From Thraustochytrium sp. TN22 (lineage: Eukaryota > Sar > Bigyra > Thraustochytrida > Thraustochytriidae): a DNA stretch of 64,000 nt. The first letter of the stretch is position 1, and each line of letters starts with the position of its first letter. Below the pieces are notes generated by a model, which was given only the letters and a program-made list of their open reading frames with translations, was not told the origin of the DNA and ran no database searches. Positions 1-64,000 of the stretch are shown one piece after another. The DNA is taken from contig JABLUY010000001.1 of the NCBI GenBank assembly GCA_013306675.1, forward strand, positions 310,001-374,000, given 5' to 3'. Made by a program: the position numbers and the translations under genes.

Positions 1-99
1 GTGCGTACCAGTGCGGCCGCCGCTCGGTCTTGCGCTCGGTGGGCGACCAGGCTTCGCAGCGTGCGTGGGGAACTCGTGGCTCGTGGGGCCCAGCCCACC

Positions 100-675
100 A
101 TGGGCCGGCTGGCCGTGGACCAACTGGAGCTGCTCCTGACGTTGCGCGACGAGCGCCAAGAGCAGACGGCCCGCGCGTCGCGCCTGCGGGAACAGGTGCG
201 TGGGCGAGCTGGCTGACACGCCACGAAAGTGAGCGGCGAGGAGCCTCTGACGATGACGACGATGACGGCGACGTTGACGTTGACGGCCGCGGCGCGCGCA
301 GGAGCTCGAGGCGCAGGTCGCCACCCTGCGCGACGAGGTGGACGACCTTCGCGCGGAGAAGGCTGCGCTTGCAGAGGCGCTCGCATCGCGCGATGCGATG
401 CTGGAGAAACTGTTAGTTGCGTTGCTTAGGTCATGGTCGTGGCGACGGAGTTGCTGACGAAGGGCCATGCATGCGCTCTGCCGCTCAGGGAGCGCCGCTT
501 GCACGCAGAGACCGCCAAGTCTGGGGCCCTGCAAGGCGAATTGGAGCAGGAGAAGCAGACGCACACCGTGCTAGAGAAGAAGCTCGTTGTTGCGCAGCAG
601 TCCGAGGAGGAGAAACTTGCGGCCTTGCGGCTCCAGATTGCGCAAGACCAGTACATAGCGAAGCGCCTTCGCTAG
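100..675 (+). CDS. Small coiled-coil protein, three exons
   Basis: Three open segments join by splicing into a 130-residue protein. The start ATG at 100 lies in a strong context (CCACCATGG). Exon 1 is 100-195, intron 1 is 196-301 (GTGCGT to GCAG), exon 2 is 302-411, intron 2 is 412-488 (GTTAGT to CTCAG) and exon 3 is 489-675. The reading frame is kept across both junctions: phase 0, then a Leu codon split 2+1. Almost the whole product is heptad-like and rich in Glu, Lys, Leu, Arg and Gln (for example LEAQVATLRDEVDDLRAEK), so it should be a continuous coiled coil. No family is recognisable. It may be the 3' part of a longer gene that begins before the window, because the frame is also open back to base 1. 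The exon-intron structure is inferred from splice signals and frame. Confidence 0.6.
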
Positions 676-1003
676 TCGGGCAGTCCAATGCACGTGGCAA
701 AGGCATATGTACCTACCCCTTTTCCACCTCCTAAAATCGCCGGCCATGGATGTGGGTTTCAAGAATGTAACAGAAAAGTCGATTGGGGGGATTCTTTATC
801 TTAGGGTGGTAGGCTACCAAGTTAAGTTACGCTACAAAGAGAGGCTCTCGTGTGGCATCATCGTTGTTGTCACCGTCATCATCATCATCATCATCATCGT
901 CATCATCAGGAGAGCTGCTTACTTGCAATGGGCAGTATCCCGCGTCCCCCCCGACAAAGGGAGGCCCGGCTCACCCACCGCGAAAGCGGTGAAGAAGGGA
1001 GCC
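676..1003. other. Intergenic stretch with TCA microsatellite
   Basis: This stretch separates the coiled-coil gene from the convergent gene at 1004-4471. Apart from a TCA trinucleotide run at about 875-908, nothing gene-like is visible. Confidence 0.6.
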
Positions 1004-4000
1004 TCAGGACTCGTTGTCAGCGCAGACGGAAGAGCTCTGCGAGTACTTGTAGCTGACGGTAATGCCCTGCTGCGCGGCGCAGTAGGAGTCGGTGTGCGTG
1101 TCGACAGCGCAGGTGGAGGTGTCGAGCTCGCACTGCTGGAAGCGGATCTGGTTGGTGAAGAGCTCGGGGAAGTCGGTGGCGTCGATGTCGAGCGAGCCAC
1201 CGCAGGGCGGGAGGCTCATGGGCATGAAGAAGGCCTCGGTCCATTCGTCACCGTCGAGGTACTGGACGGAGACGCCCGGAGCACAGTCGCCGGCATCCTC
1301 CTTGGATCCATACTCGCTCGCCGAGGCGGCGCAGTAGCGGCTCTGGGAGGACGAGGTGATGCGGCCATCGCCGAGGTCAGCGACGACGGCGGCAAAGCCC
1401 TCGTTCTGCAGGCGGGAAATGCAGAAATCAACCCAGGTGTCGACAGACTGGGTCATCTCACGCAGGTTGGAGACGGCCTCGCAGTAGACGGTCTGCCAGT
1501 CGGCGAGCACCTTGTTCTTGTTGGAGCGGCCGGGCTTGATGGCCGCGAAGCACAGGTCGGCGTGGTCGGTCTGGTCCGTGTACACGTTGGCCTCATCGCA
1601 CCAGGACTGAACCTCGTCCTTGATCTCATCCTTCATGCACGAGGGCGAGGCAACGGCGCGGCAGAAGTCGACAATGCTCTCCGTGTTCTCCTGGCAGACG
1701 TCGCCGGCCTCGTTGATCGAGGCCATACCGGTGTCCATGGAGCCAGTCTCGCAGAAGCCGGAGATGCCACTGCTGTCGACGTTGGTGTCGATGAGCGACT
1801 CGATGTTCATGCGGTAGCCGCCGACGTCGCCGGTGGAGGAGGTGCGGCGCAGGCAGATGATACCGAGGAAAATGCCGCCGCTGGGGTCGCGCACGGTCCA
1901 CTTGAGCTCATTGGCGCGTGCCGTGGAGGAGTACCCGACGATGAGCTCGGAATCGAGGATGTCCGTGCCGTCGTCCGAGCTCCAGGCGGCGAACGGATCG
2001 TCGTCGAAGCAATGCGAGGCGTCGAGATGAAAGGTGTCCTCAAAGTTCTTGAGGTGCATGTGCGTGATGATGCTGCGCTCGCCGTTGGTGATGTTGATGG
2101 TGGTGGAGGCGGACTGGTACATGGTGAGCACGGCCTCGCCGGAGAGGCTCACGTTGGACTGGCAGGGCGAGCCGTAGGTGCCGATATCAGCGCCGATCTT
2201 GATCAGGTCGGCGATTTCGGCGTTGTAGACGCACTGGTTGCCAGCCTGATCGACCTGCGAGGTACAGACGCTCTCGGTGACCTTGCAGTTGGCGTTGCGG
2301 CCGTCGCAGTTGATCCACTTCGAGGTGGCACCGCTAAAGTCGGAGATGAAGGGGTCGCCCCAGGCAGCGCAAGAGCGGCAGCAGTCGAGGTCCTCGGTGT
2401 CGAGCTCGAGCTCGACGGTGAGCACACCGTTGCCGGCGCTGCTGACGAGACGGTCGCAGATCTCCGTCATGGAAGAATCCGTGGTGTCGCAGTAGGGCAC
2501 CTGGGTGAAGACCTCGCGGCAGGTGGAGGAGGAGTCGGAGGAGCCGTCGAGGCCGCCGGCAAGAATGGCATCGGTCTGGCAGCACGAGTTGCAGGTGGCA
2601 AGCTCCTGGGGCGACTCCGGCTCCGCGGAGCACACAGTCTGAGGGCTGTTCAGCGTGGAGGAGTCGTACGTGCACTGGTCCGAGTCGAAGCACTCGTTGC
2701 GCGAGATGACGTTGCACGAATCAGAGAAGGTGAGGCTGACCGAGAAGCCGACCGTGGGGGCGCAGGCCGTCTCCTCGAGGCAACTGGCGTCGAGGGAGCA
2801 CTGGCGAAAGCGCACGGGGTAAGCAAAGAGGCCAGGGTACTCATCGCCGGAGACGACAATCGAATTGTCGCAGGGCGGGAAGTCGCTGGGCACGAAAAAG
2901 GCCTGCTCCCAGACACCATCGCTGACCTCGTACTCGACGGCAACGCCGAGCGCGCAGGTCGTGGAATTGTCCAGGACCGAGTACTCGGAGACGGAAGAGG
3001 CGCAGGTGGCCGAGGAGGACGAGGAGGAGGACGAGCTCGAATCCGTCGAGGCGGAGTTGAGCCCGTTGGAGTTGCCCGAGGCGAGGAAGTTGGTCCAGCC
3101 AAACTGCGCAACCATGCTGACGCACTCGTCCACGTCATCGACGAGGTTGAGCTGGCAGAGGTAGCGCGCCCAGCGCTCGCCGCGCTCCTTGACGGAGCCA
3201 TCCTCGAGGAGCATCTCGACGCAGAGGTCGCGATCGCCCGCGAGATCGGTGTTGGTAATGTCGGCGTTGGCGCACCAGTCGGCGATGTAGTCATCGAGGT
3301 CGTACGGGGAGCACTCAACGGCGAGCATCTCCTTGCAGGTGGCGAGGAGGCCCGGCAGGTTGCGCGAGAGGCACTTCATCTGAAACTCAAAGTCGGCCTC
3401 GCCACCGTCCTCCCAGGAGTTGTACTTGGAGGTGGCCAGGCCGCGGTCAATGACGTTGTCGACGCAGAAGCCACCCTCATCGTCGACCTCGGTGGAGTTG
3501 TCAAGGCTGTAGAGGCGCTTGATGTCGAGGCGCGAGCGGTTGGTTCCGGGCGGGCGCGTGCAGGTGATCTCGACGCGGGTGGTGTCGATGGAATCGGCGA
3601 CGCTCCAGAGGATCTCGACGTCGTTGGGCAGGCTGACGCTCCACGAGTCCGGCATGGAGGCGCCGGAGCTCATGGTCCAGGCCGCCGCGGCGGCGCTGAA
3701 GTCGTCAGGCGAGTCGCGCGGGTCATGCTCGAAGCAGGCGTCCGAGTTGAGCGTGTAGGTGCTGTCGCCCTCGGCCATGACAAGGTCCGTGATGATGCCG
3801 CGCTCGCCGAGCGTCAGGTTGACGACGAGGTCGCCGCGGCTGTACATGGTCATGGACGGGTGGCCGGACTTCTCCCAGTCCACCTGGCACGGGCTGCCGG
3901 AGATGTCCCAGCCCAAGTAGGAAGGGTCCTTCTTGAGCCACTGGCAGCGGTTGCCCATGTGGTCGCGCTGCTTACGGCACGGGGAGCGGCCCATCTTGCA

Positions 4001-4471
4001 GTTGCTGCGGCGGCGGCCGTCGCAGAGCACCCAGGAGCGCCGCGTGCCGTCGAAAGACTGGCAGTCCGGGTCGCCTACACACTTGCACGAGCGGCAGCAG
4101 GTGTCGGAGGAGTCCGCGGTGGCCATGGCCAGCGTGATGAGCATGTTGTCCGAGGCGTCCGGCGTGCAGTCGTCCTCGGGGGAGCAGAAAGCCTGCGAGG
4201 TGACGACCTCGCGGCACATCTCCTCCTCGGCCTGGGCCTCGGCCTCCGCGCCCACAATGAGCCCCGCGCCGTAGGACTCGACGCCGCAGCACGTGTCGAA
4301 GCTCGTCGCGACCGTCGTCATGTTCGACACGGAGCACTTGATGTTGTTCTGAAACAGCGTGGTGCTGGCGCCCGTGCCGCACGAGGCCGCCGCGGCCTCC
4401 GTCGCGCCATGCTCGCCGAGCGCCACCGCGAGGACCACCGCCAGCACCGCGAGCGCGCCGCGGGCCGCCAT
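1004..4471 (-). CDS. Secreted Cys-rich protein with two VWD-like modules (array copy 1)
   Basis: The product is 1155 residues. The frame is open upstream, but ATG 4471 is chosen because it begins a clear signal peptide (MAARGALAVLAVVLAVALG) and lies in AAGATGG context. The protein is an internal duplication of two modules of about 550 residues. Each has a CCRSC motif followed by a GDP..xSFDG/WGDPF segment (near residues 135 and 704) and a W(V/I)xCDGR motif, then SPCQ...MTMY and a conserved GER(G/S)II strand, helical Cys-rich stretches, and an FF(V/M)P...PPC motif near 525 and 1085. The GDP-x-x-x-FDG core resembles the start of von Willebrand factor D domains, which act in extracellular adhesion or gel-forming proteins. 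There is no C-terminal membrane helix, so a soluble secreted or wall-associated product is likely. A Ser-rich run lies near the middle. This copy is the most divergent of the array. Confidence 0.8.
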   Translation of the reverse strand: MAARGALAVLAVVLAVALGEHGATEAAAASCGTGASTTLFQNNIKCSVSNMTTVATSFDTCCGVESYGAGLIVGAEAEAQAEEEMCREVVTSQAFCSPEDDCTPDASDNMLITLAMATADSSDTCCRSCKCVGDPDCQSFDGTRRSWVLCDGRRRSNCKMGRSPCRKQRDHMGNRCQWLKKDPSYLGWDISGSPCQVDWEKSGHPSMTMYSRGDLVVNLTLGERGIITDLVMAEGDSTYTLNSDACFEHDPRDSPDDFSAAAAAWTMSSGASMPDSWSVSLPNDVEILWSVADSIDTTRVEITCTRPPGTNRSRLDIKRLYSLDNSTEVDDEGGFCVDNVIDRGLATSKYNSWEDGGEADFEFQMKCLSRNLPGLLATCKEMLAVECSPYDLDDYIADWCANADITNTDLAGDRDLCVEMLLEDGSVKERGERWARYLCQLNLVDDVDECVSMVAQFGWTNFLASGNSNGLNSASTDSSSSSSSSSSATCASSVSEYSVLDNSTTCALGVAVEYEVSDGVWEQAFFVPSDFPPCDNSIVVSGDEYPGLFAYPVRFRQCSLDASCLEETACAPTVGFSVSLTFSDSCNVISRNECFDSDQCTYDSSTLNSPQTVCSAEPESPQELATCNSCCQTDAILAGGLDGSSDSSSTCREVFTQVPYCDTTDSSMTEICDRLVSSAGNGVLTVELELDTEDLDCCRSCAAWGDPFISDFSGATSKWINCDGRNANCKVTESVCTSQVDQAGNQCVYNAEIADLIKIGADIGTYGSPCQSNVSLSGEAVLTMYQSASTTINITNGERSIITHMHLKNFEDTFHLDASHCFDDDPFAAWSSDDGTDILDSELIVGYSSTARANELKWTVRDPSGGIFLGIICLRRTSSTGDVGGYRMNIESLIDTNVDSSGISGFCETGSMDTGMASINEAGDVCQENTESIVDFCRAVASPSCMKDEIKDEVQSWCDEANVYTDQTDHADLCFAAIKPGRSNKNKVLADWQTVYCEAVSNLREMTQSVDTWVDFCISRLQNEGFAAVVADLGDGRITSSSQSRYCAASASEYGSKEDAGDCAPGVSVQYLDGDEWTEAFFMPMSLPPCGGSLDIDATDFPELFTNQIRFQQCELDTSTCAVDTHTDSYCAAQQGITVSYKYSQSSSVCADNES

Positions 4472-5263
4472 CTTGGCCGCCGACCTCTTAGGAGAGGCGC
4501 CGCCCGACACGGCCGAATGCGATTTTACTGCGCCGCCTGCAGCGCACTGCAGCCAGGCCAGCAGGCCAGGGCCGCTGGCCAGCGCGCGCACGCGACCGTA
4601 CTTCGGACGGAACGGAGGAGAGTAGCCCGGCCGGCGTGGTGTGCTCGCGGAAGCCACTCGAAGGCGAGCAGCCTGTCTGCTCTTCCTGCACGCTGCGCTG
4701 CGCTCCTGCGCTCGCCACGCGATCCCTGCGCGCAACTCCGAGGCGGCGCCGCGCCGCGGGCCGTGGCCGTGGCCGTGACGCTCGCTTTTCTCTCTCGCGC
4801 TCCGTCCGAGTCCAGGCGCGCGCGCGCGCGTCCTGGCTACGCCGCGCGAGCCGAGCCGAGTTTCGAAATTTCGAATTTGCTGCCAGCCGTCACCGGCAGC
4901 GCCTCGCCCCAGCTCGCGCGCCTGGCTGGCCTCGGCCGTCACGGCCTCGCCAGCCTGGGCGCGGCGGCGCGCGCGTCGAGCGAGCGCGAGCGGTCTCCAA
5001 GGAGACGGCCTGGCCTGCCTGCAGTGGCTCGGGCAGCCTGAGTCCGAGTCGGTCGCGTGCGAGCGTGCGTGCGAGTCAACCAGGCCGAAGCCCAGGCTGG
5101 CTAGCTAGCTACTAGTAGTGCCGACGGGACGAGGCGGGAAGCGCAGCGCCACGCCCGGGACCTCGCGCAGCTCGAGCCGCGGACCGCGCGCCGCGTGCGC
5201 GGGGCGCGAGGAAGCTTCGCGCCGCGCCGCCGCGGCCGCGCCCGGCGCGCCGCGCCAGCAGCT

Positions 5264-5303
<40 letters not shown>

Positions 5304-7087
5304 AGATGGCGGCGGCGATGAAGATGGCAGATGCGATGCTCAGGCTCGCGCGCGCTCGCTGTCTCCTGGCCGCCGCGGCTGGACAGCGGCACGGCCGGCC
5401 GGCCGGCCTCCGCCGGCGCCGGGCTCGACAGCGAGGTGAGCGAGGGAGCAACGCAGGCGGCCGGCTCGCGCGGCCAGGCGCGCGAGAGAAAGGAAAGCGC
5501 GAGCGAAGAGAAGAGCGAGCTCGCGGCGCGGCGCCCAAGGCACACGCCTGCCAGGCTTGCCTGCTGCCGCTTGCTTGACGGGGAACTCGGATCCTTCTTC
5601 TCCCGCGCCTCAGGTGACTTGCTCAGCTCCCGCCGCCGCCGCCGGGCTAGCAGCAAGCTGGCCAGCAAGCGGAGCGCGACGCGGCTGGGAAGTTGGCCGC
5701 GCTCCTCCTGGAGTCCGCCGTCCACTGCGTCCATTGGCCATGGTGGCTGCCAGCTAGCTTGCTTCGGCGCGCTTCCATCACGGGCGGCCCCGCAGGCAGG
5801 CTGGCGGCCATGGCATGGCAGGACTCGGAGGGGCGGGCCGCCATCCTGCCGCCTCTCGCACAGGTCAAGTGGCCGGAAAGGGCGACATGAGCTGAGGTGG
5901 GCTGGCACAGGCCCTGTCAGGCCGCAAGCGCTGCCAGCAGCCAGGCTCCTCGCCGCGACCGCTGGCTTCTCGCGTTGAGCGTGCTGGACTGGACACGGCG
6001 AGCCTTGCGGGCTGCCAGTGCCAGGGAGAAAGAAAGCGCGCTCGCTCTTAACTGTTGCGAAGCTCAGAGTGACGCAACGGGCTGGCGAGGCTGGCTGGCG
6101 GCGGCTGACCGTGACGGCCTCGCTGACGGGTGGGCTGGACGTAGGAATCAGTCGTTATCACGGCGCCTCCGCTGAGGCTTGACATGACGACACTCATCAT
6201 TCATCGACAGTGAGGGACGCTCTCTTTCTTCCTGCCGAGGAGCGAAGCGGACGGGAAATTGAATCGAATCGACTTGATTGGATGCGCGGCTGCATGCATT
6301 CCCTTGCGTGCTTTGCTTGCGTGAGTGGCGCTCCATGCTGTTCGCTGCACGTATTTTGCCGCAACCGACGAGTTTTGCCGCTACCGAGTCCCGACGCTCT
6401 GCGCTGCATGATGGCAAGCTCAGCGCTCTGTGCCCCACCACATTGACGCTCTTGGCTGTCAAGTGCCGCTAGTGGCCGCCAGCGCCTTCCGGCGGGCCCT
6501 TGAAGGCCCCGACTCGGACCCCCTCTGCAGCGCGGCGGGTGAGCGTCGTCCCGTCAGGACGGCCTGACATGTCACGGTGAGCGCGCTTGCCGTGCCAGAG
6601 GGCCGCCTCGCGCGCCTTGCCGAATAGCGAGGCCGCGAGCGCGCTTGGCCTTTGCGCGGTGAACTCCGGCCACTGGCAGTGACGTGCTCCTTCCCACATT
6701 CACCAACGGGCCTCCATGTTCTCTGCCCTTGAGAAATCCACCATCCAATCCGCGGCCGGCCGCGTTAGCTGTGCCTGGCCGCGGCTCCGCGGCTGGCTCG
6801 CTCTATCGACAATCCGGCGGACCCGGCCGTATCCGCGACCGCCGACGCCGCGCCGCCGCGCGGCCTTCATGGCACCAGCCAGATGCACCTGCGCCGGCTG
6901 CCCGAAGTGATCGAGTGATCGAGTCGGCTTGTCGGCACCGTGTCCCGGACATGGCCGAGAAGAGCGAAAAGCGAGCCAAGGCGCGGACCAGGCGAGCTGG
7001 CGAAGTGAGAGCGAGCGGGCGCGAGCGAGCGTGCGAGCGTGCGAGCGAGGGAATACAGTCACAGGACAGGGAAACGGCGCGCGAGCG

Positions 7088-7590
7088 GCCGTGAGCATGC
7101 CGCACGGACACGAATGCGAGCCAGAATAGAATCTCTCGGAGCATGCCGGTCTTGGGACAAAATCAATCCCTCGCTCGCACATTTCAATGGTCGGCGATAA
7201 ATCAACAACGGTGGCCACACGGAGGTGGTAAGTCGCGGCCGCGCGAGAACGCGCGCGCCGTGAGCATGCCGCACGGACACGAACGCGAGCCAGAATAGAA
7301 TCTCTCGGAGCATGCCGGTCGTGGGACAAAATCAATCCCTCGCTCGCACATTTCAATGGTCGGCGACCACACGGAGGTGGTAAGTCGCGGCCGCGCGAGA
7401 ACGCGCGCGCCGTGAGCATGCCGCACGGACACGAACGCGAGCCAGAATCTCCGGGAGCATGCCGGTCGTCGGACAAAATCAGTCCCTCGCTCGCACATTT
7501 CAATGGCCGGCGATAGATCAACAACGGTGGCCGCATGGAGGCAGTCGCTGGTGGTAAGCCGCGGTTGCGCGAAAACGCGCGCGGCCTGCG
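7088..7590. repeat. Three tandem units of about 150-180 bp
   Basis: Three direct copies begin at about 7088, 7258 and 7410. Each contains GTGAGCATGCCGCACGGACA, then CGGAGCATGCCGGTC or a close variant, GGACAAAATCA, CTCGCTCGCACATTTCAATG and an arginine-codon-like GCGGCCGCGCGAGAACGCG segment. The units differ by small indels; for example, the middle one lacks about 18 bp around ATCAACAACGG. They lie about 0.3-0.8 kb beyond the stop codon of copy 2. Confidence 0.85.
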
Positions 7591-7649
7591 GACAGGCCGT
7601 ACGACAACGGAGCCACGACGCGAAGGCCTCAGATGGCTGGTCGCTCGTT

Positions 7650-7745
7650 TTTGCCTTGGCGCTCTTTTTTTGCCTTGGCGCTCTTCTTTTGCCTTGGCGA
7701 TCTTTTGTTGCTTTGGCGCTCTTTTCTTGCCTTGACGCTCTTTGT
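7650..7745. repeat. Short tandem repeat, about 17-18 bp unit
   Basis: About six imperfect copies of TTTGCCTTGGCGCTCTT lie in a row, about 160 bp beyond the stop of copy 2 of the VWD-like family. Confidence 0.8.
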
Positions 7746-7904
7746 TTGCATTCACAGCACATCGTCATCATCAAAAATCATCAGGTGAATAGGTAGGTTA
7801 CCACGCACCGCATTGCTTGCGTGCCAATTTTTTTCTTGCCTTGAGCCCTTGCCTTGTTTTTCCATTTTTTGGTTTGGTCAGCTCTCGTTGTTCTTCAGGG
7901 TTAG

Positions 7905-10900
7905 TTAGGCGCAGATCGAGGAGGCGTACGTGTAGGCGTACGAGATGGAAAAGCCCTGGCGAGCGGTGCAGTAGAGGTCCTCGTGCTGCGCGACAGGGCA
8001 GGCGGTGGTGTCGGGCTCACACTGGATGAAGCGGATGGGGCTGGTGAAGAGGTCAGGGAAGTCAGTCGCCTTCACGTCGAGCTCGCCGCCGCACGGCGGG
8101 AGGGTCTGGGGCATGAAGAAGGCCTCGACCCAGGTGTCGGTGGCGATATCGGCGAGGTACTGCACGCTAACTCCGGGCATGCAGGCGTCAGAGTCGGCCT
8201 TGGCGCCGTAGGCGGTGGCATCGTCAATGCAGTATACGTGGTCGGCGGAGGCGGCGCTGCCGGTGCCGTAGGTGCCAACGTAGGAGTCGAAGCCCTCGTT
8301 CTGCAGACCGGACACACAGAGCGAAATCCACATGTCCATGGAGGTGGACGGGTCGCGGTGGGAAGAGACGGCCTGGCAGTACATCTCCTGCCACTTGATG
8401 AGGATGTCGTTGTCCTTCTTCTTGCCGCGAGCCGGCTTGATGTAGTCGTAGCAGTCCTGGCCCGGGCTGGAGCTGCCGAAGAAGAGGTTGGCGGCCGAGT
8501 CGCACCAGACCTCGACGGACTGCTTGATGGCGTCGCGCTGGCACGAGGGGTGGCTAACGGCTTGGCAGAATTGCACGAGGTCCTCGACGTTCTCCTGGCA
8601 CTTGTCGCCGGCTGGGTTAACGGAAGCCTCACCCGTCTCCATGACACCAGACTCGCAGAAGCCGGTGATGCCCTCGCGGTCGACGTGCGTGTCGATGAGC
8701 GCCTCGACGTTCATGCGGTAGCCGCCAACAAAGCCGCTGGACGAGACCTTGCGGAGGCAGTTGACGCTGAGGAAGACGTCCGTCTCGACGTGGGTGATGC
8801 TCCAGCGCATTTCGTTCGGGTAATCCGCGTTGTAGGACGGGTTCACGAAAAGCTCATCGTCAAACTCGCCCGCCTCGCGACCGCTGGTCGTGCTCCAGGC
8901 AGAAAACGGGTCCGAGTTGAAGCAGTCCGCGGCGGTGAGCGTGTAGGTGTCGTCGGCACTGGCGAGGATGAGGTGCGTGATGACGCTGCGCTCGCCGTTG
9001 GTGATGTTGACCTGGAGGTCCTCGGTCTCGTACATGGTGAGGACGGCCTCGCCCGAGAGGCTCGCGTCCGACTGGCACGGCGAGCCGTAGGCGCCAATGT
9101 CCGAGGGCGTGCCGCCGATGAGGTCGGCGATGTCCTGGTTCCAAACGCACTGGTTGCCGGCGTGGTCGACCTGGGAGGTGCAGACGGACTCGCTCATGCC
9201 GCACTTCTTGGTGCGGCCGTCGCAGTTGATCCACTTGCTCTGCTCGCCGTCAAACGACGAGATGATGGGGTCGCCCCAGGCGGCGCAGCTCCGGCAGCAG
9301 GGCAGCTCCGTCTCGTTGGCGGTAATCTGCAGCGTGAGCACGCCCTCGCCCTCGGAGCCGAGAAGCGCATCGCAGACGTCGGGCGTAGCATCGGCATCGC
9401 AGAAGGGCAGCTGTGTGCGCAGCTCGCGGCAGCGCTCCTCCCCCTCCTCGCCCGTCGAGGTCTCGTCGCCGCTCGCAAGCAGCGTCTCGGGCACGCAGCA
9501 CGAGTCGCACGAGCCAATCTCCATGAGAGACTCGGGCACCTCCGCGCAGACCTGCTGCGGCGAAGTGGCAGTTTCGCTGTTGTGCGCGCACTGCTCGTCG
9601 AAGCAGACATTGTCCTCCACATTGCACGCCTGCGAGGAGAAGGCAACGCTGACCGTGAAGCCGGCCGTGGGCGCGCAGCCCGTCTCGGTGAGGCAGCTGG
9701 CGTCGAGCGAGCACTGACGGAAGCGGACGGTGCCCAAAAAGAGCTCCGGGTGCGTGTCGCCGTAGACCACGAGCTCGTTGTCGCAGGGAGGCATGTCGGC
9801 CGGGATGAAAAACGCCTGCGTCCAGTCGTCGTCGCCGATCTTGTACTCCACGAAGACGCCGAGCGCGCAGCTGGCGTCGTCCTCGTCCAGGGTCGTGTAG
9901 ACCGAAGCGTTGGCGCCGCAGCTGTTGACGGCGTTGCCGGCCTCGACGAGACCGTCCGAGTAGTACTGAAGGAACTCGGCCCAGCCAAACTGCGCGACAA
10001 GCGCCTTGCAGGCCTCGACGTCGTCGACGTGGTTGAGCTGGCACAGGTAGGTCACCCAGCGCTCCGCGCGGTCCTCGGAGCTGCCCGAGGTGAGCTGCGT
10101 GATGCACTCGTCGACGTCGCCAGCAAGGTCCGTGTTGGTGATGTCGGCTTCCTCGCACCAGGACTTGATCATGCTGTTGAGGTTCTGCTGGCGGCACTCG
10201 AGGCCCATGATGGCCTTGCAGGTGGACAGCACGGCGGGCAGGTTCTTCTGCAGGCACTTGAGCTGGAAGGCCCAGTCGTCCTCGCTCGAGGCGTGCTTGA
10301 CGCTGGCCAGGCCACGGTCGATGGTCGAGGTGGAGCAAAAGCCCGTCTCCTCGGCGCTCGCCTCGCTCACCGAGTAGAGGCGCTCAATGTCGATGCGGGG
10401 CAGGTCGAGCGCGGACCGCGTGCACGTGGCCTCCATGATGACATCCGTCATGGCATCGTTGATGCGCCACTTGATCTCCACGCTGTTGGGCGTGCTCACG
10501 CTCCACGAGGTCGGGAGCGCGCCGCCCGAGGTGGTCCAGGCAGCCGCCGCCACGGAAAAGTCGCTCGGGTCGCCGCGCGGGTCGTTGGCGAAGCACGACT
10601 GCGCCGTCATCGAGTAGGTGCCGAGCGTCTCGGCGTCCGTGACCACAATCTCCTCGATGATGCCGCGCTCGCCCAGCGTCAGGTTCACCTCGAAGCCGCC
10701 ACGCGCGTACATGGTCATGGTCGGGTGGCCCGACTTGGCCCAGTCCGGCTGGCATGGGCTGCCCGAGGTCTCCCAGTCCTCCCACCACTCCTCGTTCTTG
10801 GACCACACGCAGTTATTGCCCATGTGGTCAAGCTGGTTCTCGCACACCTTCTTGCCCATCTTGCAGTTCTTCTCCTTGCGGCCGTCGCAGAGCACCCAGG

Positions 10901-11309
10901 AGCGCCGCACGCCCGTAAACGAGACGCAGTCCGGGTCGCCCAGGCACTTGCACGAGCGGCAGCACGTCTCGTCCGCGGTCGTCGACTCCATCTGCAGCGA
11001 GATGACCGCGATGTCGTCCGTGCCGAGCGTCGACTCGCACGTCGAGTCACCGTCGCAGTACGCCTGCGACAGCGTAATGTCGCGGCACTCCGCCTCCGCG
11101 TCTTGGTCGTTCACCTGGCCGCCGCCCGACACCGTGTTGCCGCAGCACGTCTCCACCGCCAGCGTCGGCGTCGGCAGCGGCACGCCCGCGCACCGGGTCG
11201 ACGACAGCAGCAGCGTCTGCGAGTCGCCGTCGCCGCACGAGTCCGCCTGTGCGGCCACGGCGGCCACGGCCGCCGCGGCGGCGGCCATGCGCAGCATCAG
11301 AGCCTTCAT
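7905..11309 (-). CDS. Secreted Cys-rich protein with two VWD-like modules (array copy 2)
   Basis: The product is 1134 residues. ATG 11309 is preferred over the longer open frame because it begins a signal peptide (MKALMLRMAAAAAAVAAVAA) that is followed directly by the first conserved Cys block. Layout matches copy 1: module 1 with CCRSC, GDPDCVSFTG near residue 124 and WVLCDGR, then an FFIPADMPPC motif near 501; module 2 with AWGDPI near 679, WINCDGR and FFMPQTLPPC near 1064. Cysteine positions are closely shared with copy 3, with long stretches nearly identical (for example ERWVTYLCQLNHVDDVEAC), so copies 2 and 3 come from a later duplication than copy 1. An extracellular adhesive or matrix role is inferred from the VWD-like core; the ligand is unknown. 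Confidence 0.8.
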   Translation of the reverse strand: MKALMLRMAAAAAAVAAVAAQADSCGDGDSQTLLLSSTRCAGVPLPTPTLAVETCCGNTVSGGGQVNDQDAEAECRDITLSQAYCDGDSTCESTLGTDDIAVISLQMESTTADETCCRSCKCLGDPDCVSFTGVRRSWVLCDGRKEKNCKMGKKVCENQLDHMGNNCVWSKNEEWWEDWETSGSPCQPDWAKSGHPTMTMYARGGFEVNLTLGERGIIEEIVVTDAETLGTYSMTAQSCFANDPRGDPSDFSVAAAAWTTSGGALPTSWSVSTPNSVEIKWRINDAMTDVIMEATCTRSALDLPRIDIERLYSVSEASAEETGFCSTSTIDRGLASVKHASSEDDWAFQLKCLQKNLPAVLSTCKAIMGLECRQQNLNSMIKSWCEEADITNTDLAGDVDECITQLTSGSSEDRAERWVTYLCQLNHVDDVEACKALVAQFGWAEFLQYYSDGLVEAGNAVNSCGANASVYTTLDEDDASCALGVFVEYKIGDDDWTQAFFIPADMPPCDNELVVYGDTHPELFLGTVRFRQCSLDASCLTETGCAPTAGFTVSVAFSSQACNVEDNVCFDEQCAHNSETATSPQQVCAEVPESLMEIGSCDSCCVPETLLASGDETSTGEEGEERCRELRTQLPFCDADATPDVCDALLGSEGEGVLTLQITANETELPCCRSCAAWGDPIISSFDGEQSKWINCDGRTKKCGMSESVCTSQVDHAGNQCVWNQDIADLIGGTPSDIGAYGSPCQSDASLSGEAVLTMYETEDLQVNITNGERSVITHLILASADDTYTLTAADCFNSDPFSAWSTTSGREAGEFDDELFVNPSYNADYPNEMRWSITHVETDVFLSVNCLRKVSSSGFVGGYRMNVEALIDTHVDREGITGFCESGVMETGEASVNPAGDKCQENVEDLVQFCQAVSHPSCQRDAIKQSVEVWCDSAANLFFGSSSPGQDCYDYIKPARGKKKDNDILIKWQEMYCQAVSSHRDPSTSMDMWISLCVSGLQNEGFDSYVGTYGTGSAASADHVYCIDDATAYGAKADSDACMPGVSVQYLADIATDTWVEAFFMPQTLPPCGGELDVKATDFPDLFTSPIRFIQCEPDTTACPVAQHEDLYCTARQGFSISYAYTYASSICA

Positions 11310-12026
11310 GCTGCAAGCCTCGCTCGCTCGCTCCTTCGGTCGATCGGTCGATCGCTCTCGCCTCCTTGGGCTGTTTGGGTTTTGCTTTTGCTCTGCCTTC
11401 GCTCTGCTCCCGTGCCGAGTCCGGACTCGAGTCGGCCCAGTTGATTTCGCAGCTCCGCAGCCTCCGCTCTCGACGGTCGCCGCGCGGACAGTCAGTCTCA
11501 CTCACTCACTCTCACACTCTCAGCTCAGTCAGCCTCAGACCTGCCAGGCAGGCCGCCTCCGGTGCCTTCTTGGCCGTGGCCGCAAGGGGCGAGTGCATTG
11601 CCCCCGCCACGCGGCTCGCGCCCCGCTCACGCGCGGACTCGCCCGGAATCCGCAGCCGATCCCGCGATGACGAGCTCATCTGCCGCTGCACTGGACTCGC
11701 CCGCGCCCTTCGCGACGCTCGACCTGGCTGGTTCCGTGCCGCTGCCGCGCCCGATCGCGAGCGCGCGAGCGCGGCCCGCGGCAAGGCAAGCAAGGCAAGG
11801 CAGGCCAACTCGGCGCGGAGACAACTCTTCGCTTCTTTGTGGCGGCCGGCCACCAGCCCCGCGCCTCACATCAATGTACAGCGCGCGTCCATCGCTCGGA
11901 GCGGCCGAACCCGGTCCTCCTGTCGCGCCCGCGCCCCGCCTTCCGGCAGCGCAGCACAGCGCGTGTCGCGGCCGCCGCTCGGCCGCCGCCGGGGAGCGGG
12001 ACCTCGCGCGCCGCGTGCCGTGGGCC

Positions 12027-12070
12027 GGGCTGGGCTGGGCTGGGCTGGCTGGGCTGGGCTGGGCTGGGCC
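12027..12070. repeat. GGGCT pentanucleotide tract
   Basis: Repeated GGGCT units with one shortened unit near the middle. Confidence 0.85.
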
Positions 12071-12978
12071 GGGCGAGCGCGGCGGCCTGACCCGGACTCG
12101 GAGCCGAGCGCGCCTGAGCCGGCCCGAGCCGGCCTGGGCCTCGTGTCACGCACGTGACGGTCCCGCGCAACCAAGTGGGCCGGGCGACGCTTGCGCCGGT
12201 TGGTTGGCGCGACGCGGGCCGGCCGCTAGCCAGCAGCGGTGACGGGAAAAGCGAAGCGAAGCGGCGGGCCTCTCAGCCAGCTCGCGCCGCCCGGCGCCCG
12301 CGCGGCCTCGCGTTTCGAGGAGCGGGCGGCGCTGCGCGCGCGCGATTGCCGAGGCCGGCGGCCGCTGGCAGGCAGGCACCGGCAGGCAGGCAGCGAGCGC
12401 AGCGCAGCGCCGCGCCGCGCCGCGTACGGCTTCCCGCTGCGGGCCACTGGTGCAGAGATGGCAGCGCGCCTTCCTTGACAGTGAGGGCTGGCTCGGGCTG
12501 CGGGGAGGGCGATGCCTCGCCGCGCTCGATTTGATGCGAAGCAATGCGAGCGCACCGCTCTCTCAACGCACGCAAAGGGAATGCAATGCAATGCAAAACA
12601 CGCCCGGCCCACTGAGACGAGGCCGGAGAGCGGCGTCGCTGGCAGCGGCGAGGCCGAGCCTTGAGCGAGCGAGCGAGCGAGCGAGCAAGGCGAGCGGCGC
12701 GGCGCGGCGCGGCGCAACGACGGCGTGGCGCGGCGCGCGAGACGAAGCGAAGCGGCCATCACGGCGCCATCAAGATGGAGGCGCAGCGTCCTGCGCGGCC
12801 GACGCACCTCAAGATGGCGTGACGAGCGAGCGAGCGAGCGAGAGAGGCCGGGGCGCTCGCGACTCGCCGCGGCGCCCCGGCGCCACCCGCATCAAGTCGC
12901 CAGCCCGAAGAGGACTCGCTCCGCGGCGGGCGGGACGCGGCGCCCTGCAGGCTGGCTGGCTGCCGGTGGCTGCGTGGC

Positions 12979-13009
12979 GGGCAGGCAGGCAGGCAGGCAG
13001 GCAGGCAGG
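12979..13009. repeat. GCAG tetranucleotide tract
   Basis: About seven perfect GCAG units. Confidence 0.85.
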
Positions 13010-14762
13010 CCGCGGCCAGGACCACGACGTGCAGCTGCAGCAGGCCAGCTACGCTCAGCCAGCTGTGAGCGGGGATCGCGCCTGGTCTGCGATCGACCCT
13101 TCCTAGGGACGCGGCGCCTGGCCGGGACGCGCCCGCCCTCGAGGCTGGGCGGGCGGCCGGCCCGCCGGCGCGTGGTCGGGGGCTGGCGGCCAGCGCGGAT
13201 GGACGCCGGGCGCGGAAGCGGCAGCGCGGCGGCGCGGCGCGGCAGCGCGGCAGCGCGGCAGGCGGCGCGGGCGGCGTTCGCAGCGCGGACCAGCCTTCAC
13301 GAGCTGAAGGTTGACTGCGTCGGGTTTGGTTGTTGTCAGAGGATCGAGCAAGCCGCGGCGCGGCGCAGTCATCAACGCAGTTCCGGCCGGGGCTGGGCAA
13401 AGCGACGCAGAAGAGGCCGCTGACTTCGCCAGAGGCGCGGAGCCCGGCCAAACGATCCGAGCGGGCGGAGGCGATCCGAGGCGCGCGCGCGACCACGGCG
13501 CGAGAACGCCTCCGCTGCAGTGCCTGGCTGCTGTGCGGTACGCTTGCTGCGCGCTGTGCTGCGCCTGCTGCGCTTGCGTGGCAACTTGCATTGTCTTGCA
13601 AGCCTCGCTGTCCTCAAGCTCGCCCAGTGGCGACAGCCCCCCGCAGCTGCCCGTGATAAACGGGATAGCTCGCGCGCGGGGACCCTGCCCGCCTCCTCCG
13701 GCGGGGCGCGCCGCGCGAAGCAACCAACAGCCGCGAGGCAGGCAGCGGGGAACGGCCCGGCAGCCTGCTGTCTGTGAGATTCATTCGGAGAAGCGCAGCG
13801 CAGCACGGCGCGGCGCGGCGCGGCGAGGGCGCCAGGACCATCATGGCGGGCCGCAAAGCCGCCGCGCCCGCCACCGGTCGCGTAGCGGCGGCGGCTCCGC
13901 CAGCCGCGCGTGCGTGACGGCGCGCGCGCGTCCGTCTGGCAGAGGGCGCCCGTTAGGCGGCGCCGGAAAGAGAGCTTTTCAGCGACCTCTGGGCTTCAGC
14001 GGACACATCGACCATCGGACACGCAAGGCGCAACATGTCAGCTCAGGCAGGCTTTTCTACCAGCCACCAGTGGTGCACAGCATTCGAGCCTCCCTGTCTC
14101 TCTCCCTCCCTGCAGTCGTGCAGTGGGCTGGCGGCTAGCTGGCTGGCGCGCGGCGCTCGGGCTTTGCAGGTCCGCTCACAAGTCACTGGGCTGCGCCAAG
14201 TTCGTGCTAAGCTCTTCGCGGCCCGGGTCGCCATTGCGCACACGGAGCGCGTGCAAGGCGCAAGTTCGAGACGCGTTCCTACTAGAACGCAGTGGTCGCC
14301 ATCATTGATTGCGCACAATTTGCTTCTTCCGCATCGCGCACAATTTGCTTTTTCCGAGCCGCGCGGCGCGCACAGGAGGCAAGAAGGTAAGACAATACTA
14401 GTAGTGGAGCGCATGAAATGCGCAAGTTCGTACGATGGCGGTGACAGAACGCAGCGCACGCCGCCTGCAAGCGCGCGCCCGAAAGTGAGTGTAACGTCCA
14501 GCATGAATCATCGTTCATGCTCTCCTTTCTTCCACACTTGCACTGCAAGACGACGGTGCAGAAAGGATGCAGTGCCGTTCCCCACACCGAGCCACACCGA
14601 CCGATGAGCAACTTGAGCAAGTGCTTCAGTGACCTGCCTCTTCCGCGAGACTGACCTTCTTCGTTCTCCGCCTTCTTCCTTCTCAGCCTGAGCGTGTCGC
14701 CCTGAGCGTGTCGCGGCATGACCTCTTCCCTTTCATTTTCCATTAGAAGCTATGGTAGCGAG

Positions 14763-17700
14763 CTAGACGCAGAGCGAGGCGTCGTACGAGTAGAGGTAAG
14801 AGATGGTGAAGCCCTGACGGGCGGTGCAGTAGAGGTCTTCGTGCATGGAGACAGGGCAATCGTCCGTGTCCGGCTCGCACTGAAGGAAGCGAATGGGATA
14901 GAGAAAAAGCTCGGGAAAGTCAGTGGCGAGCACCTCAAGCGAGCCGTCGCATGGCGGAAGGGTCTGTGGGATGAAGAAGGCCTCCACCCAGGCGCCGGAG
15001 GTGATGCCGGGCAGATACTGCACGCTGATGCCTGGCATGCAGTCGTCAGAGTCGTCCTTGAGCGCGTAGCTGTTGGCCGAGGTGACGCAGTACGTGTGGT
15101 CGGCCGAAGCAATGCTGCCGGTGCCATAGGCATCGACGTACGACTCAAAGCCCTCGTTCTGCAAGCCAGATACGCACAGCGCGGTCCACTTGGCGACCGT
15201 CATGGACGGGTCGCGATGCGAAGCGATGGCCTCGCAGTACATCTCCTGCCACTTGAGAAGGATGTCATTGTCGGCGCTTTTGCCCCGAGACGGCTTGACG
15301 TAGTCGATGCACGCCTGCACACTGTCAGCCTCGCCCAGAAACAGGTTGGCCGCCGCAGCGCACCAGGCAGAAACGGACTTCTTGATGTCCGAACGCTGGC
15401 ACGACGGGTGGCTCAGGACCTGGCAGAACTGCACAAGGTCCTCGATGTTCTCCTGGCACTTGACACCGGCCGGGTTCGAGGACGCCAAGCCAATGTCAAG
15501 CTCGCCGGTCGCGCAGAAGCCGGTGATGCCGTCGCGCACGACGTTCGTATCGATCAAGTTCTCCACGTTCATGCGGTAGCCACCAACGAAGCCCTTGGAC
15601 GAGACCTTGCGAATGCAGTTTACGCTGATGAAGACGTCCGTCTCCACGTGCACGATGGTCCACCTGATCTCATTCGGGTACTCCGCGTCTGACTCGTAAT
15701 GGATGATAATCTCTGTGAACTCGCTGGGCGCGTCGCCGGAGGCCGCAGACCACGCCGCGTACGGGTCGGCCTCGAAGCACTTCTCCGCAAGCAACTCGTA
15801 GTGGTCCAGCGCCGAGTCCAGAATCAGCTTGGTAATGACGCTGCGCTCGCCGTTCACGATGGTTACGTTCAGGTCTTCCGTCTCGTACATGGTGAGCGTG
15901 GCATCGCCCGAGAGGCTCACGTCGGACTGGCACGGCGACCCGTAGGCGCCAATGTCCGAGGGCGTGTTGCCAATGAGGTCCGCTACCGCCTGGTTCCACA
16001 CGCACTTATTGCCGGCCTGGTCCACCTGCTTGGTGCACACCGACTCTTTCATGACGCACTTCTCCGTGCGGCCGTCACAGTTGATCCACTTGTCTTGCTC
16101 GCCGTCGAACGAGAGAATGAACGGGTCGCCCCAGGCCGCGCACGAGCGGCAGCACGGCAGCTCCGTCTCGTTCGCCATCAGCTGCACCGTCAGCACGCCC
16201 GCCCCGGATCCCGACACGAGCGAGCTGCAGAGCGCCGGCGTCGCCGACGAGTCGCAGAACGGCAGCTGCGTGCGCACCTCGCGGCACCGCGGCTCCGTGT
16301 CGTCACTGCCGCCATTCAACAGCGTGTCTGGCACGCAGCACGAGTCGCACGAGCCGAGCTCCAAGGGCGTCTCAGGGATGTCCTCGCAGATCTGCTGCGG
16401 CGAGGTGGCCGTCTCCTCGTTCTGCTCACACTCCTTGTCGAAGCACTCGTTCTCGCCCTCGCCCGGGCAGGTTTCCGTGGAGAACTGGATGCTCACCGAA
16501 AAGCCCGCCGTGGGCGCGCACGCCGTGTCCTCCAGGCAGCTCGCGTCAAGCGAGCATTGGCGAAAGCGAATACGGCCCTCGAAGAGCTCCGGATTCTCGT
16601 CGCCAAACACCTCGAGCTTGTCGCCGCACGGCGGCTTGTTGGATGGGATGAAGAAGGCCTGCTCCCACGCCCCATTGCCGATCTGGTACTCCACAAAGAC
16701 GCCCTCCGCGCAGGCCACCTCGTCGTCCGGCAGCACGGAGTACGAGGCGGCGCTCGTGCCGCAGCTGTTTACCTCGTTACCCTCGTCCACCAGGCCATCC
16801 GAATACGTCTGCAGGAACTCGTACCAGCCGAACTGCGCCACCAGCGACATGCACGCCTCCACGTCGTCCACGTGGTTGAGCTGGCAAAGGTAGGTCACCC
16901 AGCGCTCCGCGCGATCCTCCGCGGAGCCTGTCGTTAGCATCGAGATGCACATGTCCACGTCACCAGCCAAGTCTGTGTTGGTGATGTCCGCATTCTCGCA
17001 CCACGTCTTGATGTTGCTGTTCAGGTTCTGCTGCCGGCAGCCGAGACCCATCACCGCGATGCAGGTCGACAGAACGGCAGGCAGGTTGACCTGCAGGCAC
17101 TTGAGCTGGAAGGCCCAGTCGTCCTCGCTCGTCGGGTGCTTAACACTCGCCAACCCACGATCGATCGTCGACGTCACACAGAAGCCGCCCTCGTCTTCGC
17201 TGCCGTCACTCACCGAGTACAGCCGCTCCACGTCGATGCGCGGCTGGTCCAAGGAAGACTTGGTGCACGTCGCGTCCATGATCACGTCCGACCCCGCGTC
17301 CGTGACGCGCCAGGTGATCTCCACGCTGTTGGGTGTACTCACGCTCCACGTCGCCGGCAGCGCCGCCCCCGAGGTCTCCCACGCCGCCGCCGCATGGTCG
17401 AAGTCGCCCGGTGCCGTGTGCGGGTCATGCGCAAAGCACGCCTCCGCTGACAGCACAAAGGTTGCCGCCGGCGACTCCGTCGTCACCACGATCTCCTCGA
17501 TGATACCGCGCTCGCCCAGTGTCAGGTTCACCTGAAAATCGCCGCGCTCGTACATGATCATGGACGGGTGGCCCGACTTGGCCCAGTCCGGCTGGCAAGG
17601 GCTGCCCGACGTTGCCCAGTCCAACCACTCCTCTGAACTCTTCGACCACACGCACTTGTTGCCCATGTGATCCAGCTGGTTCTCGCACACCTTCTTGCCC

Positions 17701-18176
17701 ATCTTGCAGTTCTTCTCCTTGCGTCCGTCGCACAGCACCCAAGACCGCCGCGTGCCATCGAAGGAGACGCAGTCCGGATCGCCAAGGCACTTGCACGTGC
17801 GGCAGCACGTGTCGTCCGCACTCGTCTCCTCCATCTGCAGCGAAATCACCGCGACGTCGCCCGGGCCCAGCGTCGTGCCGCACGTGTCGTCGCCCGTGCA
17901 GTACGCCTGCGACAGCATCACAGCGCGGCACACCTCCGCATTACCGCCGTTCACCTGGCCGCCGTTGCTCACCTGATCGCCGCAGCACGAATCGTATCCA
18001 AGCGTCGGCGTCGGTAGCGGCGTTGACCCGCACCTCGTCGACGACAGCAGAATGGTCTGCGACCCACCCGCCCCGCATCCATCCAGCTGCTGCCCTGCCA
18101 CCATCGCTACCACGACGGTCAGCACCACCATGGCCACGTGCAGGCCCACTGGGGTGGGCATCGCCCTGGAAGCCAT
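14763..18176 (-). CDS. Secreted Cys-rich protein with two VWD-like modules (array copy 3)
   Basis: The product is 1137 residues from ATG 18176 (context GGTATGG). An alternative ATG at 18161 also precedes the hydrophobic core LHVAMVVLTVVVAMVAG of the signal peptide. Module 1 has the CCRTC motif, GDPDCVSFDG near residue 131 and WVLCDGR; module 2 has AWGDPF near 682 and WINCDGR. FFIP...PPC motifs lie near 511 and 1068. It is a close paralogue of copy 2. No membrane anchor follows the second module. The 5' flank carries a perfect palindrome and a 31-bp duplication within about 130 bp of the start, listed separately. Confidence 0.8.
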   Translation of the reverse strand: MASRAMPTPVGLHVAMVVLTVVVAMVAGQQLDGCGAGGSQTILLSSTRCGSTPLPTPTLGYDSCCGDQVSNGGQVNGGNAEVCRAVMLSQAYCTGDDTCGTTLGPGDVAVISLQMEETSADDTCCRTCKCLGDPDCVSFDGTRRSWVLCDGRKEKNCKMGKKVCENQLDHMGNKCVWSKSSEEWLDWATSGSPCQPDWAKSGHPSMIMYERGDFQVNLTLGERGIIEEIVVTTESPAATFVLSAEACFAHDPHTAPGDFDHAAAAWETSGAALPATWSVSTPNSVEITWRVTDAGSDVIMDATCTKSSLDQPRIDVERLYSVSDGSEDEGGFCVTSTIDRGLASVKHPTSEDDWAFQLKCLQVNLPAVLSTCIAVMGLGCRQQNLNSNIKTWCENADITNTDLAGDVDMCISMLTTGSAEDRAERWVTYLCQLNHVDDVEACMSLVAQFGWYEFLQTYSDGLVDEGNEVNSCGTSAASYSVLPDDEVACAEGVFVEYQIGNGAWEQAFFIPSNKPPCGDKLEVFGDENPELFEGRIRFRQCSLDASCLEDTACAPTAGFSVSIQFSTETCPGEGENECFDKECEQNEETATSPQQICEDIPETPLELGSCDSCCVPDTLLNGGSDDTEPRCREVRTQLPFCDSSATPALCSSLVSGSGAGVLTVQLMANETELPCCRSCAAWGDPFILSFDGEQDKWINCDGRTEKCVMKESVCTKQVDQAGNKCVWNQAVADLIGNTPSDIGAYGSPCQSDVSLSGDATLTMYETEDLNVTIVNGERSVITKLILDSALDHYELLAEKCFEADPYAAWSAASGDAPSEFTEIIIHYESDAEYPNEIRWTIVHVETDVFISVNCIRKVSSKGFVGGYRMNVENLIDTNVVRDGITGFCATGELDIGLASSNPAGVKCQENIEDLVQFCQVLSHPSCQRSDIKKSVSAWCAAAANLFLGEADSVQACIDYVKPSRGKSADNDILLKWQEMYCEAIASHRDPSMTVAKWTALCVSGLQNEGFESYVDAYGTGSIASADHTYCVTSANSYALKDDSDDCMPGISVQYLPGITSGAWVEAFFIPQTLPPCDGSLEVLATDFPELFLYPIRFLQCEPDTDDCPVSMHEDLYCTARQGFTISYLYSYDASLCV

Positions 18177-18217
18177 ACCCAGTCGCCCTGGACCTCGCAG
18201 TACCGCTGACACTTCCA

Positions 18218-18238
18218 GTGGTGGTACAGTACCACCAC
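18218..18238. promoter_or_regulatory. Perfect inverted repeat upstream of copy 3
   Basis: Two perfectly complementary 10-base arms, GTGGTGGTAC and GTACCACCAC, are separated by one base, 42 bp upstream of the chosen start of copy 3. It could be a dimeric protein binding site or a 5' UTR hairpin. The function is inferred from position only. Confidence 0.5.
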
Positions 18239-18242
18239 CGGG

Positions 18243-18304
18243 CACCACAACTCTCTCTTGCTCTAGCTAGCTAGCCACAACTCTCTCTTGCTCTAGCTAG
18301 CTAG
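18243..18304. repeat. Tandem 31-bp duplication with CTAG run
   Basis: Two copies of a unit beginning CACAACTCTCTCTTGCTC and ending in TAGC repeats lie just beyond the palindrome upstream of copy 3. Confidence 0.75.
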
Positions 18305-19351
18305 CTAGCTTGCAGAGAGAGAGAGGAAGCCCTCCAGGTAGCTAGACCAGCTTTGTGTCTTTGCTGCCAAGCGAGCTGTTTGCCTCGCGCCGCCTCGCCG
18401 CCTTGCCACGTTCCAGGTTTGCTTTGCCTCTTTGCCTGTCGTCGCACGATTCGGGTTTGCTTGTTGCTGCCAAACAAAGCGTCGAAGCAAGCACAGCTGG
18501 CTGGCAAAGCAAGGCATGCTTGCTGGTGGCTTCAAGCTTGAGCGACGTATCAAGCTTGCAAGCGGATACATTTCCCGAGCGCCCTGCGAGCTTCAGGACG
18601 GCCGCCAGCACCTGTCTTGCGCTTGGCCGATGGGTCCTCGAGAAGACAAACCACTGGCAGTGGGGAGGGTGGAGGAGAATGCCTCGTGACGGACATTGGC
18701 GGATGCGTGGCGGCTGCTCCCCGGCCCGGCCGCTTGCCGGCCCCTGATCACAGAGACTGTGACAGTGAGACAGCGATGCCGCGCCTCCGCGTCCAGCACT
18801 GGCCGGGCAGGCGCGCGCGACCCTGGTTCGTCACGCGTCAGCTAGGCCGGCTCGCTGGACCTGCCGCGACCTGCCTCTGTTTGGCTTGCACAGGTTTGGG
18901 CCGGCCCGCCCGCCAGCCCATTGATCAGCACAAGCTCGCGAGGTCCTCAAAGTTGCCCGCCATGCCGATCGAGCGCCACCACCATCCCCAAGCTCAAACT
19001 TGCCATGGCTGGCTGGCACGCCCTTCGGCCTCTTCGTGGCTGGTGCCACCCACCCCCACCACTGCACCATGAAAGCATCTACCTCGCTCCCTTCCAGCGG
19101 TTGCCGCAGGGTCCTCCGAGCTACGACGTACGTGTACATTGCGAGCACCCTGCATGCTTCCCTCGCGGGCTCGCGGGTGGTCGTGGCTCGCAAAGCACAC
19201 GCCCGCACACGGGGTTCTTCAACGCGCGGCTTCGAGGCCAGCGCGGCGCGGAAGCGTCACGCGGCGCTCTCGGGGCGATCCCACTTCGTAAGACAAAGCG
19301 CGTCCGAGGCGTCCGGCACATGCCTTCGTCACGCGTCGCTGAGCAGGCCGA

Positions 19352-19412
19352 GCAGCGCTCCGAGGGAGCAGCGCTCCGAGGGAGCATCGCTCCGAGGGAG
19401 CAGCGCTCCGGG
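19352..19412. repeat. Tandem GCTCCGAGGGAGC units
   Basis: About four copies of a 15-16 bp unit containing GCTCCGAGGGAGC. Each unit is itself an inverted repeat with 5-base arms. Confidence 0.7.
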
Positions 19413-19788
19413 TCCCCGGGCTGGTTGCAGCCGGCCGCCGCAGCTCGCCAATGATCCAATGATCTCACAGATCTGTGGTTGCGCTGGACTCGCGAGCAAG
19501 GCTTTCTGCAGTGATCAGCAAGCACCGCCAATCCAGCCCCACTGTCCCCACCGGAAGTGTCCCGGGGGACAAAGTCTCGCAGGGAAGGCAGACACGTGCC
19601 GTGTTGCCCCGACTGCCACCAGTGGCCAGTGGCCGGCCGGCCCTGCGGCCAGCGGCGGCGAGCCTGACGCGGTAGCCTGGTGCTCCTTGTCGCGCTCGCA
19701 TAGTCTCGCGTCACGGGCGCTGGCAGCGAAGCCTGCCACGTGAGAACAGCTCAGGATCGCTTTGCGTCGCACTGCGCGGGGGCGAGAG

Positions 19789-19799
19789 GACTCGAACCA
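19789..19799 (-). other. Isolated tRNA B-box-like sequence
   Basis: The minus strand reads GGTTCGAGTCC, a perfect match to the Pol III B-box consensus, followed by CTCTCGCCCCCG, which could be the 3' side of an acceptor stem. An A-box-like GGCGCAACTTGG lies about 20 bases upstream. No matching 5' acceptor strand or anticodon arm can be folded, so this is at most a tRNA-derived fragment or a chance match. Confidence 0.25.
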
Positions 19800-19950
19800 C
19801 TGCGTCTCGTACGAGCCAAGTTGCGCCGATCGTCACAGCTTGGGCAGGGGTGGGACCGACGACATCACGCCGGCGCTACTGGCGGTAGCGTCCGCTTCCT
19901 TTTCTCTTGCGTGGCTGTTTGGCGCCAACCTTAGGTCTGGCACGAGGCAG

Positions 19951-20131
<181 letters not shown>

Positions 20132-20744
20132 TGACAGCACGATCCCAGCGGCCTCGAACTCGGACTCGCGGACTCGCGGACTCGGACCCGGACCTGAACT
20201 CGGCCCCGGACTCGGCCTTGGACTTGACTTTGAGCCTGGACTTGGACGCGGAGGCAGTTCGCGCCGTGCGCTAAAAAGCGAAGTGGATGCGATCAGGCAC
20301 TGGACAGTGACGGCATTAAGCTTCTAGTTTCCATCGGCGAGCCGGGCAGGCCGGCTCGCTGGCTGGCTTGCTGGCATGCTACAGCCTGATGAGCGGATGG
20401 AGAAAAGCTGGCGGGAGGGACCGATGTGGAAAACACAAGAGAGCGGCATCGCATGTGTGCTTTTCGTATTGCCCCCGGTTTTCGACGAGAGCACCTGCGC
20501 TCCAGGCGTCCGCCGGCAGCGCCTCGATCCTTCTGTGGTGCTTCGTGGTCGCCAAGCTGGCCCGAGCGAGTCACGACAAACTTTCTCGCCAGGCTTTCCA
20601 TTGCAGTCCAAGCTGAGAAGGGCTCTCGGACAGGCAATAGTGTTGCGTGGAGCGCCTGTCACTTGAGGATGACGGTGCGCCGCTTGATGATGAAGTCCGA
20701 AGTCCACGCAAGGCCTGCGGACTGCCATGCATTTCAGGCGCCGT

Positions 20745-21030
20745 ACCAGTCCCTTCTTAGAGCACGTTGCGGCTGTCAGATCGTACGAGTCCAGCGCCGC
20801 AGCAAGCAGCATCTTTGTGATGGCATCGCCACGCGCAATGCGTTGACAATCAGATCCCCCGCGTCGTACAAGGTGAGCGGAGCGTCGCCTGCCGCGCTCG
20901 CGTCCGGCTCGTAGGCGCTGGTGCCTGGGTGCGTGGGTGCGTGATTGCGCGTGCTCGCGATAAGGCCCGCAACCAATCTCTCTGAGAGAACGCCGCCATG
21001 ATGTTGGACAAGATTGCCCGGTGGCGCCAG
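20745..21030 (-). pseudogene. Decayed fourth copy of the VWD-like family (second-module fragment)
   Basis: Minus-strand translation, in more than one frame, matches the middle of module 2 of array copies 2 and 3. LVQHHG...LVAGLIA corresponds to QVDHAG...DIADLIG, then SAYEPDASAAGDAPLTLYDAGDL matches GAYGSPCQSDASLSGEAVLTMYETEDL, then after a frame change GDAITKMLLAAALDSYDLTAATC matches GERSVITKLILDSALDHYELLAEKC. At DNA level the piece CTCGCGTCCG...GTAGGCGC is shared with copy 2, apart from a short deletion that removes the SPCQ region. There is no intact frame and no flanking modules, so it is a relic of a copy on the same strand as the array. Confidence 0.7.
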
Positions 21031-21145
21031 CGACTGAGCAAGCTATGTCAAGGGCCCCATACTTCACTGTCACCATGCATGCCACGCCACGCCATGCCAT
21101 CGAGATACATACCACGACCAATTGAGAAAAATACTACAGCCTCGC

Positions 21146-21892
21146 TCACCTGGCGCCCTGTCGCTTCTGCTTGCCCTGCTGCTGCTGCTGCTGCTGCTTC
21201 TGCTTCTGCTTGAGCGCCCGATAGCGATCGACGGCGGCCTGACGCGCCAGCTCGAGATGACGCTGATCCGTGGGCTTCTTGGCCTCTAAGCGGTGCCGCC
21301 ACTCCATGTCACGCTCCTTCTCGGTGCGCTCGCGCTTGGAGCCACGCAGGCCCGTGAAGCCCTCCACATGCTCCTCGAAGACGTGCTTGAACCTCTCGCC
21401 GAAGTCCGTGGCCGCCGCGTCCAGGAGCACGCTTGGCCGCGCCATGTCATTTCGTCCGCGACGAGTCTGCGTCTGCACTTGGACTTTGTGCCCACGAACT
21501 GTGTCCTCGCCCTCCTTGTTGCTCTGGATGACCTTGACCTTCCTCACGCGGACGCCCTTGCTGGCGCCCTCGCGGGCGCCCTGCTCGCTCGCGCTGCTGC
21601 TGCCCTCCTTGGCCGCGTTGGTGGAGGTGGCGCTGGCGCTGGCGGTCGCAGGCGTCCTGCTCGTCTTGCTTGCGGGTCTACCGGTGACGACGACCTCTCT
21701 TTCGCGCTGCCGCTTGCGGCTGCCGGCGGCCTTTGGTGCCGCAAGCGGGGCGCGAGCGCCGTGCTCGTCGCCCGCGTCTGTGCCCGCGTCCACTCCCTCG
21801 GCATCCTGGGCGCGCCTCTTCTGCAGTCGCTTCGCCTTGAGCCGCTCGCGCTTGCGCAGCAGCGCGTCTTGCAGCGCCGACCGCCCCGCCAT
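21146..21892 (-). CDS. Basic nuclear-type protein, family uncertain
   Basis: The product is 248 residues from ATG 21892 (MAGRSALQDALLRKRERLK). The frame is open further upstream, but that part translates a CGCCT repeat and is probably UTR. The N terminus is Lys/Arg-rich and helical, the middle is Ala/Ser/Thr-rich with KRQRER-type nuclear-localisation clusters, and the C-terminal 90 residues (FGERFKHVFEEHVEGFTGLRG...) look like the conserved part, ending in a short polyglutamine run. The region around EGFTGLRGSKRERTEKER...EAKKPT weakly recalls the C-terminal motif of small nucleolar DUF4602/C1orf131-type proteins, but I am not confident. A nucleolar or RNA-related role is only a guess from composition. 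Confidence 0.6.
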   Translation of the reverse strand: MAGRSALQDALLRKRERLKAKRLQKRRAQDAEGVDAGTDAGDEHGARAPLAAPKAAGSRKRQREREVVVTGRPASKTSRTPATASASATSTNAAKEGSSSASEQGAREGASKGVRVRKVKVIQSNKEGEDTVRGHKVQVQTQTRRGRNDMARPSVLLDAAATDFGERFKHVFEEHVEGFTGLRGSKRERTEKERDMEWRHRLEAKKPTDQRHLELARQAAVDRYRALKQKQKQQQQQQQGKQKRQGAR

Positions 21893-22346
21893 GCTCGCCG
21901 CGCCACGCCGCACCGTGCCGTGCCGCGCCGCACCGTGCCGCGCCGCGCCGCGCCACGCCTTGCCTCGCCTCGCCTCGCCTCGCCTCGCCTCGCCTCGGTG
22001 GTCAGAAGTCTGCGGCCTCGCGGCGACAGTGACGGCGGCGGCGGCGGCGGCGGTGGCCACCCACTAGCGGATGGACCCGGAGAAGGACAACCAAAAAGGC
22101 AAAACGGCAGTGAACCTCTCTGTCAGTCTGGGCGGAGGATGAGGACGCCCAGGGCGAGCAAACGATGAGACCATGCCATGCCTCGCCGACCATGACACAG
22201 TTGTCGAGCCCTCCATGGTCATGGTCGCGGCGAACGTGGTCGCGATGGGGATCATCATCATCTTCTTCTTCTTCTTCAACGAAACAGACACAGAAGGGAG
22301 ATACACAGGCGAGGGGGGAGTCTAACTACTCTGGAGCTCTCTCCAG
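21893..22346. other. Intergenic stretch with CGCCT and TTC repeats
   Basis: It contains CGCCT-type repeats at about 21895-21996, a GGC run near 22033-22052 and a TTC run near 22262-22278. No gene is seen. Confidence 0.6.
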
Positions 22347-25300
22347 CTAGGTAGCCGCGGACTTGGGCGCAGCAGCGGTGGCGCGCAAGAGTTCCTGGGC
22401 GCGCTTGGCGAGCTGTTGATGCATGACGAGCGCGCGGGCAGCGGCGGGGTCGTCGCGCTCGCCGTCGACGATCATGAAGCGAGCCTCGGCAAGCTCGTAG
22501 TCGTGGAGCACGCGGTGGCAGAGGACGGCGTGGTCAGCCTTACCGGCGTGCGAGGATGGCGAAGCGTTGAGCGCGTCCATGCAGAGACGCTGCGCCGTGA
22601 CGAGATCGTCCACATCGGCCTCTTTGCGGCGCGCGAGATGGTACATGGCGAGCACGTGGGTCGGGTGCAGCGCGGTTGCGTCCAGAAAGTTGGTGGTGGC
22701 CTCGCCGCAGCGCCGCTGGCGCTCGAGTGCCACGCCGCAGAGGAAGTGCGCCTCGGCCAGGCGTACGGCCAGCGGTCGCGTCTTAGCGCGCTTGTGAGCC
22801 TTAACGCCGCGCCGGACAGCACGCTCGGCGTGGCGAAGGGCCCGCTCTAGGATGGCCTGGCGCTCTAGGGGATCCTCGCACATGTCAGCCATGCAGAGCA
22901 GCAGCGCCGCGGCGCGGAGCGGCGCGTCCACCGAGGTCTCCTCCAGCTCGGCGGCCGTCACGAAGAGCTGCACGCAGCGTTCCAGCGTAGGCCGCGCCTC
23001 CTTTTGGTCGCGCCCGCGGTACAGAACTGCACGCGACAAAATGGCGCGTTCACTGAGCACCAGCGCGAGCGTGTAGCAAGTCTCGTACGAACGCGGCCGC
23101 GCCGCCAGGGCGGCCTCCAGCAGCTCCACGCCTTGAGGCCTCCGCGTCGGATCCCGGGCGAGCAGCTTGCCCAGCAGCGTCTGGGCCAGTACGTAAAAGT
23201 CCTGCTCGCCGCCGCGGCCGCGCGTCCGAGACGGGCGCCGCCGTGGCGCGGCGGTCGCGGCTGCTCCGATTGAGGTCGCCGGCGCACTCGCTGCACGGGC
23301 CGCGTCCGCCACCTGGAGCGCCTTGCGCAGCATGCTCTCGGCTACCTGGAGCTGGCGCTCGTCGCTCGGTCCGCGATACTCGAGCAGGAATTGCGCGAAG
23401 TGCGTCAACACGTGGCCGTCCTCAGGCGCCTCCTCAAAAGCAGCGCGGAAGAGCTTGCCGGCCGCGCCGCGCTTTCCGCAGCGCTGCTCCACGGTGGCCA
23501 GGAGCCACTTGGCCTCGACGCTGCCCGCGTCCGCACGAAGCGCCTCCTCGAGCGCCTCTCGCGCCTGCTCCAGCAGGCCAGCCTCGGCGCGGCAGCGCCC
23601 CAACGCGACCAGGCAGGCGTGTCGGGCGCCGGGGCCCACGGTGCGGAGGGCGGCCTCGTAGCACGCCGTCGCCTTGGCGCGATACCCGACGTCGATGGAC
23701 CGCCCCGCGCGTGCCTCGTAAAAAGCGCCCATGCGCATGTTGCAGACGCCCTGCAGTGGCTCCGGCGCGCTCTGCAGCGCTTGCTCGTACAGCGTCTCGG
23801 CGCGCATGTCGGCCTTGCTCACGTTGGCCAGAAACTCCGCGTAGGAAAGCAGCACGCGCGTATTGCCAGGCTCCAGCTCCAGCGCCTGCGCGAAGAGCTC
23901 CTCGGCACGCGCCACGTCGCCGCGCGCCGCGCTGTTGGCCAGAATCTGCGCCAGCGCGAGCAGACACGGCAGATGCGTGGGTGCCTGACGCAACGCCTGC
24001 TCGAAGCAGTCCACGGCGCCGTCTGTGTCGTCTAGCGCCGCGAAGCGCAGGCGACCGAGCTCGTACCAGGCGTCCACAAAGCTCGCGTCCAGCTGCACGG
24101 CCCGTTCGAAGTTCTGCGCAGCCTCGGCGTGCGCGCCCAGTACGGTGTTTTGGTATATGGCCACCTGACTGAGGACCTTTGCGCGCACATCCTTGGGCGC
24201 CCGGTTCAGCCGCGCGTTCTTGCGCGCGCGCTCAAAGTACTGCGTGGCCAGCGTCTGGTCGCCCGGGTCAGCTGACCGCGAGAGCAGGATCGCGTAGCCC
24301 AGCAGCGCGTCGATACAGTTGCGGTCATGCACCAGCGCCTCCAGGAGGTACTCTTTGGCACCGCCCACATCGCCCACTTTGTGCAAGAAGGCCCCGTACT
24401 TGCAAAGAATATGCGAGCTGCGCGGGTTCTCCTGCACTGCTTTGTGAAAGAGGCTGCGCGCCTGCGAAGTCTGGCCCTCCAGCTCGCAGATCTCGCCCAG
24501 TTTGCACAGCACCGAAGCGCGGGCCTCCGCCCAGCCGACCGTGTGCCGGTCCTCACTGAGCTTGGATGCCTGCAGCGCACGCTGGAGGAGCTGGCGTGCC
24601 TTGTCCATCTTGCGCCGGTGCGCCTCATCCAGCGGATTCACCACGCGGTCATCATCTCCCTCGTCGTCGTCGTGGTCGATCCTTTCACGTGGCGTCACGT
24701 CCGTCTGCGGCAGCTTCTGCGGCGTCGGAGATGCCTGCTGGCGCAGCATGCCGCGGCTCCAGGCGGATCGCCTCCGCGGAACGTGCAGGCACCCGCTCCG
24801 GCGCTGCACCTGCTCCAGGAGCAGACTGGCGTAGCCGACCAGAAGGCCAACGTCCTCACTTTGGGCCTCGTGCAGCGCTCGCAGGTAGTCCTCTTCGGTT
24901 TTGTGTGGGTTCGTTTTGGCCGCAGAGGAAAGCGGCCGCCGAGAGTGAGGTCCTGCGGGCGCCGTGCTCGGCCGCGTCATGTGTGCTTCCGTCTCCCCGC
25001 GCTCCACGGAGGCCCTGCGTCGGCCTGGCGCCGTGGGCGTCCTGGGCGGCCGCCGGTGAGCTGCGATGCCTTCGCTGTCAACCGCGACGTTTGCTGAGGC
25101 GGGCCGCAAAGAGCCCAGCGAGAGGCGGTTGGCCGAGGCGCGCGCGTGCACAATGCGCTTCTCCTTGTGCAGGGCCTCGCGTGACATGTTTTTGTTGCTC
25201 GTGGACGCCGAGATGGCAGAGTAGAAGGGCCTGCGGTCGTCATTGCTGGTCTCTGCGCTTGCGCTCGCGCTTGCGCTTGCGGCGCTCAGGCGTCGGCCGT

Positions 25301-26703
25301 TGTGGCTATTGCTGCTGCTGCTACTATTGCTGCCACTGTTATTGCGGCGGGCGGGCCGCGCTGGCCGCGCGGACGTCGAGCCGGAGTCGGAGCCCTCTTC
25401 CGCCTCGCTATCGCTATCTGCGTTGCCACCAGCCGCGATGGTGTTGTTCTTTTGTTCCTCCTCCTCCTCCTCCTCGTCGTCGTCGTCGTCGTTGTCGTTG
25501 CCGCCGCCCCCGCTGCCACCGCCACCACCACTGCCAGCACCCCCGACTTGGTGCTCCTTCTCCTCGGCCGCGGCGCGAGCAAGCCGGGCGGCCTCGTCCC
25601 GACGAGCGCGCTCCTCCGCTTCTTGCTCGGCCGCGCGGATGCGCAGGAGCGCCTGGTGCTCGGCCCAGACTTCTCGCCACAGCAGCAACATGTCCTGCGT
25701 GTGGCGCACCGAGATGGTCCCTGTGCTCTCCTGATCGACGGCGGCAAAGAGCAGGCGCGCGTGGTTCTTCCCCAGGCCGTACTGCAGGTCGAGCTTGTCG
25801 ATTGCGGACAGCACCTTTTCCACGGACAGCTTGCGGCGCTTATCCTGGCCACCCCAGTCCACCAGCTTTCTGCGTAGCGTCGCTTCGTCCGGGCAGCAGT
25901 CGGGCGGGCCGACGCGCTGCCAGCGGCTGGAAGAAGTGGACACCTTCTTGAGAATCGCGCGGATGCTATGTCGCACCGCGGACGGCAGCGGCTGCGCGTC
26001 GTAGTGATCCTTCCAGCTCGGGCGCCGCACAAAGGTGGCAAAGGGCGACACCTCCTTGAGGACTGGCCCGGCATTCGGGTCATTGTCCGCGTCCGCGTCC
26101 GCATCCGCCTCGTCCTCCGCAAAACCCAGAGCACCGTCGGTAGGGCGCAGTGCGCTGTCGTAGGAGCGCCTGCGCAGGGACGAACCAGTGGTTTCCATGC
26201 TGGGCTCGAGCGCCACGCGCGCGGGTTCCAGGCCGTGGCCAGCGCGGAGGGCATCGCGGAGGACCACTTCGAGCTGGTCGCCTTCGCGCAGGTCCTCGAG
26301 CCGCAGTACCTGTGCGCGAAGTAGGCTGTGTATGAGCATGTAGCTTTCGCTCCAGCGTAGGCCGAGCCTGGCGGCAACCTCGACCTGAAAGTCCGCGAAG
26401 CTGCCGGCGGCAACCATCACCTGAGGCGGCGCGCTTGCTGCAGGGCAGTCAGGCACGCTAGCGCGGACTGTGACGCGCACTCCGGACGCCTGCAGGGGCC
26501 GCTGCGCCGTTGAGACTGGCAAGGTTAGAGCTGCGTGCACCGATGTGTCCCGCGCGGGGCCATCCTCCTGACGATCATCAGCAGGATTCTGCTCAGGGGT
26601 TCGCGCGCTGTGCATCGTTTCAGTGGCGGCCCCGCTGCTGCGGCTAGTCACACTGAGGGCGCGCAAGACCTTGCGCGGGCCTTGTGGTGGAAGGCGCTTC
26701 TTG

Positions 26704-26741
<38 letters not shown>

Positions 26742-27227
26742 ACTTGACGGCTGCCGCTCGGTCTGACGCGATGTTGGCGGAGCAGCGGTGGGCGCGGCCG
26801 CCTCGCGCCTGAATACCAAGTCGGAGCCTGCCGACCCAAAGCTAGCGATGGAGCCGTAGGTATCGCGGCGCGACGGCTCAGAGTCGCTGCTTCTGTCGCT
26901 GCTCAGGTGGAACCCGAGCTGCTGCTGATCTTCGTGGTACTCGCGCCAAAAGGAGACGAATCCATCGCAGGTGATGCAGCCGGTGCGTGAGAATGACGTG
27001 CGCAAGATGCGCTTGCCCCAGCGCTCCGGCTGCAGCAGGTCCTGGAGCCATGGCCTGCGCCGCACCTCGCCGAGGAGCGCCGCGTCGCGCACCTTGGCGG
27101 CAATGCTGAGCAGATCCTGGCGCTTGACGCGGTCGTCCTCGGCCGTGTCCAGCGCGCGGTACACCTGGCGCAAGACTGCCTCGTCGTCGCCCTCGGCCGC
27201 GGCCCCGCCGCGCCCCGCGAGCGCCAT
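22347..27227 (-). CDS. Large EF-hand-like and TPR-repeat protein
   Basis: A single open frame of 1626 residues. Residues about 15-110 and 430-520 look like degenerate paired EF-hand regions (the second contains AVDQESTGTIS, an EF-loop-like DxxxxGxIS), suggesting a regulatory or scaffolding part. A polyglutamine tract lies near 160-175 and a Gly-rich then acidic low-complexity segment near 555-600. From about residue 870 to 1400 there are many tetratricopeptide repeats (for example LGEICELEGQTSQARSLFHKA; WYELGRLRFAALDDTDGAVDCFEQAL), and helical repeats continue to about 1600. TPR arrays bind protein partners, so this is most likely a cytoplasmic scaffold. No catalytic domain is seen. The next gene upstream on the same strand ends 580 bp away, so the two are likely independent transcripts. 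Confidence 0.8.
26707..26742. repeat. CTG/CAG trinucleotide run (polyGln-coding)
   Basis: Read on the minus strand this run encodes the polyglutamine tract of the TPR protein. Confidence 0.9.
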
Positions 27228-27807
27228 CGTCGCCGCGCCGGAGCTCTCGGAGCTCCCGGAGTCGCGGCGCGAGGTCTGCTCGAGCGCGCGCTTGGAGGGC
27301 GGGGGCGCCGCTGCGAGCCGTCAACTCCTGGGTCAACGGCTCGTCTGGCGTGGCGCTGGCTGCGCCTGGCTGCGCCTGGCTGCGCGGGGACGATCGATCT
27401 CACCGTCAGCTCAGATGGGACGGGACGCGAGCGCGCGCTGCCGCTGCTGAGAGAAGAGGGAGAAGGAGCAGAGGCAAATTGAGGATCACCAACCAAGCCG
27501 AGCCCCCCCACCACACAGCGCAGTCACAGCGGCGGTGGCCGGCGACTAGTGAGTGACCCGGAGCCACTGCAGCAGGTGCGCTTCATGTGGTGCAGAGTTT
27601 GAGGCGGAGCGCGAACTGAGTCGGGGCGAGGCAAGTGAAGCGAGCGTTGGCGAGGTGAAGGAGACTTGCAACGGTGGTGAGGTGGTCCTTCCCTCTCTAT
27701 TGCACTGGCAAACGAGACTGCGTTGCCCCCCCCTAAAGAAAAAGGAAAAATGATCGCAACATCCCGTTTGAAAGTATGTGAGTAAGAATACAGGGCGGCG
27801 CTCGTTT
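27228..27807. other. Intergenic stretch between two minus-strand genes
   Basis: It holds the promoter side of the TPR gene and the 3' flank of the next gene. No gene or clear signal is recognised. Confidence 0.5.
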
Positions 27808-27828
27808 CTACAGGGCGGCGCTCGTGTT
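27789..27828. repeat. 20-bp tandem duplication spanning a stop codon
   Basis: Two copies of ACAGGGCGGCGCTCGTTTCT, the second differing only at its 3' end (CTCGTGTTGA). The stop codon of the gene at 27808-28665 sits at the junction, so its last codons and stop are duplicated in the 3' flank. Confidence 0.8.
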
Positions 27829-28665
27829 GACGACAAGGAGTTTCTGCTGGCGATCCGTAGCGTGCACGGTGCCAAGCACACGACCTTGGATGTTTTGCAC
27901 GGTGTAGCCCTTCTCGTAGCGGGCGACGTCGTCAGTGCGCATGACGACAAGGGTGCCAACGGGCATGTCCTGCTGATACACGATGATCTTGCCCTGGTCC
28001 TCGTCGATGCCAATGATGACTCCCTTGCGGTAGGACTGGCCCACGCGGTACTTGCTCACGTTCTTGCTGTTGAGACAGGTGACGAGGCCGCGGAACTCGG
28101 GGGCGAGCTGCGGGTAGAACTGCGCGAGGTCCTTGACGTGTGGGTTGCCGAGCTGCAGGTCCTCGACCGGGACGGCCGGCGCGCCGCGGTTCATGTAGAA
28201 CTCGGACGCCGTGCCCGCGCTCTTGGACCGGCGCACGTGGATGCCATTGTCCAGCTCCATGGGCTGCACCTCGACCTCGGGGGAGTAAAAGTGACCGTTC
28301 GGGCCAACGTTGAAGGGTGAGGGCCCGGAGGAGAAAAAGGGCGGGATGTCCACCGGGCTGCCGTGGGCCTGCGGAGACTCGAGCGAGCGCGACCGTGCCA
28401 CGCGGTTGCGCGCCTCGTTGCCCAGCATTTGGAAGGCGTCCATGCCGCCGCCGCCATGCATGCCGCCGGTGTCCGCCATGGACACCGTCGTCGCCACACT
28501 CTCGCTACGCCCGTCGCGGCCCGTGGCCACCCCGATGGCCGGGCTCGCGCTCAGCGCGTCCGCGAGCAGCTCCTTGCCCGTCAACGACAGCCTATAGTTG
28601 ATATTGAAGTAGGGCCGCTCCGTGTCCTCGGAGTAGCATCGCACGACGCGCTGCTGCTCCTGCAT
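27808..28665 (-). CDS. Unassigned protein with beta-rich C-terminal domain
   Basis: The product is 285 residues with an ATG at 28665 and TAG at 27808-27810. I do not recognise the family. The N-terminal 45 residues (RPYFNINYRLSLTGKELLADAL) look folded. A Gly/Ser/Pro-rich middle follows, with RSRSLESP and RRSKSAG motifs that resemble phosphorylation or 14-3-3-type sites. Residues about 170-285 appear compact and beta-rich (KYRVGQSYRKGVIIGIDEDQ, then GTLVVMRTDDVARY and GRVLGTVHA). No signal peptide or membrane segment is present, so it is probably cytosolic or nuclear. It is divergent from the HMG-box gene, separated by about 1.1 kb. Confidence 0.7.
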   Translation of the reverse strand: MQEQQRVVRCYSEDTERPYFNINYRLSLTGKELLADALSASPAIGVATGRDGRSESVATTVSMADTGGMHGGGGMDAFQMLGNEARNRVARSRSLESPQAHGSPVDIPPFFSSGPSPFNVGPNGHFYSPEVEVQPMELDNGIHVRRSKSAGTASEFYMNRGAPAVPVEDLQLGNPHVKDLAQFYPQLAPEFRGLVTCLNSKNVSKYRVGQSYRKGVIIGIDEDQGKIIVYQQDMPVGTLVVMRTDDVARYEKGYTVQNIQGRVLGTVHATDRQQKLLVVNTSAAL

Positions 28666-29808
28666 CCTGCCGACCGCGCCCGGTCGCCGCGCCCGGTCGC
28701 CGCGCGCTCACACGCGCCACGCCACGCCTCGCCTCGCCTCGCCTCGCCCTGCCTTGCGGCCTCGCCGCCTGCTTGCCAGTCTGCTCGTCCGCCTGCCTGC
28801 CTGCTGCCCGTCCTGCACTTGCAAAACACGGCGAGCCTGCACGCCGCGAGCTCGAGCGAGAGCAGGAGCGCGCGCGCGCGCGTGCGTCCGAGTCGAGTCG
28901 GGGCTTCCGGCGGCGCTCCTAGTCGCCAAGCCAAGACGATACGACACGGACACGCGTGCACCCGGCCTCGCCGCGTCCGCGGTCACTCGCTCGCTCGCGT
29001 GCGTCCTGGTCCGTCCAGGAACGGCGCCTCCGCCTGCAGTGGCGGCGCTGCTGGGCCGCTCGCCGCCCGCCGCCCGCGCCGCGCCGCTGGCGGTCTGCCG
29101 CCTCGCCCGGGCCCGGCCTGCCGCGCCGCGCCGCGCGCAACGCCCGCCGCCGGCTGGCTGGCCTGGCTGGTTGCCAAAAGCAAGCAAGCGATCGAGGCGC
29201 TGCTCTGCTCTGCTTGACGAGCTCCTCACTGCACCGGGCGAAATGGATCCGCACTGCGCTGCGCCGCGCTGCGCCGCGCTGCGCCGCGCTGCGGGCGGAG
29301 TCGCGCGGGCCCGGGGGGGTGCCCAGCCGGCGCCGCGCGCGCGCGGGGGGCGAGGGTGTGGTTGCACTAGGTGCGCAGCCCTAATTGTGTGTTGTTGTGC
29401 TCTTCTCCATGATGTTGTCGAGTTGTTTCGCCGCGCTTCTTCAGGCGGGCACGGGGGCGGTGGGCGTGGGTGGCCGGCCGGGGCGGGGGGGACGGGGGCG
29501 GGGCGGAGGGGCAGCGCGCGAGCGGCCGCACGGGGGGACTCTCGGTCGGCACCCCCGTCCCGGGACAGCCCCCCCGGAAGGAAGCAGGAGAGGCCGAGGC
29601 AGGGAGGGGCGGCGGGCGAGTCCGGCGCGGTCGTTAGGATGCGAGCCCGCGGCGAGGCGCGGCGCGGCAATGCGCAAGGGGGCGGAGGCGGCGCGCGAGG
29701 GCGGCGCGCGGGCGAGGGCGGCGCGGGCGCGCGGCAGCGGAGGCGCGCGCGCGCGCGAGAGAGAGAGAGAGCGGCCGCGGCGGCGAAGAAATCCCCCGCG
29801 AGCCTGCG
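28666..29808. other. Divergent promoter region, GC-rich
   Basis: It lies between two diverging genes. It contains CGCCT repeats near 28725-28745 and a GA run with CGGCGG just before the ATG at 29809. Open frames here are low-complexity and are not called. Confidence 0.5.
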
Positions 29809-30843
29809 ATGGCGGCGGAGGAGCTCGAGGACGAGGAGCGCGTGCTCGAAGACGAAGACCAGGAGCTGGCGCTCGAAGACGGGGCGGCGGCCGAGGAGCT
29901 CGAGGAGGAGGAGGTGAGGGAAAAGGAGAACGGCAGGAAACGAGCACAAACGGGCGAGGAGGAGAGGTGCCAGGAGGATGCAGCGCCCGTGAAGAGACGC
30001 AAGGCCCGGGAGGACGAGGACGAAGAAGCCTCCGGAGAGGCGCAGCGGGATGAGGATGATGAAGAGAAGGACGTGGAAAATGGCGGAAAGGCCGGCGGCA
30101 AGGAGTGCCAGGACGACGCTGCGGACGACGCTGATTCGGACTCAGACTCGGAGCATGAAGGCCGCGCAGAGGACGCTGGGACGGATGAAGCCGGCGCGGA
30201 GGAGCGCGCTTCGGACCCCAGCACGCTGGTGAGGCCAAAGCGGCCCAAGTCAGGCTACTTCGTCTTCACCGAGGAGATGCGCGATGAGGTCAAATCAGCT
30301 CTGCCCGGCAAGCCCAGCGTGGGCGATGTGGCCAAGGCGCTGGCGGCGAGGTGGCGCGAGCTGAGCGAAGAGGACAAACAGCCCTACCTGGACAAGGCCG
30401 TGGAAGACCGCGCGCGATACGAGAAGGAGCTGGAGACCTTCGTTGCTGCAGGTGGTTCACTCCTGATGGCCGACAACGGCAAGAGCGCGGGCGACGACCG
30501 CGGGGCGCAGCTCCCGCTCTCGGTTGTGACGCGCATCATGCGGCGTGACAAGGACGTCAAGCGTGCGTCCAAGGACGCCTCGCTGGCGGTCGCCAAGGCC
30601 ACGGAGCTCTTTCTGGAGTTCGCCGCTATGCAAGCGCTGCGCTTCGTGGAGCCCAAGCGCAAGACCATTGGCTACAAGCATCTGCGGGACGCTGTGGTCA
30701 AGGGCGCGCCGTCGCTGGAGTTCTTGGCGCCGGACTTCCCGCGGCCCTCGGACCCCAAGGAGGTCGTGTCGTCTGCGCCCGCGCCCGAGCCGGAGCGCGA
30801 TGAGGCGCAGCATAGTATCCGCGCCTTTTTTGGCAAGAAGTGA
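29809..30843 (+). CDS. HMG-box plus NF-Y/CHRAC-type histone-fold protein with C-terminal PIP box
   Basis: The product is 344 residues. ATG 29809 is in GCGATGGCG context. Residues 1-135 are highly acidic with one basic NLS-like cluster (VKRRKAR, 61-67). Residues 143-211 form an HMG box (RPKRPKSGYFVFTEEMR; WRELSEEDKQPYLDKA). Residues about 235-305 match the histone fold of the Dpb3/POLE4/CHRAC15/NF-YC group (LPLSVVTRIMRRDKDVKRAS; KTIGYKHLRDAV). Residues 334-341 read QHSIRAFF, matching the PCNA-interacting consensus Q-x-x-(I/L/M)-x-x-aromatic-aromatic, followed by GKK at the C terminus. Known members of these families act in DNA polymerase epsilon, chromatin remodelling or transcription. The combination here suggests a replication-linked chromatin factor; that role is inference. 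Confidence 0.88.
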   Translation: MAAEELEDEERVLEDEDQELALEDGAAAEELEEEEVREKENGRKRAQTGEEERCQEDAAPVKRRKAREDEDEEASGEAQRDEDDEEKDVENGGKAGGKECQDDAADDADSDSDSEHEGRAEDAGTDEAGAEERASDPSTLVRPKRPKSGYFVFTEEMRDEVKSALPGKPSVGDVAKALAARWRELSEEDKQPYLDKAVEDRARYEKELETFVAAGGSLLMADNGKSAGDDRGAQLPLSVVTRIMRRDKDVKRASKDASLAVAKATELFLEFAAMQALRFVEPKRKTIGYKHLRDAVVKGAPSLEFLAPDFPRPSDPKEVVSSAPAPEPERDEAQHSIRAFFGKK

Positions 30844-31366
30844 GGCGCGGACAGGACTGACTTGGAGCAAACAAATCAAGGCCACTCGACGGCGACTCTC
30901 GCCAGAATCTGCTTGGAATGTGCACTTGTTCTACTCTTTTACCCTTTTTTTTTCTTTGGTATTCTGATGCCATCTCATGGTTTGCAGGATCACTGCGACG
31001 GCGGCCCACAGCGCACTTTGAGCTTGCAGCGACGATCCGGGTCAAGCATGTAAGTTGCCAAGTGAAGTTCATCTCACTGACAGGCGCCGCGCCCCGGCGC
31101 CGCGCCGCGGCGTTTGCTGTTGCCAGGGTCGCGCGCGACCACGCGCACACTAATCCGGTAGCCAAAAACAGCGGGCGATCGAGCAAGCAAGCAAGGCAAG
31201 CACGTCGCTCAAGCGAGCAAAAGCCGCGGCGCGCGCGCGCTCCGCGCTGCGCTGCGACGCGACGCGACGCTACGCGACGCTACGCGCTGTGCTGCGCGGC
31301 GCTGCGCGGAGCCTCATCTCGGCCGCACTCAGAGTGCAGTAAAGTTGCACTCGCACCGCGGCCGGC
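30844..31366. other. Intergenic stretch
   Basis: It contains a T-rich tract near 30935-30957, shortly after the HMG gene, and short GCGACGCTAC-type repeats before the next start. No gene is seen. Confidence 0.5.
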
Positions 31367-32416
31367 ATGGAGCGCGCCTCGCGTAAGTCGGTGCTGCGCG
31401 CCACACGCAAACAGCGCGCTAGGATAGAGCGCGTGACGCAGGCGAGCGAGCTTGACAGGTACCTGGACGCGCGGCCCGAGTCGACGTTGCTGGCAGAGAC
31501 GACCTTCGACGTCGGCACGCTCAACAAGGGCCGCGACGGCTTCTGCCATGACCCGGGCGCAGTGATGTTTCTGGAGCCGCCGGGCCAGGGCGGCATCATC
31601 GGCTCCGGCTCGCCCGGATGCCGAGCCAAGGACGGTGCGGACACGCTTATTGCCACCCGGCACGCCGAGCTCTTCGCGGAGGTGGACCGCATGCTGCGCC
31701 AGCCGCCGACCGCAGACGCGCCACAGCACCTTGTCCTGGAGACCGAGGGCGACTTTCACCCGTACCGAGGCGTAGGCCAGCCGCGGCCCGCGCACATGGC
31801 GCGTCCCGCAGCCGCGGGCGCCGAGGAGACGCGTCTCTTAACGCCACATGAGCGCCGGCTCGCGCACGAGTTCGAGAAGAAGGCCGCCATGGCGCAAAAG
31901 GTGCTCCGCAAGGCGCAGAGCGATCGGGCGCATGCGCTCGAGGTACTGCGAAGACGGTATCCGAACGGCGTGCTGGGCGTGGACTCGCCCAACAACATGA
32001 ACTCGACCATCTACGGCGACCGTGCCGTGCAGCTCGACCGTGTGCGCGCACACACGGCCGACGCTCGCGCGCGTCGCGCCGACGCGCTCGCCTTGCACAA
32101 CAGTAGCAGCGTGCGCCTTGGCTATGACATCGTCTCGCTGCGCCAAGGCGCTTTCGGGCCCGGCGCCGGTGACAACGCTGGCGCCGCCCGTGGCCACGAG
32201 GGGGAGGACTACATCCAGCGCAAGCGCCGAGTGGACACGGCGCCAGGTCGCAATCATGACACGCACCAGCGTCTGTTTGCGCGCGACTACATCAAACCCA
32301 AGGGCGTGCGCCAGTGCAAGGCGGTGCCGCGGAACTTTGACATTATCAATGGGGCCGTGGTCTCTGAGGAACGCCGGAGGCCCTCGCAAGCCTTTTTGCA
32401 CGCGCTGGACCTCTGA
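31367..32416 (+). CDS. Unassigned 349-residue protein
   Basis: The frame runs from ATG 31367 to TGA at 32414-32416, with AATAAA about 50 bp downstream. I do not recognise the family. It is basic and soluble with no signal peptide. A central helical region (residues about 155-200, LTPHERRLAHEFEKKAAMAQKVLRKAQ) is coiled-coil-like. The C terminus carries a short motif-rich segment (HDTHQRLFARDY, KPKGVRQCKAVPRNFDIING) of the kind seen in conserved short linear repeats of cytoskeletal or ciliary proteins, but this is only an impression. It converges on the RCC1-repeat gene, and the duplicated 260-bp segment lies between them. Confidence 0.7.
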   Translation: MERASRKSVLRATRKQRARIERVTQASELDRYLDARPESTLLAETTFDVGTLNKGRDGFCHDPGAVMFLEPPGQGGIIGSGSPGCRAKDGADTLIATRHAELFAEVDRMLRQPPTADAPQHLVLETEGDFHPYRGVGQPRPAHMARPAAAGAEETRLLTPHERRLAHEFEKKAAMAQKVLRKAQSDRAHALEVLRRRYPNGVLGVDSPNNMNSTIYGDRAVQLDRVRAHTADARARRADALALHNSSSVRLGYDIVSLRQGAFGPGAGDNAGAARGHEGEDYIQRKRRVDTAPGRNHDTHQRLFARDYIKPKGVRQCKAVPRNFDIINGAVVSEERRRPSQAFLHALDL

Positions 32417-32466
32417 CGACGGTGGCAGCACGAGGAGCCTTGTGAAAATGCCAGTGAGCCAGCACA

Positions 32467-32472
32467 ATAAAT
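32467..32472 (+). promoter_or_regulatory. Polyadenylation signal AATAAA
   Basis: AATAAA lies 51 bp past the stop codon at 32414-32416. Confidence 0.5.
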
Positions 32473-32513
32473 GAAAATTTCGTGATCGGTGCCGACAGCG
32501 AGTGAGGAGAATC

Positions 32514-33033
32514 GATTCAAGTTATTGAGCCTTGCACAGCCTCGTGCAGCCTGGCGCAGCCTGACGCATGCCGCCAACGCTGGCTCGCACTGCATCTCCG
32601 CTACTGGAGAATGCACGTACTCTCGTCCGAGATGCCATCGCTGCCTTTGGTTGGGCCGGTCCTGGAGAGCGGGTTCCAGCCCACACAAAACTCGCGCTGC
32701 GGCTTGCTGTTGGCGTCGCGCTTGGGCTCGAAGGCTGGTGGGCGGCGCTGCGCCCCCGCCTGCAGCGAGCTGCGATTCAAGTTATTGAGCCTTGCACAGC
32801 CTCGTGCAGCCTGGCGCAGCCTGACGCATGCCACCAACGCTGGCTCGCACTGCATCTCCGCTACTGGAGAATGCACGTACTCTCGTCCGAGATGCCATCG
32901 CTGCCTTTGGTTGGGCCGGTCCTGGAGAGCGGGTTCCAGCCCACACAAAACTCGCGCTGCGGCTTGCTGTTGGCGTCGCGCTTGGGCTCGAAGGTTGGTG
33001 GGCGGCGCTGCGCCCCCGCCTGCAGCGAGCTGC
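32514..33033. repeat. Tandem duplication of a 260-bp unit at the RCC1 gene 3' end
   Basis: Units 32514-32773 and 32774-33033 are nearly identical; I see only about two differences (GCCGCC/GCCACC and AAGGCTGG/AAGGTTGG). The second unit contains the last coding bases and stop codon of the RCC1-repeat gene on the minus strand. The first is an extra copy in its 3' flank. The near-identity marks a recent event. Confidence 0.92.
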
Positions 33034-35266
33034 ACAGCAGCACAGTGTGACCGGACATTGCTTCGAGGCCGCCGCCAACAGCGACTGACGTGATGATCAA
33101 GTTGGAGTCGTTGCGCGGATTGAGCGCCTCGAAGTCCGGGAGCCCGTTGCTGGCGGCGCGCACCGGTTGCCTGGGCTTGGGCGTGAGCTTGCTCGTGCTG
33201 GCGGGGGGCGAGATGGCGCTTTCAATCGTGGTCTCCAGCAGCTCGGGGACCTTGATGGCCTTGCCGAGATCCGAGGCCCCGAGCTGGCCGTTCGCGTTGC
33301 CGCCAAAGCCGAAACAGTGGCCAAAGGCCGTGCAGACAACAGTGTGGTTGTCGCTGGCCGCGATGGCGCGGACCAGGCCGAGCGGGCCACCCTCGAACAC
33401 GATGGGCTCTGGCAGGTATGGATCGCCCTCGTTACGGCCGATGCGGTCATCACGGCCCCAGGTGTACACCTGCGTGTTCTGCCCTAGCGCCACAGAGTGC
33501 ACCGCACCAGCGGCCACCGCCGTGGCCGGCACCGGGACCGGCACGCGCGAGGGCACAGGCACGACGGAAGCGCTGGTGACCATGCTAGCGCCCAGACCCA
33601 GCTGGCCTTGCTGGTTGCTCCCACACGCGAGCACGGCGCCCTCGTCCGTCACGAAAAGAGAATGCTGGGCGCCGGCCGCGACGCAAGACACCTTGAAGCT
33701 GGAGAGCGCCGCCACACGGCGAGGCACATCCTGGTCTGCATCGTCGGCATGCACGAAGAGCAATGTCTGCGCGTCCGCGTCCGCGGTTGCCTGACTCTCG
33801 AGCGACTCTAGGCTTTCCCCAGAGAAGGCGTCGTAGAGCCCCAGCTCCGCGCCCCGAGCGAGCTGGCAAGTGCCAAAAACGGGAGGCGGGAAGGCCCGGC
33901 CGGGCTGCATGGCGCGCATGCGGGGCGCCGTAGGGTCCTCCGCGGCGGCGGCATCCTGCATCGCAGAGCTCTCGAGCGCAGCCACACCGGCCTCGCGCGC
34001 CACGCGCATGCCAACAAAGGCAGAGCGGCGGTCCGGGAAGACCGAGGTGGTGAACTCGGCGAGCGAGACGAAGAGCGGCTGGCCGGCGTCGCAGCAGAGC
34101 ACGTGGCCGAGCTTGCCTTCGTCCCCGGCCCTGCCCCAGGACCAGCAGCGGCCAAGACTGGAGCAGCACAGCGCGTGTTGCCGCGCGCAGGCCACGTCGA
34201 CGATGCGCTCCCCGTCGAGGAGCCCGAGACCGGGCACGGGCGTGGCCTCAAGAGCATCCTTTTCGAGGAAGCGGGCGCCCAGGCCAAGCCACGGGCCGGC
34301 GCTGCCAAATGCGAAGAGCTGCTGGCCACCCTCGGGTCGCGCGCGCTTGCTCGGGGTCCAGGGCGCGGCCGCGACGAGTGAGAAGGCGCTGCCGCACGCC
34401 ACGAAGCGTGCACGCGCGCCGGAGGGCAGCTCGACGCGGCGCGGCGCACGCTGTACCTCGCCGTGAACCTCGCTCGGCGCGAACCCGAGACGCCCGTTGC
34501 GAGAGCTACCAAATGCGAGGACTTGGCCCTCGCGCGTGAGCAGGAGCGTGTGCGAGTTCCCGCAGGCGACCTGAACGACCTGGATGCCGCTCAGCGGCGG
34601 CACGAGGCGCGCCGTTGGCACCCGGACGGCCGCGGGGGCAGCGGCGTTGGGCAGGCCCAGCTGGCCTTGCGCATTGCTCCCACACACCAGCACGGCGTAC
34701 GGCACCGGCGCGGCGCCGTCCGGGCACAGAAGGATCTTGTCGCCGCCGTCCAGCTGCCGCACCGAGACTACCTCGTCGAGGCGTAGCCGTACGGAGAAGA
34801 GGCGCGGCCGTGGGCCGTCATCGTCTTCATCCGTGTTCACGTTGAAGACCGTGCACGCGTGCTCGGCAAGGCGCTGCACGTCCCAAGACGGCTGCACGAG
34901 TACAACTCGCCACTCCGGCGTCCTGCCGTTGCCGAGGGCCACTTCGAGTGCGAATGCTTGTGGTCCAGGCGCCGAGTCCGAGGTCGCTACGGCCTGCGCT
35001 TCATGCTTGCCACCGTTTGCGGCGCCTTTGGCGAAGCTTGCTCCACCCGTTTGGTGCTCGTCCTCGTCCTTGATGCGGCTCTTGTTGGCCTTCTTGTCGA
35101 CGATGGGCTTGTTGCCAGGCGGCCTGTTCTCGTCCTGGTATTGCTCGGGCGGCGGTAACGGCAGCACATCGACCGGCGCCTTGCGCGCCTCCTCTGTCCG
35201 CGCGTCTTGCTCCGTGCGGGCCTTTGCATTTTTCGCAAAGGATTGCTTCTCTTCAACCGCGTCCAT
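32861..35266 (-). CDS. RCC1-repeat protein
   Basis: The product is 801 residues from ATG 35266 (MDAVEEKQSFAKNAK). The frame is open a little further upstream, but that part is simple GC repeat. The first 110 residues are disordered. Residues about 115-195 look like a small ubiquitin-like or similar alpha/beta unit, and RCC1-type beta-propeller blades follow (VLVCGSNAQGQLGL, GNSHTLLL; VLACGSNQQGQLGL; VYTWGRDDRIGRNEGD; CFGFGGNANGQLGA). RCC1 propellers serve as Ran exchange factors or as protein-interaction platforms. Loop insertions here make a general scaffold more likely than a true RanGEF. The last 55 residues, after the final GHTVLLC strand, lie inside the 260-bp duplication and have no family resemblance, so the exact C terminus is uncertain. 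Confidence 0.8.
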   Translation of the reverse strand: MDAVEEKQSFAKNAKARTEQDARTEEARKAPVDVLPLPPPEQYQDENRPPGNKPIVDKKANKSRIKDEDEHQTGGASFAKGAANGGKHEAQAVATSDSAPGPQAFALEVALGNGRTPEWRVVLVQPSWDVQRLAEHACTVFNVNTDEDDDGPRPRLFSVRLRLDEVVSVRQLDGGDKILLCPDGAAPVPYAVLVCGSNAQGQLGLPNAAAPAAVRVPTARLVPPLSGIQVVQVACGNSHTLLLTREGQVLAFGSSRNGRLGFAPSEVHGEVQRAPRRVELPSGARARFVACGSAFSLVAAAPWTPSKRARPEGGQQLFAFGSAGPWLGLGARFLEKDALEATPVPGLGLLDGERIVDVACARQHALCCSSLGRCWSWGRAGDEGKLGHVLCCDAGQPLFVSLAEFTTSVFPDRRSAFVGMRVAREAGVAALESSAMQDAAAAEDPTAPRMRAMQPGRAFPPPVFGTCQLARGAELGLYDAFSGESLESLESQATADADAQTLLFVHADDADQDVPRRVAALSSFKVSCVAAGAQHSLFVTDEGAVLACGSNQQGQLGLGASMVTSASVVPVPSRVPVPVPATAVAAGAVHSVALGQNTQVYTWGRDDRIGRNEGDPYLPEPIVFEGGPLGLVRAIAASDNHTVVCTAFGHCFGFGGNANGQLGASDLGKAIKVPELLETTIESAISPPASTSKLTPKPRQPVRAASNGLPDFEALNPRNDSNLIITSVAVGGGLEAMSGHTVLLCSSLQAGAQRRPPTFEPKRDANSKPQREFCVGWNPLSRTGPTKGSDGISDESTCILQ

Positions 35267-35828
35267 GTTTGCCTTTGGTTTGATGTTGATTCGCCGCACC
35301 CGGGCCGGGCTGCGCCGCGCCGTGCCGTGCCGCGCTGTGCCGCGCTGCGCCGCGCCGCACTGCACTGCACTGCACTGCGCGGGAGCGAGCGCCGCGCGGG
35401 CGGTCGCGCGCGGAACAGGACTGCCCGCGCGCTGAGGCGCTTAACGCCATGCACATGCGCAAGCTACTAGAGAGGCTAGAGCCTGAGCTAGCTAGCCTCT
35501 GCCGGCGTTGGCGTTGGCGACTCGGCGACTCGTACTTGCAGGGGTCCCCGGCTGGCCGCTGTGTTGACATGACAGGAAGAGCTCAGCAGAGCTCACGCAT
35601 TTACTTTTGTCTTTTGACGGTGAGTGCCTCACGTCACTGGCAAGTCGTCGTCATCGTCGTGACGCTCGTCGTGACGATTCTCGTCGCCTTGGCGCCGGAC
35701 GTTCTTGTCATCTCATCTCTCCCTATCCGGGTACCATGACAAAACTCTCTCTCTCTCTCTCCCGAAAGGCAAATCTGAATGTGTGTGTGTGTAAGTCTAA
35801 CATCATCGGAGCACGTCCGAGATTTGGT
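35267..35828. other. Intergenic stretch with GCGCC and CT repeats
   Basis: Contains TGCACTGCAC- and GCCGC-type repeats at 35310-35380 and a CT run near 35748-35760. No gene is seen. Confidence 0.5.
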
Positions 35829-37670
35829 TCAAGGAGTGAGACGCGTGGGGTCGCGCACGAAGAAGCAACCGTTGCGGATGTTGGAGCAGCCGGTAAAGAG
35901 CATGACGAGACGCTCAAGGCCGATGCCACCGCCGGCGTGGGGCTGAGCGCCGTGGCGGAAGGCGTCAATGTAGAATTTGAGGGACTCGACGGGGATCTCC
36001 TTCTTGGCAATGGCCTCGGAGAGCATGTCCGGGTCGTGGACACGCTGGGCGCCGGACATGATCTCCTGGTTGCGGAGCATGAAGTCATAGGAGTTGGAGT
36101 AGTCCGGGTTGGCCGGGTCCGGCATGGTGTAAAAGGGGCGCACGTTCATGGGGAACTTGTCGAGGAAGTAAAAGTCGACACCGTACTTCTTCTTGACGAG
36201 CGAGCCGAGGTGCTTTTCGATCGGGGTGGAGAGGTCATCCAGGTCCGGGGCGTCCTCCTCGGAGATGCCGTCCTCGCGCAGAAGGGCGATGGCCTCCTTG
36301 AAGGTGACAAGGAGGGTCTTGGACTTGCGGCCAACCATGGTGACCTTGCCCTCGAGGTCGGCGGACGGGCGGTACACGACCGGGTCCTCCGGGAAGTAGT
36401 TGCGGATGGTCTCGAGCTCGACCTTGTTCTTCTCGTTGAGCGAGTCGAAGATGTAGTGGAAGAGGTCGGAGAAGACGTCGAGAACCTCGTGGTAGTGCTC
36501 GTTGAAGCACATCTCAACGTCCAGGCCGTGGAACTCGCAGAGGTGGCGCGCCGTCTGGCTGTTCTCCGCGCGAAAGACTGGGCCGATCTCGAAGACCTTC
36601 TCAAAGCCGCTGCAGGCGGCGAGGATCTGCTTGTGCAGCTGCGGCGACTGCGCGAGGCAGCAGTCCTGGCCAAAGTACTTGGTCTTGAAGACCTCGCTGC
36701 CGCCCTCGGAGGTACCGCCAAGAAGCTTGGGCGTCTGCACCTCGACAAAGCCCTCGCCGTGAAGGAACTCGCGAAAGTACTGGCAGACAGACGAGGAGAT
36801 GCGCATGATGGCCTGCTGCAGCGGCGTGCGCAGCGAGAGGTGGCGGTGGTCCAGCTTGAGGTCCTGGCCCACGACGACGACGCCGCCCTCGCCCTTCTCA
36901 ATGCCCTCGGCGCGCTTGAGCTCCTCCTGAGTGCGGTCCGCGTCCGTGACCTGAAACGGGAGCTGCAGCGCAGCGCGGTTCACCACGAACAGCGTCTTGA
37001 CCTGCAGCTCCACGGCGCTCTGCGTGCAGGCCGTGGGCTCCGGCGCCTTGACCAGGTCGCCGCGCACATCCACGATGGACTCGGCCGTGAGCGAGGCGCA
37101 CCACTTGGCCATCTTCAGGTCCGTCACCACGCACTGCACGGTGGCCGAGTGCTGGCGCAAGACCACAAAGGCCATCTTGGACTGGGCGCGCACCGTGTGC
37201 ACGTAGCCGCGGCAGACCACCTCGGAGCCGGCCAGGCTCTCGTCGAGGCGGCCCACCAGGGTCCACTTCTGGCCCTTGCGGTCCTCATCGCGCGACTGCA
37301 CGAGCGGCAGGTCGCCGTAGGTGTCCGTGAGCACGCCCGGCCCGGTCTCGGCGTTCTCCTTGGCCTTGCGCGCCAGAATCTCCGCCTCGCGCTCCAGCCG
37401 GCGCTGCTCCTTTTTGAGCGCGCGTTCGTCCTTGCCGCCCTTCTTCTTCTTGTCGTCCTTCTTCTTGTTGTCGGCGCGGAACTCCGCCGGCACCTTCTCC
37501 TTGAGCGCCAGCAGCTCCGACACGGCCGCCTTGACCTCGTCCTCCGTCGCGCCGCCCTCCTTCTGCTTGGTCTTGAGCTCGCGCACCTTGGCGCCCTGCG
37601 CGTCCACCTGCGCCAGCAGCTCCGCCACCTCCGGCGGCGGCACCGGCGGCGCCGCGCCCTCCTCCGCCAT
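35829..37670 (-). CDS. DARS1: Cytosolic aspartyl-tRNA synthetase with N-terminal WHEP domain
   Basis: The product is 613 residues. ATG 37670 begins MAEEGAAPP; the longer upstream open frame is low-complexity and ignored. Residues about 10-60 match a WHEP-TRS helix pair (QGAKVRELKTKQKEGG; VSELLALKEKVPAEF), followed by a Lys-rich linker. An OB-fold anticodon-binding domain follows (VVCRGYVHTVRAQSKMAFVVLR). The class II catalytic domain has LAQSPQLHKQ, motif 2 (VFRAENSQTARHLCEFHGLD) and motif 3 (GGGIGLERLVMLF), all typical of eukaryotic cytosolic AspRS, which charges tRNA-Asp. Length suits the family plus the extra WHEP segment. It is divergent from the importin-alpha gene with about 0.8 kb between starts. 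Confidence 0.93.
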   Translation of the reverse strand: MAEEGAAPPVPPPEVAELLAQVDAQGAKVRELKTKQKEGGATEDEVKAAVSELLALKEKVPAEFRADNKKKDDKKKKGGKDERALKKEQRRLEREAEILARKAKENAETGPGVLTDTYGDLPLVQSRDEDRKGQKWTLVGRLDESLAGSEVVCRGYVHTVRAQSKMAFVVLRQHSATVQCVVTDLKMAKWCASLTAESIVDVRGDLVKAPEPTACTQSAVELQVKTLFVVNRAALQLPFQVTDADRTQEELKRAEGIEKGEGGVVVVGQDLKLDHRHLSLRTPLQQAIMRISSSVCQYFREFLHGEGFVEVQTPKLLGGTSEGGSEVFKTKYFGQDCCLAQSPQLHKQILAACSGFEKVFEIGPVFRAENSQTARHLCEFHGLDVEMCFNEHYHEVLDVFSDLFHYIFDSLNEKNKVELETIRNYFPEDPVVYRPSADLEGKVTMVGRKSKTLLVTFKEAIALLREDGISEEDAPDLDDLSTPIEKHLGSLVKKKYGVDFYFLDKFPMNVRPFYTMPDPANPDYSNSYDFMLRNQEIMSGAQRVHDPDMLSEAIAKKEIPVESLKFYIDAFRHGAQPHAGGGIGLERLVMLFTGCSNIRNGCFFVRDPTRLTP

Positions 37671-37975
37671 GCTCTCTGCCGTCTGCCTGCCTCCCTGCCG
37701 AATCCGCCCCGCCGCCGCGCGCCTGCTGCCCGCGCTGCGCGACTTTGATCTCGATTCCGATTTGCTCGCTCGCCTCCCTCTTGTGCGCTTCCTTGCTTGC
37801 TGCTTGCTTGGTTGGCTCACGGCCGCACGCCTCCGGAACGCGGCGCCGCGCCGGCCAACGCCGCCGCCGCCTCCGAGCGGGCCAACGCCGGGCCGCGCCG
37901 GCGCCGCGGGCGCGCGCGCGCGCAGGCGGGCGCCCCGCGCCCCGCGCGCGCCGCCGCGGGCGCGGGCGCGCGCGG

Positions 37976-38013
<38 letters not shown>

Positions 38014-38478
38014 CGAGGCCCTCCTTCGAGAAGACGAGATCCCGCAAGATTTAGCGGCCCAAGGCGAGGCCTAACCGCCGGGGGTGCGCGGGGAGTTCCT
38101 CCGCGAGACTCCCGAGGCGCGGAGCAGGCGCAGAGAGGGCGAAGATTTGAAATGTGTGCAGGGTGCCCCCGCGGGGAAAGCGCAAAGGCGGCGCGAGCAG
38201 GGCGCGAGTTCTGCCGACAGTCACCGGGATGGGCAGGATGCGCCGACCGCAGCAGAGCACCAACCGCGACGCGACGGAGGACGTCTGCGCGGACGCCGCC
38301 GGCGCGCGGCGCAGCGCCGAGCGCGCCGAGGCGGCGGCCGTAGGGAAGCGCGGAGCTTCGGGAGCGGCTACCGCGCGCCGTATAGGCCCCCGGGGCGAGA
38401 CCGGACGAGGAGCGAGACCACACTCAGGCGCGGCGGACACGACACGACACCACTCGACACGGCTGCTGCACAGCGGCC
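37671..38478. other. Divergent promoter region of AspRS and importin alpha
   Basis: GC-rich, with a CGG trinucleotide run at about 37975-38012. No gene is called in it. Confidence 0.5.
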
Positions 38479-40482
38479 ATGTCAGGGCTCTCCGGCCTGC
38501 ACTTTGACGCACTGGAGGGCGGGGAAGGCGCAGGGAGCGGGCTCGGGAGCAGGAATGCGAGCTTCAGGTCGACAGCGGCTGCGAGCGATGAGGGCGGCAC
38601 CCCCCGCCTCGCGAGGGGGGGCTCGTTTCGCAAGAGCCTGGACGTCTCGCAGGCCAGGGAGAGCCGCACGCGGCGGTCGGTGGAGATCCGCAAGCGCAAA
38701 CGCGGCGAGACCGCGCGCGCGAAGCGGCAGCGGTCCCTTGAGGCTGCCGAGGGCGCGGCGTCCGCAGGAGGGTACACCGCGGACCAGGTCGTTGCGGCGC
38801 TCGACCGTTTACTTGACCCGGCCACGGCGGCCAGCGCGCTCTCAGACTTGAGGAATTGGCTCTCGTACACGCCCCGCGACGCCTTCGACGGCGCTGAAGA
38901 GGATGCGAGCGGCACCGACGGCCACATGAGCAACGACGTGGCCATGCAGCTTTGCGCCGAGCGCGGGCTCGCGGAGCGCGTGCTGCCCATTCTGCGCCAG
39001 GCCAGGGCCGAGGGTGGCGAGGCGCTCGCTCTGGACGCCGTCTGGTGCATTACCAATTTGGCCTCGGGCACGTCCTCGCAGACGGCCTCGACGCTGTGCG
39101 CCGCGCAGGCACTGGCCGACCTTGTCATCAGCGGGCGCCGCAACCTGCAGGAGCAGGCGGCCTGGGCGCTGGGCAACATGGCCGCCGAAGAGCAGCAGGT
39201 GCGCGAGGAGCTCGTGGGGCGCGGCCTCTTGACGCCGCTCGTCGTGCTGCTCCGCGAGCCGGTGGCCGTCTCGGGGCTGCGCGTCAAGCGCACCGCCGCC
39301 TGGGCGCTCTGCAACCTGGCTCGTGGCCAGCAATCCTCGGGCAAGCCCTTCTTCGACGCCGCCGCTCACCTCGCGCTCGTTCAGCTCCTTGAAAGCTATG
39401 GCGAGGAGGCGGCTCGCTCGGGCGACCACGCCGAGGCCTCGCTGCTCATGGTTGAGGTGCTCTGGGCACTCACCTTCTTGAGCGCCAAGGAGCCCAACCT
39501 GTGTATTATCCTCGTGCACCAGAACGTGCTTACGCACCTGGTGCGCATCTTCACGGCCTGCGAGGGCCGCCAAGCGCTCTGTGTGCCGGCGCTGCGCGCG
39601 CTTTCGAACCTCGTGCCGCTGCGCGTCGAGACGCCGGCGCGCCGCGCTTCCCTTTCCTATTCGGTTTGCCAGCAGCCCGGCTTCCTCGACGTGCTGCAGC
39701 GCATGCTTAGCGACCACTCGCCGGGCTCGCTCGTGCGGGAGGCGCTCTGGGCGGTCGCCAATCTGCTCACCCCCGGCAACAACATGGGCCATGTCCAAGG
39801 CAACAACAGCTACACCAGCAGCCCGGGCGGCGATGGTGGCTCCAGCAAGACTTCGGCCAGTGGCGAGGAAGAGGCGCTCACACGCGAGCTCGCCGATCGC
39901 TTTAGGCTGCCCATCTGTACCCAACTCGCGCACGGCCCAGAGGGCGCCAAGATTCCCGCAGCCACGGCGCTGCTGAACCTGGTGCGCCGCGGCGGCGACA
40001 GGGCGCTCATCGAAATCGTTGCTACGCCCGTGGACCCTTCGGTCGTCGCCTCGGCCGTCGCCATGCTGCGCCACGGCGATGTGGAGTTGGTGTGGCGCGG
40101 CCTGGATATTGTAGAGCGTGTGCTTGTGCAGCTCAGCAACCCGTTCGCCGCGGCGCGCCTTGGCGGCAGGTCCGGCACGCAGCTCGTGCTCGAGGAGGAC
40201 GGCATCGACGCGCTCGAGGCCCTTGAGATGCGCCAGCTGTCCTCGCCGTACCTGACTGACCTTTGCCAGCGCGCACACTACCTCGTGGACCGCTACTTTG
40301 GCGTCAACTTTGAGGACGACCTCGTCGATGAGGGCATCGGCAACCCGGAGCGTGGCGCTAACATGTTTCATTTTGGCGTGGCGCCCTCCTCATCCGCCCC
40401 TGCGCCCGCAGCGCCGCCCGCGGCGTCCGCAGGCCGCGGTCGAGGCGCTCACCTGCTGCAGCCGGCGTGGCTTGTCCAGCAG

Positions 40483-40523
<41 letters not shown>

Positions 40524-40620
40524 ACAACAACAAACAGGGGTACCACCTGCTACCACTCGGGACAACAAGCAGCGGACCCTGCCGGAGTGCGGCTTCGGTA
40601 CCCGGATGGATACGAAGTAA
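38479..40620 (+). CDS. Importin-alpha-like nuclear import receptor
   Basis: The product is 713 residues from ATG 38479. Residues about 60-95 form a basic importin-beta-binding segment (SRTRRSVEIRKRKRGETARAK). Armadillo repeats follow from about 100 to 620, with the classic importin-alpha helix signatures ALDAVWCITNLASGTSSQT, LQEQAAWALGNMAAE and KRTAAWALCNLARG, ending in HYLVDRYFGVNFEDD, which matches the family C-terminal helix. Importin alpha binds nuclear localisation signals and hands cargo to importin beta. This copy is longer than the usual 520-550 residues: it has a Gly/Ser-rich insertion (NNSYTSSPGGDGGSS) and an Ala/Pro plus polyglutamine tail near 668-686. The stop codon TAA sits inside a perfect GTAAGT donor-like sequence only 43 bp before the next start. 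Confidence 0.88.
40483..40536. repeat. Mixed CAG/CAA run (polyGln-coding)
   Basis: This run encodes the polyglutamine tail of the importin-alpha-like protein. It uses both Gln codons, so it is less slippage-prone than a pure CAG tract. Confidence 0.9.
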
Positions 40621-40663
40621 GTCCTCACGGTGGGGGAGGAAGCATCGTCGATACCCAAGGAGC

Positions 40664-42388
40664 ATGGTCCGGGGCGGCAACGTCGCGCGCGCGCGGGCGC
40701 GGGCCTCTGCCGCGGGCCTTGGCCTGCTGCCTGTGCTCGCCGCCTGCCTCCTCCTCGTTTCTGCGGCTGCCGGCCGTGGCATCGCGGAGATGGCGGTCGG
40801 CGGCGAGCGGGAGGTAGCAACGACGCTGCAAGACGAGGCAGCCTGCGAGGCGCTCGTGGCAGGGCAAGGCCGCGTGTTAGGCGAGTGGTACGAGATGTTC
40901 CCAACGTGCGTGTACAAAGGCATCCCGTTCGGGCAAGCGCCGCGCTTTGCGGCGCCACTGCCCGCTGGCCCGTTCGTGAACGGAACGCTGCGCGCCACGA
41001 CCTACGGGCCGGGCTGCATGCAGTCCTGCGACCTGCCATTTCCCTCGCACACGTGCCCGAGCGAGATCTCGGAAGACTGCCTCTCCCTCAACGTGTTCTC
41101 GCCCGTGCGATCGCTGCAGAAGAAGCAAGCGCCGCTTCCGGTGATTGCGTTTATCCATGGCGGCAACTACATCGTTGGCGCTGGCGGGACGAACATGTAC
41201 CACGGATCGCGCTGGGCCGCGAACCAGTCCGTGGTGGTGGTGACCTTTAATTACCGGCTCGGCGTCCTGGGCGGCCTCTACACGAAGCGCGGCAGCATTC
41301 ACGGCAACTATCAGTTGCAGGACCAGCGGCTGGCTCTACGGTGGATCCAGGACAACGTGGGTGCATTTGGCGGCGACCCGGCGCGCGTGGCGGTGGTCGG
41401 CCAGAGCGCCGGTGCCTTTTCCGTGGCCGCGCACCTAGCGAGTCCCAAGAGCTGGCCGTACTTCCAGGCTGCCATCGTCATGTCGGACCCGGTTGCGCTG
41501 CCCACGGAGACGACGCGCAAGGCGGAGGAGCTGAGCCACATTTTCGTGGAGCGCGTTGGCTGCAGACGACGGAGCGAGCAGGCGGAGGAGGCTTGCCTGC
41601 GCGCAGTGCCCGCAGAGACCATCATTGCCGAGCAGCGCAAGACGGCCTTTCCCACGGAGCCTGGCCAGCTCCTGCACAAGTTTATGCCGTGGACGCCGGT
41701 CGTGGACGGCACGGAGCTGCCGCTGTCGCCCTTTGACGCGGCCGAAAAGGAGCGGCTCGCGCCGGTGCCCATTCTGATCGGCTCGGTTGCGAACGAGTCG
41801 CTCATGTTCATCTGGGAGGCCTCGCCGGAGCCCATGACCACGACGGCCTACGAGCTGTTCGTCTCGGCAGTCTTCGGGCTGCGTTCGGCGCTTAAAATCT
41901 TTCGTCTCTATGGCCCTCCGGACGAGGCGCTCGTCCGCGCTGGAGACGTGCGGCCCTTCCTCTCCCGCATTGGCACGGACTACATCTTCACCTGCTCGAT
42001 TCGCGCGTTCGCGCGCCGCGCCGCGCGGACCAACGACGTCTTCGTTTACCGCTTCGAGCATCTGCCGTCCTTTATTGACTTTTGGAGCCGCAATAGCGGC
42101 GACCCGGAGTGCTTCGCCTCGGTGTGCCACGGCATCGATTTGAACTTTTTGTTCGGGTCCATCTACCTGCTCACGGGCGATCACCCTGACATGGACGCTC
42201 CCGAGCGGGCCATGAGCGCCTTTATACAGTCCGTCTGGGCTCGCGTGGCGGCTGGCGAGAACGCCTTGGAGCGCTTTCGCGGCGACAACTTTCTAGCCAT
42301 CGACACGCCGTCTGAGGCCACCTCATATGGCGACTTCCAGACCAAGGTCTGCGATGTCTTTGACAACATAGGCTACGAGCTCAATTAA
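40664..42388 (+). CDS. Type-B carboxylesterase (cholinesterase-like), secreted
   Basis: The product is 574 residues from ATG 40664. A hydrophobic N-terminal segment (LGLLPVLAACLLLVSAAAG) is a likely signal peptide. The alpha/beta-hydrolase signatures are complete: SEDCLSLNVF, oxyanion-hole HGGNYIVG, nucleophile elbow GQSAG with Ser248, acid Glu378 in VANESLMF and His489 in CHGIDLNFLFG. The enzyme should hydrolyse carboxylic esters; the substrate cannot be read from sequence. Several Cys pairs suit an extracellular or lumenal location. The start lies only 43 bp after the importin-alpha stop on the same strand, so its promoter must overlap that gene, or the two share a transcript. AATAAA follows the stop directly. 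The channel gene converges on it with a 56-bp gap. Confidence 0.88.
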   Translation: MVRGGNVARARARASAAGLGLLPVLAACLLLVSAAAGRGIAEMAVGGEREVATTLQDEAACEALVAGQGRVLGEWYEMFPTCVYKGIPFGQAPRFAAPLPAGPFVNGTLRATTYGPGCMQSCDLPFPSHTCPSEISEDCLSLNVFSPVRSLQKKQAPLPVIAFIHGGNYIVGAGGTNMYHGSRWAANQSVVVVTFNYRLGVLGGLYTKRGSIHGNYQLQDQRLALRWIQDNVGAFGGDPARVAVVGQSAGAFSVAAHLASPKSWPYFQAAIVMSDPVALPTETTRKAEELSHIFVERVGCRRRSEQAEEACLRAVPAETIIAEQRKTAFPTEPGQLLHKFMPWTPVVDGTELPLSPFDAAEKERLAPVPILIGSVANESLMFIWEASPEPMTTTAYELFVSAVFGLRSALKIFRLYGPPDEALVRAGDVRPFLSRIGTDYIFTCSIRAFARRAARTNDVFVYRFEHLPSFIDFWSRNSGDPECFASVCHGIDLNFLFGSIYLLTGDHPDMDAPERAMSAFIQSVWARVAAGENALERFRGDNFLAIDTPSEATSYGDFQTKVCDVFDNIGYELN

Positions 42389-42390
42389 AA

Positions 42391-42396
42391 AATAAA
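42391..42396 (+). promoter_or_regulatory. Polyadenylation signal AATAAA
   Basis: AATAAA begins two bases after the esterase stop codon. Confidence 0.5.
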
Positions 42397-42444
42397 ACAC
42401 GCACAATTTCTTCCATCAATACGCGCCCGGCGGCGTGAACCTTG

Positions 42445-45400
42445 TCAGTGTCGAAGTATGGACTTGCGCACGAGGGTGGTTCGGCGGTGCGCGGCAGTGA
42501 GCATCTTGGCATACTCCTCCGAGGCGAGAAACTGCGGCAGAATCTCCTTCTCGAGCGTTCTCAGCGCAGCGATGTAGGCGAGGTGAAAGGCGTCCGCGCT
42601 GTGCTCCTCCTCGACGCGCGCGATGACCTCGCGGGCCACGTCGTCGTCCAGTGCAAGGGCGTCTGGGCTATCGCGGCGGATGAACTTGTCCAGTACGGCC
42701 GTGGCGCGCTTCTCGAGGACCTGCGGGTTGTTGGGCGCTTGCTGCAGGTCGTGAACGGCGCGCACAAACTCGTAAGCTTCCATCATGAAGCGGCGCTTGA
42801 GGAAGTCGACGAAGAAGCGAAGGTCCTCCTTGCTCTCCATGAGCTGGACCACGGACGCATAGCGACCGGCGATGGGTGGGCGCAGGCGCAGCAGCCGCTC
42901 GTAGACCAAGCGCTCGCAGATGAGCACCTCGCAGAAGCTGCCCGTGACGAGGGTGACGGGTGCGAGCTCGCCCCACGCAACGTTGGGGAGCAGGAGGCCT
43001 GGGTCGAAGAGGGTCGTGCTATTGTCATCGGTCTGCGAGACGCGGTCGTGGCGCGCCACGGAGGAGGTCTGCCTCTCCAAAATGAGGCGCGAGGAGCCGA
43101 GCTCGCGCACACGATGAACGGGCATAGCGCTTGTGCCAAACGCGAGGACGCATCCCCGCGCCACGAGAATGAGACGGTGCATGGGCTCTTTGGCTTGAAA
43201 GAGCGTCTCGGCGGGTACGATCACCTCGGTGTGCAGATTGCGAAAAAGTGCGACTAGAAGGCCATCGGAGAAGTCGCGCAGCGGCCTGCAGGAAGCCGGG
43301 CTCATGCGCAGCGCCTGCTCCGCGAGGACGTCGCGCGCCGCGCAGCGCAGCGAGAAGGGCAGCTCGCGAAGGCAGTTCTCGTCCACCATGGGCATGACGT
43401 CGATCCGATACTGATGGTACATGCGCACGAGCGCGGTTGTCTGCTCGGACAAGCGCATATGCGCGACGAGCTGTTGTGCGGCCTCATGGTAGCGGCTTTC
43501 AGCCGCGGCGGTGGAGTCTTTGATGTCGATGATGGAGACGAGTGTTGACGTGATGCCGGCGTCGCAAAAGAAGGAGCCAAGGATCATGACCAGGATGGCG
43601 AAGAGGCGCTCCGCCATTCCCCGAACCTCCACGTTGCCAAAGCCCGCGGTGGTGAGCGTGTAAAAGGTTGCATAGAGCACGTCAACATAGGACAAACGGT
43701 CCTCGGGCGCGTCCGTGGGCCGCGTGGACAGAAGGACACGGGTCCCGGCGCAGGCGAGCCAGTGCGTGAGAAGGAGGACGGCTGCCACAATCTTTGTCAA
43801 ATGACGATAGCCGGCGCTGATGGATGCGTTGGATGCAGCGTCCAAGGCGTTGTCAAAGACCGTCCAGATGCGCGGTACATGGCGAATCCACAACAGGCGC
43901 AACAGGCGAAGATCGAAGACAGCCTCCGGCGAGGCACCGGCGCCTAGCGCGACCAGGTCGAAAGGGAGTGTCGCGAGAATGTCGAGCACACCCTCCATGG
44001 ACCGCAAGTAGGCGCGGCGAATGTCCTTGGGTTCTGTGTACTGAATGCCGCGTTGCACGCGCGAGACGAAGAGGGTCTTCCACACGATGGCGGTCCATGC
44101 GCCAACGTCGAGGACCGCGTCGACGAGGTGGGCGGGCAGCGGGTCTTCGCGCAGGCCGCTGTCGGGCGTAGCTGAGCGTGCCGCCCAGAACGGCACGATG
44201 AGGCCATAGGCGAGCACGAGCGCGAAGAGCAGGCCATGAAAAACAACGTAGCCAACGTGCGAGGGCAGCAAGACGTAGTTGTTGAGATCGAAGCGCGAGC
44301 GGCGGCGCGAAGTCTCGCGTTCCTCGTCGGCCTGAAACATCTTGGTGAGCTTGCGCTTGTCGAGGTTCTTCTTGGTGTGCTCGAGGTCGCTGGGCTTGGC
44401 AATGAAGGACTTGAGCTCCTGGGAGAACACCGCGAAGAGCTGCGGGTTGTCGAGCAGCGCGCGCAGGAGGTCGTCTCGCGTGAGAACGGCGACCTCGCAA
44501 GTCGTCTTGCAGCGCGCCGAGGCGGCGTAGCCAAGCGTGTTGGTCCGGAAGAAACCGTCGACGCCGGCTGCGCCACCCTTCTCCAGCTGGTAAAAGACTT
44601 TGGTCAGATCCGCCGAGACGATCTCCACGGTGCCGCTGATGATGATGAAGAGGTAAGAGCTCTCCTGACCGGCGTGGTAGAGCAGGGTGTCACGGCGGTA
44701 GCGGTCGAAGCGCAGCGTGTCGGCAAGGAAGCGCCAGAGGCCGGATGGCCCGATGACTGGCAGCCTGCGCATGGTTTGCTCGCCCACGAGCTCGAGCGCA
44801 ACTTGCGCTCGCAGCGAGTGGCTGAGAAAGCCGAGGATGTCGTCATCGTTGACGCCCTTTTGGTGCTTCCAGCAGCGGAAGGCAAAGGCGCGCAGGGAGG
44901 CGCGTAGAGCCACCGGGAGCTCGCGCAGGGTCGCGTAGGCGGATATAAGGTCCGATTTCTTCTGGTAAAGGATGGAGGTGATGTCGGACTGGGCCACAAT
45001 GTCCTCCAGGAAGGCGATGATGACCGAGTAGAGCAAGCCGCCAATGACGAGCACGCCGACCGTGTAGATGATCTCGCTTTGCGAGATGGGCACCACATCG
45101 CCGTAGCCGACGGCCGTAATGGCGGCCACGGCAAAGTAGAGCGCCGCCACGTAATGGTGAACCCAGGTACTGTGGGCGTCAAGAACCACGAGGGTGGAGA
45201 CAGGGCCTGAGGCGTCGACGCCAATGAGATTGGCGTGATTGGCGTCGACCCAGGACGACTCGCCGTTGCGGACCGAGCGGAGCGCGATGAGGTAGAATAG
45301 GCAGCCTGCCCAGTGCGCGATGAGCAAGAAGACGAAGACGAGCTTGGCGATGGTGGTGAAGCTGCGCTGTGCCTGGTTTTTCACGTGTCCGCCGAGCGAC

Positions 45401-48400
45401 GCCAGGTGGTCCAGAATGCGCAAGCCGCGCAGAAGCTTGTTGAAGCGCAGCAAGGGACCCGTCGCTCCCACAGCGAGTGTAGCGATGAGGTCGATGGGCA
45501 GCGCGCTTACCACGTCGCCAATGCCAAAGAGCGAGCGCAAATAGGCGCCGCGAAACTCGGCCGGTTGGTCAAGGCGCTGGCCATCTGAGGTCTGGAACTC
45601 GAAGAATCGAACGCGCAGAAGAACGTCGACCATGAGCAGCACGTCGCAGCAGGCATCCACAGCCACAGCCAGCGGCGGCGATTGCGCGAAGCGCCAGCTA
45701 AAGGCGAGACGAATAGGGAAGAGGACGTACTCCCACATAAGGACGAGAAACATGAGGAGCTTCCACGCGGTCTGAGTGCGCGACTCGAGTTTGAAGACGC
45801 GCGGGCCCTTGCCCTGCGCAACGACGGACTCCTCATCGCCAGCCATTTTGGCGAGCTTACCGCCGCGACGCAGATTCATGGCGATGGTCTCGCGCTGGTC
45901 GGCCGTGGCGAGGTCGCGCTCGGCTGCTGCGACAAGCGCGTCGTCGCGCTCGAAAAGCGCACCGAGATGGTGTATAACACGGCCCTGAAGCACCCACATC
46001 TCGCAGGCGGTGGTGGCGATCCACCGCGACTTGTCCACAGCCGACGTCGGGCTGCGAGAGGAGATTTGCGCCTCTCCGCGCGCGGAGAGGCGGCCTCCAT
46101 GCTCCTCAAGGACGATGCGGTTGGCCATGCTCTTGTGGGCAAAGACGCGCTCGCCAAATGGCTGTCCCTCTGCGATGCTGCGCAGCTTGATGTCGTTGGC
46201 GCCGCGCACCTCGACGTCTCCCTGCACGAGGAAAAAGAGCGCCCACTCGCTGTCGGTTTCGGCGATGATGATCTCGCCGGGCATGGCGACGCGGAAGTCA
46301 AGCAGGGCGCAAGCCTCCCGAACGAAGGCGTCGGACGCCGCGGCAAGCAGCTTGGACGTGCGCAGGAGGCCGCCAGCGAGGTCATAGACGAGCTGCTGGC
46401 GCTCGTCGGCGCATAGGTAGTCAGACTCATGCGAGCGCGGGCAGAGTAAGGTGTCGCGATACAGGCGCAGGTTAGGCAGGCGTGACCAGGAGGTCTGGGC
46501 GTGGTGCTCGCGCTCCTCGATTTGCTGGTCCCGCAGACGGACCAGGGAGTCCGAGGAGCTGGCCCGCACGAGGGCGTCGTTCCCCTCCTCTGGCATCGGC
46601 TTTGAGGTGAAAAGCGCCGGGTGCTGCTTGATGCGCGAGAAGGGCTTGGCAAAACGAGTCGTGCGGAGATCAACCGGGGTGCCCAGCACGCGGCGGAAGG
46701 TGATGAGGTCCCGCGCTTCGACGTGCTGCAAGTAGGCAAAGATGCGAGATTGCAGGTGTGCCGAAATCTTGCGATCGAGCATAAAGGCAGTGAGACAGGT
46801 CCGGTGGTGCGCGATATTATGCTCGGAGAGCTCGACGTCCTTGAGCAGCGTGCCAATGAATGACACGAGGCAAGAGTAGGCGGCGATGCCGATGATGGCC
46901 AGGAGGGTTGTGATGAGCGAGGCACGCGCCGAGCTGGGCGAGATGTCGCCGAAGCCAGTCGTCGTGATGGTGGTGAGCGACCAGTAGAAGCCGACGGAGT
47001 AGAGCTTGAGACCACTGTGCGCATGCTCTGCGGCCAGCGCTGGGTACGTGACGACGATTGTCATGCCATAGCAGGCAATGATGTGGGCCCAGAGGCAAAA
47101 GTAGACGCCGAGGCGCGCGGAGAGCGAGTTGCTGCCGATGTCGCTGGCGAGCTCGTCGGGGGCGTCCGAGGGCGGGCCCGCAGCTGCACCGCGGGAGGGT
47201 GCGGCAGTGTCGGCGCGGCGATTCGCGTGGTGGTCCGCGTGCACAGCCTGGGCGAGGCGCCTGCGTTGCCGCCAGGCATGGAAGTGGACATGGACGCGAT
47301 CGACGAGGCCGCCCAGATTGTAGAGTCGCAGGAGGAATGGAAGACGCAGGATCGCAAGGGAGCGGTCCAGGTCGGTGCGCTCCGCCTCGCCGTGGCCGCC
47401 GAAGACGAGGCTAGCCTCGAGGGCGATGCTGGCCACGGAGCAGGCCGCGAGCAACGTCTCGAAGATCGAACGCGATATGCGCATGAGAACCCCCCAGCGC
47501 CGAGCCAAGGCGGCGCGGCGCGTGGCGAGGTATTCCTGCTGAGTGGCCCACATGCCCACGGCGAGGTTGACGGAGGAAGCCACGGAACGGCGACGGTCAG
47601 TGGAACTGCTCGTGCGCCTGAAGAGACCTCGGGGGGGGGCCGGCGCCTGTGCGCGGAGACGTGCTACCGCGGCGCGAGGACCTACTCACGCTGCTGCTCG
47701 CACGGAGGCTGGGACGCTGCTGTTGCAACTGCCTAAGAACAAGCTCCTGACCCTGCTGCGCCGAGGGGTCGTGCTGCGAGGCTTTGGCGTCGCTCTCATC
47801 AAGTAAGAGCGGGCGCACGATATAATAGGCGAACATGAAGGCGTCGACGAGGGTGATGAACAGGAGCGTCGAGAGGCTCGCAGCACTGAGCTGGAGGCCA
47901 GCAATGACGAGACCGAGGTTGAACGGAACGAAGACGCTGTAATAGCCGAGGAGGAAACCAGTCGCGAGGCAGTCCCAAATCACCTCGGCGGCTGACTGTG
48001 GCTTGAAGCGGAAACGCTTGAGTCTGCGTCGCCAGCCGCTGAGATCGGCGTCGGGAGGTCTCTTCTCTGCCTGCAGCACGAGTGCGGCAATCTTGGCTCC
48101 TTTTCTCTTGTTGGCTGCGACCTGAGACTGGCGCGCGTTGGAGGATTTGCGTATGGCGAGTGCGGGCACTGGACCTTGCTGGTTGCTGGTCCCGATGTCT
48201 TGTCCGTCGGCAGAATCTGCAGCCAGTCTTTCGCGTCTATCGTCGTCGTCGTCGTCGTTGTCTTCGTCGTCATCCAGGTCCGGAGCGAGGGAAGAGTATG
48301 CACATTCGGCATCGAGCTGATCGCAGACGCGCTCATCAAGGTCTAGATCGGCCAGCGGCGTGGCTGCATGTTGCACATGCAGCCTGGCGGATGCTGCATC

Positions 48401-50257
48401 GCCGTCGCTGGTCTTGGAGTCGGCATGCCTGCCGCCGTGGATAGCGCACATGACGGCTTCAGAGGTGGCGAGCATGTCCCACTCTGGGAAGGTGAGCGCG
48501 AGGCGGCGGAAGTCGACGTAGCTGAGGTGGATGACCTCGCAACGCGTGAGCGCCGTGTAGCGTGGCGCCTGGCAGTGCAAAACGTCAAAAAAGCTGAGCG
48601 CACCGAGCGAGCTACCGGGCGCGAGCACGTCGGGGAAATGGCTCTGCACCTCGGCTTTGAGCTCGTTGGAGGGCTCCGCGTGGACGCCGCGAGGGGACTC
48701 GAGGTCTGCAAAGCCCCATAGCATCTCGGAGGAGGCCGTGAAGCTGCGGTCGATGGCGCGGCGGGAGCTTCCTTGCCGCAAGGATTCCATGCGGCGGTGG
48801 TTGGTAGCAGTGGTGGCGTTCGTGGTGTTCGTGGTGGTGGCGGGCTGGTCGTTCGCGGGCGCGTCGTGGTCCCGGTCGGCCTTGTCGGTGCTGTTTCGCG
48901 AGCGGAAGCGGCCAAAGGCGATGGAGCGCAGCGAGCGCGAGCTGGCGCCAAAGAAGCCGTGTTGCTTCGTCGTCTCTGCGCGGCGCGGTTTCGTGTTGCT
49001 GCGCTTGGACGCGGTGCCATTAAGAAGGAAGCAAAGCACGCCGGGGCGAAATGGCAGGGTGGTCCACGGATCGCGCAGCGTGCGGCCTGGCTCGAAGATC
49101 GAAGGTTCCATGAGGTCGACGAGCGCGAGCACGACCTGTCTGCAAGGTTCCTTGGAGCCCGGCATTCGGAAGAGTGGCACGTTCATGAGATGGGTGGCTC
49201 GCTCGACGAGCACCTCTCGCACAAGCGTGGGCGGGAGCGCGTCGAAGATCTTGGTGCGCGAGAGGCCGCGGGAGCGAGTCCAGAGGCGCTGCAGAGAGCG
49301 GACAACGATGCGCTTCGTGGCATTTGGAAACCTTCTCTCCCTGAGGACGAGGTCGACGCTCTCGATCGTGCCTCTGTGCGCGCTGGGCGTGGAATCGAGA
49401 TTGATGAGGTAGGATGTGAGGTTGGCGATCATGTAGGCCATGACGAAGACACCGGCAAGGCACAGGGCGGACCCGAAGAGTCGCTCGGCTGCGGTCGCCG
49501 GTGCGACATCGCCGTAGCCGACAGTAAGCAGGGTCTGCCAGATGAAGTGCATGGAGCGTGCGAAACGCAGGGCAGCCGGCGAGGCCGGGTCTTCGAGGTT
49601 GCGCGTGGAGTTGGCGTTGCGCAAGCCATCATGATCGATCCACGATAGCCCAGGCTGGCCGAGCTCGCCGAGCCAATAGTAGAGCGCGGATCCGAGCCCC
49701 TGCACGACAATGACGACGGCCGCAAAGCCGGCGAGGCGCATGAGCTGCTGCGGTGGGTTGGGAAAGACGCGCTTGACGACACTAAGAAAGGCGGGCACGT
49801 AGGCCTGGACCACCCTTTTCACGTGCAGCAGCTTGGCAAGCGAAAGGACGCTCGTTGCGAGCGAGACGCCGGAGGTGGCGTAGGCGACGAGCCCGAGTGG
49901 CAGGACCGCGAGGAGTGCGGCAGGTTTCCGGATGACGTTGCGGAAGAGGTTTGGTGGACTGCCATTGGCCTGCAGCCACGCGTCTCCGGCGAAGAGCACG
50001 GAGACGACCGAGTCAAGGCCGACCGCGACCAGCACTGCCACGTTCGAGCTCTCGGGGTGAAATTTGAGGAGAAGTGGCGAGGTGGACCCGATTACGAGGT
50101 AGCCGGCGAGGCAGGCGCAAGCCAGCGGCACGGTGCCAGGCCACTCCGCGGTGTGGTTTTCTGCCTTATTGACGAACTCCTTGTCTCCGGGTGCCGCGTC
50201 TCCGGGGGCCGGGGCGACCGCCCGCGCCCCGCCGGAAGGTCGTAGCCAGCGGCGCAT
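42445..50257 (-). CDS. Four-repeat cyclic-nucleotide-gated-type channel with C-terminal RGS domain
   Basis: Two adjacent frames, 50257-47690 and 47646-42445, join across a 43-nt intron into 2589 residues. Four channel units follow one another. Repeat I: membrane segments from about 40, filter TVGYGD near 247, cyclic-nucleotide-binding-like domain (cNBD) from 375 with about 120 inserted residues. Repeat II: S1-S2 at 750-815 before the intron, S3-S6 after it, filter TTGFGD near 1086, cNBD near 1311-1400 with PFGER...NR. Repeat III: S1 near 1481, filter AVGYGD near 1703, cNBD near 1844-1925. Repeat IV: S1 near 1983, filter TAGFGN near 2190, cNBD near 2318-2438. Residues about 2455-2575 match an RGS domain (DLRFFVDFLKRRFMMEAYEF; ILPQFLASEEYAKML). 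Single-chain four-repeat CNGK channels are known from sea urchin sperm; I know of no RGS fusion. It should act as a potassium-type or mixed cation channel at a membrane. Confidence 0.82.
47647..47689 (-). other. 43-nt intron joining the two halves of the channel gene
   Basis: On the minus strand the donor is AGC|GTGAGT and the acceptor is GCGCACAG|GCG. Removing these 43 bases takes the reading from the upstream frame, which otherwise stops at 47597, into the downstream frame, which has no ATG near its beginning (its first codon in the uninterrupted frame is GTG). The junction falls between S2 and S3 of channel repeat II, so both halves are incomplete without it. Confidence 0.72.
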
Positions 50258-52764
50258 TCTGCCGGATACGGCGGCTGCGGCGGCTGCAGCTGCGGCGGCT
50301 GCAGCGGCTGCAGCGGCAGTAGCTGCAGCGGCTCGGCCGCGAGCTTTGAAGACTGCCTGCTGACTCTTGCCCTGTGTTGCTGTTTCGACTCCCCTCCAGC
50401 GCTGGCCACCTTGCCTTCGCCGCCCAGGTCAGGGTCGTAACGTTAGTTCCATCGGGCTTACAAAGGCACCATTGCTCCATCGCGCCAGCATGTACACCAG
50501 CTGCTTCGTTGCGGGCCAACGGCCCTTTAGGCGCTGCGTCTCTTGTCGCGCCTGGTGCCGGGTTTCGGATGCGGAGATGTTGTGGCCTACATTGGTTGGT
50601 ACCACCTCCTCTTGGCAGTGGTCACAGATAGAGAGGTCTTCCTTCTCCTTGGTGCGCTGCGCAGCGCTGCGCGACAGAGCACAGGGCGGAGCAGTGCGGC
50701 GCTCGATCGGCGGCTGGCACAGCTTGCCGTGGAGGAGGAGAGAACGCACGAAGCACCCTTGAGCCGCGAGACGATGGGTGTCGTGCAGTGGGGCCGTTAG
50801 GCTGCGCAACGCATATGGATAAAAGGCGTTGCGCAGATCGACCCGAGCGATGCACGTGCGCTTCTCGGTGCGCAGCGCGAGGCGCTGCCCGGCCTGCGCA
50901 TGGCAACTGGCCCGCTGTGCTGCGCTGCAGCCAGCCAGCAACGAGCTTCGCAAGCGGGTGGGCACCGAGGCTCTGCTCACTCGGACAGGCTCGACTCGCG
51001 ACTCGCGCAGCAATCGTCCAAAGCAGTCTTGGGGAAATGCGCTTGCCCACAGCTCCCAGGAGTGCTTCGCGAGGTGACTAGTGCTTCGCGAGGTGACTCT
51101 TTGGCTGCTGCTGCTGCTGGCGTGCGTAACGCAGAAGAAACACGAGGATCCTGATCGTGGACACCAGGTTGTAAGGACTCGGACTGGGCTTTTACTGCCG
51201 TAAGGCACGGTGGTTGGCGCGGCCCGGGGGCGGTCATGGTCCGAGTCGGTCAGGCAGATTGGCGCGCTCCTTAAGGTCGCAGAGCAGGCATTCCCGGACA
51301 AGGTCCTCCGCTTCCCCTGGTGTTTCCGAGGCATAGAGAGAAGAGAAGAGACGCTCCGGTGCTCCGCGGCTCATGATGCAGCCGTGGCGGCTGGAGGCAC
51401 AATCGCTCCGATTCGCTCGTGTCGCGAGCGCTTCACGGCAAGTACGTCGCTCTTGATCTAGCAGGTAACACGCCGGCCGCACAGCACGAGCAGCGTGCAG
51501 CACAGGACGCAGCTCCGGCAGAGGGAGTCTCAGACAAAAGGAAAGCGTCGGCCTAGTGGGCCGGTTGATCGACAACGCTTCGAAAATTGGCGCTGGATAA
51601 CCATGCGACTTTTGGATGTTGGCGAAGCATGAGATGGGCGCGAGCACTCCAACCGAAGCGGACGCCGCGATGCGAGATGCGACGCTCAGCACGCGCTCGT
51701 CCAACATGGCCCCTGCAAGCTCCAGCCTACTCCTACCCCACGATGTGTGCCTGCCGCCAAAGGCACGCCGCAACCAACCTTGCGGGCTGCAGCGGCCGCC
51801 GCAGGAACACCATCAGCAGATGCTACTGGCTGCAGATGTTGCAGTGCTTCTTGTCGGAGCGCTGCACCGGCCCCGAGGTCAGCCTCGATGCACGTGAACG
51901 CTCCAGCGCAATTCTTGTCTGGGGGCGGTTGATCCAGCTACCGCAGTCACTCGGCAACTGGGGCCATCGTCCACCAAATCCCCGCACTGCGGTATAGGGC
52001 GTGGAGGGGCTAGCCAAATACTTGCCTCCAGCCCTGCACACCGTACCACCGCACGTTGGGCCAGGGGTGAGCGAGCGCGCGATCTCGCCGGCCACCGCCG
52101 ACGCCTTGCCGGCCGCCGCGGGGCCGCGTGCGAGACGCGGCAGCGCCAGAGCAAGGACGGGCGGGCGGGCTGGCGCGCGCGCGGGCGGGCGGGCTGCCTG
52201 GCGAGCAAGCGAGCGAGCGAGCGAGCGCAGAGCGGGCGCGCCCTGCCGGTGCCGGGCCGACGCCGCTGGACAAGGCAACGCGAGGGTGGCTGGCGTGCTG
52301 AGGACGAGCGAGCGAGCAAGCTCGCATCAGGGCTCAAGTCGTGGCACCTTGGCAAGGCCTTCGACGCGCCTCAGCGGCTGAAGCATACCCCAAACTCCCT
52401 GGGCAGCGCCGCGGTGGTGCGAGGCGCGAGATCGCGAAGCACGCCAGCCGCCACGCGAGCGCGAGCCGAGCCAGGAAGGCGTGGCAAAGTCGCATCGCCC
52501 ACGAGCGGGGCGAGCGCATCATCCCCTTGGCAGCCTGAGCTAGCAGCTGCGCGCAGGCGAGAGCACGAAGCGGGCGAGCGAGCGGGCCAGCGAGCGGGCG
52601 AGCGGGCGGGCGAGCGAGCGGGCGAGCGAGCGAGACGAGCGCGGCAGGCTTGGCGGCCTTGATCGCGAAAAGTCGGCGGCGAGCGGCGCCGCGCGGCCCG
52701 CCCGGTTGATCGAACGGGTCCGAGGTGCTGCGGAGGTCCCCGCCAACGGCGGGCGGGGACGCAC
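50258..52764. other. Intergenic region, GCN repeats and unassigned open frames
   Basis: A GCN/CTGCAG repeat at about 50265-50335 lies directly upstream of the channel start. A perfect 19-bp tandem duplication (AGTGCTTCGCGAGGTGACT) is at 51061-51098. Minus-strand open frames at 50429-51334 and 51234-51773 have somewhat coding-like composition; the first contains CDHCQEEV and LLLHGKL, which faintly recall the C-terminal part of non-LTR retroelement proteins. I cannot support a gene call. GAGC/GCGG repeats dominate from 52.0 kb. Confidence 0.35.
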
Positions 52765-53189
52765 GTGTGCGGCGGGGAGTGCCCTGGGCTCGAGCTCAGG
52801 GCAGGCGCGGTCAGGCTTCCGCAGCGTACGCGCGCAGGAGCCGCCTTGCGATCGCGGTCGCGCGAGAGAGAATCGGGGCGCGAGATCGCCAACCGGCGCG
52901 GCGCGGGTCGGCGCGGGTCGGCGCGGCGCGGCGCGGCGCGGCGCGGCTGGCGCGGGCTCAGCGGCAGCTCTTGTTGCGGGGCGCCGCGAGGTGTTGCAGC
53001 AGCAGCCTCAGCGGCCAGCAGGCGCCACAGCGGGAGGCTGCCGGGCGGCGAGGCGCAACACAACTGTTGGGTCCTGGGAACGCTCGCGCAGGGGCCGGAG
53101 AAGGAAAGCGGCGAGGCTGAGCCCGAGCGCGAGGGAGACTGGCGAGTGAGACTCTGGCTTGGCGAGCGAGGCGGAGGCGCGAGCAACAG

Positions 53190-53226
<37 letters not shown>

Positions 53227-53850
53227 GAGGTGCAGCTGGGCCCGGCCGTGGGCAAGGCAGACACCACGACGACCACGGGGCTCTCGTACCGGCCGCCCCT
53301 GGGCGCGGCGGCGGCGCGCGGGGCGGCTGGGCAGGGCGGCGGCGGCGGGCTGGGCTCCGCGCTGGGGTTTGGGCTCGGCGGCTTTGGCCTGGAGGCGCCG
53401 TCGAGCAGCGGACTGCTGGTCGCGCCCGGGCTCGCAGTGCCTCAGCCGCACCCGGGCGTGCAGGGCGGCCCGCTCTTCTTCGTGCCGCACCCGGAGCAGG
53501 TCAACCCGGGCGCGCTCACGCCGCTCATCCCGCCGCCCGCGGCTGAGCCCTTCATGATGACGCGCGGGGCGTCCAGCAAGCAGCGGCGCGGCAGGCCTGA
53601 GCAGCCTGAGCAGGACCAGGCTGACGACGCGGAGGACATACGGCGAGAGCGTCAGCGAGCAGTGCGTCATGGCCAGGGAGGCGCCAAGGGGGCGCCCATC
53701 TTCGGCGCGGACAAGGGCAGCGAGATGAGCAACAGCGACAGCCCGAGCACCACCACGACGGCCGTCCCTGGTGGGCTGTCAAGTCGGCTCGGGTTTCTGC
53801 GCCAGGCGACGCGCCAGGCGAGCGAGCAGTTTGAGCGCGAGCAGCAGGAG

Positions 53851-53884
<34 letters not shown>

Positions 53885-54774
53885 CGCTGCCATCGCCGTC
53901 GCCGACAGCCGCAGATCAGGATGATCTGGCGCGCCCGCGACGCGGGTCGTGGACCGGCAAGGGCGGCGCAGAGGCGCAGACTGCGAAGCAGCAGCTGGAA
54001 CAGCTGCACATGCTTCTGGAGCACGAACGGCAGCAGGCAGACCTCGAGCGCGCGCAGGCTGAGCAGCGCAAGCGGCTTCTGGAGATGCAGCGCAGGGAGC
54101 AGGAGGAGGCCGGGTCGCGGCCCTCGAACCTCGCGGCGGCGTCCTCAACGGCCAGCTTCGGGCCATCGGCGGCCGGGGCGAGCTCGAGCGGGAGCCTCAT
54201 ATCCACGGAACGGGCCGCCTCGCTGGCCAGCGACTCAAGCGGCAGTGGCAGCTCGCGGCAGTCGCGCAAGCGACGCAAGTTCTTCCTCGATACGAGCGGC
54301 AGCGGCGGCAGCGGCGGGGATGTGGGCAGCGAGACGGACATTACGGGTGCCGAGCAACTGGACGCGCCGACGCGCTCGCAGAGCTCGACTCCCGACTCCT
54401 TACGCGCCGCGCGTGCGCTCGTGAGCAACCTGGCCAAGCAAGAGCCGCCTTCGCAACCGCAGCTCTGGCGCCTGCATGCGCACGGGCCCTCTTCCGGGCC
54501 GGCAAGCCTGGCGAGCTCACCCATGCTTGGGCCCTCGCCCTCGCTTGGCCCCATGCAGCCGCACGCGCAGCAGCACACCGAGCAGGAGACAGAAATCGGC
54601 ATGCATTTGGCGCAGGCGAGCGCCAAGGCCAAGGCCGAGGAGCAGGCGCACGCGCAGATTCGCGCGTTGCAAAAGGCGCAGGCGCAGGCGCGCGAGCAGC
54701 AGGCGCGAGAGTCCGGCGTGCTCGTACCGCCGCAGTCGCCGCAGGTAGAGCCGGCTCGCCAGGCGCGCTCGGGC

Positions 54775-54815
<41 letters not shown>

Positions 54816-55212
54816 GCAGGCGGCCAAGTCGGAGGCCCTCATGCAGGAGGGCTCTGCCGAGCGTAAGGCAGCCAAGGAGCGTATCGACGCCGAGGCGCTC
54901 AAGGACCCGGCGGTCGCCACGATGCTCGCTAGCTCCTCGCCCGACGTCATCCTCATGGCAGCCTGCAGTATGCGCGGTAGCAACCGTGCCACGCAGTTTT
55001 GCTCCTCTTGCCTCGGCATTCGCCGCGTCAGCGGCGAGCTCTTCGGCGGGCACCGACCAGATGGTTGGTGTCCCGTGACGCAGCGCAGAGCCACTGCTGA
55101 GGAGAAGAAGGAGCTGCGGCGCCGTCGCCAGAAGCTCCGTCGCGCCATCCATCGTCGAAAGGGGAGCAGCGGGCCGAGCGACGACGATGGCGACGAGGCT
55201 GCGGCCGCCTGA
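52765..55212 (+). CDS. Putative DNA-binding regulator with shared C-terminal Cys/His/Arg domain (paralogue 1)
   Basis: The frame is open for 815 residues. The first in-frame ATG is 52765, but residues 1-150 translate GC and GA repeats, so the true start may be a later ATG (53554) or an upstream exon. From about 155 the protein is Gly/Pro-rich. It then has a KQRRGRPEQ element with the RGRP core of an AT-hook (about 270-278), polyglutamine tracts near 360-372 and 671-683, and a Gln/Glu-rich coiled coil at 404-450 (QLEQLHMLLEHERQQADLER). Residues 740-800 form a compact domain with Cys746, Cys749, His763 and Cys769, then a run of arginines (KKELRRRRQKLRRAIHRR). About 60% of this domain is identical to the end of the gene at 57411-58871. 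A nuclear, transcription-related role is inferred from composition. Confidence 0.7.
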
Positions 55213-55515
55213 GCCTGAGCCTGTTTCGAGGACACTGCCTGTCTGTCTGCGTCGTCGCAGAGAGAAATCTCCACTTGCCCTCCTGCAAACACCTCTTCGA
55301 ACATGAAAGGCCCTAGCGCGTGGCCTCTTTTGCACACAGCAAGCCAACCGAAACCGCGCGGCATTCTTCTCCCTCCTTTCCTTCTTTCCTTGGCCCCCTT
55401 TCCAGGCACCAGCCTGGCATGAACCACGATACTCATGGGCGCCCCCGCTATCGGCAAGTCGAGCCTGCTCCTCAAGCTGCTAGCCGGGCGGTGCCAGCCT
55501 ACGCCGTGCCCAGCG

Positions 55516-56012
55516 CGCGCATCTTTCCCAGCACCTTTCCCCGCGAAAGCACGGACCAAACCAACCGGCCGTCAACTCTGGCCGAACCAGAACATTGCTG
55601 TAGTAGTACATAACTGAACTTGGCTACCCTTTTTCTCCATCCATCTTTGGCACACGCACGCGCGCAGCGCTGCTGCTGCCGCTGCCGCCCTTGTCGTGCC
55701 GCTAGCCGCTCGCTGCTCGCTGTTCCCACCAGCATCTTTCAAGTTCTCCGCGAAAGCACGGACCAAACCAACCGGCCGTCAACTCTGGCCGAACCAGAAC
55801 ATTGCTGTAGTTGTATAAAACTGAACTTGGCTACCCTTTTTCTCCATCCATCTTTGGCACACGCACGCGCGCAGCGCGCGCATTTTTCCCACCAGCATCT
55901 TTCTCCGCGAAAGCACGGACCAAACCAACCGGCCGTCAAGTCTGGCCGAACCAGGACATTGGTGTAGTTGTACAAAACTGAACTTGGCTACCACCCCTTT
56001 TCTCCATCCCTA
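55516..56012. repeat. Three near-identical units of about 130-150 bp
   Basis: Copies begin near 55516, 55733 and 55881. Each contains CGCGAAAGCACGGACCAAAC, CAACCGGCCGTCAA, TCTGGCCGAACCAG and AACTGAACTTGGCTACC. The third runs into the end of the ankyrin gene and contains its stop codon. The array fills the convergent gap between the genes ending at 55212 and 55988. Confidence 0.88.
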
Positions 56013-56911
56013 TTTGGCTTTTCCCAGCCCAAGCTTACATGAAGAGCGCACGGTGCCCTGGCGAGCTCTTTAAAAGAAAGGGACGCTCGTGCATTCTGAA
56101 CGACTGTCTTGCTCCACTCAAGCGAACCATCGGCCGTCTCGGGTAGCGCTCGCGTGGCTACGTCTGCTACGGCGGTATTGCCGGCCTCGTGCGATGAAAG
56201 GAGCACGATGGCGATGAGAAGAGGACTCCTGAGCTCTACGGCACGGTCCAGACACGGCTTTTGCTCATGCACGCGAGACGAGGCGTCCAGGAAGAGCAGT
56301 GCTGCAACGTCGTCGTGGCCGTTCCAAAGCGCCCACTCTAGCGCGGTCCTGCCAAAGCGGGCGTCACGCACCTCGACGTCGGCGCTGTGGGCACGCAGCA
56401 GAAGATCAACGATGGCCACGTGGCCGCGCGCGCTGGCAAGGAGCAGCGCTGTCATGGCCTTGACGTCGCGAGCCTCGGGGTCGGCGCCAGCCGCCAGCAG
56501 CATGACGACGATCTCGAGCGAGCCCTGATCGCAGGCCCAGAGCAGCGGCGTACGGCGAAACTTTGCGTCTTCGACATCCGGGCGTGCGCCAGCCTCAAGC
56601 AGGAGCTCGACCGCGGCGGTCTTGCGCGTGCACGTGGCCTCGTGCAGCGGCGTACGAAAGGTGTCAGCGCCATAGCAAGTGGGCTCTGCACCGCGGCGCA
56701 TCAGGTCACGCATGGCCGACAGCTGGCCCTTGCCAGCCGCGCGAATGAGCGCCGCGCGGCCTAGTTTGCTCTTGGCCGAGCCGAGCTGGCCTGTGCTCAC
56801 CTTGACATCGAGGATGGCCGCGATGCCGGGAAGGTCACCGGTGGCGGCCGCCATGGCTAGTGCGTGGTCAAAGCCGGCCGCGAGTGGCCTCGCCTCGTCG
56901 CGTGTTGCCAT
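55988..56911 (-). CDS. Ankyrin-repeat protein
   Basis: The product is 307 residues from ATG 56911. Residues about 15-215 carry five to six ankyrin repeats (for example TPLHEATCTRKTAAVELLLEAGA; TPLLWACDQGSLEIVVMLLA; TALLLASARGHVAIVDLLL; TALEWALWNGHDDVAALLF). The repeats form a protein-binding solenoid; no other domain or membrane segment is seen. The last part of the frame (ALHVSLGWEKPNRDGEKGW) is encoded by the third copy of the flanking repeat array, so the natural C terminus has probably been replaced or extended by repeat sequence. It lies on the same strand as the neighbouring regulator gene, 0.5 kb downstream of it. Confidence 0.82.
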   Translation of the reverse strand: MATRDEARPLAAGFDHALAMAAATGDLPGIAAILDVKVSTGQLGSAKSKLGRAALIRAAGKGQLSAMRDLMRRGAEPTCYGADTFRTPLHEATCTRKTAAVELLLEAGARPDVEDAKFRRTPLLWACDQGSLEIVVMLLAAGADPEARDVKAMTALLLASARGHVAIVDLLLRAHSADVEVRDARFGRTALEWALWNGHDDVAALLFLDASSRVHEQKPCLDRAVELRSPLLIAIVLLSSHEAGNTAVADVATRALPETADGSLEWSKTVVQNARASLSFKELARAPCALHVSLGWEKPNRDGEKGW

Positions 56912-57410
56912 CTCGCTGCGCGTTGCGCGTTGCGCGTTGCGCGTTGCGCGCTGCGCGCTCTGCGCGCTTGGGTGCCAGCTTATGTGTAACTTGTAAGCAC
57001 TGCAGGCCAGCTGAGTGAGGTCCGCGGCGGGAGAGCGCAGCCACTAGTACTCAGCTAGGACTTTGAGTAGTACCAAGTACACACGCACACTCTCATACCG
57101 AAGCACGTTCACAGCAGTCACTGACTCAGTGCGGTCCGTCGGAGCCGCCACTCCAAGGCGAGACGGCAGCAATCTTGAAAAAATCAGACGGCATCGAGAA
57201 AAGGGAATCATCACATTTAGGGACATTGAATAAACCTGTCAAATGAGCCACAGGACAACGTGCTTCGCCCGCGGCAGCGGACGGGTGGCACCTTGTGTGT
57301 CGCGTCGTATGGCTCGTGCTAATGGAACGTCAAAAGGCAGTAGTCGCAGTGCGTGGTGGAAAAATTGCAAGGGCCACGCACGACCCCTCAATCCGGCCCG
57401 ATCTGGGGCA
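56912..57410. other. Intergenic stretch with GCGTTGC heptamer repeat
   Basis: A run of GCGTTGC-type heptamers (about 56917-56968) lies immediately upstream of the ankyrin gene start. Otherwise nothing is recognised. Confidence 0.6.
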
Positions 57411-58871
57411 TTAGACGGCGACAGCGTCCGGGCGGCGCTTCTTGATGGCGCGACGCATCTTCTGGCGGCGGCGGCGGAGCTCACGCTTCTCCTGTGTGGT
57501 GGCCTTGCGCTTCTTGACCGGGCAAAAGCCGTCGGGGCGGTGGCCGGCGACAAGCTGACCACTCTGCCGGCGCACGCCGAAGCAAACACTGCAGAACTGG
57601 ATGGAGCGGCGGGTGGCCGTCATGCTGGCGTGGGCCATGGTGGCGTCGGGCGACGCGGCGGAGAAGATGTCCTCGTCATCGGCGGGCTTCTTGGTGGGCT
57701 TGAAGTCGTCCATGGGCATGAAGGACGGGTCAAAGGCGGGCTCGAGGCCCACGCCCGAACCCATCGAGGTGGTGCCCGAGGAGAGGCTGCCGCTCGAGGC
57801 GGACGAGTAGCCGTCGCGCGAGAACGGTGCCGAGGGCGGCGGCGGCTGCGAGAACTGGTGCTGGTGCGGGATGTGCTGGTGCTGCTGCATCGGGTAATGG
57901 TGCACCGGCATGTAGGGAGAAGAGGGCACAGGATGCTCGACACGCGGCGCGGCGACGGTGTGCGAGTCGGGGAGCATCGAAGTGGGGCCGAAAAGATCGG
58001 AGATCCCGCCGGTGGACAGCGCGCGGCCGCCGAGAGGGATGGGCTCGAGGCGGTCCATGTCGAGGCCGTCGGGCATGTCGAAGTTCGCGCCGGAGGCGCT
58101 GTTGTGAGTGTGGTGCGCGTCATGGTCTTCCTCGGCGCCGACAAGCTTGTCGATGTCGATGTTGGGCAGGCTCTCGCATGAGAGCGAGACCTCACTGATG
58201 GAGCGGAAGAGGAGCGGGACCTCGAGGCCGGCGTGCTCGTTGTCGCTGCCAGCGGCAGGCGAGGTGGCGAAGAGGAAGGCGAAGCGCGGGGCGTTCATGT
58301 CGAGGCCGTTCAGCGGGAAGCGCGAAGCGATGGCGGGCGGGAGCGCGCGCACGGACTTGGGGTTCCAGCCGCGGAAGGCGAGCGCGCAGGTCTGGCACTC
58401 ATACTGCTTGGCGGCGACGTAGGTGTCGTCGCTGGCGGCGAACCAAAAGTCCGAGGGCCAGACACCCTCGTCGACGTCGTGCGTGGAGGAGCACTGCGGG
58501 CAGGGCATCTTGCGCGAGAGCGGGGCACCGGGCGCCGAGAGCGCCTCCGGAACCCAGAGAATGAGACGCTGGTTGGCAAGGCCGTTGCCCATGCTCTGCA
58601 GGGGCACGACCAGGCGCACATCGCCGGCGCGCTGCGCATTATCGACGGCTGCCTTGACGGCGGCGAGCGCCGACTCGACGTGGGCGGCGAGCGGCGCGTT
58701 CTTGACGGACTGTGCGCCCTCCTGCTGCTGCTGGTCCTCCTGCTGCTGCTGCTGCTGCATGGACAGCGAGTCCGTGCGCTCGTCCTCGTCCATCTCGTCC
58801 CAGGTGCGCAGCACCGTAGACCCGATCTTGAGACCAGGGAGCATGGTAGCGGCGGTGCTGGTAGGCGCCAT
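57411..58871 (-). CDS. Putative regulator with DUF6729-like zinc domain and shared C-terminal Cys/His/Arg domain (paralogue 2)
   Basis: The product is 486 residues from ATG 58871. A short polyglutamine tract lies at 39-50. Residues about 85-200 contain two CxxC pairs (Cys124/Cys127 and Cys159/Cys162) with the spacing and surrounding motifs (PCPQCSS...W...YECQTCALAF...LPPAIASRFP) of the DUF6729-type zinc-binding domain often found at the start of transposase-like proteins. A disordered His/Pro/Ser-rich middle follows. Residues 421-480 form the same C-terminal domain as the gene at 52765-55212: Cys427, Cys430, His444, Cys450, then KRELRRRRQKMRRAIKKRR. It is probably a nuclear DNA- or RNA-binding regulator, possibly built partly from a domesticated transposase domain; that origin is inference. 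Confidence 0.75.
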   Translation of the reverse strand: MAPTSTAATMLPGLKIGSTVLRTWDEMDEDERTDSLSMQQQQQQEDQQQQEGAQSVKNAPLAAHVESALAAVKAAVDNAQRAGDVRLVVPLQSMGNGLANQRLILWVPEALSAPGAPLSRKMPCPQCSSTHDVDEGVWPSDFWFAASDDTYVAAKQYECQTCALAFRGWNPKSVRALPPAIASRFPLNGLDMNAPRFAFLFATSPAAGSDNEHAGLEVPLLFRSISEVSLSCESLPNIDIDKLVGAEEDHDAHHTHNSASGANFDMPDGLDMDRLEPIPLGGRALSTGGISDLFGPTSMLPDSHTVAAPRVEHPVPSSPYMPVHHYPMQQHQHIPHQHQFSQPPPPSAPFSRDGYSSASSGSLSSGTTSMGSGVGLEPAFDPSFMPMDDFKPTKKPADDEDIFSAASPDATMAHASMTATRRSIQFCSVCFGVRRQSGQLVAGHRPDGFCPVKKRKATTQEKRELRRRRQKMRRAIKKRRPDAVAV

Positions 58872-61798
58872 TCTGGTTTTGCTGGTGCTGGTGCTGGTGC
58901 TGCTGCCGAGACGACCAGTCTCGATGGCGATCGCGACCTGTGCGGCTGACCTTGCCGTCCCGGACGGCGGCGCGCTCAGACGGTCAGGGCGTGACGGGCC
59001 TTGCGCGCGCGCGCGAGGAAACCTGCCTGCTGGCTGCGGCGGCCTCGTGCTGTGCTGTGCTGCTGCGCGCTGGTTGCGCTGCGCCGCGCTGTGCTGCGCG
59101 GGGCGGGGTCTCCTCGCGAAGGCGAGACGAGACTTGACTAGCCTGGCTGGCTAGCTGACTGACTGGGCGGGTGCGGGACCAGGCTTACTGCCCCGTGCCC
59201 GTCGCAGGTCTGGCGATGAGGAGCGAGACGGGAGCTCGCGGCGTGGCGCGGCGCGGCGCGGCGCGGCGCGGCCTGGCCTTGTCGAGCGGAGGCTGGCTCG
59301 GCGCGCGGCTTGGCGCTGCGCGGCGTGACGTGCAGGTGCAGGCGCAGACGCTGGCTGGCGCGGGCACAGGCGCGGGCGCAGGCTGGACTGGCTGACGGAG
59401 CACGCCGGGTTGCGGTTTTGCCTGTCCTGGTGGCGGCGCGGGCGGCGCCAGCAGAGCGCCGAGGGGGCGCTCGCCGCCGCTCGCTCTGACATGCATGCGA
59501 TTCCACTGTGGACAAACGCTTGCCTACCGTCCCCCCGCAGCGTCGTGCTGGAGAGCCTCGCAGTCTGCGGGAGCGCCGAGATTAGGGGCAATACAGCGCA
59601 GTGGCGGGAGAGGGCGGTCGCTCGCTGTGGGGGAGGCGGCGAGAAAAGTTTCAACGCTCCTCTCCTGGGCGCTGTGTGTCGCAGCTAAGCAACTGCGGCC
59701 GTTTGAGGGAAGATGCGGGGTGAAGTTCTGAGGAACGGCCAGTCAGCGCAGGTCTCCTTGCGGTGGCGACGGGCGCGACTGGCCAAGAACAGGGCTTGAG
59801 TGCGCAACGATCTTTGGGGGCAGAGCTAGCTGGCCAGCTGGCCAGGTAGCCTGAGGGCCCTCCGAGAGGGTCGGCGCGAGGGGGGTGGGTAGGGGCTGCG
59901 AAAGGCTGCGAGGAGGCGCGTGGGATGACGGCGCCTCCTCCCCCGCTCGCACGGACCGGCGCGCGGGGGCCTAGTGCCATGGCCAGCCGCCCAAAGCAAC
60001 CACATATCACAGCCCTACCGCAGTGCGAGTGCACAGACCAGGCCCCAAGCTAGTCCAGCATGCTGGCCAATGCCGCCAGCATCTGCAAGGAAGCAATTTG
60101 CTTGCTGGATCCAAGGGCCGCCCTTACCAGTGCAGCCCCACAAAGACGAACGCCGAGATTCTCAAGACGCTTGGTGCGAAATGCAGGCTGCTCTGGGACA
60201 CCGCAAAGTCAACGCGCGCAAGATCGCTCTCGAAGCAGCGTCGAGCGGGTTCCTTTCGCGGTGCTTGACGAACCAGCTTGCGGTGCCGTGCGGCGTCTGC
60301 GGCGCCGCCGCAGCACGCTGTGAACATTCTAGCCTGCCGAGGCGGGTCTTATCTGAGCAGTCAGCGGGACTGCGCGGGGAGCCGCGCGCTAATCCGCCTG
60401 CCCGCGAGCTGGCCGTGGCTGGCGATCGAGCGATGAACGAGAAGCCGCAGGCCAGGCCACGCAAGCGAGCGAGCAAGCGTCGGCGAGCAGCAATCGACGG
60501 GCTGCCTGCCACGAGCGACACAAGAAAGGGCGCCCCGGCCCGCGCCAAGCGTACGCACGCGCCAGCGCGCCAGCGCCAACCAAGCGCCGCATGCAGAAGG
60601 CCGGCCCCGCAAATCGCGCCGCACGAGCACAGCCAGAGTCCCGCCGGACGGACCCTCGGAATTCGCGCGCGCCGCCGCGCGGGCAGCCGGCGCGAGCCCT
60701 GCCGCCGACTTGCTGGCGTTAAGTTAGTAGTTAGCGAGCGAGGCAGGAGCCTGCCGCTGCTTGCGGGCGCAGCCTGGCGGCGCCCGGCCACGGCCAGCCA
60801 AGCAGCCAGCCAGCCGGAGGGCCAGCCACCGCGCCGCACCGCACGGCTCGGCACAGCACCGCAAAACCGTGGACGGTGCATGAGAAAGGCTCGCCAGGGC
60901 CGGGCCAGGGCTGCCTGAGTCAGCCTGACCGCCGCGCACGGCGGTCGACGTGTCGACATGTGCCGCCGCTGCAGTCCGCGGCGCCACGCGCTGAAAGGCG
61001 GGGCTCTCAGAGCGCCGCGGCGCTGCGCTCTTGCGAGCGCGCCTGCGGAAGTCGCCGGGAAGCTCTGGCGCGCTCGCAGGGGTGGGCGTCAAGGCGCGCG
61101 AGCGCGTGGGGTCGCTTTCCTCGCCGCTTTGTTGCGCGCCCGCCGTCACGGTGCAGTTGGCCGCCTGCGGCCGGCAACTGTCGTGTCGTGCCGTGCCGTG
61201 CTGTGCTGGCTGTGTTGCGCGGCGCAGCGTGGCGCGGCGCGTCGTCCGCTGCAGCCGCCGCCGTCGGCCCTCCCTGGCTGAATGTCAGGAGGCGGCCACT
61301 GTGTCATTGATTCCCGTGCTGCGCTTCCACAGTGGTGCGGGACGGCCACGCCGTGCTGCGCGCCGCGGGCGCTGCGCCCAGGAGACCGGGGGGGAGGCGG
61401 CCACCAGCCAGCACAGTGTTGTCGCGCCTCCCCTTCCCCCCCTCCCGACTGCCGGGGCGGGGCGGGCCGGACGCCAAGTTCGCCGCGGCCGGCGCTACTG
61501 GCGGCGCGGCCGGTGCGCCAGGCGCGGCCGGTGCGCCGCGCAGCCGCGGCGCCAGCCGCAATCACGACCCCGCCGGGCCCGCTCCCGCCGCCGGTCAAGG
61601 GCGCGGCAGCGGCGGTGGCGCGCTCGACCGCATCCGAGTTGGACGAACTCCGGAGCCGCCCCTGTCCAGAACGTCCAGCTTTGGCTAAGAGCGTTCGTTC
61701 TCATCCGCGCAAGTTAGAACGACGCCCGCCGGCCGGCGGGCCGTCAGGGCGGCGTAACGGTGGCGTAACCGTGCGTATTCCGTTGGCCTAACCAACAC

Positions 61799-61814
61799 GG
61801 CGGGATTTCCCGCC
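61799..61814. promoter_or_regulatory. E2F-like palindrome
   Basis: GGCGGGA and TCCCGCC form perfect 7-bp arms around TT. The forward strand contains TTTCCCGC, the E2F consensus. It lies about 450 bp upstream of the bZIP start. Function is inferred. Confidence 0.4.
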
Positions 61815-61965
61815 TCCACGCTGGAGCCGGATCAATCGGGGGTTCTGCCGAGGAGCCAGCGGAGGCGGTACGGCGCGTTGTTCGCGAAGGTCGGCGGAGC
61901 GGGGGAAAGCTCGCCAGAAAGTAGACAAACGGGGGCGCAAGTGGGGCTTGCCCATTTCGGAGCAG

Positions 61966-61970
61966 CCAAT
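61966..61970 (+). promoter_or_regulatory. CCAAT box
   Basis: CCAAT in AGCCAATCAG, a strong NF-Y-type context, about 300 bp upstream of the bZIP start. A reverse-orientation ATTGG lies at 62157-62161. Confidence 0.4.
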
Positions 61971-62266
61971 CAGAGTTTAGGCCGACCTGGCTGCCACTGG
62001 CGAGCGCTAATCGAGGGGAAGGGGTAGTCCCGCTTCGAGCCCGCCACGCTGGAGGGAGGGACGGCGCCGGTTCCTGGCGGCGACGTGGACGCGGGCGCCG
62101 GCCGCGCGCGCGCGCGAAACGAGCATCTGCACCTCCTGGCTGGCTTCGGACTGCCGATTGGAGGAGCGAGGCGCAGACTCGCTTCGCGACTTGCTGGACG
62201 GGCAGCACCAGGGCACGAGCAGTACCACCGTGCGGTGCTGACCGCCGAGCGCGCGCGGCCGCCGCG

Positions 62267-63283
62267 ATGACGGCAGAGGAGGCGATGATGGGCGGCGCCG
62301 AGTCGGACGCGACGACCACGGTGCAGTCGGACGTGTCGGAGTGCGCGAGCCCGCCGTTCTCGCCTGGGTCCGAGCAGGACAGCGGCGCCACGCCGCGCAA
62401 GCGCAGGCGCAACGCCGAGGACGACGAGGTGCGCAAGCACCGCCTCCAGGAGCGCAAGCGGCGCAACCGCGAGTCTGCCGAGCGCTCGCGCCAGCGCAAG
62501 CTCCAGTACTACAAGGACCTTGAGGTTTCGGTCGGCACGCTCCGCCGCGAGAACGCAGAGCTCAAGCGCAAGGCCGCCGCTTACGACTCCCTGCAGGCCG
62601 AGGTGGCCAAGCTGCGCGCTCAGCTGGCCGGTGCGGCCGATGCTGCTCCTGCTGCCGCTGAACCCGCCAAAGAGCCCGACGCGGACCTCGCGCCCCTCCC
62701 GACTGACGTTGACGAGGCCGACCTCACACGCCTCTCGGCTGACGACGAGACCTCGCAGCTCGCGCAGAGCATCTCGCTGGCCCTCGACGAGGTCATGAAC
62801 GCCGTTCCTGCTGCGCCCGCGTCCGCATCCGCGCGTGCAGCTGCGCGCACTGACGCTGGTGCTGCCGGCCCTGACGCGCTCGACCTCGCGCTCGAGGACC
62901 TCTTTTCCAGTGCCGAGGACACCACCAATACGAAGAAGGTCGTAACCTCCTCCTCCTCCTCCTCGTCGGAGGCCGCCGCCGCGCCCCGCGCACCCGAGGC
63001 GGATCTCTTCTTCAAGGACCTGTTTGCACCCCTTGAATCAGCAGTATTCAATCGCGGCGCCTCGATTCGTTCGCCTATGAACGCAACGTTGGCGACTGCA
63101 CTCGCTTCCCTGCAGCTGGAGCGCAAACTGGCCCTGATGACGATGATCTGCTCGCTCGCGTGGCCCACGACGGCCTTGACGACGACCTTCTGTCCCTCCC
63201 GAACCTCGACCTGTGATTTTAGTAGTGGCTCTAACGAAAGCGCACCCAGTTCTTGTGAAGGTCCTTTTCCTTGCAACCGTTGA
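62267..63283 (+). CDS. bZIP transcription factor
   Basis: The continuous frame gives 338 residues from ATG 62267. Residues about 55-120 are a canonical bZIP: basic region ERKRRNRESAERSRQRK with the invariant Asn and Arg spacing, then a leucine zipper (LEVSVGTLRRENAELKRKAA...LQAEVAKLRAQL). It should bind palindromic ACGT-type sites as a dimer in the nucleus. Acidic and Ala/Ser-rich segments follow, probably for activation (ALDLALEDLFSS). The last 75-90 residues of this frame are Thr/Ser/Cys-rich and atypical. A different frame over 63037-63216 ends in an acidic Leu/Asp tail, GLDDDLLSLPNLDL, at a TGA at 63214, which looks more natural, so a short intron or an indel probably lies before about 63100. 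Confidence 0.85.
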   Translation: MTAEEAMMGGAESDATTTVQSDVSECASPPFSPGSEQDSGATPRKRRRNAEDDEVRKHRLQERKRRNRESAERSRQRKLQYYKDLEVSVGTLRRENAELKRKAAAYDSLQAEVAKLRAQLAGAADAAPAAAEPAKEPDADLAPLPTDVDEADLTRLSADDETSQLAQSISLALDEVMNAVPAAPASASARAAARTDAGAAGPDALDLALEDLFSSAEDTTNTKKVVTSSSSSSSEAAAAPRAPEADLFFKDLFAPLESAVFNRGASIRSPMNATLATALASLQLERKLALMTMICSLAWPTTALTTTFCPSRTSTCDFSSGSNESAPSSCEGPFPCNR

Positions 63284-63485
63284 CGTGGCGAACCTTGCCT
63301 TGATGCTGGCTGGCTGATGGCAAGCGGAAATTACCTTTTCAGCGTGTTCCAGCGCGCAAGGTGCCAGAACACTTGACTCGGAGCGAAGGAAGACATGGTC
63401 CGCACCTCAAACCAATCTTCCGCTCCTCGAGACGAATCTCCTCCACGGAAGCACCCGGCGCATCGCAGCGAGTGCGCCGAGCACG

Positions 63486-63760
63486 CATGCACTGTCAACG
63501 CGTTGCGAGCACGCCTGCACTGTCAACGCGTTGCGAGCACGCCTGCACTGTCAACGCGTTGCGAGCACGCACACACTGTCAACGCGTTGCGAGCACGCAT
63601 GCACTGTCAACGCGTTGCGAGCACGCATGCACTGTCAACGCGTTGCGAGCACGCCTGCACTGTCAACGCGTTGCGAGCACAACGCACTGTCACGCGTTGC
63701 GAGCACGCCTGCACTGTCAACGCGTTGCGAGCACGCATGCGCTGTCAAGGTATGCTCGCA
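63486..63760. repeat. 28-bp minisatellite, about ten units
   Basis: Repeated TGCACTGTCAACGCGTTGCG plus AGCACGC(C/A), period 28 bp, with one shortened unit near 63680. Each unit contains the palindrome AACGCGTT. Confidence 0.92.
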
Positions 63761-63784
63761 ATCCTCCTGTGCTCGGTCAACCTC

Positions 63785-63935
63785 CCTTCGCACGGCGAGT
63801 TGCTTGTTGGCTCCCGCCCTTCGCACCGCGACTTGCTTGTTGGCTCCTGCCCTCCGCACCGCGAGTTGCTTGTTGGCTCCTGCCCTTCGCACCGCGAGTT
63901 GCTTGTTGACTCCTGTGCACCGCGAGCTGCCTGTT
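63785..63935. repeat. 33-bp minisatellite, about five units
   Basis: Repeated CTTCGCACCGCGAGTTGCTT plus GTTGGCTCCTGCC, with small changes per unit and a partial last unit. Confidence 0.88.
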
Positions 63936-64000
63936 GACTTTCGCTCGCATGCCACTTTTCTCAAGCCCGTTGGCACAACTTGAAGCTCGCGAGCCTGCGT

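Follow-up and report, generated by a model that had tools for sequence, protein, structure and literature searches.

CNGK channels from sea urchin, zebrafish and a choanoflagellate carry four 6TM-CNBD repeats in a single chain, with GYG or GFG filters (PMC4749565, PMC7576140). Such channels can lose gating by cyclic nucleotides (cNMPs), as described for zebrafish CNGK (PMC4749565). KCNH domains, in turn, are reported to bind cyclic nucleotides only at low affinity, and the main text of the same study reports no tandem channels found in labyrinthulomycetes (PMC7576140). Among RGS proteins, the critical contacts of RGS4 with G-alpha are given as Asn88, Asn128 and Asp163 (PMC8252600).

Here, we analyze a 64,000-nucleotide stretch of DNA from Thraustochytrium sp. 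TN22 (hereafter the window). An earlier note had described in it a single-chain, four-repeat CNG-type channel fused to an RGS domain. Pfam matches, filters and domain order support that description of the predicted protein, and the coordinates, length and domain order given there all hold. The note's suggestion that this layout is undescribed is also borne out: our literature and database searches found no described protein combining a four-repeat channel with an RGS domain, and no paper in the literature searched contained both “RGS domain” and “cyclic nucleotide-binding domain”.

A predicted four-repeat channel in one chain

The gene spans two open reading frames (ORFs) that stand in different frames. 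The first (47597-50428) covers repeat 1 plus the S1-S2 segment of repeat 2. The second (42445-47685, minus strand; 1,746 codons without an internal stop) continues with the S3-S6 part of that repeat, followed by repeats 3 and 4 and by the RGS domain (Pfam 3.1e-13), which thus shares one uninterrupted ORF with repeats 3 and 4. Joining 50257-47690 to 47646-42445 and translating from the Met at 50257 yields 2,589 residues plus a stop, the length in the earlier note, by removal of a putative 43-nt intron that keeps the frame. Other candidate junctions, or a frame break at the run of nine C that adjoins the ORF junction, are alternatives to this intron. The two ORFs do not divide the protein into sets of complete channel units, because they meet within the loop between S2 and S3 of repeat 2. 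Third-position GC ranges from 0.68 to 0.86 over the 13 blocks into which the two exons were divided; the RGS part stands at 0.84. We infer that the gene encodes one polypeptide, with the following features in order of translation.

42445..50257, minus strand: whole gene, Met (50257) to stop (42445-42447); 2,589 residues, one putative intron
49388..50125, minus strand: repeat 1 transmembrane part, residues 45-290, filter TVGYGD at 49508-49525 (Pfam Ion_trans 1.6e-10, Ion_trans_2 1.2e-11; hydropathy)
48473..49120 (extent by eye), minus strand: repeat 1 cNBD region, degenerate, with a low-complexity insert splitting it (cNMP_binding 13.4 bits, profile 43-86 of 89, below cut-off; SthK match)
47798..47995, minus strand: repeat 2 S1-S2, in the first ORF (hydropathy)
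47647..47689, minus strand: putative 43-nt intron GTGAGT...CAG in the S2-S3 loop of repeat 2 (junction analysis, sequence)
46840..47502, minus strand: repeat 2 S3-S6, filter TTGFGD at 46945-46962 (Pfam Ion_trans_2 2.1e-10; SthK)
45940..46332, minus strand: repeat 2 cNBD, containing an insert that interrupts it; FGE present, Args displaced (cNMP_binding 20.4 bits, profile 4-58 of 89, below cut-off)
44980..45768, minus strand: repeat 3 transmembrane part, filter AVGYGD at 45097-45114 (Pfam Ion_trans 5.1e-20; KCNH1)
44452..44703, minus strand: repeat 3 cNBD (Pfam cNMP_binding 45.8 bits; same place in a separate search)
43525..44262, minus strand: repeat 4 transmembrane part, filter TAGFGN at 43633-43650 (Pfam Ion_trans 2.5e-11; hERG)
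42895..43287 (extent by eye), minus strand: repeat 4 cNBD region, strongly diverged (hERG alignment enters its start; no Pfam match)
42505..42849, minus strand: RGS domain (PF00615 over cut-off; RGS18; hhalign)

Searched repeat by repeat, all four repeats exceed the Pfam cut-off for Ion_trans or Ion_trans_2, and each has a K+-type filter (at residues 245, 1085, 1701 and 2189, in the order listed). The best PDB matches by phmmer are SthK for repeats 1 (1.4e-17) and 2 (1e-18, with a query lacking its S1-S2), KCNH1 for repeat 3 (9.9e-36) and hERG for repeat 4 (6e-16). A 6TM pore unit with a K+ filter, as in K+ channels of the CNBD superfamily, is found in every repeat, with S1-S6 counted from hydropathy only. 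The channel is probably K+ selective, and the gene appears to encode a complete pseudo-tetrameric K+ channel of this superfamily, with four 6TM units in one chain.

The earlier note had placed a cNBD-like domain after each pore. This appears right as a layout, but three of the four domains are degenerate. The phmmer alignments to SthK, KCNH1 or hERG extend into the cNBD in all four repeats. The profile searches that the note proposed recovered the channel models in every repeat and the RGS domain, whereas cNMP_binding exceeded its cut-off (27.5 bits) in repeat 3 only. The predicted protein has the four 6TM-CNBD repeats per chain of a CNGK channel, most of them with decayed cNBDs.

The RGS-homology tail and its relatives

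The last C-linker/cNBD region passes directly into an RGS-homology domain. The significant C-terminal RGS match that the earlier note called for is present: the 156-residue tail scores 56.0 bits against Pfam RGS (cut-off 23.9; E 6.2e-15; profile 3-116 of 117). Its best PDB match is RGS18 (2.2e-10), and in hhalign it aligns with a profile built from 12 of the genome's RGS domains (E 2.9e-9, probability 96.1%).

A paralogue lies on contig C445 of the same genome (75881-84349), in one 2,823-codon ORF with four repeats in the same order and a diverged RGS-like tail. In the repeat tree, window and C445 repeats pair by position for repeat 1 (95/86), repeat 3 (96/98) and repeat 4 (94/90), while the pairing for repeat 2 reaches only 33/33. 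A repeat order of 1 with 3 and 2 with 4, as in CNGK, found no support in this tree. RGS is the sole Pfam family matched by the C445 tail at E up to 10, although below cut-off (14.7 bits, profile 1-115 of 117). Our own RGS HMM, built from 39 RGS matches of this genome and three PDB chains with the window RGS left out, gave 23.4 bits; the highest scores otherwise reached were 10.7 among 5,000 shuffles and 8.5 among 991 overlapping tiles from other long frames. By hhalign, P was 4.4e-4 over 130 columns at a probability of only 33.6%, compared with P 0.6 for the tail of another relative, C417. Among PDB chains, the C445 tail had no RGS match up to E 1, and its direct match to the window RGS is limited to a 22-residue piece. 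Since the two genes share the repeat order and a tail of like kind, the fusion most likely predates their duplication.

The tails of C417 and C310 showed no RGS match by Pfam at E up to 1, by our own HMM or, for C417, by hhalign. By eye, the end of C401 resembles an RGS start, at about the window's distance from cNBD4; its last 30 residues rank 124 of 5,001 against shuffles, which is not significant. No relatives of the last 615 residues were found in a scan of viral contigs. The genome also encodes soluble cNBD-RGS proteins (C453, C409, C38 and C233). In an RGS tree of 44 rows, from which five partial or odd matches were left out, the window RGS fell into no supported grouping and did not pair with the C445 tail, which joined C106, another long branch. 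Both channel tails were nearest by path to C453, on very long branches, and we do not claim descent from such a soluble protein.

Separately, the genome has an ORF for a PfaA-type PUFA synthase in which ten ACP domains stand in tandem; eukaryotic PUFA synthases are described with 6-13 (PMC9702510). This ORF points to a thraustochytrid, whereas a search with an exact rRNA pattern had no match.

Possible roles of the tail

The window RGS has A, A and H at the Asn88, Asn128 and Asp163 positions, so that all three contacts expected of an active RGS GAP are replaced. Among the 44 other RGS matches in the genome, 34 retain at least one asparagine position (N at 88, or N or S at 128). The remaining 10 have neither; thus, the loss is not special to channels. 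With the classical contacts gone and three of four cNBDs degenerate, the tail is most likely a docking (RH-type) module. We therefore favor, at a probability of roughly 0.55, a pseudo-tetrameric CNBD-superfamily K+ channel whose RGS-homology tail serves for docking and not as a GAP. The tail would bind active G-alpha or another partner through a surface distinct from the classical GAP contacts and so bring the channel into a signaling complex; it might also move the repeat-4 C-linker and thereby change gating. The genome has twelve G-alpha matches scoring 163 bits or more, so a possible partner for the tail exists. Against this reading, an altered G-alpha could compensate for the replaced contacts. 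Their loss should also weaken G-alpha binding, and the poor matches of the C445 tail and the FGE with two Args in repeat 2 count against it as well. The gene, repeats, filters, RGS homology, paralogue and missing residues are all sequence-based.

A more specific but unlikely reading is a K+ channel gated directly by G-alpha, in which the tail receives active G-alpha, which replaces the cyclic nucleotide as the C-linker signal, an arrangement kept in two genes. GIRK channels are run by beta-gamma; this reading, if true, would mean that a single-chain channel run by G-alpha instead had evolved in a thraustochytrid.

It is rather improbable that the protein is a cNMP-gated, CNGK-like channel, perhaps working through repeat 2 alone, with the tail as a minor scaffold. 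The four repeats, K+ filters and C-linker/cNBD layout are CNGK-like, repeat 3 matches the cNBD profile in full, and FGE persists in repeat 2, with Args at positions 11 and 42 counted after the Glu. However, in a motif reading none of the four window cNBDs combines FGE with an Arg at its usual place, the ninth residue, whereas this pairing occurs in C453, in C409 and twice in C417. The single cNMP_binding match over cut-off also counts against this reading, as does the zebrafish precedent for losing cNMP gating (PMC4749565). Cyclic-nucleotide gating of the window channel is doubtful, and is probably weak or absent.

The earlier note pointed to the faster GTP hydrolysis on G-alpha that known RGS families bring about, and proposed a direct coupling of G-protein signaling to the channel. 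On this model the tail would be a working GAP with which the channel switches off G-alpha at its membrane site of action. The clear RGS homology, the many G-alpha genes and a retained Glu87 position speak for this mechanism. It is weakened by the replacement of all three contacts named in PMC8252600 and by F, P and A at these positions in C445, where the alignment is uncertain. GAP activity has probably been lost, judging from three positions on one alignment, and we give the proposed mechanism little credence. We give equally little to a decaying relic without function, for which the very diverged C445 tail, the C417 tail without RGS signal and the C401 stop after a short, nonsignificant RGS-like stretch might be cited; against it, the window RGS scores far over cut-off across nearly its full profile, and its third-position GC matches the rest of the gene. 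An artefact from two adjacent genes or misassembly, suggested by the two frames and the nearby run of nine C, is highly improbable, because the frame change sits within repeat 2, the RGS domain shares a frame with repeats 3 and 4, and C445 shows the same layout in one ORF.

Comparison with known systems

If the fusion works as read, it would unite a G-protein element and an ion-channel pore in one molecule, and direct G-protein control of membrane voltage would become testable in a unicellular eukaryote. The predicted protein also brings four-repeat CNBD channels into a lineage for which the main text of PMC7576140 reports no tandem channels. The loss of RGS contacts and the decay of most cNBDs suggest that the signal changed, and not that a new one was simply added.

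The window protein resembles CNGK in layout, with its four 6TM-CNBD repeats and K+ filters; it differs in its degenerate cNBDs and in its RGS domain, a term with zero occurrences in the main texts of PMC4749565 and PMC7576140. Tandem CNBD channels described from the same supergroup share the tandem units but have two repeats rather than four (PMC7576140). KCNH (EAG/hERG) and SthK, the best PDB matches of the window repeats, show a single repeat in each chain of the PDB alignments. In GRK2, an RH domain is attached to a kinase, not to an ion channel. The plant 7TM-RGS proteins carry RGS on a membrane protein, but the partner is a receptor (PMC6033456). Finally, the four soluble cNBD-RGS proteins of this genome also place RGS after the last cNBD; unlike the window protein, they have no channel match, and they keep Asn at the Asn128 position in all four and at the Asn88 position in three.

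Gene structure and channel repeats

The channel gene occupies two overlapping long open frames on the minus strand, 47597-50428 (943 codons) and 42445-47685 (1,746 codons), in a section of contig C111 (626,901 bases; genome 37.9 Mb). A 43-base GTGAGT...CAG stretch (47689-47647) links them in frame, and joining the frames from the Met at 50257 reproduces exactly the 2,589 residues given in an earlier note. Many alternative GT...AG or GC...AG pairs also link the frames, and nine consecutive C are found near their junction, whose exact position is therefore predicted. The junction falls within the S2-S3 loop of repeat 2; therefore, the domain order is the same under every listed junction. Third-position GC ranges from 0.68 to 0.86 across all 13 blocks of both exons (RGS part, 0.84). 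The end of the channel gene lies 56 bases from that of a convergent neighbor, itself preceded by an Armadillo-repeat gene:

40298-42388, plus strand, carboxylesterase-family gene (PF00135, 6.3e-94)

All four repeats (R1-R4) carry K+-type filters (TVGYGD, TTGFGD, AVGYGD, and TAGFGN) and exceed the Pfam cut-off for Ion_trans or Ion_trans_2. Their top PDB matches are SthK (R1 and R2), KCNH1 (R3), and hERG (R4). The four proposed pore units thus stand, but the cyclic-nucleotide-binding domains (cNBDs) proposed to accompany each are uneven: cNMP_binding exceeds its Pfam cut-off in R3 alone (45.8 bits), partial-profile matches in R2 (20.4 bits) and R1 (13.4 bits) fall below it, and R4 has no Pfam cNMP_binding match.

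Cassette motif positions were read by eye from the motif list. The usual spacing, in which Arg is the ninth residue after the Glu of FGE, occurs twice in the four-repeat channel C417, twice in the soluble cNBD-RGS protein C453, and once in another, C409. It is found in none of the four cNBDs of our channel, nor in its paralogue C445. After FGE, His takes the ninth place in C310, C38, and C233, and also in an additional cassette in each of C453 and C409. R4 has WGE, and no Arg follows within 16 residues. A rival to the reading favored below is that the channel is cNMP-gated through repeat 2, where FGE is accompanied by Args at residues 11 and 42, away from the usual place.

The RGS domain and its possible roles

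The RGS domain begins shortly after the R4 cNBD region in the same frame. Profile search bears out its proposed attachment (PF00615, 3.1e-13 in the whole ORF and 6.2e-15 alone). PDB matches are RGS18 (2.2e-10), RGS2, and fly CG5036, and hhalign comparison with a profile built from 12 RGS domains of the same genome gives an E of 2.9e-9.

RGS4 residue numbers were set on our alignment through the RGS18 motif. The critical RGS4 contacts to G-alpha are Asn128-Gln204, Asn88-Thr182, and Asp163-Thr182, according to PMC8252600. At the Asn88, Asn128, and Asp163 positions, the channel has A, A, and H. Elsewhere in the genome there are 44 further RGS matches, including several partial ones and one gapped at the Asn128 position. 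Both asparagine positions are Asn in 17 of them, at least one is kept (N88=N or N128=N/S) in 34, and neither is kept in 10. Predicted loss of the asparagine contacts is not unique to this domain, which is among the minority in the genome unlikely to be classical accelerators of G-alpha GTP hydrolysis (GAPs).

Twelve G-alpha matches in the genome score at least 163 bits. A second rival, that the tail is a working GAP, has the RGS profile matches on its side; the earlier note had pointed to the acceleration of GTP hydrolysis by known RGS families, and the replacement of three RGS4 contacts by A, A, and H makes a classical GAP unlikely. G-alpha is bound by another surface in GRK2. With three of the cNBDs degenerate and the classical G-alpha contacts missing from the RGS domain, the plainest reading would be a single-chain, K+-selective channel with an RGS-homology tail that serves to dock a partner, perhaps G-alpha through another surface. 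A further rival, that the tail is a decaying relic, sits awkwardly with the PF00615 match.

Relatives within the genome

Domain counts use profile matches at E <= 0.001. RGS matches occur in 42 ORFs; five of these also have cNMP_binding, and our channel alone adds Ion_trans. Ion_trans and cNMP_binding occur together in 14 ORFs, our channel counted, and three others among these each show Ion_trans in four stretches.

Further four-repeat CNBD-family channel ORFs
L012 (C417), 2,604 codons
L013 (C401), 2,468 codons
L014+L065 (C445), 2,823 codons

C417 repeat 3 has no K+ filter motif. C445 is nearest to our channel, with collinear best blastp pieces and GFGN in repeat 4 of both. A repeat tree with 27 rows (KCNH1, SthK, 8 single channels, and 17 tandem repeats) left out C417 repeat 3 and four loci, L075, L077, L078, and L080, whose frame was too short or which lacked a usable motif. 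It pairs the repeats of the two proteins by position for R1 (95/86), R3 (96/98), and R4 (94/90), with R2 unsupported (33/33); R1 and R2 pairs carry a long-branch warning, and the bootstrap had not settled.

The C-terminal 207 residues of C445 contain a putative, diverged RGS domain. An HMM built without our channel's RGS matches this end in two collinear pieces and scores 23.4 bits; the best scores among 5,000 shuffles and among 991 overlapping native tiles are 10.7 and 8.5, respectively. RGS is the sole Pfam family reported (14.7 bits, E 0.041; cut-off 23.9), and hhalign aligns 130 columns at P 4.4e-4 (probability 33.6%; C417 tail, P 0.6). Against this, blastp with our channel's RGS yields at best a 22-residue piece (E 0.002). 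A PDB search with the tail found no RGS chain, and the RGS tree did not pair the two domains.

In four soluble proteins, two to three cNMP_binding stretches precede an RGS domain, which keeps the Asn128 position in all four:

L016:1407-3413, minus strand
L017:1033-3216, minus strand
L018:991-3033, minus strand
L019:892-2301, minus strand

Their early in-frame starts (MGCGGS, MGGGVS, MGCASS, and MGGCVQS) presumably resemble an N-myristoylation site, and they are candidate cNMP-controlled, membrane-anchored GAPs.

Two 1,528-codon ORFs on opposite strands have cNMP_binding at the same score, reflecting either inverted duplication or an assembly artefact:

C37:7318-7608, minus strand
C37:92872-93162, plus strand

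In L020 (C337; 1,797 codons), the only Pfam family at E <= 1 is cNMP_binding, with six stretches. The neighboring large cNBD-rich ORFs L021/L022 (C418; 2,102 and 1,888 codons) have no Ion_trans among the matches listed. RGS is combined with BAR, PH, and ArfGAP in L028 (C428), and with PDZ and DENN in L030 (C106). A 3,044-codon ORF on C124 matches PfaA-type PUFA synthase over 2,429 residues (1974.6 bits) and has ten tandem ACP domains; 6-13 are described for eukaryotic PUFA synthases in PMC9702510, which makes a thraustochytrid the probable source of the genome.

Comparison with described channels

"RGS" is absent from the main text of PMC7576140, as is "channel" from the GPCR-bigram paper PMC6033456. 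Among 5.39 million papers, none combines "RGS domain" with "cyclic nucleotide-binding domain", and titles and abstract openings of related literature named no RGS-channel protein. As these searches were of literature outside subscription journals, an unannotated relative may already be in public sequence. PMC7576140 reports that labyrinthulomycetes yielded no tandem channels; in that paper, four-repeat CNGK channels are described from metazoans and choanoflagellates, and two-repeat tandem CNBD channels from oomycetes and dinoflagellates.
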